A stretch of DNA of 54,769 bases from Thermoplasmata archaeon (GTDB taxonomy: Archaea > Thermoplasmatota > Thermoplasmata > Lutacidiplasmatales > UBA184), in the NCBI GenBank assembly GCA_021809545.1, contig JAKAYL010000006.1, forward strand, positions 1 through 54,769. The letters are read 5' to 3'. The notes beneath the pieces were generated by a model that was not told the DNA's origin, made no database searches, and was given only the letters and a program-made list of their open reading frames with translations. This document shows, piece after piece, positions 1 to 54,769 of this stretch (positions are counted from its first letter, which is position 1; the number at the start of each line of letters is the position of its first letter). A program made the translations under genes and the position numbers.

Positions 1-284
1 CGGCGCGCCACCTCCGCGATGCGTCGCGGGGGAACCTTGGTAATCTCGATCCCGACCAGGGTCGTGAGCTCTGTCCCCTCCCAAGCGGTCGCCTCCTGGT
101 GCAGCCGCTTGAGGATCGGCTCCGGATCCTCCAGGGCGACGTGGTCGGTGATGGCGAGCGCCCGATGGCCCAGCGCCTCCGAGGCGACCCACATGTCCGT
201 TGCCGAGACCGAGCCGTCGGTCAGGTACGTGTGGGCGTGGAAATCATACCGAGGTCGTCCGTTGGCGGCCGCTTTCGAAGGCAT
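1..284 (-). CDS. PHP-domain metal-dependent phosphoesterase, C-terminus cut by window edge
   Basis: I translated this directly: an ATG at 284 opens a frame that stays open to the left edge, so about 94 N-terminal residues are visible. Near the start it has the PHP metal-binding signature YDFHAHTYLTDGS, followed by ALAITDHV, the second metal-binding stretch. PHP proteins are metal-dependent phosphoesterases (histidinol-phosphatase, PolX-type and tRNA/nucleotide phosphatases). The substrate cannot be told from this fragment. The start lies 5 bp after the acr3 stop, so the gene appears to be the last visible member of the arsenic operon, although PHP proteins are not standard arsenic-resistance components and the link may be only positional. 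Confidence 0.8.
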   Translation of the reverse strand, partial: MPSKAAANGRPRYDFHAHTYLTDGSVSATDMWVASEALGHRALAITDHVALEDPEPILKRLHQEATAWEGTELTTLVGIEITKVPPRRIAEVAR

Positions 285-289
285 GCCTC

Positions 290-1390
290 TCAGAGGGGAG
301 CTGACGGATGTAATGTTTGCTCCTGAGCTAGGCCGGAAGGCTCCGCGGGAAAGAGACGGCGCTTCAGGGTGAGGGCCACGCTGACCAGGCCGATGAGGAC
401 CGGGACCTCGACGAGCGGCCCGATGACGGCCGCAAAGGCCTCCCCGGAACCGATCCCGAAGACGGCCACCGCGACCGCGATGGCCAACTCAAAATTGTTC
501 GAGGCGGCGGTGAAGGAGAGCGCCGCGGTCCGCTCGTAGTCGAGTCCCGCCCTCCAGGAGATCACGAAACTGGAGAGGAACATGAGGAGGAAGTAGATGC
601 ACAACGGGATCGCGACGAGGACGACCTCCATCGGGAGGTCAACGATGAAGGCTCCTTTGAGGGAGAACATCACGACGATGGTGAAGAGAAGGGCGGCCAA
701 GGTCAGCGGGGAGAGCCGCTCCATGAGCACCTGGTCGTACCACGCCTCCGTGCGGTAGCGCAGGGCGAGGGTGCGGGTCAGGACTCCCGCGAGGAAGGGG
801 ATCCCGAGGTAGATGGCCACGCTCTCCGCGATCTCGAGGAAGGTCACGTTCACGGCGAGCCCGGAAGAGACCCCGAGGAGCGGGGGAAGGATGGTGAGGA
901 AGAGGTAGGCGTAGGCGGAGTAGAAGAGGATCTGGAAGATGGAGTTGAGACCCACCAACGCGGCGGCGTACTCCCCGTGCCCCTTCGCCAGGGAGTTCCA
1001 GACCAGCACCATGGCGATGCAACGGGCGAGGCCGATCAGGATGACCCCATACATGAGGTCCGGCTGGCTCCGCAGGAAGAGAAGGGCGAGCGCGAACATG
1101 AGGAACGGCCCGATCACCCAGTTCTGGACCAGCGAGAGCCCCAGCGCCTTCCGGTCCTTGAAGACCTCCCCGAGGCGGTCGAAGCGCACCCGGGCGAGGG
1201 GTGGGTAGATCATGAGGATCAGGCCCACGGCGATCGGGATCGAGGTGGTGCCGACCGAGAGGGAGGAGATCGTTCCCGATACCTGGGGCATCCAGAACCC
1301 TAACCCCACGCCCGCGGCCATGGCGAGGAAGATCCACAGCGTGAGGTACCGGTCGATGAAGGAGAGGCGGGAGGGGAGTGGTCCTTCCAT
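290..1390 (-). CDS. acr3: Arsenite efflux permease, ACR3 family
   Basis: A 366-residue polytopic membrane protein, about the usual length for ACR3. It exports As(III) across the cytoplasmic membrane using the proton-motive force. About ten hydrophobic helices are visible. The hallmark [13 protein letters not shown], with the conserved cysteine needed for transport in this family, lies near residue 124. The N-terminus [17 protein letters not shown] and the later segment [17 protein letters not shown], about residue 293, are also typical. It lies 5 bp after the arsC stop and shares the operon promoter ahead of arsR. No ArsA ATPase gene is seen, so export is presumably carrier-driven. Confidence 0.95.
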
Positions 1391-1395
1391 GCGTC

Positions 1396-1848
1396 CTATC
1401 CTTGCCGCGAGGTCGAACCCAGGGTCCGCTCCCGGACCGTTCCGCTCCGGATCTGGGCGATGAGGGTCCCGACCCTCCGCCCGATCTCATCCCGTACCTC
1501 CCGGAACCCACGGTCATCGGTCCGGGCGGGATCGGGAAGCTTCCAGTCCTCCGTGACCTGAGGGACGAGGTAGAGGGGGCAACTCTCCCGGTCAAGGCAC
1601 CCCATCGTGATGACTAGGGCCGCCCCCTGAGCCTCCTCCGGGGTCAACCGGCGCGGGGGATGGGAGGGGAGGGAGAGACCCACCTCTTCCAGCATGGGTC
1701 CGGTTCGGGGGTTCGGGGCCCCGGCCGGTTCGGTCCCCGCGGAGGTCGCGCCCCAGCCCTCGGGGGCCCGGGCGTTGAAGTAGGCTTCCGCCATCAGCGA
1801 ACGGGCGGCGTTCTCCACGCAGACGAAGAGGACGATACGGTCGGTCAT
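1396..1848 (-). CDS. arsC: Arsenate reductase / low-molecular-weight phosphotyrosine phosphatase family
   Basis: A 150-residue protein with the LMW-PTP P-loop near its N-terminus, [15 protein letters not shown] (CX5R). The later cysteines in the [10 protein letters not shown] segment are suited to the disulfide relay of thioredoxin-linked ArsC. The C-terminal [19 protein letters not shown] carries the general-acid DP motif. It reduces arsenate to arsenite for export by the adjacent Acr3. I chose the ATG at 1848 rather than an upstream in-frame start at 1893 because it overlaps the arsR stop as ATGA, which implies translational coupling, and because the protein then begins directly with the conserved beta strand ([10 protein letters not shown]). 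Confidence 0.93.
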
Positions 1849-2213
1849 GGGAGCTTTGGGGCCGCGTTCTCCGCCGCTCGGTAGTAGACCCACTTGCCGT
1901 CCCGGCGGGATTGGACGAGGCCTGCCTTCGACAGCACGGACATGTGGTGGCTGACGGTCGCGTGCGTCAGGCCCGTCACGGCCTGGATCTCACAGGCGCA
2001 AAGTTCCTTCCGCCGCTGGAGGAGGGCCATCGCCAGAAGACGGTTCTCGTCGGCGAGGGCGCGCATCTGCTCCAGCGACCGCCGGAAGGCGGGGGAGTTC
2101 TGGATCCCGGAGGAGAGCCCGTCGTAGTCCGGAACGCACCGGGCCGCTGGCTTTCCGGTCAATCGTACCAGCCGCTCGGAGAGCCCCGGTTCCGCTTTGG
2201 AGGCGCACATCAT
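1845..2213 (-). CDS. arsR: ArsR/SmtB-family metalloid-responsive repressor
   Basis: A winged-helix repressor of about 122 residues. The segment ELCACEIQAVTG holds the CxC pair that binds As(III) at the start of the DNA-binding helices in classical ArsR proteins. It is followed by the recognition helix THATVSHHMSVLSKAGLV and the wing RRDGKWVYYR. It should repress its own operon (arsR-arsC-acr3) until metalloid binds. In-frame ATGs exist at 2225, 2213 and 2210. The TATA-like element at 2232-2240 predicts transcription starting near 2210, so the leaderless starts at 2213 or 2210 fit better than 2225. The gene overlaps arsC by 4 bp. Confidence 0.93.
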   Translation of the reverse strand: MMCASKAEPGLSERLVRLTGKPAARCVPDYDGLSSGIQNSPAFRRSLEQMRALADENRLLAMALLQRRKELCACEIQAVTGLTHATVSHHMSVLSKAGLVQSRRDGKWVYYRAAENAAPKLP

Positions 2214-2240
2214 GTTGACGTACATCTACATGAATATAAG
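2212..2240 (-). promoter_or_regulatory. ars operon promoter and candidate ArsR operator
   Basis: On the minus strand CTTATATTC (2240-2232) is a good archaeal TATA box. Immediately downstream, 2212-2231 is a 20-bp imperfect palindrome, ATGTTGACGTACATCTACAT, in which 16 of 20 positions match its reverse complement. It lies between the TATA box and the expected transcription start, where a bound repressor would block initiation. This layout is what autoregulation by ArsR requires. The assignment to ArsR is inference. Confidence 0.65.
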
Positions 2241-2276
2241 CCGTAGCTCTCGGACCCGCCCCGCGGGACGCTCGAA

Positions 2277-3572
2277 CTAGGCGGCCCGGTTCACCGATGC
2301 GGAGGTCTTGACGGTGTTCCTGGGCTTCGGCATGAAGCCGACGGCAAACGCCGTGAACACACCGAGGGTGATCATGACGTAGAACCCGTAGATCAGGTTC
2401 CCGTAGTGGTTCCCAGAGATCACTCCGACCAGCAAGGGGCCGACGGCGTTCCCCGCCCCCGTTCCCAGTCCGTAGACCAGGGAGTTCGCAAGGGAGGTGG
2501 AACCCGACTCGGAATACTCCAAGGTCAGTGTCATCAACTGTGGGAACGCACTGAACGTGAAGAACCCCAACAAGAAGAGGAGGGCCAGGGCGACCACGCC
2601 TCCCGTCCAGAGGAAGGCGAGGGCCGTCAGGGTGGATCCGGCCGTCGTGACTCCCAGGACGATACGGGTGTCGAACTGCCCAAAGAACCTTCCGAAGAAG
2701 GGCTGCCCCAGGATCCCTCCGACGTAGAGGAGCGTGACCACGATCCCCAGCTCGGCCGGGGTGGTGAAATGGGTCGTGACCATGTAGATCGGGAGCCAGG
2801 CGATGACCCCCTGGGTCGAGGCGAACCGGAGGAACGAGATGATGGTCAACAAGACCATGCTCCGGGAGAGAACCTTCCGAGCCTCCGGAGCTTTCCCTGG
2901 GGCGGCCCTGATGGAAAGCGCCGAGAGATTCCCCAGGCTCTCGATCACGATCGCCCCGGAAAGTATCCCGAGGAAGGCGAAGACGAGGACCATGTAGTTC
3001 TCGAGGAGCGCTAGGGTGGCGGCGAAGTAGAGGAAGGGGTAGAGCGCCCTCCCAAGGCTTCCCATGGCCCCGTTGATCCCGAGGGCCGAACCGAGGTTCT
3101 CCCGCGGGATGTTCTGCTGGAGCAGGGTGGCGCCCAGGGGATGGTAGAAGGAGGCCCCGAAGCCGAGGATGAAGGCCGCGACGCTGGCGGAGACCATGCT
3201 TGCCACTCCCAGCAGGACGGCGAGGGAGAGGTAGAGCCCCACGAGCCCTGTCCCGAGGAGGACCATCCCGAGGGCCATGAGCAGGGCGGGTTTCCCGGTG
3301 CGGTCGGAGAACCGCCCCACGAAGGGCCCGAGGAGCGTCGTCGAAATGTAGTAGATCACGAAGATGACGATGATCTCGAACGGGGAGAATCCCCGGTTGG
3401 TCGTCAGCAGGGCCGCGGCGACGGGGACGAAGAAGCCTGTGCCGTCGTTCACCAGATGGCAGAAGCTGGTGAGGGCGAGGAGCTTCGAGCGGGAAGGGAG
3501 GTTCTCCCCGGATCCGCTTCCGCTCGAGAGGTGCGTCCCCTCCTCCGGCTTCCCCACCCGAGGGTCGCTCAT
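2277..3572 (-). CDS. MFS transporter, fosmidomycin-resistance-like
   Basis: A 431-residue permease with about 12 membrane helices in two halves. It opens with a short polar tail and then LTSFCHLVNDGTGFFVPVAA. The loop 2-3 motif of the major facilitator superfamily is visible as GPFVGRFSDRTGKPALL, and ASFYHPLGATLLQ resembles a motif of the Fsr subgroup. The substrate is unknown. A longer frame extends to 4229, but it runs antisense through the RNase P RNA and has no protein-like composition, so I start at MSDPRVG (3572). A weak TATA-like CTTTACG about 26 bp upstream would make it leaderless. It ends shortly after the ars promoter and may or may not be related to metalloid resistance. Confidence 0.85.
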   Translation of the reverse strand: MSDPRVGKPEEGTHLSSGSGSGENLPSRSKLLALTSFCHLVNDGTGFFVPVAAALLTTNRGFSPFEIIVIFVIYYISTTLLGPFVGRFSDRTGKPALLMALGMVLLGTGLVGLYLSLAVLLGVASMVSASVAAFILGFGASFYHPLGATLLQQNIPRENLGSALGINGAMGSLGRALYPFLYFAATLALLENYMVLVFAFLGILSGAIVIESLGNLSALSIRAAPGKAPEARKVLSRSMVLLTIISFLRFASTQGVIAWLPIYMVTTHFTTPAELGIVVTLLYVGGILGQPFFGRFFGQFDTRIVLGVTTAGSTLTALAFLWTGGVVALALLFLLGFFTFSAFPQLMTLTLEYSESGSTSLANSLVYGLGTGAGNAVGPLLVGVISGNHYGNLIYGFYVMITLGVFTAFAVGFMPKPRNTVKTSASVNRAA

Positions 3573-3734
3573 GTCCGCACGGAGCGGAACCCCGTAAAGA
3601 GGCTTTCCGCCTGCTCGAACTCGCTGGGAAGGAGGTCGCTGCCCACGCCATCGAGCCTTTCCCGCCACGGGGGGAGGGGCAGCGGACCCCCTTCGGAAAG
3701 CTCTTAGCCCCCGGCTCCCTTGCATGGCTGCCAG

Positions 3735-4043
3735 GAGGAGGTGGGCAGCTGACGGTGGCCGCGAACAGCAATGCTCGGGTCGCTGAGGAAAGTCCCCACT
3801 CCGACGACGCATGGGAGCGGGTTCAAGCCCGCCCGGTGAGAGCCGGAGCAACGGAGCAGAAACGACACAGCCGCGGGGTACGGGGAATCGGGATCGGTGC
3901 CGAGGAGGTTCCCCGCGGAGATGATGAAACGGCCGCCTCCCAGGAGCAAGCCGGTAGCGACGGGATGACGCGCGTGGTACGACCGTCGAGATAGGCGCGC
4001 AGTCGAATGCTGCCTGAAACAGAATGGGGCTTACTACCTCGAC
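3735..4043 (+). ncRNA. rnpB: RNase P RNA
   Basis: The catalytic RNA of RNase P, which matures tRNA 5' ends. The 5' conserved block GAGGAAAGTCCCCACTCC lies at about 3784-3801 and the 3' block ACAGAATGGGGCTTACTA at about 4019-4036. These form the universal P4/CR I and CR V core. The ends can pair as helix P1: GAGGTGG (3738-3744) with CTACCTC (4034-4040), one G-U pair. The length of about 300 nt is normal for archaeal type A RNA. The boundaries are set from P1 and are uncertain by a few bases. Protein-like frames across this region are spurious. Confidence 0.93.
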
Positions 4044-4143
4044 CTGGCCCCTCCGCCGGGAAACCGGCGGGGGGTATTCCACGAACCTCGGGAAGTTCCG
4101 GCGCAGAATCTCTCGCCGGAACAGCCGGTTCTCCGAAGAGAGG

Positions 4144-4479
4144 CTATACCTGCTGGAGGGGGGCGGTCGACCAAGGTGCCGGCGCGCGAGGGGTCCCGTT
4201 CTTGGATCGCTCCAACTGCCTCTTGACAAGCTGTAGCATCTTGTAAACTTCCGGGCCGATCCCTGACTCGGAGCAAGGGAGTCGGCACCTCATCTTGCGG
4301 GTCAGGTACTCGTGGGCCGAGGAACGGGAAACGAACTCCACGTCGCGGAAATCGAAGGTCACAGACCGTTCTGGCCTGGCTTCAAGTTGGTCGAAAAGTG
4401 CATCGATCGATTCCCGGAGCATGATCGTGGTCCCCAAATCTGCCATAAGGACCCTGGCTGTGTCCGGAAGTTGCCCCAT
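4144..4479 (-). CDS. STAS-like DUF4325 domain protein
   Basis: A small soluble protein of 111 residues. Its central part, TFDFRDVEFVSRSSAHEYL (about residues 41-59), matches the core beta-strand/helix of the STAS-like DUF4325 family. Such domains are found alone or with regulatory partners and their role is unknown. The basic C-terminal end looks disordered. The start is supported by GGTAGGAG just upstream of the ATG and a TATA-like GATAAACTT near 4510-4518. It converges on the RNase P RNA gene, leaving about 100 bp between them. Confidence 0.7.
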   Translation of the reverse strand: MGQLPDTARVLMADLGTTIMLRESIDALFDQLEARPERSVTFDFRDVEFVSRSSAHEYLTRKMRCRLPCSESGIGPEVYKMLQLVKRQLERSKNGTPRAPAPWSTAPLQQV

Positions 4480-4700
4480 CGCTCCTACCTCAACCTTCCA
4501 CCACTTCGTTGAAGTTTATCTTCTTGTCGCCGTCCGGCAGTTGGATGGTGATTAGGGTCCCGGCCAAGCTTTCCGACTTAGAGCGTGCGTAAGGATAGTG
4601 CAAGGCTCCCTGTAAAGGTCCTTTTTCGTTCTCCCCGCGGCAGGGAGACGGTGACTAGGGGCCAGGCATGTTTATTAGTCGTCAATCCATGAATATACAC

Positions 4701-7700
4701 ATGTTCGGGAGAGTTGCCCTCCTCGGTGCAATCGTATTGGTCCTGGTCCTGGCCTCCCCGTCGGCGCTCCTGGGGGTGGAAACTCCGTTCGCTCCGGCAT
4801 CCTCACCCACCCATTCCTCTCTTCGGACCGAAACGGCCATGCCGGTGGCCGGCACCGGTGCGATCTCTGTCTCCTACCTTCTCCCCGCGGTCTCGTACGG
4901 ACCCAACATCACCGCCTTCTCGGCTTCTCCCAACATTACCGTCGTCGGGCACACCTCCTACATCAATGTGACCGCCTCGGGAGGGAACGGCACCCTCAAA
5001 TACGCGTACACCGGGCTCCCGACCGGTTGTGTCTCGGCCAACACCGCCTCTCTCACCTGCACCCCGACCGCAGCCGGAAACTTCACGGTCAAGGTCTACG
5101 TCAACGATACCTCCGCGAACTCCGCCAACGCAACCACCCCCCTCCTGGTCCGCGCCGCCCTCTCCTCCCTGAGCCTCTCCCCACCCGGGCTGAACCTCAC
5201 CGCCGGGAGTATCGGAAATTTCACGGCCGTGCCGACGTGCACGGGCGGGAATTGTTCCGCCCAGGGGATCACCTATGTCTGGAGCCTGAACAACAGCCTG
5301 GGCGTGCTCAACACCACCACCGGGGCATCCGTGCAGTTCACCGCCGGGGCCAGCCCCGGGAATGTCCAGATCCGAGTGAACGCTACCCAGGCCGGGAAGA
5401 ACGCGACCGCCCGGGCGAACATCACCATCACCGCCCTGCCCGCCCCCCTCAAGGTCTCCGCGTTCACGGCCTCCCCGGCCTCGATCTTTCTCGGGAACAC
5501 CTCCTACCTCAACGTGACGGCCACCGGAGGGTACCCCCCGTACACCTACGCCTACACCTCGCTTCCGCCGGGATGCCTTACCACGAGCGTCCCCTCGCTG
5601 GCCTGTACTCCCACGATTGCCGGTACCTACTTTGTCGGGGTCAATGTGAGCGACTCCCACGGTAACTTTGCCTTAGGGTCGGTCACCCTCACGGTCAACA
5701 CCCCGCTCGTCATCTCCAGTTTCCTCGCCTCCCCCGCCACCGTTTCCCTCGGACAGATGACCTACGTCTACTCCACCATCAGCTCCGGGACGGCGCCCTA
5801 CACCTACGCCTATTCGGGACTCCCCGCCGGATGCACTTCGGCCAACGTGAGCAGCTTCTACTGCAATCCCACGGCCGTTGGGAACTACACCCTCCGGCTC
5901 AACGTGACGGACGCGGCCGGGTTCCGGGCCAACGCGACCACCCCTCTCCTCGTCACGGGACCCGTCATCAGCAAGTTCGTCGCCACACCGTCCTCCGTCT
6001 CGATCGGACAGACGACCGACCTCAACGTCACCGCGACCGGCGGCCTCCTCCCCTACTCGTACGGGTATTCCGGGCTCCCCCCTGGATGCTATAGCTACAA
6101 CATGGACCCGCTCCCCTGCGTTCCTACTGCAGCGGGAACCTACCTCGTCTCCGTCACCGTGACGGATTCCAACTTCGTCACAGCGACCGCCTCGCTCAAT
6201 CTCACGGTGCTGGTTCCCGGACCCCTCACGATCACATCCTTCCTGGCTTCCCCAGCCACGATCCTGCTGGGCCAGACGACCAACTTCAGCGTGAGCACGA
6301 CCGGAGGATACCTGCCGCTCGTGTACAACTACTCGGGCCTGCCCGCCAGTTGTGGCTACCCGATCACGGCGTCGTTCGCGTGCACTCCGAGCACGCCCGG
6401 ACACTTCCTCGTCACGGCGCTCATCACCGATGCCTCGGGGAACTCCACCTCCGCTACCACCACGCTCACCGTCAACTCTCCCGCGGGCTACCCGAGCATC
6501 AGCTCCTTCGCCGCTTCCCCTTCCACGGTCGTCCAGGGGAACTCCACGGCCTTCACAGTGGTGACAACGGGAGGCACGGGAACGCTGCACTTCAGTTACC
6601 AGGGGCTTCCCGCCGGCTGTTCCTCGGTCGATGCCGCGACCTTCTCCTGTATCCCCCTCTATCTCGGCAACTCCACCGTCACGGTCAATGTGACCGATGC
6701 GCTCGGGCACTCGGTGCTCGCCACCACTCCCCTGACGGTCGTAGCGTCGCCCACCGCGTTCCAACTGAATTCCGTGGCCATCACACCCACCCCACAGACG
6801 GTCGCCGTGGGAACCTCGGTCACCTTCTCGGCGAACCTCAACTGCACCCCCTCCCCCTGCCCCTCCTTCGGGATCAGCTTCCGCTGGACCTTGAACAACC
6901 CGCAGATAGGGACGCTGAGCACGTCGAGCGCACGGAGCACGACGTTCACCGCGGGCGCCACCCCCGGGACCGTGACCCTCAACCTCGCGGCGGTGCACAA
7001 CTTGACCTCGATGGGGGATGCCCTCACCATCGCCGTCATCGGCTCGAGCGGGGGAACCCCCTCCATCAGCTCGTTCACTGTGAGCCCTGTGTCCGTGCCC
7101 GTCGGGGGGACGGCCACCTTCTCTACGGTCGTCTCCGGTGGGTTCGCCCCCTATACTTACACCTACTCCGGCCTGCCCCCCGGCTGCGGCTCGGCCAATG
7201 TTGCGACCCTTCCCTGCGTCCCGGGAATCGGGGGTCTCTTCAGCGTCCAGGTGATCGTCTCGGACAGCCACGGACACAACGCCTCGGCCCTCGCCTCCCT
7301 GACCGTGACGAGCCCCTCGAGCTTCCCCTTCGTGACCTCGTTCGCGGCCACGCCCTCGACGGTGGCGGCGGGCACCTCCACGACCTTCACAGTCTCGGTG
7401 ACCGGGGGCTCCGGCAAGTTGAGCTATCTCTACTCAGGGCTTCCGACCGGCTGCACGGCGCCGGACGCCGCCACATTCCCCTGCACCCCCTCCGCGGCCG
7501 GGAACTACACCGTCGGGGTCACCATCACAGACTCCGCCGGACACTCCGTGGCGGCCTCGACTCACCTCACCGTGACGGCGGCCCGTCCCTCCACCGGAGG
7601 TTCGTCCGCCTGGGGGCTCGGCTCGCTCCTCCTCATCCTCGCGATCGTGGCGATCGTGGTTGTTGTGGTAGCGGTGGTCGTACTCCTCACCGTCCGGAAG

Positions 7701-7823
7701 CGCAAGGCCCGCCCTCTCTACCCCGCCTCCGCGGGAATCTCAACCTACCAGACCGGGCCGCCTCCCGCAGGACCCACCGGAGGGGCTGCGCCTCCCCCGG
7801 AAAACCCGCCCCAGGGCGCGTAG
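4701..7823 (+). CDS. Giant surface protein with Cys-paired Ig-like repeats and C-terminal membrane anchor
   Basis: About 1040 residues. A hydrophobic signal segment (VALLGAIVLVLVLAS) is followed by about ten beta-sandwich repeats. Eight share the pattern GG..PYxYxYxGLPxGC, then a second Cys about 9-11 residues later in L.C.PT..G.F.V.V.VTD. Two (near residues 160-250 and 690-780) are a different Ig-like type with an NC/CTP Cys pair. One membrane helix of Leu/Ile/Val lies at about residues 970-998, then a short basic, Pro/Gly-rich tail of about 43 residues with no recognisable domain. N-glycosylation sequons are dense. It is probably an exported cell-surface adhesin or S-layer-associated protein. 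An in-frame ATG exists at 4668, but the TATA-like TTTATTAG at 4670-4677 fits a leaderless start at 4701. Confidence 0.85.
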   Translation: MFGRVALLGAIVLVLVLASPSALLGVETPFAPASSPTHSSLRTETAMPVAGTGAISVSYLLPAVSYGPNITAFSASPNITVVGHTSYINVTASGGNGTLKYAYTGLPTGCVSANTASLTCTPTAAGNFTVKVYVNDTSANSANATTPLLVRAALSSLSLSPPGLNLTAGSIGNFTAVPTCTGGNCSAQGITYVWSLNNSLGVLNTTTGASVQFTAGASPGNVQIRVNATQAGKNATARANITITALPAPLKVSAFTASPASIFLGNTSYLNVTATGGYPPYTYAYTSLPPGCLTTSVPSLACTPTIAGTYFVGVNVSDSHGNFALGSVTLTVNTPLVISSFLASPATVSLGQMTYVYSTISSGTAPYTYAYSGLPAGCTSANVSSFYCNPTAVGNYTLRLNVTDAAGFRANATTPLLVTGPVISKFVATPSSVSIGQTTDLNVTATGGLLPYSYGYSGLPPGCYSYNMDPLPCVPTAAGTYLVSVTVTDSNFVTATASLNLTVLVPGPLTITSFLASPATILLGQTTNFSVSTTGGYLPLVYNYSGLPASCGYPITASFACTPSTPGHFLVTALITDASGNSTSATTTLTVNSPAGYPSISSFAASPSTVVQGNSTAFTVVTTGGTGTLHFSYQGLPAGCSSVDAATFSCIPLYLGNSTVTVNVTDALGHSVLATTPLTVVASPTAFQLNSVAITPTPQTVAVGTSVTFSANLNCTPSPCPSFGISFRWTLNNPQIGTLSTSSARSTTFTAGATPGTVTLNLAAVHNLTSMGDALTIAVIGSSGGTPSISSFTVSPVSVPVGGTATFSTVVSGGFAPYTYTYSGLPPGCGSANVATLPCVPGIGGLFSVQVIVSDSHGHNASALASLTVTSPSSFPFVTSFAATPSTVAAGTSTTFTVSVTGGSGKLSYLYSGLPTGCTAPDAATFPCTPSAAGNYTVGVTITDSAGHSVAASTHLTVTAARPSTGGSSAWGLGSLLLILAIVAIVVVVVAVVVLLTVRKRKARPLYPASAGISTYQTGPPPAGPTGGAAPPPENPPQGA

Positions 7824-7857
7824 CCTCCGCCGGCCACGCCCTCCGCCTCCAAAACAA

Positions 7858-7866
7858 GATATACTT
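7858..7866 (+). promoter_or_regulatory. TATA box of the GNAT gene
   Basis: GATATACTT lies 23-26 bp upstream of the two consecutive ATG codons at 7885 and 7888, the spacing expected for a leaderless archaeal transcript. Confidence 0.6.
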
Positions 7867-7884
7867 GCCCCGCGGTGGACGGGC

Positions 7885-8874
7885 ATGATGGAGCTGGCGC
7901 CGGCCAACACCAATCCCTTCGAGACCAACCGTCTGCTCCTGGAACTTTCCAACTACTACCGTGACTCCCCCAAGGGAAGGCAACCTTCGGAGCGGGTCAA
8001 GGAGTTCGCGACCCGGATCATCAGCGGCGAAGCGCAGGGAGCCCTCTGGCTCAAACAGCCGGACCTCGCTTCGGGCGTGGCCGTCATCGATCTGGCTCAG
8101 GGCGCTGGCCTTCGTGTCCCCCACCTCTACCTGGAAAAGGACCACCAGACCACGAAGGTCGTCTCGGCCTTCGTCAAAGGACTCCAGGAGTTCGCAAAGG
8201 AGCAGGGGGGACTCTACGCCATCTGTGACGAGATCCCCGGGCTGACCCACGAACAGCAAAGATCCGTGATGGAACCTCTCGGCTTCGTCCACGTTGGCCG
8301 ACTTCTGATGTCGCTCTCCACTACCAAGGGAGCCAGCCTCGCCTTGGCTCCCCTTCCGTACGGCAACCTTGTCCGAGTAGGGATCGAGCGGGTGGAGGAC
8401 CTGATCGAGCTCTTCGCCGAGGCGTACGAGGGAGATCGGAACCAGCTCTTTGCCCCGAAGCCCTCGGACCCCAAGGAGTCCGGGCGCGTCTTTCTGGAGG
8501 AGTTCTTCCTGAATCTGGAAGTGCCGACCGTTCCGTGGGCCTCGCTAGGGATCGACCACCAGGGGGAGCTTGTGGCCTCGATCCTGGCGCAGAAGGAATA
8601 TCTCGCTCCGGTGGACTCCAAGAGCCTGTGGGTCTACGATCTCATGGTCTCCCCCGACCACCAGAAGAAGGGCCTGGGCACCCATCTCCTCCAGCAACTC
8701 ATGAAGGATGCCCGGGAACACGGGATCGAGGAGATGTTCCTTGAGGTCATCGAGGGGAATCCTGTCGAGCGGCTCTACGCGCGGCTCGGGTTCCAGCGGG
8801 TGCCGACCGAGCGCATGCGCAAAGGGATGTGGATCAATTCGGCCACCGCCAAGGGACTGGGATTCAACCTGTAG
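7885..8874 (+). CDS. Tandem GNAT-family acetyltransferase
   Basis: A 329-residue soluble protein. The C-terminal half (about residues 165-310) is a clear GNAT domain: VYDLMVSPDHQKKGLGTHLL contains the acetyl-CoA pyrophosphate-binding Q/RxxGxG/A signature, and ERLYARLGFQRVP is the typical last strand. The N-terminal half (about 25-150) has a weaker GNAT-like layout ending in MEPLGFVHVGRLLMSL, so this looks like a double-GNAT protein in which only the second half keeps a clear cofactor site. The acceptor is unknown. The 3' end overlaps the convergent HAD gene by 11 bp. Confidence 0.85.
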   Translation: MMELAPANTNPFETNRLLLELSNYYRDSPKGRQPSERVKEFATRIISGEAQGALWLKQPDLASGVAVIDLAQGAGLRVPHLYLEKDHQTTKVVSAFVKGLQEFAKEQGGLYAICDEIPGLTHEQQRSVMEPLGFVHVGRLLMSLSTTKGASLALAPLPYGNLVRVGIERVEDLIELFAEAYEGDRNQLFAPKPSDPKESGRVFLEEFFLNLEVPTVPWASLGIDHQGELVASILAQKEYLAPVDSKSLWVYDLMVSPDHQKKGLGTHLLQQLMKDAREHGIEEMFLEVIEGNPVERLYARLGFQRVPTERMRKGMWINSATAKGLGFNL

Positions 8875-9640
8875 TTGAGAAGCTCCCCAAGGAATTCTCC
8901 TCCAATAGGGCTACGAGTTCTGGCAGCCCGGATATCACGGCTGCGGCGCCCCGCTCCCGGAACCCCTCGGCGGTCGCCGTGCCTGGGTGTCCCGGGGCGG
9001 GAAGGATGCCGACGAACCGGACCCCGGCCCCCCGAGCGCACTCAGCGTCCTCGAAGTGATCGCCGACGTAGAGCGCTTCCTCCGGACGGATGCCCATCTC
9101 CCCCAGCAGAAGGAGGAGGGCCTCGGGCGAGGGCTTTACGGGGCCCGGTGCGCTACGAGTGCGTCGATAGCGGAAGTACGGATCCAACTGCAACCGGGGG
9201 AGCACCGTCTGGCAGAACTCGTTCGAACTGCGGGTGAACAGTCCCAGACGGATCCCCCGAGCCCGGGCCCCTTCCAAGAGGTTGAGCGCCCCAGGACGGG
9301 TCGTGGCTCGGTCCGTGGCCTCGAGCTCGATGGCGTCCAAGCGCTTTCCGACCTCCACCGTGAATCGGCGAAGTTCCGCCTCGCTGCACTGGCGGGCTCG
9401 TAGCTCCGCGAGGGTGGCGAGGAGGACCCGGGAGGTGCCGACGGTCTCCGAGGACCGGACAGCGCCGGGAGGAAGTCCGAACCTCTCGGCCACTTCCACG
9501 ATGGTCGCCCGCATCCGGGGGAAGTCATGATGGCTGAGAAGGAGGGTGCCGTCCAGATCGAAGACAATACCGGAGGGCCAGGGATTGGCACGGGATTCTG
9601 GAGGAGAATGCACTCGGTCCATGAGGTAATCCTTTCCCAC
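8864..9640 (-). CDS. HAD-superfamily phosphatase
   Basis: A 258-residue protein with all four HAD motifs: VFDLDGTLLLS (motif I, nucleophile Asp), LFTRSS (II), the Lys in GPVKPSPEALL (III), and YVGDHFEDAECARGAGV (IV). The helical cap between motifs I and II places it with phosphoglycolate-phosphatase-like subfamily I enzymes. The substrate is unknown. The start is either GTG at 9640, which lies 24 bp after the TATA-like CCTAATATAGG, or ATG at 9622, six codons later. It diverges from the SRPBCC gene, and the TATA element may serve both. Confidence 0.85.
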   Translation of the reverse strand: MGKDYLMDRVHSPPESRANPWPSGIVFDLDGTLLLSHHDFPRMRATIVEVAERFGLPPGAVRSSETVGTSRVLLATLAELRARQCSEAELRRFTVEVGKRLDAIELEATDRATTRPGALNLLEGARARGIRLGLFTRSSNEFCQTVLPRLQLDPYFRYRRTRSAPGPVKPSPEALLLLLGEMGIRPEEALYVGDHFEDAECARGAGVRFVGILPAPGHPGTATAEGFRERGAAAVISGLPELVALLEENSLGSFSTTG

Positions 9641-9658
9641 TGCAAGGAAGATGCGTCT

Positions 9659-9669
9659 CCTATATTAGG
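9659..9669. promoter_or_regulatory. Shared near-palindromic TATA element between divergent genes
   Basis: CCTATATTAGG is nearly its own reverse complement. It is 24 bp from the HAD start on the minus strand and about 44 bp from the SRPBCC start on the plus strand. Confidence 0.5.
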
Positions 9670-9707
9670 CAGAAACATTCTGGTAAGGTCGTAGAGGTGC
9701 TTACACG

Positions 9708-10217
9708 ATGCCGATCATCTCCTTGAGGTTCAGCTTCCGCCAGCGGTTCAGCGTTCCGGCCCGGGCTGCGTTCGCTTGGTGCACAGACTATTCCCCGGGG
9801 GACGTCGCCTACTTTCCCGGGACCGTGCGCCGGCAAGTGAACCGGATCGCAGAGGACGCGATCGTCATGACGGACACCTCCGTCCGGAAGGGCAAGACCC
9901 TAGAGATCTCCCGCCTGGTCCGCATCGACCCGGAGATCATGACCTGGACAAGCACCCACTTGAACGGCCCTTACCAGCACTCGCAGTACTGGTACCACAT
10001 CATCCCCGACTCGGCCGAGACCTCCCACCTCGACTTCGAGGGTCTGAGGCTGGAGCGGGTGCCCCGGGCGCTCTCGGCTGCGGAGATCCGCGTCCGCACC
10101 GAAACCCACCGCCGGGCCGATCTCACCGAGTGGCGGACCCTGCTCGCCCCCGCCCTCGAAGAGGATCTCCGGGAACTGAGCAGTGCGCCCCGGAAATCGG
10201 GCCCGAAGAACCGCTAA
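9708..10217 (+). CDS. SRPBCC/START-like domain protein
   Basis: A 169-residue soluble protein with the layout of the polyketide-cyclase/SRPBCC fold. The N-terminal strand FSFRQRFSVPARAAFAWCTDYSP.. leads into a helix, then successive strands follow (RIAEDAIVMTDTSVRKGKTLEISRLV, EIMTWTSTHLNGPYQHSQYWYHI) and a long C-terminal helix. These proteins bind hydrophobic ligands or act as small enzymes; no specific function is visible. Its stop overlaps the convergent DHA2 transporter gene by 4 bp. Confidence 0.7.
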   Translation: MPIISLRFSFRQRFSVPARAAFAWCTDYSPGDVAYFPGTVRRQVNRIAEDAIVMTDTSVRKGKTLEISRLVRIDPEIMTWTSTHLNGPYQHSQYWYHIIPDSAETSHLDFEGLRLERVPRALSAAEIRVRTETHRRADLTEWRTLLAPALEEDLRELSSAPRKSGPKNR

Positions 10218-11674
10218 GGCGGGCTGGGCTGCGCTTCCGGAGCTTCCTTCTTGGGGGCCGCGGGGGTGTGGGGGCGGGCGTAGGAAACTATGGCCGCCAC
10301 CACCAAGATGGCCCCGGAGACGAGGAGGGCAGCGTGGATCCCCAAAAGGAAGGAGGCGGCTACGTTCCCTGGGATGTTCCGCAGGTTCGTGGTCCCGAGG
10401 AAGATCTCGAAGGCCACGTAGCGCGGGACGGAGAGCCCGGCGATGGCGATCGACAGGACGAAGCTGAGGAGGCTCCCGATACCCGTGAGCGTGCTCCGGA
10501 GGCCGGAGATCGAGCCGTAGGAACCCCGTCGGGCTTGCCGCATGATGGCGCTGTTGTTCGCCGGCCAGTACATGGCGCCCCCGAAACCCGTGACGAGGGA
10601 TATCGGGACCACCCAGTAGGGGTTGGTCGACAGGGAGAAGAGGGAATAGGCTGCGACCCCGACGATCATGAAGACGATGCCGGTCGTGGCCATGATCCGT
10701 GCCCCCAGCTTGTCCGAGAATCGCCCCATGTAAGGGGCGAAGAGGCTCGTGATGACGTACCCGGGAACGAGGAGAAGGGAGGCGGCCAGGGGGGAGAGCC
10801 CGAGGATCCCCTGCAGGTACATGGTAAGGAGGAAGACGACACTCAGGAATCCGATCCCCTGCAGGAAGGCGGAGAGGAGAGAGTAGCTCATCAGACGATC
10901 CTGGAAGTAGGAGAGGTCGATGGTGGGGCTCGGGGCGCGCTTCTCCCACCAGAGGAACGGGGCGAGGGTCGCGATCCCCGCCAGCACGAGCCCGAGGTAC
11001 TCGGCGGTGACGCCGTACGAGGCCATCTCGATCGCCCCGTAGGAAGAGAGCGTCAGGGCCACTGTGAGGAGCGCAAAGCCCGGTAGGTCCAACTTCGCCT
11101 GCGTCCGCTCCTTGTCCCGGAGGTAGAGGTACCCCACGACCACGGCGAAGACCCCAATCGGGACGTTGATGAAGAAGATCAACCGCCAGTCGAAGTAGGT
11201 GGTGATGAGCCCGCCTAGGAGGATCCCCAGGACCGCTCCGACGCTCCAGCCGAAGGTCGTGTACCCGAAGGCGTACCCCCGGCGGTGCTCCGGGAAGTGG
11301 TCGGAGATGACGGCTCCCCCGTTGGCCAAAAGCATGGCCCCGCCGAGCGCCTGGAGGGCGCGGAAGGTCACGAGCGTGATCGCCTCCGGGGCGATGCCGC
11401 AGAGGAAGGAGCCCACCGTGAAGACGACAAAGCCGGCGTTGTAGAAGCGGGAGCGGCCGAAGATGTCCCCGATCCGACCCATCTGGGTCGTCAGGACGGC
11501 GGTCACGAGGAAGTAGATCAGGATGGCCCAGATGATCGTGGAGAGGTCGGAGTGGAGCTCCCGGCCTACGGTGGGAAGCGCGAGGATCATGATCGTGCTG
11601 TCCACCGCGGCCATGAGGGTACCGATGACCACTACGAGCAACGCGGCGCGGGATTCTTCCATGGCAAAGGCCAT
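10214..11674 (-). CDS. MFS drug/proton antiporter, DHA2 (EmrB/QacA) family
   Basis: A 486-residue permease of the 14-helix class. The loop 2-3 motif is TQMGRIGDIFGRSRFYNAG, and the antiporter motif C is seen in helix 5 as GWSVGAVLGILLGGLI. The N-terminal LMAAVDSTIMILALPTV is the motif D1 region typical of DHA2 exporters. It likely exports a hydrophobic compound; the substrate is unknown. The start at 11674 or the ATG four codons later (11662) both fit the TATA box AATTATATAGAG at about 11688-11699. It diverges from the RuvC-like gene across only about 24 bp. Confidence 0.88.
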   Translation of the reverse strand: MAFAMEESRAALLVVVIGTLMAAVDSTIMILALPTVGRELHSDLSTIIWAILIYFLVTAVLTTQMGRIGDIFGRSRFYNAGFVVFTVGSFLCGIAPEAITLVTFRALQALGGAMLLANGGAVISDHFPEHRRGYAFGYTTFGWSVGAVLGILLGGLITTYFDWRLIFFINVPIGVFAVVVGYLYLRDKERTQAKLDLPGFALLTVALTLSSYGAIEMASYGVTAEYLGLVLAGIATLAPFLWWEKRAPSPTIDLSYFQDRLMSYSLLSAFLQGIGFLSVVFLLTMYLQGILGLSPLAASLLLVPGYVITSLFAPYMGRFSDKLGARIMATTGIVFMIVGVAAYSLFSLSTNPYWVVPISLVTGFGGAMYWPANNSAIMRQARRGSYGSISGLRSTLTGIGSLLSFVLSIAIAGLSVPRYVAFEIFLGTTNLRNIPGNVAASFLLGIHAALLVSGAILVVAAIVSYARPHTPAAPKKEAPEAQPSPP

Positions 11675-11697
11675 AACAGGGTACTGGCTCTATATAA

Positions 11698-12501
11698 TTG
11701 GTGCCGAAGGGAGAGATCGGGATTCTCACGGAAGACCCCGCCCTTTACGGTGAGCTCGCACAGTTGCTCCGCGAGCAGGGGATCCCCGCGGTCAGTCTTC
11801 TCCCGGGCGAGGAGGTCCCTCGTTCGGTGCGGGTTATCCTGACCTCCCCCAAGGAGGCCGAACACCTCCACCACCCCGGGACGATCATCGCCCGGAAGGG
11901 CCGAACACTGGAGACCTGGGCCCTCCTGCAGGCGGCGCTGGGCGCCTTCCCCTCCCGGGGAGAGATCCGCCTAGGGATCGACCCCGGGCCCCGTCCGGGC
12001 TTCGCCATCCTGGGCCCCGGGGAGCGCTGCCTCGCCTCGGGCGTCCTTCCCCGACCGGAATCCGTCACCGATCTGGGACGGGGGCTCTCTTCCGCGTTCC
12101 CAGAGGCGTCCCTCCTCTTCCGCGTGGGGAACGGGGACCGGGTACGGCACGTGCGCATCGTCAATCACCTCCTCGAACAGCACTTCGCCGTCGAGATGGT
12201 GGACGAGACCGGAAGCACCCCCCACGGGATGCGGAACAACGACCCCGTCTCGGCCCGTACCATCGCTGCGACCCGGGGGAACCGGGTGGAGCGGCCGCTC
12301 CATTACCACCTCACCGAGGGGGCGCTCCGGGACCTGCAGCACCGGTCCCGGGAGCTGAGCGGGGGACGGTACACCATCCGGAGAGAGCTCGCTGCCCGCG
12401 TTCTCCAGGGGGAACTCACCCTGGAGTCCGCTGTCCGAGCGTCCGACCACCGAAAGAAGGCACGCTCCGGTGAAGATGCCGACTGGGACCGGAGCTCCTA
12501 G
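11698..12501 (+). CDS. RuvC/RNase H-fold-like protein of unknown role
   Basis: A 267-residue protein. After an N-terminal part of about 90 residues, IRLGIDPGPRPGFAIL (about residues 95-110) is the first strand of a RuvC-like RNase H fold with its catalytic Asp. VEMVDETGSTPHGMRNNDPVSARTIAA (about 173 onward) supplies a second acidic residue and a conserved-looking polar stretch, followed by a basic helical C-terminus. Holliday-junction resolvase-like or tRNA/rRNA-processing nuclease activity is possible but not shown. No ATG is available near the start; TTG at 11698 and GTG at 11701 are in frame, and the divergent TATA element lies too close to serve either. It precedes gltX by 62 bp. Confidence 0.65.
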   Translation: MVPKGEIGILTEDPALYGELAQLLREQGIPAVSLLPGEEVPRSVRVILTSPKEAEHLHHPGTIIARKGRTLETWALLQAALGAFPSRGEIRLGIDPGPRPGFAILGPGERCLASGVLPRPESVTDLGRGLSSAFPEASLLFRVGNGDRVRHVRIVNHLLEQHFAVEMVDETGSTPHGMRNNDPVSARTIAATRGNRVERPLHYHLTEGALRDLQHRSRELSGGRYTIRRELAARVLQGELTLESAVRASDHRKKARSGEDADWDRSS

Positions 12502-12563
12502 CCGCTTCCCCGCACCGTCATCATAAAGTGGGGTCGAGTCTACTCCCCCTGCCGCACCGGTCC

Positions 12564-14282
12564 ATGGGAGAGTACGACAAAGACAGTCTGAAGGAGCATG
12601 CCCGCCGCGTGGCCCTAGAGAACGCAGCGAAGCACGGCGGCTCGGCCCGTTGGGAGACGGTCCTCAGCGCCTTGCTCCGCACCCACCCGGAACTCCGGGT
12701 CCCCGGGAGTCCGGGCGCCGATGTTGTGAAGGCCGCCGTCGAAGAGGTCAACGCTCTCGCCCCCGAGGAGCGCACCCGTCTTGCGGAGAGCCTCCCCAAG
12801 GCACCCCCCGAGGCCCGGGAGGAGAAGGGGGGGCTTCCTCCCCTTCCCGGGGCCGAGAAGGGCAAGGTCGTCCTTCGTTTCGCCCCCTTCCCCTCCGGGG
12901 CCCTCCATATCGGCAACGCCCGTGGGGTCTACATCAACGATGAGTACCGGAAGCTCTACGACGGCAAGTTCTACCTGGTCTTCGACGACACGATCGGCTC
13001 CGAGGAGAAGAAGCCCGTCCCCGAGGGATATTCCCTCATCTTGAACGATCTCAAGTCCGCCGGGGTGACGCCCGATGCGGTCCTCTACAAGTCGGACCGG
13101 ATAGAGCGGCACTACCAATATGTCCCACGGCTTCTGAGCGGAGGACACGCCTACGTCTGCACCTGCCCCTCGGAGAAGCTCCGTTTCAACCGAGAGCACG
13201 CCCTGGCCTGCCCCGAGCGGGACCAAACCAAGGACCTGCAGCTCGAGGCCTGGGAGGGCATGCTCTCCGGGAAGTACCGGAAGGGGGAGGCCGTCGTCCG
13301 GCTGAAGACCGCCATGGACCATCCCAACCCGGCCTTCCGTGACCGGGTCCTCCTTCGAATCTCCGAGGACGAGCACCCCCGGGTGGGGCACAAGTACCGG
13401 GTGTGGCCCCTCCTGGAGTTCTCCTGGGCCGTGGACGATGTGGAACTGGGGATCACGCATGTCATCCGGGGAAAGGACCTCGTGATGGAGGACCTCATGG
13501 AGGAGGCGCTCTGGAAAGCGCTCGGTCTCAAAGGTCCGTCCTTTGCCCACTGGGGGATACTGCGGGTGCGGGAGGCGAAGATCTCAAAGAGCAAGTCGAT
13601 GCAGGAGGTCTTGAGCGGGCTCTACGACGGGTGGACCGACCCCCGCACCTGGAGCTTCGGTGCCCTCGCACGGCGAGGGATCCGGAGCGAGGCCATTCGC
13701 TCCTTCGTCCTTTCCTTCGGGATGTCCCTCGCCGACGTCGAGGTCCCTGCCGAATCGCTCTACGCGGAGAACCGCCGGCTCCTAGATCCCGTCACTCCCC
13801 GGAGGGCTTTCGTGAGCGACCCCGTGCGTGTCGTGGTCTACGATTTCCCGCAAGAGCTCTCGACGGTGGAACTCCCCAACCACCCCGACAGGCCCGAGAT
13901 GGGGCACCGGGCGGTGGAGGTCGGCGCCGGGGAGTTCTACCTCCCCGCCAAGGACGTCGAGAAGAACCTGGGGAAGGAGATCCGGCTCAAGGAGCTTCTC
14001 AACGTCGAGCTCGCCAAGGAGCGGCGCGGGGATGGCTCGTTGAAGGCACAATTCACCTCGGTACCGAACAAGCCCCTCCCCCGGATCCAGTGGGTGCCGG
14101 TACGGGACGCGGTCGCCGTGTCGGTCCTGATGCCGGACGGGACGAGAGTGGAAGGGTACGGAGAGGGGGCATTGACGACGGTCCGAGAGGGAGAGATGTT
14201 CCAGTTCGAGCGTTTCGGCTTCGTGCGAGCGGACCGGCAGCCGGGAACGGGATCCCGATGCTTTGTCTTCGCACACACCTGA
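12564..14282 (+). CDS. gltX: Glutamate--tRNA ligase, archaeal type
   Basis: About 572 residues. It charges tRNA-Glu and, in most archaea, also tRNA-Gln for later transamidation. A helical N-terminal extension is followed by the Rossmann catalytic core with the HIGH motif as FPSGALHIGNARG (about residues 110-122) and the KMSKS loop as KISKSKSM (about 343-350). The C-terminal half is the beta-barrel anticodon-binding domain of the archaeal/eukaryotic GlnRS-like group. I chose the ATG at 12564 because MGEYDKDSLKEHARRVALEN is a typical N-terminus; the frame upstream of it is Pro-rich and does not look coding. It is the last gene of host-like composition before the lower-GC segment. Confidence 0.95.
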   Translation: MGEYDKDSLKEHARRVALENAAKHGGSARWETVLSALLRTHPELRVPGSPGADVVKAAVEEVNALAPEERTRLAESLPKAPPEAREEKGGLPPLPGAEKGKVVLRFAPFPSGALHIGNARGVYINDEYRKLYDGKFYLVFDDTIGSEEKKPVPEGYSLILNDLKSAGVTPDAVLYKSDRIERHYQYVPRLLSGGHAYVCTCPSEKLRFNREHALACPERDQTKDLQLEAWEGMLSGKYRKGEAVVRLKTAMDHPNPAFRDRVLLRISEDEHPRVGHKYRVWPLLEFSWAVDDVELGITHVIRGKDLVMEDLMEEALWKALGLKGPSFAHWGILRVREAKISKSKSMQEVLSGLYDGWTDPRTWSFGALARRGIRSEAIRSFVLSFGMSLADVEVPAESLYAENRRLLDPVTPRRAFVSDPVRVVVYDFPQELSTVELPNHPDRPEMGHRAVEVGAGEFYLPAKDVEKNLGKEIRLKELLNVELAKERRGDGSLKAQFTSVPNKPLPRIQWVPVRDAVAVSVLMPDGTRVEGYGEGALTTVREGEMFQFERFGFVRADRQPGTGSRCFVFAHT

Positions 14283-14298
14283 CGAAAGAAAGTAAACT

Positions 14299-15267
14299 AT
14301 GGGTCAAGATATGCCCGACGGTGAATCACGTGAGGCCCTCTTCCGGAGTCAAAATCCCGAGGACTTAGTGTCACTCTATCAGTCCTTTCATTCCGTCGCT
14401 GACATTCGGAACTTTCTCTGTTCCAGACCCAAAGGAAAGCCGACTGTCGTGCCTCACTTAGGAAGAGGAAAGCCAGATTGCGTAGCAGTAGTACCTACAG
14501 CCGACGCATCCGGACCCTTGGCCAGCGAATTTCTCCGGAGCTTTCCCCATCTTGACATCCTTTTTGTAGAATCCCGAGGATGGGGTTTTAATTTTGCTCA
14601 CTCGATGAATGTTGGGATATCTGCCGCACTCGAACTAGACCCGAAGTGGATTGTCCTGACCAACGATGATCTTAGCCCCCAATCCCCATGGTCAGAATGG
14701 AGAGCGGAAATGGATAAACGTGAGGGGACGGAATGGATCAAACCTACCATCTACTGCGACCGCAAGATGCTCTCCTCTTCATGGATTTTGACTCTGCTGA
14801 ATGAAGATACCATATCATGGAAATTGGGACATAGACTCTCGCAGCGTTCCGGCGAGAAAGAAGGAACCTACAATGTGTTTCTTACTTTCGCGCGGAAGCT
14901 GGGAGTTCCTCCTGTCTTGCCCGTGAAGACCGAACCTCTTCGAGGGGTCTCAGATCACTTCTTGGCAAAAAGATTTCGTGTCACCACGGTTCCCACTTTC
15001 CTGAGCGTTCAGCCCATTTCCATTTACCGGTCAAGTGTACTCGAAAATACGAGGTTTGATGAGCGTTATACGAACGCTTTGGAGGATACTGATTTGAGTC
15101 TTAGGTTGGCCCAAGAGAAGCACCCGGGAAGGCTCGTCCGAATTGGAGTAAATACTCGGATGGGAGGATCTCTCGGGACATCTCGGATTCGATGGCTAAG
15201 GTACAATCTTCCAGGGAATTTATTATTCGCGGAAAAAGTCCGCTCGGTTATAGAGGTCAGCAACTGA
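14299..15267 (+). CDS. Glycosyltransferase family 2-like protein
   Basis: A 322-residue protein resembling rhamnosyl-type GT2 enzymes. DILFVESRGWGFNFAHSMN and the acidic WIVLTNDDLSP (about residues 116-126, NDD in place of DxD) match the nucleotide-sugar binding half. FDERYTNALEDTDLSLRLA (about 253-271) matches the ED.DL..R acceptor-side motif. The first 65 residues are not typical of the family. It presumably transfers a sugar to a surface glycan or glycoprotein; its neighbours include very sequon-rich surface proteins. Composition is much more A/T-rich than gltX, whose stop is only 16 bp upstream. An internal ATG at 14311 is an alternative start. Confidence 0.65.
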   Translation: MGQDMPDGESREALFRSQNPEDLVSLYQSFHSVADIRNFLCSRPKGKPTVVPHLGRGKPDCVAVVPTADASGPLASEFLRSFPHLDILFVESRGWGFNFAHSMNVGISAALELDPKWIVLTNDDLSPQSPWSEWRAEMDKREGTEWIKPTIYCDRKMLSSSWILTLLNEDTISWKLGHRLSQRSGEKEGTYNVFLTFARKLGVPPVLPVKTEPLRGVSDHFLAKRFRVTTVPTFLSVQPISIYRSSVLENTRFDERYTNALEDTDLSLRLAQEKHPGRLVRIGVNTRMGGSLGTSRIRWLRYNLPGNLLFAEKVRSVIEVSN

Positions 15268-15281
15268 TCATTTTCCCGAGA

Positions 15282-16205
15282 CTACTTCGACGCGTCGATG
15301 GTGCCATGCTCCTCCAAGGGATATGGACCGAAATTGTGTTTATACCTTCGCATTTGAGTGAAACCATACCCACGCAATTTTGCCTCCAGTTCGTCTGGAG
15401 ACCCTAGGTAATTACCCTCGACGTTAGATGTGTATTCCAGCCGCACCCTTTCAAACTTGGCTACCTCAGGCTGTTCAATCAGCTTGAACTCGACCCCCTT
15501 CACGTCGAGGTGAAGGAGGTACGGATGAGCATTTGGGTGTGCGGCCAAGATGGATTTCAGACTCAAACTCCGAATCTTTTCTTGATTGGAAGACTTAAAC
15601 GCGGAACTTGCGCCTGTGTGTGTCATGGCAAACATAATCTCACCATCTTCACCGATTGCACTGTGCATCGCTGCAATCTTTTCTGACAGATGAGGATTAA
15701 GCGAGATGTTCTTCGTAAGCCAAGAGTAGGATGAATTATCTGGTTCTAGGGAAACAACTTGGAATCCGAGAGCAGCATAGTAGAGAGAAGTATCTCCTAC
15801 AAAGCCCCCCGCGTCTACCACAAGGCGCCCATTTCCTTCAAAATCCACGAAATGAACGTCATGAAGATATGTTTCTGAAAAAATGACTCTGTTGAAACTA
15901 TCGATGTAAAAGGTTACGCCCTTAGGGGTGGTGAAGGTTCCCTTCGCTATATCGATCCTCCAACCCGCAGTTCCCTGTGTATGAAATAGGACTCCTTCCA
16001 TCAAGCAAAATGACAGGAGACGGAAGCGAGTCTGTTTGTTTCCCGAACTAAAAGGAAGGACGACGCCCCCCGGAAGAACTATGTGACCCTGATTTCTGAG
16101 TGACGCTCGAAGGTTGAGCCATCGATGCTCAAGATAGCGGAGTTCATCAGGAAAACGATATGCACTCCAAGTGTCTCGGAACTCTTGAAAGGACTTACCC
16201 GCCAA
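15282..16205 (-). CDS. FkbM-family SAM-dependent methyltransferase
   Basis: A 307-residue protein. VVDAGGFVGDTSLYYAALG (about residues 129-147) is the SAM-binding motif I typical of FkbM enzymes, followed by QVVSLEPDNSSYSWLTKNI (motif II acidic residue). The later HLDVKGVEFKLIEQ corresponds to the usual KIDVEG motif. FkbM enzymes O-methylate sugars or natural products, which suits the neighbouring glycosyltransferase. The only plausible start is TTG at 16205, preceded by GGAAGG at suitable spacing and a TATA-like AACTTAAGT near 16242-16250. It converges on the glycosyltransferase gene with 14 bp between stops. Confidence 0.78.
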   Translation of the reverse strand: MAGKSFQEFRDTWSAYRFPDELRYLEHRWLNLRASLRNQGHIVLPGGVVLPFSSGNKQTRFRLLSFCLMEGVLFHTQGTAGWRIDIAKGTFTTPKGVTFYIDSFNRVIFSETYLHDVHFVDFEGNGRLVVDAGGFVGDTSLYYAALGFQVVSLEPDNSSYSWLTKNISLNPHLSEKIAAMHSAIGEDGEIMFAMTHTGASSAFKSSNQEKIRSLSLKSILAAHPNAHPYLLHLDVKGVEFKLIEQPEVAKFERVRLEYTSNVEGNYLGSPDELEAKLRGYGFTQMRRYKHNFGPYPLEEHGTIDASK

Positions 16206-16408
16206 ATTGAAACCTTCCGTGCTTTCCCCTCAGGGGGTAGTCCTACTTAAGTTTGGTCCGGTAGACGCATCCGGCAGTGAGAAAGAACTATATGCCTCAT
16301 ATCCAATGCCAAGTATTCTGCTCGAACGGGAGGATGCAACCTAGTCGGTTCCCTGACCGACAAACGAAGGGTTACCCTTAAGTGTTTGTAGCGTTTGTCC
16401 CATTTCAA

Positions 16409-19400
16409 ATGGACAGAGGAACGCTGCTCTGCGCTCTTGTTCTAAGCATATTAATAGGAGGGGCCCCATTGGGAGGCTTTCTTGAAAATAACTCTCTTGT
16501 CGCAGATTCCTCCTCCGCCCACTCGAACAATCTTAGCCCGCTTGAGTCACTCCCTCCAAGAACTCATGCGTGTACAAACTGCATAATTCAGAACATCACG
16601 GTCGGGAATTCACCACTCGGCTTGACTTATGATAGCCAAAACAATCAGATCTTTGTGCCTAATTTTAACGACGGGAATCTTAGCGTCATCGATGGAGCCA
16701 CGGACAAGGTGATAACGAATATCCCGGTCGGCAGCGCCCCACAAGGAGCATGTTTCGATACACAGAACGGGGAAATATTTGTTCCCAATTCAGCTAGCGA
16801 CACCGTTACGATAATCAATGGTTCAACAAACACAGTTGTGACGTCAACTACCGTTACGACTTACCCTAGAATAGCAGTCTTCGATAACAATAACAAGAAT
16901 ATCTATGTGACTGAGGGACAGTCTTCAGACGTTTCGATTATCAACACGTCTTCCAATACAGTGAGCGGCACAATCCCGACAGGGGCTGGGCCATACGGCA
17001 TAGCTTTCGACCCACAGAATGGGAACCTTTTCGTCGGTGACTCAAATTCAGACCAAGTTACGGTCATAGATGGAAGTAACAATTCTGTGCTCACCACAGT
17101 ACCCGTGGGATCGCAACCCTGGGGTGCGTTAGTGTATGATCCAATTGACGGTGACGTGATCGTTCCCAACTCGCTATCCAACAACATCACGGTTATCAAT
17201 GCCACAACGGATTCGGTGGTTGCTTCTGTCCCCGTAGGCGCTTACCCCTACGGGGTGACTCTCGACAGCGCCAATGGAGAGATCTACGTTGGCAATCAGA
17301 ATTCCAACAACGTATCTGTGATTAATGGAGGTACGCTCAAAGTGGATGCGACTATCTCAATGCCGGCAAACCCAAATTTTGGGGCCTTTGACTCAACCAA
17401 CAATCAACTCTTTATCCCAGATGGCGGAACCACCCTTGTCTCTGTAATTGACGCACCGCCTGCATCGTTGTTTGTCTCAAGTTTTGTCGCCTCGAAACCG
17501 AATCTTGACGTCAATCAAACAACGATACTAAATGTAACGAGTGTGGGTGGGAAACCCGCGTATTCGTACAATTACTCGGGCCTGCCAACAGGGTGCAATA
17601 GTGTCAATTCTTCCACCCTTTCATGCACGCCCACTCTACCGGGTACGTCAACTGTGAAGGTGACGGTACACGACTCTCTTGGCAACTCTACATCGGCGCA
17701 GTTGATGCTAACGATATACTCAGCACCAAAAATCGTCAACTTCACATCGATACCGAATCCAGTCTATGTCAACAACAGCACTGCCCTGAAAGCCACCCTT
17801 TCTGGCGGATCACCAACTATCACGTACAGCTATGTGGGACTCCCTAGTGGTTGTGCTTCGACCAACAGTGCATTGTTAAATTGCACACCAATAATTTCTG
17901 GAGATTTTAGCATTAAAATCTTTGCGATTGACGGTTCCGGTATTTCAACCAACGCATCACTGACCCTTAAAGTGCTCCAACCTCAACTGCCAACCATCCT
18001 CGCATTCAAGGCTTCACCCAACCCACTCACCCTTGGACAAACCACCTTTCTCAACGTGACAGTGACGGGTGGTTCGATCCCTTATGGGTTTAGCTTTGCT
18101 GGCCTCCCATTGGGGTGCACCTCATCTAACACCTCGAACCTTCAGTGTACCCCAACCGTCGCAGGTACTTTCACTGTTACTGTAACCGTCACAGATACAT
18201 TTGGTAACTCCACCTCGAGAAGTGTGGTTCTACAAGTAAACAACACCACGCCCACAGTACTGAGCATTCAGTCGATTTCTGCAAATCCGAATCCAGTGTA
18301 CGCCAACTCTGCGACAGACATTTCAACCCAAGTTCAAGGAGGCGTAGCCCCGTATATTTTTGCCTACTCGGGCTTGCCTTCAGGATGCAGCAGTGCTTCT
18401 TCGGCCAGTTTCACTTGTGTGCCATCCGCTCCAGGGAATTTCACAGTAACAGCAACCGTCAAGGACTCAGCCACACCTCAGGCCACGGCTACGGGAATTC
18501 TCGTGGTCAAGGTCCTCTCAACAAAACTAACTATTTCTTTATTCACTACAAGCTCCCCATCTGTCACCATAGGAAATTCAACAACTTTTGTAACCAAAGT
18601 TGAGAATGGTAGCACACCTTACACGTACTCTTATTCGAGTTTACCCCCAGGATGTTATAGTGCCAATGTAGCAAGCCTCCCTTGTATTCCGGATTCCCTG
18701 GGAAGCTTCAAAGTATGGGTCTTGGTTACAGACGCAAATGGTAACACGGCATCCGCGTTTACCAACCTCACAGTAACTGGAGTAGCGCTGCCGCTTTCCG
18801 TCGTCCTCTCGTCCAACGCCACTAGCATTGTTACTGGGAGCTCCGTCACGTTGTATGCCCAAGTTTCAGGAGGGACTTCACCAATATCGTTGACTTGGTC
18901 ACTAAACGGATCCAATAGTAGCCACACTGGCCAGACTTGGATCATAGTCCTGCCTCATGCCGGGACCTACACTTTTGGAGTATGGGCTACTGATGCAACA
19001 AATAGAACTGCCCCACCTTCCTTCCGAGTAGTGGATGTAACCAATCCAAATGGAGGCACCCCCACACATCCCTCAGGGAAAAGTAGTTTTTGGAATATCG
19101 ATGTTCTTGGCATCCAGCTATTCTATATCTTGCTGTTAATTATTGTTTTGATAGCGGTGGCAATTCTTGCATTAGTGCTTTTCAGGAGTCGTTCTAGCGA
19201 AAGCACTCTCCCGGAACCACCACCCCAGAACGTCGCTTCATCCCCTGTCGCCTCGCCAAAAATACCATCGAAGTACTATGAAGGGTTGCTTCTCCCCCCG
19301 GCCCCCCCGGAATGGTCGGAGGATGAGTCGTACGGCACGTATCTTCCACCCCCACCCCGTACAGCAAACTCAGCTGGAGTGCAAGAGGTACCCATACCGC

Positions 19401-20194
19401 CCCATTGGTCCTTAACAGTCTCCCCTAGCGGACTTCATGTCGAGAACACATTGCCTGGCGTTCTTTCCCCGAGTGGCGATTTAGGTACTCTGAGGAAGGA
19501 AGGGGGAGCAACACCACTAGGTGACCAGAACCAGAGGGTGATTCCCACTGAGATCGATGCCTACAATGTCTTAGCTATCCTCTCGAAAGCCCCCTGTCCC
19601 CTACCGGAGATTCGATTACCATCAACTCTGACCGACACTGCACTTTACGGCCTACTTACCGTTCTGGTTGATGCCGGCCTGGTTCTCCGCCAGGAATCTC
19701 CTACCAAGGGCCAGGTGTATGCCCTAACCCGCATCGGTTGGAGGTTTGTCCAAAGCGCAAAGTCGGACGGACTTTCTCATGTTTCTCCTGTGAAAAAGTC
19801 AGACATTGGGACCATCGAAATAGCTCGAGAGTCCGAGAACGTCGCTGATCGGAAATCTCCGATATCCCCGCCAAATACTGAAGACGCACCTGTCCCGAGA
19901 GTTATCCTGGAGCGGAGAATTGGGCCTAACAAGAACGAAGAGAATCCCTTCGGAGGTTCAATAAAACCTGAAGAAGTGAATCCCAACGTCCAACACATCG
20001 ACCCTCAGCTCCTCCAACCGATGGAGCTTCGAGTAGATGCAGATCGAGGGAAGGATTCGAGAGACTCTTCTCAGCCATCGGATGTGGAAAGTAAAACACA
20101 GAATCTCATGTCTCGTGCCAAGAAATCCAGGGCAGGGTTGGAGAAGACTACCCCGAATCAGCCTAAGGCTGCGAAGGACAATACGTCGAAGTAA
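16409..20194 (+). CDS. Giant surface receptor: YVTN propeller, Cys-paired repeats, membrane helix, cytoplasmic winged helix
   Basis: About 1261 residues. Order: signal segment (LLCALVLSILIGGAPLGG); a CTNC motif; about seven YVTN-type propeller blades (residues about 60-350, e.g. NITVGNSPLGLTYDSQNNQI); five Cys-paired GLPxGC repeats and one Cys-less repeat (about 355-870); one membrane helix (about 897-925, FYILLLIIVLIAVAILALVLF); then a cytoplasmic region of about 335 residues. The cytoplasmic part has WSLTVSPSGLHVE, then a winged-helix-like domain at about 1046-1116 (DAYNVLAILSKAPCPL, LYGLLTVLVDAGLVLRQE, QVYALTRIGWRF), then a charged disordered end. The layout suggests an outside-in one-component regulator; this is inference. 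A GTG at 16382 is an alternative start. The gene is in the lower-GC segment. Confidence 0.85.
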   Translation: MDRGTLLCALVLSILIGGAPLGGFLENNSLVADSSSAHSNNLSPLESLPPRTHACTNCIIQNITVGNSPLGLTYDSQNNQIFVPNFNDGNLSVIDGATDKVITNIPVGSAPQGACFDTQNGEIFVPNSASDTVTIINGSTNTVVTSTTVTTYPRIAVFDNNNKNIYVTEGQSSDVSIINTSSNTVSGTIPTGAGPYGIAFDPQNGNLFVGDSNSDQVTVIDGSNNSVLTTVPVGSQPWGALVYDPIDGDVIVPNSLSNNITVINATTDSVVASVPVGAYPYGVTLDSANGEIYVGNQNSNNVSVINGGTLKVDATISMPANPNFGAFDSTNNQLFIPDGGTTLVSVIDAPPASLFVSSFVASKPNLDVNQTTILNVTSVGGKPAYSYNYSGLPTGCNSVNSSTLSCTPTLPGTSTVKVTVHDSLGNSTSAQLMLTIYSAPKIVNFTSIPNPVYVNNSTALKATLSGGSPTITYSYVGLPSGCASTNSALLNCTPIISGDFSIKIFAIDGSGISTNASLTLKVLQPQLPTILAFKASPNPLTLGQTTFLNVTVTGGSIPYGFSFAGLPLGCTSSNTSNLQCTPTVAGTFTVTVTVTDTFGNSTSRSVVLQVNNTTPTVLSIQSISANPNPVYANSATDISTQVQGGVAPYIFAYSGLPSGCSSASSASFTCVPSAPGNFTVTATVKDSATPQATATGILVVKVLSTKLTISLFTTSSPSVTIGNSTTFVTKVENGSTPYTYSYSSLPPGCYSANVASLPCIPDSLGSFKVWVLVTDANGNTASAFTNLTVTGVALPLSVVLSSNATSIVTGSSVTLYAQVSGGTSPISLTWSLNGSNSSHTGQTWIIVLPHAGTYTFGVWATDATNRTAPPSFRVVDVTNPNGGTPTHPSGKSSFWNIDVLGIQLFYILLLIIVLIAVAILALVLFRSRSSESTLPEPPPQNVASSPVASPKIPSKYYEGLLLPPAPPEWSEDESYGTYLPPPPRTANSAGVQEVPIPPHWSLTVSPSGLHVENTLPGVLSPSGDLGTLRKEGGATPLGDQNQRVIPTEIDAYNVLAILSKAPCPLPEIRLPSTLTDTALYGLLTVLVDAGLVLRQESPTKGQVYALTRIGWRFVQSAKSDGLSHVSPVKKSDIGTIEIARESENVADRKSPISPPNTEDAPVPRVILERRIGPNKNEENPFGGSIKPEEVNPNVQHIDPQLLQPMELRVDADRGKDSRDSSQPSDVESKTQNLMSRAKKSRAGLEKTTPNQPKAAKDNTSK

Positions 20195-20224
20195 TCTACC
20201 GACTACTGGATCTTTCCTAACTCG

Positions 20225-21292
20225 TCACTCAGCCAGGGGTGCGAGGCAGTCATACCTATGTGACCTATGGACCTTGAGGAGCGAGATGGGCTCACGGATT
20301 ACTTCCATACCAGTGAGATGATTACTCACAATAGGGAAGACTGCGGCCCTGGGGTTGGAAGCTGTACTCTCACGCCCGGTAGATCCTCGCCTTGCGGCTA
20401 GAAGCCCCACTATCACAGAATTTCCATCCGACGCTAACAGAAAGGGGAATACCCCACAAGTTTCGGCAAGATCCCTAAACAGAGCATACAGACCGTCCTC
20501 CCGTCTGACTTGCCCTGTTAAAAATACAACATCCGAAATGTCACGTCCTGCATAATCTGGAATCCTTTGGACTGACAAGAAAGTACGCCACTCGACGTAC
20601 CCGTTCGCCAAAAGTCTTCGTTGAGACCTGGGAAGAGTGGCAGGACCAATAAGATGAGACTTGCGGTGCGATGCTTCGTCTCCAAAAGGCCGGTGAATAA
20701 GGCTCCAGAGGTCAATCAAAGTCTTGTTTGAGATACCGTGGCCCCGCGAATTCTTTGCGTAAGGAAGCGCTCGAGGGTATCGAAGCACACCTTCGGCGCC
20801 CGCGAAGTGACTCCATGCTCCTTCAAAATCAAAATAAACCGGCACCAAGGGTTGATCCGAAGGGATCTCCAAGTGGATGAGTCCTCTCCCGAAGGAGTCG
20901 CCCCCTTCTACGGATGATCGAAAACGGGCCATCTCATCCACTGTGCGATGGAACACCACTCCTAAGACTGTCTGAATTCCCGACCAAACTAGAACACTTC
21001 CGGGAAAACTGCAGAGCGCCTCAGCCGTAGATTCTCGAGATTCGGCAAATGGGCGGGTAAGAAGGAATGAAACCCCCTGGTACCCCAGTACCAATGGAGA
21101 TGGAACATATCTATCTTCCAGAAGGCCAATGGAATACACTCTTTGTTTAATTTCCAGATATGTGGAACGTGGAATTCTAAGACTACGTATACGATTAGTC
21201 TCAGGCTCATCGGTTCTTGCCAGAAGATTACGTAGAACTAGAACCTCGTTTGTCGTAAGACCCCGGGGGATGACTTTGTTCAACCCGACCAT
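20225..21292 (-). CDS. HTH protein with two ligand-sensor-like domains, partner of divergent surface protein
   Basis: A 355-residue soluble protein with no membrane helix. Residues about 12-68 form a winged-helix-like domain (LTTNEVLVLRNLLA, then IPRSTYLEIKQRVYSIGLLE). This is followed by two alpha/beta segments that recall Lrp-type RAM or ACT domains: GVSFLLTRPFAESRESTAEA...FPGSVLVWSGIQTVLGVVFH (about 74-116) and DVVFLTGQVRREDGLYALF...GNSVIVGLL (about 255-300). YFDFEGAWSHFAGAEG lies between them. It is clearly homologous along its length to the protein at 53977. Both genes are transcribed divergently from a YVTN/PKD surface protein across exactly 82 bp. I infer a transcription regulator working with the adjacent receptor. 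Confidence 0.75.
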   Translation of the reverse strand: MVGLNKVIPRGLTTNEVLVLRNLLARTDEPETNRIRSLRIPRSTYLEIKQRVYSIGLLEDRYVPSPLVLGYQGVSFLLTRPFAESRESTAEALCSFPGSVLVWSGIQTVLGVVFHRTVDEMARFRSSVEGGDSFGRGLIHLEIPSDQPLVPVYFDFEGAWSHFAGAEGVLRYPRALPYAKNSRGHGISNKTLIDLWSLIHRPFGDEASHRKSHLIGPATLPRSQRRLLANGYVEWRTFLSVQRIPDYAGRDISDVVFLTGQVRREDGLYALFRDLAETCGVFPFLLASDGNSVIVGLLAARRGSTGRESTASNPRAAVFPIVSNHLTGMEVIREPISLLKVHRSHRYDCLAPLAE

Positions 21293-21374
21293 GATACACT
21301 ATGACACGGAGTCCAATCCGATAGGACGAATATAGGCCACCTACTTATATTTGGCGCCACCGTAAAAATAGTCG
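21293..21374. promoter_or_regulatory. 82-bp divergent promoter of the surface protein/HTH pair, copy A
   Basis: On the plus strand CTTATATT (21344-21351) is a TATA box 27 bp before the ATG at 21375, so the surface gene is leaderless. On the minus strand CCTATATTC (21336-21328) can serve the HTH gene. Positions 21299-21314 hold CTATGACACGGAGTCC, which matches CTATAGCACGGTGTCC at the equivalent place in copy B (53895-53976). Both regions have the same length and TATA position. Confidence 0.65.
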
Positions 21375-24320
21375 ATGTTAGCTGAACGAAAGCAACTCGC
21401 CCCCACCCCCCCCTGTTCGGGCCCCGAACAAGTGCTCCTGTCTTCGTGGGCAGCGCCTGAAGAGAAGATTTGTCGTCAGGCTGGGCGGAGACAGCCTATC
21501 GGGAATCGTTCCGGGTGGCTGACACTCAGCCGGATTGTGGTAATTATTCTTGTTGCAGCAACGGCCTCCGCCATATTTCCACTCCCACAAGTGACCCCGT
21601 TTTCCCGGAACACCAACTCGTCCCTCCCCTCAGAATCACAAGTTAGCATTCAGCATTCCCTCGTTACACCCCATACCCCACTAGCAAATCTGCCAGGAGT
21701 ACAAAAGACCCTACTACTTTCCAGTGACTCTTTGCTTTCCGGCAATTACATAAACAGCGGCACAGCCTATGAACCGAATCATTTCTTTTTTGATCCACTT
21801 AACGGCCTGCTGTACATTTCTGAACAGGCCGCAGGCCGAGTTGCAGTGATCAACACAACAACTGACCTCGTCGTAGCAAATATCAGCGTTGGAGTGTATC
21901 CCGAAGGACTGACTCTAGACAATAATAGTGGCCTCCTATATGTGGATAACGTAGGCATTAATGGCGGCAGTCAGACAATCTCGCTAATCAACACGACTAC
22001 CAACACTGTCGTCAAGAACTTAACTTCTGGAGTCGGCCCATGGATGATTGTCTATGACCCTATCACAGCATCTCTCTATTCGACGAATCGGATTTCCGAT
22101 AATGTCACGATAATCAATGCAAAGACCAACCAAGTTTCTGGGTCTATCCCCGTAGGTAGCGGGCCGTATGGCATTGTCCTTGACAAGACGAATGGACTTC
22201 TCTATGTTGCGAACGACAACGCATCGACAGTCTCCATAATCAACCCTGCCACCAACCAGGTTGTCGGCACTCTCCCCGTAGGGTCGGAGCCCCAAGCCCC
22301 ATGGTATGATTCCTCAAACAACGACATCTACGTTCCGGATTGGGGGTCAAGCAATCTTACAATTATCTCTGGTTCCTCGAACACCATAATTGGAGCCATC
22401 CCACTCGGATCTCTTCCACAAGTGGCAGCCGGCTTGCCGCACTCAGAACTCTACGTAAGCAACTCCGGATCGAATAATCTTACCGTTGTCAACGACACCT
22501 CCAATTCGGTAATGGGCTCAATCCCAGTAGGGCTACACCCGGATGGGATTCAGTTCGTTCCAAAATGCAATTGCGTGTTTGTGGCAAATCTGTTTTCTGA
22601 CTCTATTTCCATTATTTCTTTGAATGCGAGCATACCTCTTCAAACCTCGCTGAGACTCGATAGCAGCAATTCCGGTTACTCACCATTGACCGTCACCATG
22701 AGCGCTAATGCGACAGGAGGTACTCCCCCATATGCATATTCGTGGAATTTTGGGGATGGGAGCAGTGGATCTGGGTTAACCGTGAGCCATACTTTTACCT
22801 GTAATGTAGCCAATGGCACGTCCAACGTCTGCACGTACTTGGTCGTAGTGACTGCTGTAGATTCCAACGGAGTTCAGGCAACCGCCACCGCATCGGTAAG
22901 AGTCATCAACCCGAATGGATCTGGAGGGGCGCTGCTCTCGTACATCACCTTCAGTACGCCAACCGTGGGGTATGCCCCGCTCCTCGTGACTATGTCTGCC
23001 CAGGTAAGCGGAGGTGTCGCACCCTACAGTGATGAATGGGGATTCGGAGACGGTTCGACAGGTAGCGGACAACAAGTCTCACACGTGTACGATGTCCCTG
23101 CCACGGGCTGTTCAGCTCAGGGATGTACTTTCACCATTTCCTTGGTTACTGACGACAGCGGTGGACACGTGGCCACTTCCACCGCCCAAGTGACCTTGCT
23201 CAACAACAATCAATCGAGTTTCACTGTGACGCTGAGCGAGAATCCCGCTTCCGGAGTGGCGCCATTACAGACTAACTTTAGCGCCGCAGCCTCCAGTGGA
23301 GCGCCTCCATACACGTTTGTATGGGCTTTCGGTGACGGTGCGACCGCCGCTGGAGCGAGTATCCACCACCAGTACTCCGTCGCGGGAACGTATTCGGTTG
23401 TCGTAACCGCAGTAGATTCTCGAGGAGCTGTAGCTCAGGCTACTTCGACGGTTTTGGTCTACCCACAACCTCAAGGGAATCAAACTGGTGGCCTCGAAGT
23501 AGGCGTATCAGGCGACCCGCTGACTGGACCCGCACCTCTATCCCCGCTTTTGCAGGTCATGGCAACGGGCGGTCATGCCCCTTACAACTACACTTGGAAC
23601 TTCGGAGACAACTCTTCTGAAGACTGGGGTGCAGACGTCACCCATACCTACACCCACGTTGGACAGTACGTTGCCACAGTGACAGTAGAGGATGCGGCGG
23701 GAAACCTTGCGATGGCGGGTTTGATCGTTTCAGTCACAGGGGGGAGTCAATCAGCATCTCAATTGGAGGTACTTGTCGCTGCCTTTAATATGCACGGATC
23801 CGCCCCTCTTTCGACCACTTTCGCCCCCGAAGTTGTTGGAGGAAGTGCACCGTACCACCTGAGTTGGACTTTCGGAGACGGCCAGTCCACTTTGATGGAC
23901 CAGGTTCAGCCGATAACTCACACGTACCGCAATCCAGGAACCTATGCCCCTCAACTCACAGTTACGGATTCGGCGGGGCATGTTGTAACTTGGACATCTA
24001 CCGCACAAAACGCCAATCATCCATCCGTGGTAGTCACTGGTAGCACCACATCAAGCACACCATTTCTGTATGATTGGTACCTCATAGCACTTGGAGCAAT
24101 TGCCGTAGTTGTTATCGCACTACTATTATCCGTCCAAACTAGGAAGGGAAAGGAGGTTTCCGGAGATAAGAGCAACCTTGGCGATACCAACCCTTACTCA
24201 CGCTACCATTCTACCATTCCGACTCGAAACCCAAGCAAGTGGGAAAATGGAAGAAGGCTCTTGCCACCTGAACCAATTGACCCTTCTGTGGTCTACGACC
24301 CTCTCGGAGATTCGCTTTGA
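21375..24320 (+). CDS. Giant surface protein: YVTN propeller plus PKD domains, membrane helix, short tail
   Basis: 981 residues. A long N-terminal polar stretch of about 50 residues precedes the hydrophobic signal segment (IVVIILVAATASAIF). YVTN blades run from about 127 to 418 (e.g. NTTTDLVVANISVGVYPEG). Five PKD domains at about 420-890 carry WNFGDGSS, WGFGDGST, WAFGDGAT, WNFGDNSS and WTFGDGQS. The second has an extra Cys pair (GCSAQGCTF). The membrane helix is about 896-920 and a 60-residue tail ends in DPLGDSL. It is colinear, domain by domain, with the protein at 50562-53894, but has the lower GC of its segment. It is the divergent partner of the HTH gene at 20225. Confidence 0.88.
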   Translation: MLAERKQLAPTPPCSGPEQVLLSSWAAPEEKICRQAGRRQPIGNRSGWLTLSRIVVIILVAATASAIFPLPQVTPFSRNTNSSLPSESQVSIQHSLVTPHTPLANLPGVQKTLLLSSDSLLSGNYINSGTAYEPNHFFFDPLNGLLYISEQAAGRVAVINTTTDLVVANISVGVYPEGLTLDNNSGLLYVDNVGINGGSQTISLINTTTNTVVKNLTSGVGPWMIVYDPITASLYSTNRISDNVTIINAKTNQVSGSIPVGSGPYGIVLDKTNGLLYVANDNASTVSIINPATNQVVGTLPVGSEPQAPWYDSSNNDIYVPDWGSSNLTIISGSSNTIIGAIPLGSLPQVAAGLPHSELYVSNSGSNNLTVVNDTSNSVMGSIPVGLHPDGIQFVPKCNCVFVANLFSDSISIISLNASIPLQTSLRLDSSNSGYSPLTVTMSANATGGTPPYAYSWNFGDGSSGSGLTVSHTFTCNVANGTSNVCTYLVVVTAVDSNGVQATATASVRVINPNGSGGALLSYITFSTPTVGYAPLLVTMSAQVSGGVAPYSDEWGFGDGSTGSGQQVSHVYDVPATGCSAQGCTFTISLVTDDSGGHVATSTAQVTLLNNNQSSFTVTLSENPASGVAPLQTNFSAAASSGAPPYTFVWAFGDGATAAGASIHHQYSVAGTYSVVVTAVDSRGAVAQATSTVLVYPQPQGNQTGGLEVGVSGDPLTGPAPLSPLLQVMATGGHAPYNYTWNFGDNSSEDWGADVTHTYTHVGQYVATVTVEDAAGNLAMAGLIVSVTGGSQSASQLEVLVAAFNMHGSAPLSTTFAPEVVGGSAPYHLSWTFGDGQSTLMDQVQPITHTYRNPGTYAPQLTVTDSAGHVVTWTSTAQNANHPSVVVTGSTTSSTPFLYDWYLIALGAIAVVVIALLLSVQTRKGKEVSGDKSNLGDTNPYSRYHSTIPTRNPSKWENGRRLLPPEPIDPSVVYDPLGDSL

Positions 24321-24387
24321 GTGTAAATTGCGACTATCTAGATTGATAAGATGGCCAATGTTTCACTCCCTCATAGGAAGCGGTGGT

Positions 24388-27300
24388 TCAGGACTTCTTC
24401 TCCTGAATGTTCTCGGTGTCTCCTCGGACCTCGGCTGACCAGCTCTGATAGACATCCCGGGCGGAAGGGGTGGAGGGTTCAGGGGTCTTCGGACGGCCCT
24501 TTTTCTTCGTCGAACCCTTCTTTCCCTTGGGCATCTTCTTGTCTGGGACCTGCGAGGATTCGCTCGGCGCAGGCTCCTTCTCTTGGGATGTGCCCTTGCG
24601 GTTGATCCTCTGGCCCAGGGGAGTGAGGGAATAGAGAGGTTCTCCCTTCTTCCTCACGGCCCCCTTCGCCACCAGCTGGGCTTTGATCAGGACTCCCAAC
24701 AGGACCGCAAACCGGTCATCTGAGAGTGCAACTTGCTTCCTTAGAGAATCCGCTGTCTGCGCCTTCTTGGCCAGCGCAGCCATGATGGCGTAAGCATCCT
24801 GCCCCTTGAGAGGCTCCTCGGGTGGAACTGCGGGTTCCGGTTCCCCCTCCGGTGTCTCCTTCCGGATTGGGATGTTCGTGACCGGTTTCGCCCCGGGGCC
24901 GATCTCCTGGAACTCGATCCCCTCCGTGGTCACTTTCATCGTCCAGGGGCGATAGATATCCTCTGGGACGGGGGTGGAGGATCCCTCCTTCGCTACCTCT
25001 TCGGCCTCTACGGCCAAGGGATAGCTAGCCTCCACAACCTCCGGGGGTTCGCCGGGCTGCGGGGGCAAGGGAGAATCCGACCCCGGGCTGGGAGCCTCGG
25101 GTTCCTGGTCCGAGGTAGAGGGCTTCTCCTGATCCCTGTTCCGGGCCCAAAAGAGCGCAAAGAAGAGGACCGCAGCAAAGATGGCCACGGCAAGAAGGAT
25201 CCAGACCAACGCAGAGCCCCCGAAGAAGGTCCAGGGAGAGCTCGGTGTGCTGGTGCCACCCTTGGAGAGCACCTTGAGAACGAGCACGTTGCTTGTCGTC
25301 GAGAGCCCCGCATGGTCTGTCACTGTCACGGTGATCGTGTAGGTTCCAAAGTGGGTGGGAGTGCAGGGCAGGTTGCTAGTATTGGAGGAAAGGCAACCCA
25401 GGGGCAGTCCCGAGTAGGCGAAAGAGTAGGGCGCAGTCCCTCCCGACACGGTGACAGTGATCAGGGTCTTTTGCCCGAGGTACAGAGGGTTCGGGTTTGC
25501 CGAATAGGCATAGATGAGGGGTCCGCCCGGGTTCCCCAGGGGGTTCACCGTAAGGGTCAGAGAGGCCGTGACAATCCGTTGCTCGGCGTCGACCACCGTC
25601 ACCTTGACGGTGAAATTCCCGCTGACCGAGGGCGTGCAATAAAGCAGGCTGCTGTTGGCCGTGGAGCAACCGCCCGGGAGACCAGTATACGAGAACGAGT
25701 ACGGCAGAATACCCCCACTCACATTGGTCGACAGATTGGTGGTGCTCCCGAGGGTGAAATTGTCGGGTGTCGCTGTGAAGGACTGGATGTAAGGTGAGGA
25801 GGAGGGGATCGGCCGGACCGTGAGATTAGTAAATGCGGTCACCGAAGCCCCCTCGGCGTCCTTGAGGTAGACCTCAAGGTCAAAGGTCCCTGTCGCGGTA
25901 GGAGTACAGTTCCAGGTGGCCCGGTTCGTGGTGGAACAGCCTGCAGGTAAGCTCGGCGCACCAGTGTAGGAGAAGAAGTAGGGGACCAGTCCCCCGGTCG
26001 CGTTGACCTGGACGGTCGTGGAGTTCCCGAGCATTACGACCGAGGGGGAAGCCGTGAAGGAGGTGATGAGAGGATCAGAGACTACGTCCAATGAGAGATT
26101 GGCGCTCCGGACGGTGAAACCATTGGAATCCGTAGCTGTCACGAAGAGAATGTAGTTCCCCGGCTGCGAAGGGGAACACACGAGCCGAGAACTGTTCTGC
26201 GTCGGGCATCCAGGTGGGAGACCCGACCACACCAAGGTATACTGGCCCGTGCCCCCCAGGGTCGTGACGTTGAGCTGGAGCGAGCGATTGGCGTCCGTCG
26301 GGTTGTGGTTCGCGGAGGGAGCCGAAACCGAGGGGTCCGAGTAGACCGGGAAGTAGAGAGGGGATCCCGTCGTGTTGGCAAATCCGTTCGAGTCCTGAAC
26401 CGACACGCTCACCGTGGATGAGCCGTTCTGTGCCACGGAGGGCTGGCACGAGAGGATCGTGGAGTTCCCGGAAACACATCCTGCGGGAAGCCCGGACCAT
26501 GAGATGTTGTAGACCCCAGTCCCGTTCGAGACCGCGACAGTGAAGTTCACCAATTGACCACTGTCCGCAGAAGGGCGAGAGGCTACGACCGGGCCCACTT
26601 GGTCGTCGGCCAAGACCGTGTAGGTGAGAGGGGGGGCGACCACGGTGAAATTGTGGGTATCTTCGACTGTCACGTTGACGAGGAAGGAGGCGTTCTTTGT
26701 CACGGAGGGAGTGCAGGAAAGGGCGGAGAGGTTCTGGGACAGGCAGCCCGTCGGCAACCCAGTCCAGGTGAAGGTGTAGGTCCCGGAGCCCCCGGTGGCT
26801 GTGGTGTTGAAGAGCACCGTCTGTCCGGAATCGATCGAAGAGGGGACGGCCCGCACAGGAGAGAGCGCGGGGTCAGGGGCCACGGTGACCGGGACGGGCG
26901 GGCTGTTGGTCGTTCCCCCGACGGCGTCGGTCACGTTGACGTAGACCGAATAGCTGCTGTTGCTGGGCACCTTGGCCGTCGTGCAGGTGAAGCTCGGGAG
27001 GTCCTGCGACGAGCAGCCCGGGAGGGACTTCCATGCGAACACGTACGGAGCCACACCCCCGGTGACCTGCGTCGAGAACCGTATCTGCTGCCCACCATCG
27101 ACCGAGGAAGTGTTGACCACGGGACGGGAGGCGGCGAGCGCCCCGGCGAAGTACCAAGTGTCCTGAAGATAGTTGGTGCGGGGAGGGGAGGTCGTGGTAC
27201 TCATGCCCCCGAAGAAGAGTGAAGCGCGGGTGGTCGAGTCGAAACTCGCCCCCATGTCTCTCCTGCCCGTGGGGCTCGTCGGAAGATTCGCCGTAAGATT

Positions 27301-28332
27301 GGTCCAGGTCCCCGCTCGGAAGGTCCAAGTGTCCCCTAGGTTGGGATCCGCCGGAGAATAGCCCCCAAAGAGCACGGTCGTGTTGAGGGAGAAGTCGTAG
27401 GCGATCGCCACTTCGCTCCGTTCGGAGGGGTGTGCGGCGGCGGGCTTTGTGATGTTGCTCCAATGCCCCCCTGAGAACACCCAAGTGTCGTTCTGGTACC
27501 CCCGGGGCCCTTGCCCCCCAAAGAGCAGGAGGTAGCCGTCCCCGGAATCGTAGACCATACCCTCATTCCCCCGCGGAGCGGGTCTGATGAATATGGAGGC
27601 CGAGATGTTCTGCCACTTTCCCCCCTGGAAGGTCCAGGTATCATCTAGAAAATTCTGGTTCGTAGCGCCGGTAACCCCACCGAAGAGGACAACTGTACCC
27701 GACGTCGTGTCGAACGACATCCCCGCCCCGGATCTCGCCGAAGGACTGCTCGACTGCTGCGAGGTCAGGTTCGTCCAAACCCCGTGAAGGTACTTCCATG
27801 TGTCGTTCAAGTGGGTCGTTCCGGTCCAGCCCCCGTACAGGAGGACATAGCCGTCGGCCGCATCGTACGTCATCGACGGCCATTCGCGGGCGGGAGGCGC
27901 GGGGGAGACGGTGATCTGGCTCCAACTCCCGTTCACGAACTTCCAGGTATCCCCAAGGACCCCAGTTCCCGTCATGCCTCCGAAGAGGAGGACATAGCCG
28001 TCGGCCGCATCGTAAGTGAGGCCCATACCGGCTCGTACCGAAGGTGAAGTCCCGGAGCTCACCTGGGTCCAGCCCTCGGCGGCGATACCCAAGGGGTGTG
28101 AGGGAGTTGCGTGGCTGACCGGGTGGCTCAGCGAGCGAATCGCCTGGGCCACTGCCTCGTGCGAGAGGAGGAGAGGCGAACTCGCCACGCCATCAGCTCG
28201 GGCATGGGATCCCCCGGCTCCTTCCGTCACCAAAGCGTAGCCGCTGGAAAGGAGGAGAACTAGGAAGGCTAGGTACACTAAGGCCTGGCCTCCCCGCTCC
28301 CGCCGCGCCTGGTGTCCGTCGGGGAATCTCAT
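24388..28332 (-). CDS. Giant surface receptor: Kelch propeller, Cys-paired repeats, membrane helix, cytoplasmic winged helix
   Basis: About 1314 residues. The signal segment ALVYLAFLVLLLSSGYALV is followed by Kelch-type blades (about 60-400) with repeated LTYDAADGYVLLFGG and DTWKF/DTWTF motifs. Seven Cys-paired GLPxGC repeats follow (about 410-1020), then one membrane helix at about 1034-1062. In the tail, WTMKVTTEGIEFQE is followed by a winged-helix-like domain at about 1176-1243 (DAYAIMAALAKKAQTADSL, FAVLLGVLIKAQLVAKG, PLYSLTPLGQRI) and a Lys-rich end. The W-x-x-x-V...G...E segment plus winged helix is shared with the protein at 16409, although the extracellular propellers differ and the GC content differs. 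An upstream in-frame GTG abuts the ATG at 28332. Confidence 0.88.
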   Translation of the reverse strand: MRFPDGHQARRERGGQALVYLAFLVLLLSSGYALVTEGAGGSHARADGVASSPLLLSHEAVAQAIRSLSHPVSHATPSHPLGIAAEGWTQVSSGTSPSVRAGMGLTYDAADGYVLLFGGMTGTGVLGDTWKFVNGSWSQITVSPAPPAREWPSMTYDAADGYVLLYGGWTGTTHLNDTWKYLHGVWTNLTSQQSSSPSARSGAGMSFDTTSGTVVLFGGVTGATNQNFLDDTWTFQGGKWQNISASIFIRPAPRGNEGMVYDSGDGYLLLFGGQGPRGYQNDTWVFSGGHWSNITKPAAAHPSERSEVAIAYDFSLNTTVLFGGYSPADPNLGDTWTFRAGTWTNLTANLPTSPTGRRDMGASFDSTTRASLFFGGMSTTTSPPRTNYLQDTWYFAGALAASRPVVNTSSVDGGQQIRFSTQVTGGVAPYVFAWKSLPGCSSQDLPSFTCTTAKVPSNSSYSVYVNVTDAVGGTTNSPPVPVTVAPDPALSPVRAVPSSIDSGQTVLFNTTATGGSGTYTFTWTGLPTGCLSQNLSALSCTPSVTKNASFLVNVTVEDTHNFTVVAPPLTYTVLADDQVGPVVASRPSADSGQLVNFTVAVSNGTGVYNISWSGLPAGCVSGNSTILSCQPSVAQNGSSTVSVSVQDSNGFANTTGSPLYFPVYSDPSVSAPSANHNPTDANRSLQLNVTTLGGTGQYTLVWSGLPPGCPTQNSSRLVCSPSQPGNYILFVTATDSNGFTVRSANLSLDVVSDPLITSFTASPSVVMLGNSTTVQVNATGGLVPYFFSYTGAPSLPAGCSTTNRATWNCTPTATGTFDLEVYLKDAEGASVTAFTNLTVRPIPSSSPYIQSFTATPDNFTLGSTTNLSTNVSGGILPYSFSYTGLPGGCSTANSSLLYCTPSVSGNFTVKVTVVDAEQRIVTASLTLTVNPLGNPGGPLIYAYSANPNPLYLGQKTLITVTVSGGTAPYSFAYSGLPLGCLSSNTSNLPCTPTHFGTYTITVTVTDHAGLSTTSNVLVLKVLSKGGTSTPSSPWTFFGGSALVWILLAVAIFAAVLFFALFWARNRDQEKPSTSDQEPEAPSPGSDSPLPPQPGEPPEVVEASYPLAVEAEEVAKEGSSTPVPEDIYRPWTMKVTTEGIEFQEIGPGAKPVTNIPIRKETPEGEPEPAVPPEEPLKGQDAYAIMAALAKKAQTADSLRKQVALSDDRFAVLLGVLIKAQLVAKGAVRKKGEPLYSLTPLGQRINRKGTSQEKEPAPSESSQVPDKKMPKGKKGSTKKKGRPKTPEPSTPSARDVYQSWSAEVRGDTENIQEKKS

Positions 28333-28411
28333 CACGGGCGCTCAGTCATCCCCGGGGGCGCAGATTAACTTTGCTCCCGTGGGAGAAACGACCTCTCCGG
28401 ACAACACAAAT

Positions 28412-28419
28412 GTTTATGG
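28412..28419 (+). promoter_or_regulatory. TATA box of the methyltransferase gene
   Basis: GTTTATGG, 28 bp upstream of the ATG at 28444, fits a leaderless or nearly leaderless transcript. Confidence 0.5.
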
Positions 28420-28443
28420 GCAGGGAACTTATCGAGGGGTTCC

Positions 28444-29142
28444 ATGCGGCTGGAGTTCAGGACCGAGCACATGCTCCGGGGAGGGCCACCGGTCTACGAC
28501 CCTGGGGGAATCCCGCAGGACCGGCCCTACCAACCCTTCGACCACCCGCTCGCGAGCCGTCCGGACCGGCCGCCCGCCCTTCCAATCCCTGGCCCGGACC
28601 GGGTCTTGGACCTGGGTTGCGGTGCGAGCAAGGAACCCGGAGCCCTCGGGCTCGACGTGGCCCACGTTCCCGGGGTCGACCTCCAATGCGACCTGTTCGG
28701 AGGCATCCCGATCCGGGACCATTCCGTGGACCTGGTCTGGGCGCACCAATTCTTGGAGCATGTCCCCCATCGGCTCGGATCGAGGACCGACGACGGGCTC
28801 TTCGAGGTCCTGGGAGAGGTTCACCGCATCCTGAGGAAGGGGGGCCTCCTCCGTTTGGACGTCCCCCACGCACACTACGCCGGAGCGTACTGGGATCCCA
28901 CCCACACCCGCTTCTTCCTTCCAGAGACATTCAATTACCTCGAACCCGAGGGGCCCCTTCGCTATTACCACGACCGGAAGTTCCGTGTCCTGGCGCTTCG
29001 CTTCACGTACGGCGCTCAGGGCCGGCACGTGAAGGACTACCACCTCATCAAACACATCTCGAACCGCCCGGTACGGAACATGGCTCGGTGGCTCTTCCGC
29101 CCTAGGGTCATGGATATCGTCGCGATCTTGCAGGCAGTGTAG
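28444..29142 (+). CDS. Class I SAM-dependent methyltransferase
   Basis: A 232-residue protein with a methyltransferase type 11 layout. RVLDLGCGASKEPGALGLDV (about residues 53-72) is SAM motif I plus the following acidic strand; VDLVWAHQFLEHVPHRL (about 97-113) is the post-I EH motif; EVHRILRKGGLLRLDVPH (about 126-143) is motif III. The second half, WDPTHTRFFLPETFNYLEPE, resembles sugar- or lipid-modifying relatives. The substrate is unknown. It diverges from the Kelch receptor gene and converges on bud32. Confidence 0.82.
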   Translation: MRLEFRTEHMLRGGPPVYDPGGIPQDRPYQPFDHPLASRPDRPPALPIPGPDRVLDLGCGASKEPGALGLDVAHVPGVDLQCDLFGGIPIRDHSVDLVWAHQFLEHVPHRLGSRTDDGLFEVLGEVHRILRKGGLLRLDVPHAHYAGAYWDPTHTRFFLPETFNYLEPEGPLRYYHDRKFRVLALRFTYGAQGRHVKDYHLIKHISNRPVRNMARWLFRPRVMDIVAILQAV

Positions 29143-29163
29143 CCCTCAGCGGAGGGGGCCGCC

Positions 29164-29787
29164 CTACGAGTAGCGGATGCGGCCCTTGATCTCCCGGGCG
29201 CGACGGATGCGCCGCTCAGCGTCCTTCCCGGCGCCCTGGTGGTACCCGCCCAAGAACGCTTGGTAGAGCGCCTCGGCCTGGTCCGTCAGGGTACTGAGGT
29301 CCTCCTCTACCAAATGGAGGTCGATGCCGAAGTCCTCCAGCTCGGGGGTCCGGGAGCCCATCGACATGTCGATGAAGGCGATCTCCTCGCCGGTCCACAA
29401 CGCGTTCGATCCGGTCAGGTCTCCGTGAGAAAGCCCCCCTGCGTGGAGACGGCCCAGGGTCTCCCCCAGCCGCGAGACCACGGCGCGGAGTTCGGAAAGG
29501 GGGGTCTTCTCTTCGTAGAACATCTCGGTCAGGGTCCGTCCCTCGATGCGCTCGAGCACCAAGGAATGGGAACCTTCGTCGATGTCGAGGACCAGGGGGG
29601 TGCGCACCCCGATCCGGCGAGCCTCCCGCATCATCCGTGCCTCGGTGCGAAGGCGCTCCCCCCGCAGCCGGAGATCGAATTGTTCGGGCCGGTAGGCCTT
29701 TGGGAGACGGAACTTGCGGACGCTTGGGATACCGAGGTAGTCCTCTGCCGTGACCGTGGCTTCGGCCCCGTCGGTCAGCGCGCCCAT
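29164..29787 (-). CDS. bud32: KEOPS-complex kinase/ATPase Bud32
   Basis: 207 residues, typical of stand-alone archaeal Bud32. With Kae1 it forms part of the KEOPS complex that makes the t6A37 modification of tRNA. Visible features are the N-lobe GAEATVTAEDYLG and RKFRLPKAYR (Lys), the catalytic loop GLSHGDLTGSN (about residues 117-127), and the characteristic C-terminus EIKGRIRYS. The metal-binding DFG-type motif reads FIDMSMGSR, keeping Asp but replacing the following residues. No kae1 gene is in the window. It follows speB by 14 bp on the same strand and is probably co-transcribed with it. Confidence 0.92.
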   Translation of the reverse strand: MGALTDGAEATVTAEDYLGIPSVRKFRLPKAYRPEQFDLRLRGERLRTEARMMREARRIGVRTPLVLDIDEGSHSLVLERIEGRTLTEMFYEEKTPLSELRAVVSRLGETLGRLHAGGLSHGDLTGSNALWTGEEIAFIDMSMGSRTPELEDFGIDLHLVEEDLSTLTDQAEALYQAFLGGYHQGAGKDAERRIRRAREIKGRIRYS

Positions 29788-29801
29788 CTTCGGGGACCCG
29801 C

Positions 29802-30668
29802 CTAGGCCCGCGAGGAACGCACGATGGCTTCCCGCGCCAGCCGCGCTGCGACGGCGCTCGTGTTGCCGTTGTCGTAGGGAGGGGAGACCTCCATGATATC
29901 CAGCCCGATGAGGCGGTGACCCACGGTGTCGATCGCCTCCTTGATGTCCAGCGGGGTCAGCCCGAAGGGTTCCGGCGTCCCCGTCCCGCCCGCATAGGCA
30001 GGGTCCAGACAGTCGATGTCGAGCGAGATGTAGATCGGCCGCTTGCCGGCCATCTTGAGGACCTTCTGGACGGTCGCCTCCATCCCCGCACGGTGCACGT
30101 CGTAGGCGCTCAGGAACCGCAGCCCGGTCTTCTGGATCGCCTCGGTCTCTTCCTTGGAGACGGAACGGACCCCGACCACGGCCACGTTCTCGTATCCGAG
30201 GTGCTCCGCCATCCGGCGGGAGGAGCAGGCGTGGCTTCGCTTGTCTCCCAGGTATTCGTCCCGGAAGTCCATGTGGGCGTCCAAGTAGAGCACGAACGCC
30301 TCACGGTCCTTCGGCAGGGCCTCCACCACGGGAGCCGCACACGCGTGATCCCCGCCCAGTACGATCGGGAACTTCCCGGCCTCCCAGAGGGGGCGGACGG
30401 TGGCCCGGAGCGCTTCGGCCATGTCCGAGGCGCTCCCGAACTCCTCGAGGTTCCCCGCGTCGTGGATCGGGAGATCCGAGATATCGATCCCGGTCTCAAG
30501 GTCATGGGTCTCGAAGTTCCAGGAATGGGTGCGGATCTGGTCCGGGCCGAACCGGGCCCCGGGCCGGAAGGAGGTCGTCCGGTCGAACGGTACCCCTAGG
30601 ACGACATACCGCGCTTCCTCTAGGGAAGCGTTGGCGTCAGCGAACTGGCCGGCAGGGATGGTCCTCAA
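29802..30668 (-). CDS. speB: Agmatinase / ureohydrolase
   Basis: 288 residues of the arginase/agmatinase family, making putrescine and urea from agmatine for polyamine synthesis. Binuclear Mn ligands are present in VLGGDHACAAP (about 107-117), YLDAHMDFRDEY (about 131-142) and SLDIDCLDPAYAGGTGTPEP (about 211-230). The usual His in the DAHMDFR loop and the later SHACS support agmatinase over arginase. No ATG or GTG is available upstream in frame before a stop, so translation starts at TTG 30668, which has AGGAG (30675-30679) 6 nt upstream. A 17-codon ORF ends across this TTG. Confidence 0.92.
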   Translation of the reverse strand: MRTIPAGQFADANASLEEARYVVLGVPFDRTTSFRPGARFGPDQIRTHSWNFETHDLETGIDISDLPIHDAGNLEEFGSASDMAEALRATVRPLWEAGKFPIVLGGDHACAAPVVEALPKDREAFVLYLDAHMDFRDEYLGDKRSHACSSRRMAEHLGYENVAVVGVRSVSKEETEAIQKTGLRFLSAYDVHRAGMEATVQKVLKMAGKRPIYISLDIDCLDPAYAGGTGTPEPFGLTPLDIKEAIDTVGHRLIGLDIMEVSPPYDNGNTSAVAARLAREAIVRSSRA

Positions 30669-30718
30669 TCTCTGCTCCTGGAAGTCCGCTGTCCACCGGG
30701 GCTCTTGCTCGTTTCCAT
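30665..30718 (-). CDS. Candidate 17-residue upstream ORF (leader peptide) of speB
   Basis: An ATG at 30718 opens METSKSPGGQRTSRSRD followed by TGA, and that TGA overlaps the TTG start of speB as TTGA. The TATA-like element at 30747-30754 puts the transcription start about 7 nt before this ATG, so the small frame would be the first read by ribosomes. Its sequence is Ser/Arg-rich. Coding status is inferred from position only. Confidence 0.4.
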   Translation of the reverse strand: METSKSPGGQRTSRSRD

Positions 30719-30746
30719 GACCGTCACTGGACCGACTAGCTACAAG

Positions 30747-30754
30747 TTATTTAA
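30747..30754. promoter_or_regulatory. Shared TATA element between speB and sufC
   Basis: TTATTTAA is close to palindromic and sits in the only A/T-rich patch of this divergent region. It is about 26-38 bp from sufC on the plus strand, and about 33 bp from the speB upstream ORF on the minus strand. Confidence 0.5.
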
Positions 30755-30788
30755 TAGTCTTGCAGACTCCAAAGGGTCGCGAGAAACC

Positions 30789-31547
30789 ATGACGGAAGGC
30801 GGAGGCAAGCTCTCGGTATCCAACCTGCACGTGACCGTGGCGGGGAAGGAAATCCTCAAGGGCGTCACCCTGGATGTGAAGAAGGGGGAACTCATCGCCA
30901 TCATGGGGCCCAACGGCTCCGGGAAGAGCACCCTCGCCTATGCCCTCGCCGGGCACCCCCGGTACACCGTCACGGCCGGGACCGCCAGCATGGACGGGAA
31001 GGACCTCCTGTCCCTCACCCCCGATGCCCGGGCCCGCGCGGGGCTCTTCCTGGGATTCCAGTACCCCGTCGAGGTCTCCGGGGTCTCCCTCTCGAAGTTC
31101 CTCTGGACGGCCTACACCCAGAAACACGTGGCCGAAGAGATCGACATCGACGCCTACCAGTCCCGGTTGGACGGGAACATGAGCCAGCTGGGCGTCGACA
31201 ATGGCTTCCTCAAGCGCTCGCTCAACGAGGGATTCTCGGGCGGGGAGAAGAAGCGGATCGAGGTCCTGCAGATGGCCACCCTGGAACCCCACTTCTCCAT
31301 CCTCGACGAGCCCGACAGCGGGCTTGACATCGATGCGGTGAAGGTGGTCGGGGAGTCGATCGCCAAGCAGCGCCGCCCGGACCTCGGGATCATCGTCATC
31401 ACGCACTACCAGCGCATTCTCAAGTACATCAACCCGGACCGGGTGTACGTGCTCGTCGACGGTGTGGTCGCCAAGGAGGGCGGCCGGAGCCTGGCCGAGG
31501 AGCTCGAGAGCAAAGGGTACGACTGGATCAAGGCTGCCGGCGCATGA
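30789..31547 (+). CDS. sufC: Fe-S cluster assembly ATPase SufC
   Basis: About 252 residues. The ABC ATPase partner of SufB in Fe-S cluster assembly in the cytoplasm. Walker A is GPNGSGKST (about residues 38-46), the signature is FSGGEKKR (about 150-157), and Walker B is SILDEPDSGLD (about 171-181). PEFHYQRILKYI-type end sequence THYQRILKYINPDRVYVL is characteristic of SufC. The start at MTEGGGKLSV is chosen because upstream frame sequence does not look coding and it follows the TATA element by about 38 bp. It overlaps sufS by ATGA. Confidence 0.95.
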   Translation: MTEGGGKLSVSNLHVTVAGKEILKGVTLDVKKGELIAIMGPNGSGKSTLAYALAGHPRYTVTAGTASMDGKDLLSLTPDARARAGLFLGFQYPVEVSGVSLSKFLWTAYTQKHVAEEIDIDAYQSRLDGNMSQLGVDNGFLKRSLNEGFSGGEKKRIEVLQMATLEPHFSILDEPDSGLDIDAVKVVGESIAKQRRPDLGIIVITHYQRILKYINPDRVYVLVDGVVAKEGGRSLAEELESKGYDWIKAAGA

Positions 31548-32779
31548 GCATCGAAGACTGTCGGAAGGACTTTCCGATCCTTGCGCGCAACTTCAACGGC
31601 CGCCCCCTCGTCTACCTCGATTCCGCCGCGACCTCGCAGAAGCCCACCAAGGTCATCGAGGTGGAGGCCGATTTCTACAACCGACTCAACGCCAACGTCC
31701 ACCGCGGGGTCTACGCCCTCTCTGAGGAGGCCACCGCCGCCTACGAAGGGGCGCGCGAACGGGCCGCCCGCTTCGTCGGGGCGAAGGATCCGGAGGAGAT
31801 CGTCTTCGTCCGGGGCACGACCGAGGCGCTCAACCTCCTAGCGACCTCGCTCTCCCGCAGCCTGCTCGCGAAGGGGGACCGCGTGGTCTCGACCGAGATG
31901 GAGCACCACTCCAACATCGTTCCCTGGCACTTCCTCCGGGAATCCCCCGGTATCCAGCTCGACTTCGTCGGGATCAACGAGGAGGGGGAACTGATCCCCG
32001 CAGACCTCGAGCGGCTGGTGACGAAGGGCGTCAAGGTCACCACGTTCACCCACGTTTCCAATACCCTGGGGACCCTCAACCCCGTCCGCGAGATCGCGGA
32101 CAGGGCCCGGGAGGCAGGGAGCCTCTCGATCCTGGATGCGGCGCAGTCGGCGCCCCACCTCAAGCTGGACGTCACGAAACTGGGCGTGGACTTCCTCGCC
32201 TTCTCCGGCCACAAGGTGCTGGGCCCCACCGGCATCGGCGTCCTGTGGGGACGCAAGGAGCTCCTGAAGAAGATCGCCCCCTACATGGGGGGCGGGGAGA
32301 TGATCATGGAGGTCGAGAGGGGACGCGTCACCTACAAGGACCCTCCCTACAAGTTCGAGGCCGGGACGCCCAACATCGCGGGGGCGGTCACCCTGGCCGC
32401 GGCCCTGGAGTACTTGGACCACCTCGGCTGGGAGGACATCACCGCCCACGACCGTGCGCTCGTGGCCGACGCCTGGACCCGGCTCCACGACGCCTTCGGA
32501 GAGAAGGTCCGCACCTTCGGACCACCCCCCGAGCGGGGCCACTACGGGGTCGTCTCCTTCGCGCTCAAGGGGGTGCATCCCCACGACATGGCCTCCCTGC
32601 TCGACCACGAAGGGGTGGCCATCCGGGCGGGCCATCACTGCGCCCAGCTCGTCATGCGCCGGTACGGGGTCCCCGCCATGTCCCGGGCCAGCTATTCGGT
32701 CTACAACACGAAGAACGATACCGCCCGCCTCGTGGATGCCCTCCAGAAGACGGAGGCCTTCTTCCGCGGAGTGGCCTGA
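31544..32779 (+). CDS. sufS: Cysteine desulfurase SufS
   Basis: 411 residues, a class V PLP-dependent aminotransferase fold that removes sulfur from cysteine for Fe-S assembly. The N-terminal YLDSAATSQKP, the STEMEHHSNIVPW loop, the PLP lysine in FSGHKVLGPTGIGVLWG (about residue 225), and the catalytic cysteine in IRAGHHCAQ (about residue 364) are all present. The ATG overlaps the sufC stop, which implies translational coupling. Confidence 0.95.
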   Translation: MSIEDCRKDFPILARNFNGRPLVYLDSAATSQKPTKVIEVEADFYNRLNANVHRGVYALSEEATAAYEGARERAARFVGAKDPEEIVFVRGTTEALNLLATSLSRSLLAKGDRVVSTEMEHHSNIVPWHFLRESPGIQLDFVGINEEGELIPADLERLVTKGVKVTTFTHVSNTLGTLNPVREIADRAREAGSLSILDAAQSAPHLKLDVTKLGVDFLAFSGHKVLGPTGIGVLWGRKELLKKIAPYMGGGEMIMEVERGRVTYKDPPYKFEAGTPNIAGAVTLAAALEYLDHLGWEDITAHDRALVADAWTRLHDAFGEKVRTFGPPPERGHYGVVSFALKGVHPHDMASLLDHEGVAIRAGHHCAQLVMRRYGVPAMSRASYSVYNTKNDTARLVDALQKTEAFFRGVA

Positions 32780-32834
32780 AGGAGGCGAGGGACCGGAGCT
32801 TTCGATGCTCACCCGCCCCCTCGGTCACGGAATG

Positions 32835-32842
32835 TTTAAATA
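32835..32842 (+). promoter_or_regulatory. TATA box ahead of sufB
   Basis: TTTAAATA lies about 43 bp before the sufB ATG. It predicts a transcript with a leader of about 16 nt and therefore separate transcription of sufB from sufC-sufS. Confidence 0.55.
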
Positions 32843-32880
32843 CGGAGCGATGGTTAAATCTCGCTGAAAGGTACACGACG

Positions 32881-34287
32881 ATGCAGGATGCTTCCCAACT
32901 AACCCCCCTCGACTACAGCCGCTACGATTTCAAGGACCCGGAGACCTACAAGGTCCGGACGAAGCGCGGGCTCTCCCGCGAGATCATCCGGGAGATCTCG
33001 CGCATCAAGAACGAACCCTCCTGGATGCTCGACTACCGCCTGACGGCCTACGAGCACTTCCTGGAACGCCCCATGATGGACTGGGGCCCGGATCTCTCGG
33101 ACATCGATTTCGACGCCTACACCTACTACGCCAATCCCGTGGAGGGGGAGCCCCGGAAGAAGTGGGAGGACCTTCCCCAGGACGTCAAGAACACCTTCGA
33201 CCGCCTCGGGATCCCGAAGGCGGAGCGGGAGTTCTTCGGTGGGGTCGGCGCGCAGTACGACAGCGGGACCGTCTACCACAAGATCCGGGAGGACCTCACG
33301 AAGAAGGGGGTCGTCTTCACCGACACGGACACCGCGGTCAAGGAGTACCCCGACATCCTGCGCAAGTACTTCGGCAAGATCGTCCCCTACACCGACAACA
33401 AGTTCTCCGCCCTCAACAGCGCCGTCTGGTCGGGCGGGAGCTTCGTCTACGTGCCCCCCGGCGTCGATGCCGGCATCCCGCTGCAGGCCTACTTCCGGAT
33501 CAACGCGCGCTCGGTCGGACAGTTCGAACGCACGCTCATCATCGCCGACAAGGGAGCCAAGGTCCATTACATCGAGGGATGCACCGCGCCCATCTATTCC
33601 GACAATTCCCTTCACGCCGCCGTCGTGGAAGTGATCGCTGAGCCCAGCGCCAAGATCCGGTACACGACGGTGCAGAACTGGTCCAAGAACGTCTATAACC
33701 TCGTGACCAAGCGGGCGTTCGCTTACGAGAACGCCCTCGTGGAATGGGTCGACGGCAACATGGGCAGCAAGGTCACGATGAAGTACCCCTCGGTCTACCT
33801 CAAGGGCCGCGGCGCCCGGGCGGACATCCTCTCCGTGGCCTTCGCGAGCGAGGGCCAGGTCATCGACTCGGGAGCCAAGGCGGTCCACGCCGCTCCCGAC
33901 ACCTCCTCCAAGATCGTCTCGAAATCGATCGCGATCCGGGGCGGGCGGACCTCCTACCGGGGGCTGCTCCACGTGGCCCGGGGTGCGACCGGCGTCAAGG
34001 CGGCGGTCCGCTGCGATGCACTGCTCCCGGACGGCGTCAGCCGCTCTGACACGTACCCGTACAACGAGATCCACGAGGAGGACGCGACCATCACGCACGA
34101 GGCCGTGGTCGGCAAGATCGGGGAAGAGGAGATCTTCTACCTCATGAGCCGCGGGCTCAAGGAGTCGGACGCCATCCACCTCATCCTCATGGGCTTCCTG
34201 GCCGAGTTCGCCAAGGAGCTCCCGGTCGACTATGCCCTGGAACTCAACCGCCTCATCCAGCTCGAGATGACCGGAGCCGTCGGATAG
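32881..34287 (+). CDS. sufB: Fe-S cluster scaffold protein SufB
   Basis: 468 residues, full length for SufB. It is the scaffold on which SufC ATP hydrolysis and SufS-derived sulfur build Fe-S clusters. Typical stretches include NVEGxx-type IKNEPSWMLDYRLTAYEHF, VPPGVDAGIPLQAYFRIN, HYIEGCTAPIYS (with a conserved Cys) and the C-terminal beta-helix HEEDATITHEAVVGKIGEEE. The ATG at 32881 is used; the frame upstream lies antisense to nothing useful and overlaps sufS. No sufD follows; the next gene converges from the other strand. Confidence 0.96.
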   Translation: MQDASQLTPLDYSRYDFKDPETYKVRTKRGLSREIIREISRIKNEPSWMLDYRLTAYEHFLERPMMDWGPDLSDIDFDAYTYYANPVEGEPRKKWEDLPQDVKNTFDRLGIPKAEREFFGGVGAQYDSGTVYHKIREDLTKKGVVFTDTDTAVKEYPDILRKYFGKIVPYTDNKFSALNSAVWSGGSFVYVPPGVDAGIPLQAYFRINARSVGQFERTLIIADKGAKVHYIEGCTAPIYSDNSLHAAVVEVIAEPSAKIRYTTVQNWSKNVYNLVTKRAFAYENALVEWVDGNMGSKVTMKYPSVYLKGRGARADILSVAFASEGQVIDSGAKAVHAAPDTSSKIVSKSIAIRGGRTSYRGLLHVARGATGVKAAVRCDALLPDGVSRSDTYPYNEIHEEDATITHEAVVGKIGEEEIFYLMSRGLKESDAIHLILMGFLAEFAKELPVDYALELNRLIQLEMTGAVG

Positions 34288-34449
34288 GCCGGGCCCGGGA
34301 AAGGGGGCTCAGCGATCCGCCCCCAAGGGATCCTGCCCCTTTGAGCGGCCCCGGCTAGCCACTCAGGCACGGTCCTCCGACCCTTACCTTCCAGGGGTGA
34401 GAGCATTCTCTCGACCGAACGTCGGATCTCATCCCCCTGCTTCCCGAGG

Positions 34450-37400
34450 TCAGTCCTCGTCGCTCTCGAAGAGTTCCTCCCCAGTGTCCTCGGGCGGATC
34501 GACTCCGATCTCGGCCGCTTGTTGCAAGGCGTGCTCCCGCAGGGCCGACTCGTCGAGCACGGGGGAGATCTCGCGCGCACCTTGGCCCGGAGACTCCCGC
34601 TCGCGACGGGACGCGGCCGCGCGCTCGCTCTCCACGAACAGGGGCTTCTCCGGGTCGTCGCTGCTGCGGGTCACGATCCGGCCCTCGCTCATCAACCGCA
34701 TCAGGTGCAGGTTGAGTTCCGCCTCGGAAAGATCCTCGGTTCCGAGGTCGGACCGGATCTGCGCAGCCAGCACCGGTCCATGCTGGGCCACGTAGGCGGC
34801 GACCGACTCGTGGTTCGCCGCGTCCCGGGCAAGTTCTTCCTCGGTGACCTCCTCGGTGCCCTCTCCCGGTTTCCCAGGCTTGTCACTTCCACCGGTGTCC
34901 CCTGACCTCCGACGGAGAGCGAGGAGGAGGAGCGTCCCCAGGATCGTGACCGCCCCAGTGAGCAGCAGGGGCCACCACACGGAGACGTCGCAGAAGATCC
35001 CAGAACAAGCGGTCGAAGGGAGCACCCCCAACGTCAGCCGGGGCGGGGCCACGTGGAGGGGAAGCAACAACGGTTGTCCATACTCGCTGACCACCTGGAC
35101 CGTTCCGCCGACCGAGCCGAGCACGGTGTAGTTCACCCACGCATAGGTGGAGCCGTGATAGGAAAACACCGGAGAGAGGGCGGATTCAGAGTAGCTTCCC
35201 CAGGTGCAGTTCACCCAGACGGCCTCTCCGGGCACCGGGTTCCCGAAGAGGTCGGAGATGTTCCACACCGTATCGTTCTGGGTCGAGTTCTGGAACACGG
35301 TCTCTGGGTTCAGTAGGCGAAGGTTCCGCACCGCTGGAAGCCAGGTCGCGGAAACGGTCGCCGCCGAGCTCACATTCCCTCCCACCAGGGGAAGGCCGAT
35401 ACCGGAGAACCCATACACCTCCCCTCCGGCCCGATGCTGGGAGATCTCCAGCGTCAGCGTCCCATTCTGCCACGCGATCGAGGGCACGACCAAAGCGCCC
35501 CCCTGGACCAGGCCCGCGATCCCACTGTAGTTCACGTAGGGGCCGCCATCACCACCCGAGAGGGCCCCAGAGATCGCTAGGGCAAAGCCATGGGAGTAGG
35601 TCCCGACCGGATTCCCCCACCGGTCGAACGCCTTCAGGGTGACCGAGAGGTTCTGTCCGACCACCAACGAAGGGGTCGAGACCTGCACCCGGAGGTCAGC
35701 GGCAGGACCGGCCAGGGCGACCAGGGTGGCATTGGCTCCCAGCGATCCCCCCAACGGATTCCCTTGGTAGGTGGCCTGAGCCTCGGCCCCGATCTGGTAG
35801 GTGCCGACGACCAGTGGGGTCAGCCGGACCGTCCCATTCGGGTAGGTGGTTGAGTTCACGAGGTCCTGGGGAGGGAGTGCCCATGAGATGTAGGCCGAGG
35901 GGTCCGCCTCGAACGCGTGAACGTAGCAAGTGCTGTGAACGCCGACCTGACTCCGGTTTGAGGAGAGCAGGGGAGGAAGAGTGGCTGCGACGATCTGCAG
36001 CGACGAGATCGTCACAAACGTCTCGTTGAGGGCATCCCGGATCCAGGAAGAGACCCAGACTTGCCCCGGGCTCCCGTACGTCAGGTTGGCCCTTGTGCAG
36101 TCCGAAGGGGAAGGGAGGGGGAACCACGCTGTGGGGAGTGTCCCGTTCGGGTTGATGCTGTACTGGTAGGGACCTGTCCCCCCCTGCGTGAGGCAGAGCT
36201 GGGCGACGATCACTTCTCCCACCACCGAAGCATTTTCCTGCGCGCCAGCGGAGGTCGTGAGGTTGCCGGTCAGCGCACCGTTGACCGCGTACCCCACGGA
36301 CACGGGAGGGGAGAGGTATCCCACCGTGTCGTTCACGCGGAGCGTGAGGAGATAGCTGCCCACCACCGACGTGGGTAAGGCGATCTCGGAGTTCGCGGTC
36401 GTATGGTTGCTCCAGCCCGTGGGGGTCTGCAGGGACCAATCGTACTGGTAGGGGCCCACCCCTCCGGCCAACGTTGCGGTCGCATTGTCGGTGGCCGCCT
36501 CGTCTGTCGACGGGTGGGTCAGGGTGAGGGACGCGACAGGATCTGCGAACAGGGAGACGTTCACGGAGCTTTGCACGTTGAATCCCGAGGTGTCGGAAGC
36601 GAGGACGGTGAACCGGTAGTCGCCGGGGACGGTGAACCCGTTCGGACCAGAGAAAGTGTAGTTGAGTTCGGGGCCTGATCCGGCCAGGGTGCCCTTCAGG
36701 GACCATGTGTAGTTCCATGCCCCGGGTGCGCCGATGCCTCCCGATCCCACCGCCGTGAGTCGCTCGGTCTGGTTGACGTCCAACTGGGGAGAGACGCAGT
36801 CAATGGATAGGTTGGGAGAGGGCACCGCTTGGACCGTCTCTGACTGGGAAGCGACGACCCCCTTCGCGTCAGTGACCGTGACCAATAGGGTGAAATTCCC
36901 TGGTGAGGAGAAGGTCACGAAGTGTGTCGAGAGGGCGCTCCCGTTCACGCTCCAGTCATACGTGTAGGGAGCAACACCCCCCACAGCGACCGCACACAGG
37001 GATTCGTTCCTCCCCACATCAATGGGGTTGAGGTTCTCCTGCAGACCACAGCCGAGGGTCCCAGGCGAGGGAAGGAGGACTTGTACCCGGGAAACCACCT
37101 CGACGACCGATCCCTGACTCACCACGTACCCGCCTCCTGCGTCGCGGACCTTGGCGAAGACAGTGTAATTTCCCGGAAGGGCAAAGCTGTGGAGGGCCGA
37201 GGTCCCGACCGTCGCCGTCGTCGAACCGTCACCGAAGTCCCAGGTGAGGTCGTAGGGGGCCGTTCCCCCGGTGATGCACGCGAGAGTGAACCGCGTGGAG
37301 ACCCCGGCTTCTGTGGGTGACGGGGTCGCAAGGGGGCCGCACGGAGCGGCCATCGGAAGGCTGACCTGGAGCGTCGCCGTAAAGTTCCGGGAGAAACCAG

Positions 37401-39675
37401 TTCCGTCGGTCACGACGAGGCTCACGGTGTAGTTCTGGGGCGCGGACCAGCTGTAAACGTAGTACGGGCGTGTGGAGGAATAGGTGTGACCGTCCCCTGT
37501 CGACCAAGAATAGACCAACGGGGCAACACCACCGGAAGACAGTACCGAGAGGTTGTCGGGTACCCCCGGGTCTACGGGGGAGAACTCCGCCCCGAAGGCC
37601 ACGCTACCGAGCTGCGGATAGACGACGACGCGGAGCGAGGCATTCGTCGCGAATCCCTGGGTATCGCCCACGGAGAACATCAGCGAGTAGTTGCCCGCCA
37701 CCCACCACTTCCATGTGAAGTTGAACTCCCGCCCGGTGATGTTACCGCTGGTCAGAAGGACACCGCCCTGGACCCAAGCGTAGTGGAACGGGCCAGTGCC
37801 CCCGGCAAACGTGGTATTGAGGTACGTCACGAGGCCTGTTTCGTCCTGCAGGGTCCCTCCCTGGGTCGCGGTGGACTGGCCGGCCCTTGCCTCGACCAGC
37901 ACGGTTCCGGGAGGGGTGTTTACCTGGAGGGAGTCCGTCGAGGTGTGCAGAGACCCCGCGGCGTCCCGCACCTGGATCGTGACATCGTGTGCCCCTTCCC
38001 AGTCGGGGGTGATATCGCACGTGTAGTTCCCGTACGACCCTACCTGGGAGGGAGCGCAGAGCGATGCTCCCGCTGAGGAGTCGTTCCACCATACGGTCAT
38101 GGGGAGCGCTCCTCCGGAGACCTGGGCATAGAGGGTCGTGTTCTGACCCAAGTCCAGAGAGGGGGCGAAGGCGCCCGAGGAGGGGATCGCGAAAGGCGCC
38201 CAGACCTTTTCGCTGCGGGCGACCGACACGGTGACCCCCATCGAGTCCGTCGCATTGAACTCTGGATAGTAGGTCCCGGGAGTGCTGTACATCACGGCGA
38301 AAGTGTGGCTTGTGGACGCTGTGGAGGGGGCGCACTGGTTCGAGCCTCCCAGACTGGGAAGATAGCAGTAGGTGTACGGGGCGTCCCCTCCCGTGTCGTT
38401 CAGGGTAGGGGCGTAGGTAGAACCTGCGTAGAGGTCTTGCGGAAGTCCGCCCAGAGCTTCCATGGGAAGGGGATAGACAAGGATACCCGCAGAGTTCACC
38501 ATGATGGAACTGGGCGAGTAGCCGTTGGTCACGACCGCTTGAGGCTGATAGTAGAGAGGCGAAGATCCGCTATTGGTGTACGAGACGACCATCTGGCACT
38601 GGAGCTCGTCCAACCCTCCCTGGTCCAGTGAGGCAACGCACGGCCCCGTGACCGGCTGTCCACTTCCCAGAGGGTAAAAGAGACTGTGATACGTGTACCC
38701 CGGAGCGCCCAGGGCGTGGACAACGTTGAGCACTACCGACTGTCCCGAATCGATGGCGGGAGCCACGTAAAGTTGCCCTGCGGTCGTGGAAATCGCCGTG
38801 ACCGAGAGAGTGCTCGTCACGGCCGTCACCTTGACCCCGTTGTAGTACCCGGTGGCGACCAAGGCCACCTGGGCGCTCGTGGCGGTCGAGGGGGCCGTCA
38901 AGGTTGCCCGCACACCCGTAAAGGTCGAGCCCCCGTTGAACGACCAGCCGTTCTGGGCACTGGAGAAGCTCCAAGAGTAGCTCAGGGAAGAGACCGGGCT
39001 CACATCCCCCTCGGCGGTGTAGGCGGAAGCAGTGACGTTGAGGGGCCCTCCGGTCGTCCCGGACGCCACCGTGCCCGTAGAAAAGGCTGTGCTTTCGAGG
39101 GCGTAGTCGAGTGTGAAGTTGAACCCGAAGTTTCGGACGACATAAGGGGCGGCGGCGCCACTGAGAACGACGGAGGTGGGGCCGTACGGTCCCGAGTAGT
39201 ACGTGCAGCTGGTCCCGGAACACCCGCTGGAGGGGAGGACGAACTTGAGCGAGTAGTTGGCGGTGCCCCCTGGGGAAGCCGTCGTGGAGACGGGGCCCGA
39301 GATGCTGGAGTAACATTCGTAGGCCATGATCCCGTTGATCCGGGTCATTTTCTGGATGTTGCCCGAATAGCTCACGCTCAGCCCTGCCAAGACGGGAGGC
39401 GAGGGTCCTCCCCGGCTCGAGACCGTCCCTCGGGCGACGGAGGAACCGAGCGCCCCCGAGCACGCGGCACTGCTGGTCGTTGCCTGGGTTCTATTCCCGG
39501 GAGGCTCCTGGGCAAGGATCGGGGCCCGGGAAGTTGGGTTCGGGAAAGGAGAGGTAGGGAATGAGGTCAGAAGGAACAGGACGCCGAGGACCAGGACGAT
39601 CGTCCCGCCTGCGAACGGTAATCTTCTCCGTGTAAGGCTCCGAGCTGCGCGGGAGGGATTCTCGATCTCAAACAT
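34450..39675 (-). CDS. Giant PKD-type surface protein with membrane helix and cytoplasmic winged-helix-like domain
   Basis: 1741 residues, the largest gene here. The N-terminal signal segment is GGTIVLVLGVLFLLTSF. The ectodomain is a long chain of PKD/Ig-like sandwiches: YDWSV, YSWSTGDGHTYSS, LTWDFGDGSTTATV and repeated FxVxVxDxxG strands. It has many N-glycosylation sequons and few cysteines. One membrane helix lies at about 1563-1588 (WWPLLLTGAVTILGTLLLLAL). The cytoplasmic tail has a winged-helix-like domain at about 1618-1683 (HESVAAYVAQHGPVLAAQI, LNLHLMRLMSEGRIVTRS) and an acidic end. No propeller is recognised. No clear TATA box precedes the ATG. It converges on sufB. Confidence 0.85.
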   Translation of the reverse strand: MFEIENPSRAARSLTRRRLPFAGGTIVLVLGVLFLLTSFPTSPFPNPTSRAPILAQEPPGNRTQATTSSAACSGALGSSVARGTVSSRGGPSPPVLAGLSVSYSGNIQKMTRINGIMAYECYSSISGPVSTTASPGGTANYSLKFVLPSSGCSGTSCTYYSGPYGPTSVVLSGAAAPYVVRNFGFNFTLDYALESTAFSTGTVASGTTGGPLNVTASAYTAEGDVSPVSSLSYSWSFSSAQNGWSFNGGSTFTGVRATLTAPSTATSAQVALVATGYYNGVKVTAVTSTLSVTAISTTAGQLYVAPAIDSGQSVVLNVVHALGAPGYTYHSLFYPLGSGQPVTGPCVASLDQGGLDELQCQMVVSYTNSGSSPLYYQPQAVVTNGYSPSSIMVNSAGILVYPLPMEALGGLPQDLYAGSTYAPTLNDTGGDAPYTYCYLPSLGGSNQCAPSTASTSHTFAVMYSTPGTYYPEFNATDSMGVTVSVARSEKVWAPFAIPSSGAFAPSLDLGQNTTLYAQVSGGALPMTVWWNDSSAGASLCAPSQVGSYGNYTCDITPDWEGAHDVTIQVRDAAGSLHTSTDSLQVNTPPGTVLVEARAGQSTATQGGTLQDETGLVTYLNTTFAGGTGPFHYAWVQGGVLLTSGNITGREFNFTWKWWVAGNYSLMFSVGDTQGFATNASLRVVVYPQLGSVAFGAEFSPVDPGVPDNLSVLSSGGVAPLVYSWSTGDGHTYSSTRPYYVYSWSAPQNYTVSLVVTDGTGFSRNFTATLQVSLPMAAPCGPLATPSPTEAGVSTRFTLACITGGTAPYDLTWDFGDGSTTATVGTSALHSFALPGNYTVFAKVRDAGGGYVVSQGSVVEVVSRVQVLLPSPGTLGCGLQENLNPIDVGRNESLCAVAVGGVAPYTYDWSVNGSALSTHFVTFSSPGNFTLLVTVTDAKGVVASQSETVQAVPSPNLSIDCVSPQLDVNQTERLTAVGSGGIGAPGAWNYTWSLKGTLAGSGPELNYTFSGPNGFTVPGDYRFTVLASDTSGFNVQSSVNVSLFADPVASLTLTHPSTDEAATDNATATLAGGVGPYQYDWSLQTPTGWSNHTTANSEIALPTSVVGSYLLTLRVNDTVGYLSPPVSVGYAVNGALTGNLTTSAGAQENASVVGEVIVAQLCLTQGGTGPYQYSINPNGTLPTAWFPLPSPSDCTRANLTYGSPGQVWVSSWIRDALNETFVTISSLQIVAATLPPLLSSNRSQVGVHSTCYVHAFEADPSAYISWALPPQDLVNSTTYPNGTVRLTPLVVGTYQIGAEAQATYQGNPLGGSLGANATLVALAGPAADLRVQVSTPSLVVGQNLSVTLKAFDRWGNPVGTYSHGFALAISGALSGGDGGPYVNYSGIAGLVQGGALVVPSIAWQNGTLTLEISQHRAGGEVYGFSGIGLPLVGGNVSSAATVSATWLPAVRNLRLLNPETVFQNSTQNDTVWNISDLFGNPVPGEAVWVNCTWGSYSESALSPVFSYHGSTYAWVNYTVLGSVGGTVQVVSEYGQPLLLPLHVAPPRLTLGVLPSTACSGIFCDVSVWWPLLLTGAVTILGTLLLLALRRRSGDTGGSDKPGKPGEGTEEVTEEELARDAANHESVAAYVAQHGPVLAAQIRSDLGTEDLSEAELNLHLMRLMSEGRIVTRSSDDPEKPLFVESERAAASRRERESPGQGAREISPVLDESALREHALQQAAEIGVDPPEDTGEELFESDED

Positions 39676-40134
39676 GCTAAGGCCTTGGGCGCTGTGACCT
39701 GCGGTTCCGCGAGGTTCCTGTCGTCGCCTTCATGGAGGATGCGCACGACGGGACGGATACTTGAGCCTCCGTCCGATTTGTGGGTGGTGTTTCCGGACTG
39801 CATGCCAAAGTGGGTCATGCATTTTCAGGCACTTGTCCCACGCGCTTAGGATTTAGGAGCTAAGGATGCACCGGCAGATACCTCCCAAGATTCCTGTACT
39901 GGGGAGTCGGCTCGTGAGGATGGCCCACCCCCGACAGGAGCCTGGGTGAATTTCGAGGAAGAGACCCACTCCGCGGAACGCAAAGCGAGGCCCTGCGGAC
40001 GATTGGCCGCGTGCGGGAGAACGTAGCCCAGGGGCCGGACATGGCTGGGAAAGCACCTAGGTTGCGTTGGTCGTGATAACATTCCACATGGTGGTTGTAA
40101 ACGTTATAAGCCAAAAGGTGGTGCCACTGAAAGT
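39676..40134. other. 459-bp divergent intergenic region
   Basis: No convincing gene. Short frames on both strands lack protein-like composition. I looked for SRP RNA, tRNA and box C/D hallmarks and found none. It must hold the promoter for the large minus-strand surface gene, but no TATA box stands out there; the plus-strand TATA at 40103-40110 is clear. Confidence 0.5.
40103..40110 (+). promoter_or_regulatory. TATA box of the small P/Q/Y-rich membrane protein
   Basis: GTTATAAG lies about 28 bp upstream of the ATG at 40135, giving a leaderless transcript. Confidence 0.65.
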
Positions 40135-40617
40135 ATGTCGGCACCACAGAGCCCTGGAGGCTATGCGCCTCAACCAACGTATCCGCCGCCCTACGGACAG
40201 CCGCAAAGCTATCCCCCTGCCGCGGGACAGTCTGGAGGCTATCCGCAGACGTACCAGCCGCAGCAACAGTACCCCAGCTACCAGCAGGCGCAGCCGCAGG
40301 CTGCTGCCCCGGAGCCGAAGCGTGGGGGAGGGATGTTGAAGATCATGGCCATCCTTGTGCTCGTGGGACTTGTCTTGGGAGGCGTAGGATTCCTGGTCAT
40401 TGGGGTCGTGAACGCGAGTGTCTACAACACGGCAAAGAATTGTGCTACAGCCTCCAATCCAGGGTTGTGTGGCGCCCAAGCGCAAGCCAACCTGTATAAC
40501 GACACCGGCATCGGTGAGATCATCAGCGGTGTGGGCTTTGTGCTCGCGGGCATCGGTTTCGGAATGTTCTTGCTGGCACTGCCCAGGAAGTTCGACGAAC
40601 TCGCCCAGAAGCCGTAG
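40135..40617 (+). CDS. Small membrane protein with P/Q/Y-rich N-terminus
   Basis: 160 residues. The first about 60 are low-complexity Pro/Gln/Tyr/Gly/Ala (e.g. YPPPYGQPQSYPPAAGQ), like cytoplasmic disordered tails of some prokaryotic membrane proteins. Two hydrophobic segments follow (about 69-93 ILVLVGLVLGGVGFLVIGVV and about 126-148 IISGVGFVLAGIGFGMFLLAL). Between them is a short loop with two Cys (NCATASNPGLCGAQ) that could form a disulfide outside. The family is not recognised. It has its own leaderless promoter and a strong terminator, so it is a single-gene unit and likely well expressed. Confidence 0.8.
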   Translation: MSAPQSPGGYAPQPTYPPPYGQPQSYPPAAGQSGGYPQTYQPQQQYPSYQQAQPQAAAPEPKRGGGMLKIMAILVLVGLVLGGVGFLVIGVVNASVYNTAKNCATASNPGLCGAQAQANLYNDTGIGEIISGVGFVLAGIGFGMFLLALPRKFDELAQKP

Positions 40618-40640
40618 AACGGCTAACTCGTTCCTAAAAC

Positions 40641-40681
40641 GGGGAGGGGGATTTCCCCCTCCCCAACCCATTCACTTTTTT
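40641..40681 (+). terminator. Hairpin plus T-tract terminator
   Basis: GGGGAGGGGG (40641-40650) pairs perfectly with CCCCCTCCCC (40655-40664) across a 4-nt loop. A run of six T follows at 40676-40681. It sits 24 bp after the stop of the small membrane protein gene. Confidence 0.7.
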
Positions 40682-40765
40682 CCTGAGAGTCCCATGGTGA
40701 GGGGGGTACGCCCCTTCGTTCCGACACGATAGCTTCCCAAGGAGGGAGCCGGAGAGGCCGGCGAT

Positions 40766-41479
40766 TCAGCGCTTGGCCTGGACCCGGAGGTTGATGAGTT
40801 GAAGGAATTCCTTCGGCAATCCCGCTTCCTTTATCCGGTCCATGGAGAAGCGGCCGGCGCTCACACCTTTGACCAGCAGGTCGATGCCGTAGACCGGTTG
40901 GGGGTCGGGGGACCGGCAAGCAGGGCAAAGGGAGACGACCGGCCAGGGGGAGCCCGTGTCGACAGAGAGCTCCTTCAGGCGCTCCTCCACCTCCGGGACG
41001 GCCCCGTAGCAGGCCAGGCACGAGGTGCAGAGCTGGACCTGGTGCTTGTCACCGAAGAGGCGGGCACACCGGGGGCAGCGGCCCCAGCCGTCGTCCTCGG
41101 AAGGAAGGCTCATGGTCGTCCCGCAGAAACCGCAAGTGCCGGGAGCAGCAACGGGAGTGACCTCGAAGACGTTGATGTTGAGTCGATCTGCGGCCCCCCG
41201 GAGAAGCTCCTCGATGGATTCACAGGCGATCCCCGTCTCGGTGGGGACCCCTTCGTGGTCGATCGCGTGGTCCATGGCGGTCTGCGCGAGCTTGAGGAAC
41301 ACCTCCCGGTTCGCCTCCTTTCGGGCCACCACGACCCAGTCCCGCTCCCGGGTCCGGTAGACCAAGGTCGCCGGGTCAGTAGCGGTGGAAACCACCTTGA
41401 GCTCGGAGATGGCCATCCCCTTTCCCAGGGCGCCCGACTCAAGCAAGGAATGGAAAATTCTCTGCTGGTAGCTGTCCAC
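40766..41479 (-). CDS. Cys-rich zinc-ribbon-like protein of unknown function
   Basis: 237 residues. An N-terminal alpha/beta part (about 1-110) is followed by several CxxC knuckles: CGFCG, CPRC, CTSCLAC and CPAC (about 115-190). These could bind two zinc ions. The C-terminal helix is basic. I do not recognise the family. The start is GTG at 41479; no ATG is available in frame. It is the last gene of the minus-strand run that begins at kdpF, 48 bp after the dphB stop. Confidence 0.7.
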   Translation of the reverse strand: MDSYQQRIFHSLLESGALGKGMAISELKVVSTATDPATLVYRTRERDWVVVARKEANREVFLKLAQTAMDHAIDHEGVPTETGIACESIEELLRGAADRLNINVFEVTPVAAPGTCGFCGTTMSLPSEDDGWGRCPRCARLFGDKHQVQLCTSCLACYGAVPEVEERLKELSVDTGSPWPVVSLCPACRSPDPQPVYGIDLLVKGVSAGRFSMDRIKEAGLPKEFLQLINLRVQAKR

Positions 41480-41527
41480 AGATTCGTAATCCCACTCAAA
41501 CAGATAACGGTGACTCCTATTCGCCGC

Positions 41528-42325
41528 TCAGGGGACCCCGGTCACGCTTCTTTTCCAGAGTCCCAGGGCCTCTTCCTCCATGAAATGGAGAGGAGGGGCG
41601 GGGAGGAGGAGGCAATGGAGGGGCGGTCCGAACTCCCGGGTCTCCAGTTCGATCCGGGGCCCGACCCAGACCCGGGCATCCGGTGCCCCGGCTCGCGCAA
41701 CCACGCAGTACTCGCGTTCGGGAGGGGCGACCCCACCGTGGAGCTCCTCCTCAAGCTGCCCGAGGTGACGCAGGGCCACCTCAGCGGTCAGAAACCGTTC
41801 CAGGCTGGGGTCGAGGTCCAGCAGGATGAGGGTGTGGAGGCCAGCCTGCCAGTTCGCCTGGATATGACGGTACGGGGAGATCGGGCGATAGGAACCCTCA
41901 GAAGAGGGATAAGGGAGGGAGACGACCCGGCCGAACTTGTAGTGAAAGAGACCGGCCAGGCTCGCCGCCGCCGTGAGGATGCTCGCCCCGTGCAGGACCC
42001 GCCAGGTATGTCCCTTCTGCTCGACGGTGATGCGAAGAGAGAGGTGGGTGGTCGCCGCAAAAGGTTCGCCCGGGATCAGGAGGGCGACCTTTCCCTTCCG
42101 CTCCAGCGCCTCCAGGATGGGGCGCTCCTCCTCGACGGCGCTCCGGGGAAGCTCCAGGATGGGGTGCCCGATCAGTTCGGAGAGACGCTGTACGGTCCCG
42201 GGGGCGAGGACGGCGGTGTACTGTTCGATGAAAACGGTGGATACTCCGCGGAGCTCCTCGAGGGCCCGGAGCGAAAGGCCCTTCTCGTCATAGAGACCGA
42301 CACCGACGAAGAGAATCTCTCCCAC
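41528..42325 (-). CDS. dphB: Diphthine synthase
   Basis: About 265 residues, the usual archaeal length. It methylates the modified histidine of elongation factor 2 in diphthamide synthesis, using SAM. It shows the tetrapyrrole-methylase-type fold: N-terminal ILFVGVGLYDEKGLSLRALE, then VFIEQYTAVLAP, then KVALLIPGEPFAATTH (about 85-100), and HGASILTAAASLAGLFHYKFG. I use GTG at 42325, directly before this conserved N-terminus. The longer frame to 42460 overlaps the upstream gene and is not protein-like. Confidence 0.92.
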   Translation of the reverse strand: MGEILFVGVGLYDEKGLSLRALEELRGVSTVFIEQYTAVLAPGTVQRLSELIGHPILELPRSAVEEERPILEALERKGKVALLIPGEPFAATTHLSLRITVEQKGHTWRVLHGASILTAAASLAGLFHYKFGRVVSLPYPSSEGSYRPISPYRHIQANWQAGLHTLILLDLDPSLERFLTAEVALRHLGQLEEELHGGVAPPEREYCVVARAGAPDARVWVGPRIELETREFGPPLHCLLLPAPPLHFMEEEALGLWKRSVTGVP

Positions 42326-42348
42326 AGCCGTCCCGCGCTCCCTGGCGT

Positions 42349-43164
42349 TCAGGCCCGGAGCACAACGATCGGGAAGGGGGAGATCGCAAAGAGCTCCTCG
42401 AGGAAGGCCCGGGAGATGAATTGATCCCCGTGCCCGCGGCCCTCCTGGCCGATGATGCACATGCCGAAGCCCTCCTTCCGGATCTCGTCCACGATCGCAC
42501 TGGGGAGGAGGCGGGTGGAGTGAAAGAGACGGGCGGGGAAGAGGACGGTCTTGAGCTGGCGGGGGATCTTCCCCTGGCGTCCCCGGAACTCGTGGTCGGT
42601 GGAAGGGCCCAAGGGCTTTCCCTTCGACTCGAGCATATGGAGGGTCACGATGGGGATGTTGCCCAGGTTGGAAGAGAGCGCCTCGGCGGCGGCCATCGCT
42701 TTCGCAGGAGGCTGGACGGTGAAGGTCGGGAGGATGAGCTTTCCCAGCTTGCCGCCCGAGAGCGCGAGCGGGTTCACGATCACCACGTCGCAGGCGGCGT
42801 GGTTGAGGATGGCCGTGCTGATGTGGCCGAGGAACCGCCGGCGCTTCTTCCGGTCCCCGGAGAGCGTCATGAGGATCGCGTGGGCCCCCAGGGTCTCTGC
42901 CTTCTCCAGGATCTCGACGGGGACGTCGCGGGCAACGGCGACCTCCGGGACCACCTGCACGTCGAGGGCTGCTGCGGTCTCATGCGCGGGGATCACCACG
43001 TGGAGGGAATTGCGCCACCCCTTGGCGACCTCGGGCATGCTGTTCGCCGTGATGATGTTCAGGACATGGATCTCTCCGCCGGGGTCTAGAAGGTGGGCGG
43101 CGAGCCGCACGAGCGGCTCGACGTTCGCCGGGACCACCACCGGGACCAAGATCTTCTGATACAT
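42349..43164 (-). CDS. Tandem universal stress protein, KdpQ-like
   Basis: 271 residues. The first half (about 1-135) is a UspA-type domain starting MYQKILVPVVVPAN and ending ILNHAACDVVIVNP. The second half has the same alpha/beta pattern and ends PFPIVVLRA. The ATP-binding G-x2-G-x9-G-S/T motif is not clear in either half. It begins 9 bp after kdpC. In haloarchaea the kdp operon ends with a stress-protein-like gene (kdpQ), and bacterial KdpD carries a Usp domain, so a role in controlling K+ uptake is a reasonable inference. Confidence 0.82.
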   Translation of the reverse strand: MYQKILVPVVVPANVEPLVRLAAHLLDPGGEIHVLNIITANSMPEVAKGWRNSLHVVIPAHETAAALDVQVVPEVAVARDVPVEILEKAETLGAHAILMTLSGDRKKRRRFLGHISTAILNHAACDVVIVNPLALSGGKLGKLILPTFTVQPPAKAMAAAEALSSNLGNIPIVTLHMLESKGKPLGPSTDHEFRGRQGKIPRQLKTVLFPARLFHSTRLLPSAIVDEIRKEGFGMCIIGQEGRGHGDQFISRAFLEELFAISPFPIVVLRA

Positions 43165-43173
43165 GGGTGCCCC

Positions 43174-43827
43174 TTATCCCGTCCCTCCGGACGAAACGAG
43201 CGCGATGAGGTCCATGTCCAACTCGACCACGTTCACGTACTTAGCTCCGATGTAGGGGACCCCGGAGCCCTGGATGTTGGCATTGACAAGGTCCTGGAGC
43301 TGCCTCTCTGTGAGGTGGGAGAAGTGCGCGATCCGGGGGATCTGGACGAGCGCTCCGCAGACGCTCACGTCGGGGTCGAGCCCGCTGGCCGAGTCGGATA
43401 CGAGCTCGAGGGGGATGCCGCAGGGGTTGCTGCTGTTGAAGGGGCCGGTCGCGTTGATGTAGAAGAGGGTCTCGTTTCGCAGCGCCGGGTCCGTGGGGCC
43501 GTAGGGGCTCTCGTTCCCGGCCCCGGAGAAGGGCTGGTAGTCCGCCTCGGAGGGGCGGGTCCAGAAGAGCGCACGGTAGGGGCAGGTGGAGAGGTTCGCG
43601 CGGTATGCGCAGGTGATGTTCTCCCCGAGGTAGCCCGAGTAGGAGGTGCCGTTCGGGCCCGAGTGGATGGCCCCTCCGGAACTCCCCGGAGAGGTCACAT
43701 CCGAGAGGTACGGGGCGACCCCGGTCGCAAGGCCGGGGTAGGCCAGTCCGGCGAGGAGGATGAGGAGGGACAGGAACACCAAGGCGGGTCGTACGGGATG
43801 TACTTGTGCGTGCTCTCCCGTGCTCAT
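43174..43827 (-). CDS. kdpC: K+-transporting ATPase subunit KdpC
   Basis: 217 residues, the chaperone-like subunit that stabilises nucleotide binding by KdpB. One N-terminal membrane helix (PALVFLSLLILLAGLAYPGL) is followed by an extracellular domain with the KdpC hallmark SASGLDPDVSV (about 148-158), QIPRIAHF, and a final VNVVELDMDL. An insertion at about residues 65-140 contains several cysteines and sequons not typical of bacterial KdpC. The ATG overlaps the kdpB stop (ATGA). Confidence 0.93.
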   Translation of the reverse strand: MSTGEHAQVHPVRPALVFLSLLILLAGLAYPGLATGVAPYLSDVTSPGSSGGAIHSGPNGTSYSGYLGENITCAYRANLSTCPYRALFWTRPSEADYQPFSGAGNESPYGPTDPALRNETLFYINATGPFNSSNPCGIPLELVSDSASGLDPDVSVCGALVQIPRIAHFSHLTERQLQDLVNANIQGSGVPYIGAKYVNVVELDMDLIALVSSGGTG

Positions 43828-45947
43828 AGCCCGAGGATCGCCCCCCGCACCATTTCCGAGACCGCCATGAAGGCGGGGTCCGTGAAGAGGTAGCTCAGTG
43901 CGAGGTAGAAGACCTTGATCCCGACGAAAGCGCTGACAAGACCTCCCACACCGTAGATCGTGAGGTTTCGCCGGAGGAGTTCCACCGCGGTCGCCGGGTG
44001 GAAGGCCACCCCCCGCATGGCGATGGGAATGAGGAGGGGGATGGCGAAGGCATTGAAGAGCAGGGCGGAGAGGACGGCCAGCTTGGGGTCGGTCAGCTCC
44101 ATGAGGTTCAGCGAGGAGATCCCGGCGAAGCCGACAAAGATCGCCGGGATGATGGCGAAGTACTTCGCCACGTCGTTCGTGATGGAGAAGGTGGTGAGGG
44201 CCCCCCGGGTGATGAGGAGCTGCTTGCCGATGGAGACCACCTCGATGAGCTTGGTGGGGTCGCTGTCGAGGTCGACCATGTTGGCGGCCTCCTTGGCGGC
44301 GGAGGTCCCCGAGTTCATCGCAAGCCCCACGTCGGCCCGGGCGAGGGCCGGGGCGTCGTTCGTGCCGTCCCCGCTCATCGCCACGAGATGCCCCTGGGCC
44401 TTCTCCTGCTGGATGATGGACATCTTCTGCTCAGGCTTGGCCTCGGGGATGAAGGAATCGACCCCGCTCTCCGCGGCGATGGCCGCGGCGGTGAGGCGGT
44501 TGTCGCCGGTGCACATGACGGTCCGGATCCCCATCATCTTGAGCTCCCGGAGACGGTCCTTGATCCCGGGCTTCACCACGTCCTTCAGGACGACGAGCCC
44601 CAGCACCTTCTTGTTCAGGCAGACGGCGAGCGGGGTCTTCCCCCCGCTCGAGACGTCCCGGACCTTGAGGGCCAGATCGTCCGGGAAGCCGCCGGCGTAG
44701 GTCTCGATGGCGCTGGTCGCCCCCTTCATGTACTCGGCCCCTTCCGGGGTCACGAGCCCGGACATCTTCCGCTCTGGGCTGAAGGGGATGACCCGGGTCT
44801 TCTGCACGTCGATGCGGTCGGGGAGGACCCCTTTGAGCCCGGCGAGCCGGATGATGGAGCGGCCCTCGGGCGTGTCGTCGAGGGCCGAGGAGTTGATGGC
44901 GGCCTTCATGAGCTGGGTCAGGTCGACGCCGTTCGTCGGGAGGAACTGGACGGCGAGCCGGTTCCCGACGGTGATCGTCCCCGTCTTGTCCAGGATGAGG
45001 ACGTCCAGGTCCCCCGCGGCCTCCACGGCCTTCCCGGACTTGGCGATCACGTTCGCCTTCGAGACCCGGTTGACCCCGGAGATCCCGATGGCCGAGAGAA
45101 GACCGCCTATCGTGGTGGGGATGAGACAGACGACCAGGGCGATGATCGTGCCGAGGTTGAAGAGGGAGGGATAACGGAAGCCGAGGAGGTAGGCGAGCGA
45201 GACGATCACGACGAGGATGGCGGCCGTGAGCGCCGTGAGCAGGATGGTGAGGGAGACCTCGTTCGGGCTCTTGTCCCGCGTCGTTCCCTCCACAAGACGG
45301 ATCATCCGGTCGAGGAATCCGAACCCCGGCTCCGCGGTGATCCGCACCATGACGATCCCCTGGAGCACCCGGGCCCCTCCGATCAGGCTGGTCTTGTCCC
45401 CTCCGCTCTCCCGGACGACCGGTTCGGACTCTCCGGTCATCATGGACTCGTCCACGACGGCTCCCCCCTGGACGACGTCACCGTCCAGTGGGACCATCTC
45501 CCCCGGGCGGACCTCCACGTGGTCGCCCGAGTGCAGGTGGCTCGAGGGGACCCAACGGCGGGTCCCATCCGGGAGGATCTGGCGGGCCATGAGCCCGCTG
45601 CGGACCTCCTTCAGGCTGTCCGCCTGGGCCTTGGCCTGGGCCTCCGCCAGAGCCTCGGCAACGTTGGCGAACCAGAGCGTCACGAAGAGGATGATCGTGA
45701 TCGAGAGGTAGTACATCGGGTCGTAGCCCACACCGGCGAGGTCGGGGAAGAGCCCGGGGAGGAAGGTGGCGAGGAGCATGAAAAAGAAGAAGATGTAGAC
45801 GACGAACATGATGGGGTTCCGCACCTGGACCCGGGGGTCCATCTTGGTGAACGAGGCCTTGAGAGCTCCCGCCCAGCTCAGCACGGGCTTCCGCTTCACG
45901 CTGACCTTGGCGCCGTGCGGCGGGGTCAGGGGGTCGACCGCGGCCAT
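43824..45947 (-). CDS. kdpB: K+-transporting P-type ATPase subunit KdpB
   Basis: 707 residues. The catalytic subunit of the high-affinity K+ pump. TGES (actuator loop), the phosphorylation site DKTGTITVGN, FSPERKMSG in the nucleotide domain and the hinge motif GDGTNDAPALARADVGLAM are all present, with seven predicted membrane helices. It begins 4 bp after the kdpA stop and overlaps kdpC. Confidence 0.97.
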   Translation of the reverse strand: MAAVDPLTPPHGAKVSVKRKPVLSWAGALKASFTKMDPRVQVRNPIMFVVYIFFFFMLLATFLPGLFPDLAGVGYDPMYYLSITIILFVTLWFANVAEALAEAQAKAQADSLKEVRSGLMARQILPDGTRRWVPSSHLHSGDHVEVRPGEMVPLDGDVVQGGAVVDESMMTGESEPVVRESGGDKTSLIGGARVLQGIVMVRITAEPGFGFLDRMIRLVEGTTRDKSPNEVSLTILLTALTAAILVVIVSLAYLLGFRYPSLFNLGTIIALVVCLIPTTIGGLLSAIGISGVNRVSKANVIAKSGKAVEAAGDLDVLILDKTGTITVGNRLAVQFLPTNGVDLTQLMKAAINSSALDDTPEGRSIIRLAGLKGVLPDRIDVQKTRVIPFSPERKMSGLVTPEGAEYMKGATSAIETYAGGFPDDLALKVRDVSSGGKTPLAVCLNKKVLGLVVLKDVVKPGIKDRLRELKMMGIRTVMCTGDNRLTAAAIAAESGVDSFIPEAKPEQKMSIIQQEKAQGHLVAMSGDGTNDAPALARADVGLAMNSGTSAAKEAANMVDLDSDPTKLIEVVSIGKQLLITRGALTTFSITNDVAKYFAIIPAIFVGFAGISSLNLMELTDPKLAVLSALLFNAFAIPLLIPIAMRGVAFHPATAVELLRRNLTIYGVGGLVSAFVGIKVFYLALSYLFTDPAFMAVSEMVRGAILGL

Positions 45948-45951
45948 AGAA

Positions 45952-47640
45952 CTAGGGCCCTCCGAGAGCCCCTTGGGCGAAGGGACCCATCACGAGTACG
46001 GGAAGGAAGAGCAGCCCCGTGACGATCGTGATGAACAGGATGAGGTAGATCGTGAAGGTCGCGGAGTTCGTCTTGAGCGTGCCGGGGCCAGGGGGGGCGG
46101 GGTCCGTCGAGGCGAGCGAGCCCCCGATGGCGAGCATGGCGATGATCGGGAGGTACCGACCGACGAGCATCACGATCGTTCCGGCCAGGTTGAAGAACAG
46201 GGTGTTGTCGTTGAGGGAACTCATTCCGCTCCCGTTGTTGGCGGATTCGCTCGTGAACTCGTACAGCACGACGGTGAACTGGTGTGCGGCCGTCCCGCCC
46301 GAGAAGGACGCCAGGCCGAAGACGAAGGTGATCGCGGTCGGAATGAGGATGGCGAAGGGGTGGGAGAGGATGGTCACCGCGGCCCACTTCATCTGGTGCT
46401 TCCCGATCTTGTTGCCGAGGTACTCCGGGGTCCGTCCCACCATGAGCCCGCCCACGAAGATGGCGAGGATCACATTGATGAGGAGCATGCCGAACCCCGT
46501 CCCATCGCCCCCGGGAACGCACTGGAGGAACATCCCCCAGAAGAGGTCGATCTGCGCCCCGGGAGTGAGGGACCCGAGGGCCATGCTCGTAGCGCCGGTG
46601 TTGCTGTAGATGCTCGTGACCTGGAAGAGGGCGGACTCCGGGAGCGTGAACCGCTGCTCGGCCCCGACCAGGTAACCTCCGGACTGGGAGACCCCGGTGG
46701 AGGCGAGGAAGGGGTTCGAAGACTGGAAGAAGATCATGAGGAAGAGCCCCAGGAGGAAGATGGAGAGGATGGTGGCCAGCAGGGGGCGCGCCTCCTGCTC
46801 CCGCCGGACCATCCGGGAGAACATGAAGGGGGATGCGAAGGGGATGAGCAACATGAGGACGACCGAGATGAGGTTGGTGACCGCCGAGGGGTTCTGGAGC
46901 GGGTTCGCCGCATTCGCTGCGTAGAACCCTCCCCCGTTCGTCCCTAAGAATTCGATCCCGTCCCACGCCGCGACCGGGCCCAGGGGGATGGTCTGGGCCC
47001 CCCCGGTCCAAGGGTAAATGGTGACGCTCTGCGTCAGGGTCTGGGGAACCCCGGCAAGGATGAAGAGCAGCGCTCCGAGGACCGACAGGGGGAGCAGCAC
47101 CCGGGTGAAGGCCTGGGTGACATCAAAGTAGAAGTTCCCGATGCTGCCGTCCCTCCGGGAGAATCCCCGGGTGAAGGCCACCATCACCGAGATCCCCGTC
47201 GCTGCCGAGAGGAACATCAGCACAAGGAGACCGAGCATCGACGAGAGCAGCGAGACCTGCTGCTCCGGAACGTAGTGCTGGAAATCCGTGTTCGTGGTGA
47301 AGGAAGCGGCCGTGTGGAGGGCGAGGTCCCACGACATCCCCGGAGCGCCCAGGGAGTTGAGGGGCAGGCCCCCCTGGAACGTCAGGAGGAGGAAGGCGAA
47401 GATCAGCCCCGCCGCGTTCAGGCTGAGGAGTGCGACGGCATACTCCTTCCACTTCATTTGATGGTCGGGGTCCACCCCCATGAGGCGCATCAGGGCCGAT
47501 TCGAAGGGGACCATGATCGGGTCGAGGAGGCTGGGACGCCCCATGAAGACCTTAGATAGGTAGAGACCGAGCGCACGGGCCAGGAAAATGACGAGAAGAA
47601 TGGTCAGGATGACGTCCGGGAGCGTGGAAAGCTCGATCAT
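45952..47640 (-). CDS. kdpA: K+-transporting ATPase subunit KdpA
   Basis: 562 residues, the K+-selective membrane subunit related to K+ channels. Four pore-loop segments are visible: TTNTDFQHYVPEQQ, FLGTNGGGFYAANAANP, YSNTGATSMALGS and TSESANNGSGMSSL. It starts 6 bp after the kdpF stop. Confidence 0.97.
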   Translation of the reverse strand: MIELSTLPDVILTILLVIFLARALGLYLSKVFMGRPSLLDPIMVPFESALMRLMGVDPDHQMKWKEYAVALLSLNAAGLIFAFLLLTFQGGLPLNSLGAPGMSWDLALHTAASFTTNTDFQHYVPEQQVSLLSSMLGLLVLMFLSAATGISVMVAFTRGFSRRDGSIGNFYFDVTQAFTRVLLPLSVLGALLFILAGVPQTLTQSVTIYPWTGGAQTIPLGPVAAWDGIEFLGTNGGGFYAANAANPLQNPSAVTNLISVVLMLLIPFASPFMFSRMVRREQEARPLLATILSIFLLGLFLMIFFQSSNPFLASTGVSQSGGYLVGAEQRFTLPESALFQVTSIYSNTGATSMALGSLTPGAQIDLFWGMFLQCVPGGDGTGFGMLLINVILAIFVGGLMVGRTPEYLGNKIGKHQMKWAAVTILSHPFAILIPTAITFVFGLASFSGGTAAHQFTVVLYEFTSESANNGSGMSSLNDNTLFFNLAGTIVMLVGRYLPIIAMLAIGGSLASTDPAPPGPGTLKTNSATFTIYLILFITIVTGLLFLPVLVMGPFAQGALGGP

Positions 47641-47646
47641 TCGGCC

Positions 47647-47763
47647 CTAGAAGCTCTCCGGGTGGAGCATGACGTAAAGGAGGTAGACGGTGATGATGGC
47701 CGCCAAGACGGTGAAGACGAGGAGTCCGCTATGGGCCGAGATGATCTCCAGGATGGAATCCAT
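47647..47763 (-). CDS. kdpF: Small K+-ATPase subunit KdpF
   Basis: A 38-residue single-helix protein, MDSILEIISAHSG followed by LLVFTVLAAIITVYLLYVML and HPESF. KdpF is a lipid-like stabiliser of KdpABC and is often missed by gene callers. The start ATG is at 47763 and the stop precedes kdpA by 6 bp, so position and length both fit. It is the first gene of the kdp operon. Confidence 0.9.
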   Translation of the reverse strand: MDSILEIISAHSGLLVFTVLAAIITVYLLYVMLHPESF

Positions 47764-47956
47764 GTTTGTCAGATACCAAACGGACCAAGGATGGGCACCC
47801 GTTCTTATCTCTTTCGCAAGCGAGACCCCCCCCGGGAACTCCGAACCGGCCCCCCTTCCGTCCGGGAAAGCCGCCTCCCTAGACCCAGGAACACGGTCCC
47901 GAGGGGGGGACCTGCGCGGCCTGGAAAGGAGGGCGGCGTTACTATTTTCGATAACG

Positions 47957-47964
47957 CTTTATAG
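47957..47964 (+). promoter_or_regulatory. TATA box of the small gene at 47986
   Basis: CTTTATAG is centred 25 bp before the ATG, fitting a leaderless transcript. Confidence 0.6.
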
Positions 47965-47985
47965 ACGGAAGCCCTTAGTTTCTCC

Positions 47986-48333
47986 ATGTTCAGTCAGACG
48001 GAGAGAGAGTTCCTGATGATCCTGGCGGAGACCCCTCGTTCCGCGCTCGCCGAAGTGATGGCCGAGCGGTTCCCGAACCCCGTCTACCGCCGGAAGCTCC
48101 TCTGGGGGATCCGGCAGAAGGCGGCCAGCGCGGCGGAGGACTGGAGCCTCTACGCCCGGGCGGCCCGCCGCGAGGAGCGGGTCATGCCCCCCCGCCCACT
48201 TCCCGATGCTGCGGAGGTCCCGCTCTACACGGAGCCATTCGCCGTCTTTCTCCGGGGACTCCAGGGCCGCCTCTCCCGGAAACGCACACCGCAGATGCCT
48301 TCCGAAGACCCCCAACGTCCGGGGGGGGTGTGA
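47986..48333 (+). CDS. Small basic protein of unknown function
   Basis: 115 residues, helical and basic (e.g. TEREFLMILAETPRSALAEV and YRRKLLWGIRQKAASAAEDW), with a disordered Pro/Arg C-terminus. It resembles an HTH-sized domain but no family is recognised. It is co-directional and overlaps the next gene by GTGA. Confidence 0.65.
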   Translation: MFSQTEREFLMILAETPRSALAEVMAERFPNPVYRRKLLWGIRQKAASAAEDWSLYARAARREERVMPPRPLPDAAEVPLYTEPFAVFLRGLQGRLSRKRTPQMPSEDPQRPGGV

Positions 48334-48677
48334 GCATGGTGGCCCTTTGGGTCGCCGCGCTCGGACCGGCGATCGTCCTCTTCGTGCTGATCCTTTTCTG
48401 GGTGGTCTTCCCCACCCTTCGCAACCGGAAGACCGGGGTGGGGGGCGCCGGCATCGTGCAGCGCTCCCGGCTCACCTGCCCGAAGTGCCTCCAGACCTTC
48501 GACTACGAGTGGGTGCCCGGCGCGGCCTTGACCGCGGTCCGACTCGGGAAGGATCGGTACATGGGTTGCCCCATCTGCCACAAATGGTCCTTGTTCAATG
48601 TCTGGGACGCCCCCGCGCCCCCTCCTAAAGCTCCCTCCCCGGAGATGGGGAGGGGGGGATCGGCGCCTCCCCGCTAA
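48330..48677 (+). CDS. Single-helix membrane protein with a zinc-ribbon
   Basis: 115 residues. An N-terminal membrane helix (VALWVAALGPAIVLFVLILFWVVF) is followed by two CxxC pairs, LTCPKCLQTF and GCPICHKWS, spaced as in a zinc ribbon, then a Pro-rich end. Function unknown. The GTG at 48330 overlaps the preceding stop (GTGA); an ATG two codons later is an alternative. Confidence 0.7.
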   Translation: MSMVALWVAALGPAIVLFVLILFWVVFPTLRNRKTGVGGAGIVQRSRLTCPKCLQTFDYEWVPGAALTAVRLGKDRYMGCPICHKWSLFNVWDAPAPPPKAPSPEMGRGGSAPPR

Positions 48678-48842
48678 AGTGACCCCGGTCCTGCAGAGGC
48701 AGGAGACGTCGGGTGTTCCCGGACGCGGGCCGGTTACCCCCCGCCCCGGGGGAAGTGGGGGGTGGGCGTGCCAGAGCCCATATGTCCGATGAGGGCACAA
48801 ACTCAAATACCCTGGGTCCTCTTCTATGGCCATCAAAAGAAC

Positions 48843-49121
48843 GTGCAGGAATACGACCCTTTACAGGAGATCACCAAGGAACTGGACCGGGAAGAATCCG
48901 TTCTCACGGTCCGCGTAGAAAAACGCCGATACAACAAGCCCGCGACCATCATCGCCGGATTCCCGAAGGACGCCGATCTGCACGACATCACCCGCCAACT
49001 CAAGACGTTTCTCGCCACCGGAGGCACCGCCAAGGACGGAGAGATCGTCCTCAATGGCGACCATTTCCGGCGGGCCAAGGAGAAGCTGGAAGCCCTGGGA
49101 TACCACATCTCCGGGGCGTAA
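48843..49121 (+). CDS. Translation initiation factor eIF1 (SUI1)
   Basis: About 92 residues. It helps the small ribosomal subunit select start codons. The SUI1 core is clear: LTVRVEKRRYNKPATIIAGF, LKTFLATGGTAKDGEIVLNG and DHFRRAKEKLEALGY. GTG at 48843 is preferred because TATA-like CAAATACC lies about 36 bp upstream; ATG at 48789 would add 18 residues of atypical sequence. Either way the N-terminal CxxC zinc motif of many archaeal homologues is absent. Confidence 0.85.
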   Translation: MQEYDPLQEITKELDREESVLTVRVEKRRYNKPATIIAGFPKDADLHDITRQLKTFLATGGTAKDGEIVLNGDHFRRAKEKLEALGYHISGA

Positions 49122-49137
49122 GACTCACGGTCAGAAC

Positions 49138-49425
49138 ATGCAGGTGAAGATAGTCGAAAAGGGGCACGATTTTCTGCGACTTTCCCTGCCACGCGGAGCC
49201 GAGACCATTCTGGTCCCGCTGGTGGAGGGTCTGCAGGCCGAGGACGCCGTCCTCGAGGCGAGGTACTACATCGGACATCCGTTCGCAGAGGAGCCGGGAC
49301 TCTACCTCAAGACCAAGGGGGAGAAGCCGCAGGCGGTGCTGAAGCGGGTCCTCAAGTCGCTCTCCGACACCTATGGGGATGCCCTCGGGCACTTCGACAA
49401 GATCGCCGAAAAGCAGCGGAACTGA
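49138..49425 (+). CDS. rpoL: DNA-directed RNA polymerase subunit L (Rpo11)
   Basis: 95 residues. The Rpb11-like partner of subunit D in RNA polymerase assembly. It starts MQVKIVEKGHDFLRLSLP and has the family EDAVLEARYYIGHPF stretch and C-terminal helix ALGHFDKIAEKQ. The gene follows eIF1 by 16 bp. Confidence 0.93.
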   Translation: MQVKIVEKGHDFLRLSLPRGAETILVPLVEGLQAEDAVLEARYYIGHPFAEEPGLYLKTKGEKPQAVLKRVLKSLSDTYGDALGHFDKIAEKQRN

Positions 49426-49444
49426 GCCTGCCTAGGAGAGTTCC

Positions 49445-50116
49445 ATGCTCAAGGAGTGCGTGAAGCACGGATATTTCCGCGGCGAGGCCTGTCCCGTCTG
49501 CAGCGACGAGGGCCGGTTCTTCATGGACGACCGGGAGCTCGATCACATGGCCCGCATCGTGGCCGGGATCCTCCGGCATTTCCCTCCCCGGTACGGCCTC
49601 GCGGCCGAAAAGACCGGATGGGTCCAGATGCGGGATCTCGTCCAGGCCATCCGGAACCAGCACCGCAACTATCCCTGGCTCAAGGCCCATCACATCGTGG
49701 CCCTCGCCATGACGGACCCGAAGGGCCGCTACGAGATCCGGGACGATGCGATCCGGGCCACCTACGGCCACACGGTCGAGGTCGAACTCGACCTTCCCAC
49801 CGACAACATCCCCGAGAACCTCTTCTACCCCGTCACCCCTGAGGAGAAAGAGCTGGTCCTGGAGGTGGGTCTTCGCCCCACGGACCGCAAGAAGGTCCAC
49901 CTCTCCCTCACCGCGCAGGATGCCTACAACGCGGGCAAGGTCCGGTGCGAGACCCCCACGATCCTCTCCGTCGACACCCAGAAGGCGGTCGCCGGGGGCC
50001 ATGTCATCCAGAGGGCCGGGAAGACCGTCTTCCTCGTGGATGAGGTGCCCCCCGAGATGCTCTCCCTCTACGAGGGAAGTCTCCCGGTCGCGGGGACCGA
50101 CCAAGAAGCCGAGTGA
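49445..50116 (+). CDS. kptA: RNA 2'-phosphotransferase KptA/Tpt1
   Basis: 223 residues. Removes the 2'-phosphate left by RNA ligation, using NAD+. An N-terminal zinc knuckle (CVKHGYFRGEACPVCSDEG) is followed by the Tpt1 core: ILRHFPPRYGL with the catalytic Arg-His pair, GWVQMRDLVQAI, RYEIRDDAIRATYGHT, LYPVTPEEKE, HLSLTAQDAYNAG. The C-terminal NAD-contact arginine lies in VGLRPTDRKKVHLS. The ATG at 49445 follows rpoL by 19 bp. Confidence 0.93.
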   Translation: MLKECVKHGYFRGEACPVCSDEGRFFMDDRELDHMARIVAGILRHFPPRYGLAAEKTGWVQMRDLVQAIRNQHRNYPWLKAHHIVALAMTDPKGRYEIRDDAIRATYGHTVEVELDLPTDNIPENLFYPVTPEEKELVLEVGLRPTDRKKVHLSLTAQDAYNAGKVRCETPTILSVDTQKAVAGGHVIQRAGKTVFLVDEVPPEMLSLYEGSLPVAGTDQEAE

Positions 50117-50561
50117 GCCTTCGAGACTTTCTCGCGCGTTCCACCTATCGGACGCGCTCTGGAGCACGGTGAAGCCCGCCAAGGGCAGTTCTCAGGAACG
50201 TTGAGGGGGAGACGCCTCGAGCCGCTTTCGTAGGGAATCCCTAGGTCGGGAAGCGAGGCATGCATCTCTCCCTAAAAGGGCGTCATCGGCGCGGAACTAG
50301 CGAAGGGACCGGATGTTCCTTCTCCCCTGGGATTGGACGCAAGGCCAAGCCTGCCGAGGTCCCGGTGCCTTGGAACGGTAACTCCCCGGGCCCAAAGGGA
50401 ACGCAATGGGCTCGGGGAGCCTGCAGTCTCTTCTGCAGGGGGGATCTGCGGTAAGCGACTGCAGTTGAATTGCCCCACATCCCGAGGGGCCAGGATCCAT
50501 CTCTCTACTCCGGAAGAACTGAGCATGGTTCCCCATCGGTGTCCTGAGAAGTGGGGAGAAA
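50117..50561. other. Convergent intergenic region with two stable stem-loops
   Basis: 445 bp without a convincing gene. Stem 1: 50382-50393 pairs with 50408-50419 (CTCCCCGGGCCC with GGGCTCGGGGAG, one G-U). Stem 2: CCTGCAG 50420-50426 with CTGCAGG 50433-50439, directly adjoining stem 1. They may be termination structures for kptA and the surface gene, or part of an unrecognised RNA. Searches by eye for SRP RNA and tRNA features failed. Confidence 0.5.
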
Positions 50562-53500
50562 CTACTCCCCCCGGTGGAACGGTGCGTACGGAGGGATCAC
50601 GCTGCGGAACACGTCGCGAAGAGGGTCATCGATCCGCGGAGGCGAGGGGGGAGAGGGGCGTCCCGCTCCATTGTCTCCCACCGGAGGCGGAGTGCGGGGG
50701 ATCGATTGCCCTCCGGAATTACCCGAAGGGGACGGGGGCTGCTTCTTCCTCGCGAGCAACACCACCACAACAACTATCACCACCACTACCACGACGAAAG
50801 GGAGCACGTACTCGATGAGCCCGTTCGTCGTGGAGCCCGTGCCAGTAGCCTTCACCTTGACCGGAGCAGGAGGGGACAACGACTGGGACGACCAAGTTGT
50901 CACGTTTCCCCGGGCGTCGGTCACCTGGAGGCTGGGGTAGTAGGTCCCGGCCTTCGCGTACGTGTGCGTCACCGGAAGTGCGGCGGACACCGTGTCTAAG
51001 GGCGATCCGTCTCCGAAGTTCCAGCGGAACTGGTACGGAGCGGTGCCCCCATAGACCGATGGGAAGAACGTCAGGGAGGTCGGGGCGGAACCCTGAAGGC
51101 TCACCATGGTGACGAAAGCGGTGAGCGGGCTGCCCGAGGAAGAGGGTGCTCCGGAGCCGTAGACCGTGACGAAGACACCGGTGGTGGCCGAGACGCTACC
51201 GTCCGAGACCACGAGCGTGGCCACGTACTCTCCAGGAATGGAGTAGGTGTGGAGGACGGAGGATCCGTTGGTGGAGGTGGCTCCGTCTCCAAAGTTCCAG
51301 GAATAGGTGTACGGGGCGGTGCCGCCGACGACCTGGGACTGGAAGGCCACGTTGAGGGGAGCCATGCCGGTGGCGGGCACCGCGGAGATGCTCAACTCTA
51401 GGGCGCCCGACTGGTTGGAGGGAGGAGCAGGGTACGCCACGATGGGGAGGGCCGCTTGGGTGACCGACCCGTTCGCGTCCACCACGGTCACGATCGCGGT
51501 GTACGTGCCGGCGTAGGCATACACGTGCGAGGCCGTGGGACCAACGGCCGAAGATCCGTCCCCGAATGTCCAAACCAAGGTATACGGGGAACGACCTCCG
51601 CTGGGTGTCGCCGAGAAGAGGGTGGCCAAGGGAGCCACCCCGGTCGAGACCGAGGCTGCGAGGGTCACAGAAAGGCTGGAGGAGCTCTTTGCGACCAACG
51701 TCACAAGGGCTCGGGCACTCGCCACCTGCGCAGCGGCATCGCTCACGACGAGCGTGACGTTGTAGGTGCATCGCGAGGCCTTGCAACCGGAGGGCATCGT
51801 GGTGTACGTGTGGGTGACGGTCGGAGAGGTCGACGTCGCCCCGTCCCCGAAGGACCACTGGTAGCCGAAAGGGGCCGTCCCGCCCGACACGTTCGCGCTC
51901 ACCGTCACGCTGAGGGGCGCCGGCCCTAGGTTGGGAGATTCGAAGAGCACCTGAGCACTGAATTGGTTGGAGACCACCGGTTTGACCGTAACGAAACCCG
52001 TGGCTGAGGCAGTGTCTCCTCGGGAGTCCGTGACTGTGAGAACGACCGAGTAACTACCAGGGGAGGTGTAGGTATGCGAGATCGTCAGGCCCACACCTGA
52101 GGTGCCGTCCCCGAGAGCCCAGGAGTAGTTGTAGCCAGGGTACCCTCCGGAGGACGTCCCGGTCATGGTGACGGTGAGCGGGGCGGGGCCGTAGTTAGAG
52201 GAGTCAAAGTAGAGTGTGGCGAGGAGCGGGTTGGCAGGTCCCTGCACGATGAGCGTTCCCGTAGCGGTGTGGGCCACCCCGTCTCCATCCGTGACAGTGA
52301 CCGTTACGGAGAAGTTTCCGGTGGAAGTGGGAGTGCAGACCCACAAGCCCCCGGTGCCGGGAACACACCCGGATGGGAGCCCTGTGTAGGAGTACGAAAG
52401 CGGGGGAGTGCCACCAGAGGTCTGCACGGACACCTGGGTCGAGTTGTGGAGGGCTACGCTCCCCGGGGAGAAGGTGAGGCCGGAGACCACGAGCGGGGGA
52501 TTCACCGTGAAGCTGGTGCTGGCGCTGGACTTGCTGCCGTTCGAATCTACCACAGTCACGCCCACAACGAAGGTCCCGTTCACGGTGGGGACGCAATACA
52601 AGGCAGAAGTGTTGGCGGAAACGCAACCCGAGGGGAGGTTCGAGTAGGAGTAGCTGTAGGGAAGCGTCCCTCCCACGACGGACACATTGAGGTAAACCCC
52701 CAGCCCCTCGTCGAAGGATACGTTCGAGGGGGAGAAGCTTGTGATGGCCGGCAGATTCGGGTTCGTTGCTTGGATCATGGTCACCGTATCCGAGAGAATG
52801 TTGCTGGCGTACAGCAGCCCGGTGACGGGATCCGTCATGATCCCTTGGACGCTATAGGCGGTCCCGGTGGGGATGGACCCGACGACCTTGTTGACCGAGG
52901 GGTCGATCACGGTCACATACGGCGACTGGAGGTTCCCCACGTAGATTTCGCGGGTGATGGGATCGTACGTGGCGGCCCGGGGGTAGGTCCCGGCCGCCAA
53001 CGTGGCGAGGACGGTGAAATTGCTCCCGTCGATGACCGTCACGTCGTTGCCGTTCGGATTGGTCACGTAGACGTTGCCGTTCATCGGATCGACCGCCATG
53101 CCGTTGGAGGAGAGCCCGGTCGTGACGGAGGCCACGGGCTTCCCCGTGGAGCCGTTCAGGATGGTGACGTTGCCGGGCACCGCTGCGACGAAGTTCTGGG
53201 TCGCAGAAACGTAGACGTAGTGGTTGAAGGGATTGTAGAGGACGGACCAGGACTCGACCCCCGCAACGAAGTTCCCCACTACCCGGTTGGTCGTGGTGTT
53301 CACGATGAGCCCCAACTGGGAACTGGAACCGTTGGTAGTAACGAAGAGCAACCGGCTAATGGGATCGTAGTCGATCCCCCCGGTAGCGTACCCTGCGCTC
53401 ACGTTCCCGACCACGGCCCCCGTCGAGCCGTTGAGAATTGCGATATAGTTGGATTTGCCGCTGGTAACGTAGACGTCCCCGTTCGCGGTGTCCACCGCAG

Positions 53501-53894
53501 CATTCCCGTCATCTGGGTACACGTTGGAGTTCGCGACGACGGTGTTGGAGGTCCCGTTGACAACGGTCACATTGGACGAGCCAGTGTTCGGAACGTAGAT
53601 GTTGCCGCTGATGCGATCGTACACGAGGTAGTCCGGGCCGGAACCCACGGTGATGTTCCGGAGTACGCAATTGGTGCACCGGGGAGCGACCTTTACCTGG
53701 ACGGGCAACGGCTGGGAAAGGGAGGATCCAACCCCTGTGGAAGCCCCTAGGGGATGGGCCATGGACAAGTTGGAAGTGAGCAGGAAGAGCAGGATCCCAA
53801 GGATCAATACAGGGGAAAAAGAGAGTCGTGAGACACGAGCGGGGAGGTACCCGTGAGTGTAGTTCTCCTTTGCAGTGCGTTGAAGGGCCTTCAT
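50562..53894 (-). CDS. Giant surface protein: YVTN propeller, Cys-paired repeats, PKD domains, membrane helix, short tail
   Basis: 1110 residues. The signal segment (SFSPVLILGILLFLLTSNLS) is followed by a CTNC motif at about residue 73, YVTN blades to about 383 (e.g. NITVGSGPDYLVYDRISGNI), two Cys-paired GLPSGC repeats (about 385-560), and five PKD domains (WALGDGTS, WSFGDGAT, WTFGDGSS, WNFGDGAT, WNFGDGSP). The membrane helix lies at about 1024-1049, with a 60-residue tail ending near DPLRDVFRSV. The PKD run is colinear with the protein at 21375, including the second-domain Cys pair (GCKASRCTY). ATG at 53894 is 27 bp after TATA CTTATATATG; a longer frame to 54110 runs antisense into the partner gene. 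Confidence 0.88.
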   Translation of the reverse strand: MKALQRTAKENYTHGYLPARVSRLSFSPVLILGILLFLLTSNLSMAHPLGASTGVGSSLSQPLPVQVKVAPRCTNCVLRNITVGSGPDYLVYDRISGNIYVPNTGSSNVTVVNGTSNTVVANSNVYPDDGNAAVDTANGDVYVTSGKSNYIAILNGSTGAVVGNVSAGYATGGIDYDPISRLLFVTTNGSSSQLGLIVNTTTNRVVGNFVAGVESWSVLYNPFNHYVYVSATQNFVAAVPGNVTILNGSTGKPVASVTTGLSSNGMAVDPMNGNVYVTNPNGNDVTVIDGSNFTVLATLAAGTYPRAATYDPITREIYVGNLQSPYVTVIDPSVNKVVGSIPTGTAYSVQGIMTDPVTGLLYASNILSDTVTMIQATNPNLPAITSFSPSNVSFDEGLGVYLNVSVVGGTLPYSYSYSNLPSGCVSANTSALYCVPTVNGTFVVGVTVVDSNGSKSSASTSFTVNPPLVVSGLTFSPGSVALHNSTQVSVQTSGGTPPLSYSYTGLPSGCVPGTGGLWVCTPTSTGNFSVTVTVTDGDGVAHTATGTLIVQGPANPLLATLYFDSSNYGPAPLTVTMTGTSSGGYPGYNYSWALGDGTSGVGLTISHTYTSPGSYSVVLTVTDSRGDTASATGFVTVKPVVSNQFSAQVLFESPNLGPAPLSVTVSANVSGGTAPFGYQWSFGDGATSTSPTVTHTYTTMPSGCKASRCTYNVTLVVSDAAAQVASARALVTLVAKSSSSLSVTLAASVSTGVAPLATLFSATPSGGRSPYTLVWTFGDGSSAVGPTASHVYAYAGTYTAIVTVVDANGSVTQAALPIVAYPAPPSNQSGALELSISAVPATGMAPLNVAFQSQVVGGTAPYTYSWNFGDGATSTNGSSVLHTYSIPGEYVATLVVSDGSVSATTGVFVTVYGSGAPSSSGSPLTAFVTMVSLQGSAPTSLTFFPSVYGGTAPYQFRWNFGDGSPLDTVSAALPVTHTYAKAGTYYPSLQVTDARGNVTTWSSQSLSPPAPVKVKATGTGSTTNGLIEYVLPFVVVVVVIVVVVVLLARKKQPPSPSGNSGGQSIPRTPPPVGDNGAGRPSPPSPPRIDDPLRDVFRSVIPPYAPFHRGE

Positions 53895-53976
53895 CGGGAC
53901 AGAATTTGTCCAATACATATATAAGGCGCAGTGCGATGGAACGGGGATGCGACCGGACACCGTGCTATAGCTTGAC
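53895..53976. promoter_or_regulatory. 82-bp divergent promoter of the surface protein/HTH pair, copy B
   Basis: The minus-strand TATA box CTTATATATG (53925-53916) lies at the same offset as in copy A (21293-21374). Reading from the HTH gene toward the surface gene, CTATAGCACGGTGTCC occupies offsets 7-22, matching CTATGACACGGAGTCC in copy A at the same offsets. No TATA box for the HTH gene is evident in this copy. Confidence 0.65.
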
Positions 53977-54769
53977 ATGACCGTTGCTGCCTTTCCCAAC
54001 GTACGGAGTTTGACGGACAGCGAAGCCACCGTGGTTCGATGCCTTCTAGGAACGCAGACCGAGCCCTCGGAAGAAGAGAGGATCCGAAGGTCGGGACTCG
54101 CACGTAGCACCTACCTGGACGCGAAGCTGCGGGTCTATTCGTGGGGGCTGGTCCAGGACATGTACGTGCCGAGCCCCGAAGTGATCAACGTGCCTCGGAT
54201 CTCCTTCTTCCTGGCGCGTTCCTTCACCGATCAGCGAGAAGCCCTGGCCCATACGCTCCTGGCCTTCCCCGGCACGGTACTGCACTGGGCGAGCCCCCAG
54301 TTCCAGCTCGTCGTGATCTTCCATCGCTCCCTCGAGGAGGAGCGGCAATTCTCAGACTCCCTCGAACAACTCTCCCGGATGGGGAGGGTACTTTCCTGCC
54401 TCCAGGTCGGGTCGGGGGCAGGGAGCGCTCCGATCTACTTCGACTACGAGGGGATCTGGAACAACTTCTGTGGTTTCTCCGGGCTCCGGAGCTACCCCCG
54501 GGGACTGCCGTCGGCCCCGAAAAGCCTCCTGGGGCTCCCCGCGAAACGAACCGCACCCCTGCAGCCGCTCGGAGAGCTCTTGCGACGACCTTCCGACGGC
54601 TCCGTGGACGGACGCCCCCAGCATCTGCTGGGTCCTGCCTCCCTTCCGAGGTCCCAACGTCACCTCCTCGAGTCCGGTGCGGTCGAGTGGAGGGTCTTCC
54701 TCCCTCTGCAGACGCCCGCCGCGTATCGGAGCGCCTCTCTTGCCGATATCGTGTTCCTTGTCGGCCAAC
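53977..54769 (+). CDS. HTH protein homologous to the one at 20225, cut by right window edge
   Basis: 264 residues are visible. The N-terminal winged helix LTDSEATVVRCLLG...LARSTYLDAKLRVYSWGLVQ aligns without gaps to the copy at 20225. It also shares YFDYEGIWNNFCGFSGL, the LPRSQRHLLESGAVEWRVFL linker and the start of the second sensor-like domain (ADIVFLVGQ) at the edge. It should run about 90 residues further by comparison. The ATG at 53977 matches the homologue start. It is divergent from the surface protein at 50562. Confidence 0.8.
   Translation, partial: MTVAAFPNVRSLTDSEATVVRCLLGTQTEPSEEERIRRSGLARSTYLDAKLRVYSWGLVQDMYVPSPEVINVPRISFFLARSFTDQREALAHTLLAFPGTVLHWASPQFQLVVIFHRSLEEERQFSDSLEQLSRMGRVLSCLQVGSGAGSAPIYFDYEGIWNNFCGFSGLRSYPRGLPSAPKSLLGLPAKRTAPLQPLGELLRRPSDGSVDGRPQHLLGPASLPRSQRHLLESGAVEWRVFLPLQTPAAYRSASLADIVFLVGQ

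Follow-up and report, generated by a model that had tools for sequence, protein, structure and literature searches.

Signalling between surface proteins and the genome is poorly known in archaea outside kinases and single-chain membrane regulators. Elsewhere, a possible working parallel is offered by Mlc, a ROK-family protein. In E. coli, this soluble repressor is removed from DNA by binding to the membrane protein PtsG (PMC3901232). Among DNA-binding proteins, the Lrp/AsnC regulators mostly respond to small molecules, as BarR does to beta-alanine (PMC10201364). The locus described here combines a putative regulator of the Lrp type with a membrane protein.

The window, a stretch of 54,769 nucleotides from a Thermoplasmata archaeon, contains two receptor/HTH pairs, located as an initial annotation had reported at 20225-24320 and 50562-54769 and in both cases arranged head to head. 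In the first pair, regulator 1 (20225..21292, minus strand) is a 355-aa tandem Lrp/AsnC-like protein with twice a winged HTH and a beta-alpha-beta-beta-alpha-beta domain and no membrane helix. Receptor 1 (21375..24320, plus strand) presents a YVTN propeller, PKD repeats, a membrane helix at residues 902-920 and a 61-residue cytosolic tail. In the second pair, receptor 2 (50562..53894, minus strand, upper end approximate) is a YVTN/PKD protein of ~1110 aa with a membrane helix at residues 1030-1048 and a 62-residue tail. Regulator 2 (53977..54769, plus strand) comprises the first 264 residues of a paralogue of regulator 1, its gene being cut by the window end. This end shares 127 identical bases with the end of contig C50, on which the gene continues, and the joined product is 355 aa long, the same as regulator 1.

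The two regulators are 45% identical (1e-68), and the receptors are 45% identical over 489 aa (1e-111) and 39% globally, with most of their length aligned, which confirms the homology of both members claimed earlier. Likewise, each receptor has the single C-terminal membrane helix and the tail of about 60 residues attributed to it, and the pairs do differ in base composition (GC of 51.7% and 63.0%). That the pair is present twice is correct for the window; the genome as a whole holds seven HTH paralogues, and its congeners seven or eight.

The AlphaFold model of the regulator (pLDDT 92, pTM 0.91) exhibits a winged HTH at the N-terminus and, after it, a RAM-type beta-alpha-beta-beta-alpha-beta domain, as judged from the AF2 secondary structure, Foldseek matches to Lrp/AsnC structures and hmmsearch. 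In the latter, the profile match is the archaeal Lrp PH1519 (E=3.7e-4), spanning HTH and RAM. The standard Lrp/AsnC protein has one such unit in ~150 aa, and the 355-aa regulator presents a second one, in reduced form. Since the two halves compared by sequence are weakly similar (hhalign probability 36%), the tandem architecture rests on the structure model and on tandem homologues. Structure prediction and profile match together show the regulator as a predicted tandem Lrp/AsnC-type DNA-binding protein. The HTH protein had been annotated as soluble with sensor-like domains; no membrane helix was found in it, and the supposed sensor domains are better described as the two Lrp/AsnC-like halves. 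Pfam and NCBIfam searches gave nothing usable for the regulator or for the ~490-aa receptor described below, and Pfam revealed in neither pair member the histidine kinase or receiver domain of a two-component system.

Most HTH genes are closely preceded by a 26-bp element, TTGGACnCCrTGCTAn5TmGCA. In the window, it ends at the start codon of regulator 1 (21291..21316, minus strand, TTGGACTCCGTGTCATAGTGTATCAT, score 25.7, 2 mismatches) and of regulator 2 (53953..53978, plus strand, CCGGACACCGTGCTATAGCTTGACAT, score 26.0, 0 mismatches), and these are the only two sites in this genome at no more than 2 mismatches. A score above 12 was reached by 77 of 128 HTH upstream regions, compared to 0.5% of 788 controls. 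At ~40% of the HTH genes, mostly outside the group with the 490-aa receptor, the element is missing or unrecognisable, and recognition would therefore have to differ between paralogues. Additionally, 36 of 40 orphan receptors, which have no neighbouring HTH gene and were found by homology alone, carry the element (1.5% for shuffled sequences).

At the HTH genes, the element follows a TATA-like box and sits approximately where transcription begins, after the promoter and ahead of the start codon. This position would also suit an RNA feature of the 5'-UTR or a core-promoter feature independent of the HTH protein, in which case the DNA half of the reading proposed below would fall and the docking half would stand. 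We regard this as rather unlikely, considering that upstream of the orphan receptors the element is found in reverse orientation ~85 bp from the start, that it is so rare at other promoters, and that at HTH promoters it contains a 5-5-5 dyad, TGCTA-N5-TAGCA, of a shape suited to an Lrp-type dimer.

A membrane neighbour with a characteristic tail motif was found beside 112 of 135 distinct HTH genes, orthologous receptors among these pairs sharing ancestry, so that the adjacency and motif counts are not independent events. Most of the remaining HTH genes sit at contig ends, which leaves ~111 of ~117 assessable genes with such a neighbour; six assessable genes (L040, L059, L146, L152, L154 and L160) have no clear motif partner. 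Receptors missed by a first, too strict motif pattern or by ORF extension were rechecked at the DNA level. Two sets of controls were used, 200 other genes and 54 other membrane ORFs at the same loci; in the first, a motif-tailed neighbour was present in 6 cases.

The partners have in common an inner tail of 40-75 residues ending in D-P-L-x-[HDN]-L-[WLF]. Receptor 1 carries DPLGDSL at its extreme C-terminus (24297..24317, plus strand) and receptor 2 carries DPLRDVF, 14 residues before its C-terminus (50607..50627, minus strand). The motif is also internal in several relatives (L045-L049). Across 103 genomes, a DNA pattern for DPLxx[HND]LW followed by a stop matched 72 times and its reversed form once. 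Of the 61 matches in genomes with a located HTH gene, 57 fall 1.4-1.7 kb from that gene. Of the paralogous receptors of the 490-aa type, 65 of 70 HTH-adjacent and 3 of 55 orphan proteins reach the tail end, the orphans nearly all lacking the motif, and 3 of the 10 invariant columns of this receptor lie within its last seven residues.

The membrane proteins themselves are of unrelated types. The classed partners comprise 33 propeller/PKD proteins, 64 beta-rich proteins of ~490 aa and 15 that are 7-TM, 2-TM (tiny) or other, and the motif is shared between these types. Within a single HTH clade, 2-TM and 7-TM membrane parts replace one another, with the tail remaining DPLDHL[LV] or closely similar to it. 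As read from sequence conservation, what the partners keep constant is the final seven residues of the cytosolic tail and not the ectodomain. The idea of a YVTN/PKD contact sensor as the defining member had to be abandoned, as such proteins make up only ~30% of partners. Most HTH homologues, tabulated with their neighbours, have no YVTN/PKD gene beside them, an outcome that the initial annotation, taken literally, had named as counting against itself. The ectodomain model of the 490-aa receptor (pLDDT 79) exhibits long beta strands; an outer-membrane barrel had only low-probability matches and was not adopted, and the fold search gave no convincing viral match. The lineage carrying the pairs consists of soil archaea.

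The HTH phylogeny tracks the receptor class, with 20 changes compared to 51.7 after shuffling. The divergent layout is the commonest arrangement (77 of 100 pairs) and is not a required one, as 12 pairs are convergent and 11 co-directional. With 23 of 100 pairs not divergent, a shared promoter is unlikely to be the sole cause of adjacency. The earlier view of the pair as a retained unit is supported. The shared tail motif, the shared promoter element and co-inheritance, all read from sequence, lend strong new support to the suggestion that the state of the receptor may be handed to the HTH protein.

Short C-terminal motifs can serve as degradation or targeting signals. The tail motif could then be a signal by which the surface proteins of this lineage are generally sorted, stabilised or degraded, and adjacency would reflect local regulation only, regulators beside their own targets being common and a shared promoter element being present. 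The motif is found in just 2 of 45 complete orphan paralogues of the same helix and tail length as the paired ones and in just 2 of the 54 other tailed membrane ORFs at the same loci, and it accompanies the HTH gene even where the membrane proteins are unrelated to one another. Two orphan receptors, L210 and L217, do keep it. We therefore consider this explanation improbable. To a similar, low degree, we credit a model in which the Lrp-like domains of the regulator sense a small ligand, the regulator simply controls the receptor gene, and the motif recruits a third protein. Small-molecule responses are usual in Lrp/AsnC proteins (PMC10201364), both the element and the divergent layout are in keeping with this, and any cytosolic partner could bind the motif. 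However, receptors with no neighbouring HTH gene lack the motif and still have the element, a pattern that links the motif to the HTH protein and not to gene control or to a third protein.

The reading that we favour, and hold to be probable, is a two-protein, kinase-free signalling module of interchangeable parts, in which a docking tail is combined with an Lrp-type protein regulating itself and its receptor. Comparative sequence analysis shows the partner to be a membrane protein that has one of several unrelated ectodomains and whose short inner tail ends in the motif. The motif would be the docking site holding the regulator at the membrane in one receptor state, and the regulator would bind the 26-bp element in its own promoter and in those of receptor genes. 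Docking would then alter transcription of the regulator, of its receptor and, in many genomes, of an undocked receptor paralogue. The element lies where the regulator transcript presumably begins, which fits autorepression, and its position ~85 bp upstream of receptor starts fits control of the receptor genes, perhaps activation, the sign being a guess.

More tentatively, and with somewhat less than an even chance in our estimate, these systems may form a new archaeal signalling class, in which ectodomain-swappable receptors of several unrelated folds address one paralogous tandem Lrp family by the same seven-residue docking code at the C-terminus, with each regulator acting back on receptor genes through a shared operator. 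We found no existing description of such a system in the open-access literature, and the module looks like a new kinase-free route by which surface signals reach the genes. Comparison across the lineage provides a short peptide code, a DNA element and, in the orphan receptors without the motif, an internal negative control, so that a single peptide, protein and DNA fragment suffice to test the question. The comparison also suggests putative functions for an unassigned regulator family and for numerous giant surface proteins, as well as a rule by which receptors can be matched to regulators in genomes.

Concerning known systems, the regulator resembles Lrp/AsnC (FFRP) proteins such as PH1519 and BarR in its winged HTH and beta-alpha-beta-beta-alpha-beta domain, and its dyad element between divergent promoters recalls BarR (PMC10201364). 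Unlike these proteins, it has two units per chain, no Pfam/NCBIfam assignment and a near-constant membrane-protein neighbour; no amino-acid gene context was noticed beside the regulators. Tandem Lrp-like proteins of other Thermoplasmatota (L147-L150) match the regulator at a profile-profile E=1e-8, are similar in length (~360 aa), have two HTH units and share the linker (IPRFFDFAPLL vs VPVYFDFEGLW), and differ in having no motif-tailed membrane partner nearby. Two fused Lrp-like halves also form the siroheme decarboxylase NirDL, which Foldseek ranks first among whole-chain matches (E 6e-7, TM 0.43; TM 0.43-0.49 over both halves for the NirDL/AhbAB type). That the HTH protein is a membrane-acting enzyme of this kind and not a regulator is nevertheless very improbable, as the profile search retrieves the DNA-binding PH1519 and no siroheme decarboxylases, NirDL included, the recognition-helix residues R42, S43, T44, Y45 and R51 are at least 90% conserved, the neighbours are membrane proteins with no haem or heme-d1 genes found among them, and up to eight paralogues per genome would be odd for a biosynthetic enzyme.

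As in transmembrane transcription regulators of the ToxR/CadC type and Sulfolobus ArnR, transcription could respond to conditions outside the cell with no kinase involved (PMC10269533, PMC6396743). In those systems, the DNA-binding and membrane parts belong to one chain; here they are two proteins, the receptor tails of ~60 residues carrying the short motif and no HTH. If docking is right, the pair resembles in its working the membrane sequestration of Mlc by PtsG (PMC3901232), with the difference that Mlc docks to a transporter, and here an Lrp-like protein would dock to a seven-residue C-terminal tail motif borne by many receptor types.

Both surface-protein/HTH gene pairs claimed in the initial annotation are present as described. 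Regulator 1 (20225-21292, minus strand) and receptor 1 (21375-24320, plus) are divergent, as are receptor 2 (50562 to about 53894, minus) and regulator 2 (from 53977, plus), whose gene is completed on contig C50, which overlaps the window's end by 127 bases, giving a full length of 355 residues. These 127 bases, window 54643-54769, are identical and in the right orientation to the end of C50 (locus L014, 10651-10777), so that C50 and the window's contig, C35, are probably neighbours in the genome. The two HTH proteins share 45% identity, and the receptors, with tails of 61 and 62 residues, are homologous along most of their length. The genome (1.96 Mb, 99% complete) holds seven HTH copies, and each of four congeners gives eight matches, some of them fragments. 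The close relatives are metagenome-assembled Thermoplasmata, with UBA184 and Candidatus Lutacidiplasma silvani among the related loci, which puts the genome probably in the Lutacidiplasmatales.

The AlphaFold model of the regulator, computed with 61 homologues as input (pLDDT 92, pTM 0.91), predicts a winged HTH, a beta-alpha-beta-beta-alpha-beta domain, a reduced second HTH and a second beta-alpha-beta-beta-alpha-beta domain. Foldseek matched it to NirDL, which has two fused Lrp-like halves, and to many Lrp/AsnC regulators, while the family profile matches the archaeal Lrp PH1519 over HTH and RAM (E=3.7e-4). Neither Pfam nor NCBIfam has a model that gives this family a name. Within the Lrp/AsnC superfamily the regulator is a tandem and divergent member rather than a standard single-unit Lrp. 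With at most five candidates per genome scored, the family was present throughout the window's family of genomes, was not found in three sampled genomes from other families of the same order, and had only distant matches in the rest of the class. Other Thermoplasmatota families (loci L147-L150) have soluble proteins of about 360 residues that are likewise tandem and Lrp-like, with two recognisable HTH units, and are related to the regulators at 1e-8; their neighbourhood contained no membrane partner, and they are likely the outgroup.

The neighbours of 135 distinct HTH genes were tabulated. An adjoining membrane protein with an inner tail ending D-[P]-[L]-x-[HDN]-[L]-[W/L/F] was counted for 112, corrected to 111 since at L105, where a contig ends, the ORF assigned was not the right one. 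The motif was found beside 6/200 control genes and in 2/54 other tailed membrane ORFs of the same loci. HTH genes without a motif partner are mostly cut by contig ends, the fragmentation of the MAGs concealing some partners. Six of them (L040, L059, L146, L152, L154, L160) are, or may be, real exceptions. In the window's genome a motif partner accompanies six of the seven HTH genes, with the tails DPLGDSL, DPLRDVF, DPLEDAL, DPLSYLM, HPVENIW and DTLDHLL; that of the seventh is cut by a contig end. A membrane partner is near-constant, but its YVTN/PKD type is not: propeller/PKD proteins are one of several mutually unrelated groups, beside a beta-rich surface protein of about 490 residues, 7-TM proteins (one matching DUF973), 2-TM proteins of about 130-290 residues and two minor types.

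The tiny motif-tailed 2-TM partners are mostly followed by a multi-TM protein of about 780-870 residues, which may be a third component (L013, 10559-13331; L145, L156, L167, L176, L177). Immediately upstream of one HTH/receptor pair is a repetitive surface protein of 1965 residues (L009, 3393-9290) whose C-terminus is cytosolic and zinc-ribbon-like. Public MAG records titled 'bacterium' (L099, L100, L115) contain these archaeal genes, L099 and L115 matching a congener of the window's genome, and the titles are probably wrong.

The DNA pattern encoding DPLxx[HND]LW-stop has 72 matches in 103 family genomes, compared with 1 for the reversed pattern; where an HTH gene was located, 57/61 matches lie 1.4-1.7 kb from it. 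Paralogues of the 490-residue receptor without an adjoining HTH gene (orphans) nearly always lack the motif: the alignment extends to the end of the tail for 65/70 HTH-adjacent copies versus 3/55 orphans, a contrast with a Fisher value of 1.7e-25 in which sequences and alignment-based counts are not independent events. Complete orphans carry the motif in only 2/45 cases. Two orphans from one genus (L210, L217) retain it as DPLGHLY, and their regulator could be encoded at another place in the genome. Within one clade of HTH proteins the partner switches between 2-TM and 7-TM forms, with a constant DPLDHL[LV] tail or near variant. Receptor class changes 20 times on the HTH phylogeny (shuffled mean 51.7; 0/200 shuffles), a strong association, so that the pairs are mostly inherited together. 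The tail accompanies the regulator on membrane proteins of unrelated kinds and is lost where no regulator gene adjoins, as would be expected of a docking site, and from this we infer that it docks the regulator.

Upstream of the HTH genes lies TTGGAC-nCC[AG]-TGCTA-n5-T[CA]GCA, with a 5-5-5 dyad, at 21291-21316 (minus) for regulator 1 and 53953-53978 (plus) for regulator 2, both ending at the start codon. Scores above 12 were reached by 77/128 HTH upstreams versus 0.5% of 788 control upstreams, a contrast somewhat optimistic as the matrix was trained on HTH upstreams, and by 0% of shuffled HTH upstreams. In the whole genome the only sites with at most two mismatches are the window's two HTH upstreams, three-mismatch sites being at background level. 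In other genomes most of the extra copies precede orphan 490-residue receptors by about 85 bp; among orphans identified by homology alone, 36/40 have the element versus 1.5% of shuffled sequences. From this placement at HTH genes and orphan receptors, the regulon likely comprises the regulator, its receptor and an undocked receptor paralogue. Roughly 40% of HTH genes have no recognisable element, so the regulator paralogues have probably diverged in recognition. Among the orphan 490-residue receptors at L187-L191, L196 and L198, most adjoin a urocanase-like gene, five of these with a tRNA-Thr(TGT) nearby, in a conserved neighbourhood that has no HTH gene.

A mechanism can be proposed on this wholly comparative evidence base, of which the folds, the motif, the element and the associations are the observed parts. 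The regulator would bind the element and control its own promoter and the receptor promoters; the element position suggests repression of its own promoter. In one state the receptor would expose its tail and retain the regulator at the membrane, which would alter promoter control. The diverse ectodomains suggest many external signals.

Pair 1 is flanked by a YVTN/PKD surface protein (16382-20194, plus), sharing its propeller with receptor 1, and a Kelch/PKD surface protein (24388-28335, minus). Both have long cytosolic parts with an apparent winged helix of their own, by weak matches (PadR, E=0.17, and HTH_34, E=0.009, respectively), and may be single-chain counterparts of the pairs.

Our search of the open-access literature returned no description of the receptor/regulator system. 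A two-component system was rejected as a class, and so was a transmembrane transcription regulator (PMC10269533), as here the membrane and regulator functions are on two separate chains. If the model holds, the way of working would resemble Mlc-PtsG sequestration (PMC3901232), with different proteins and a portable tail code.
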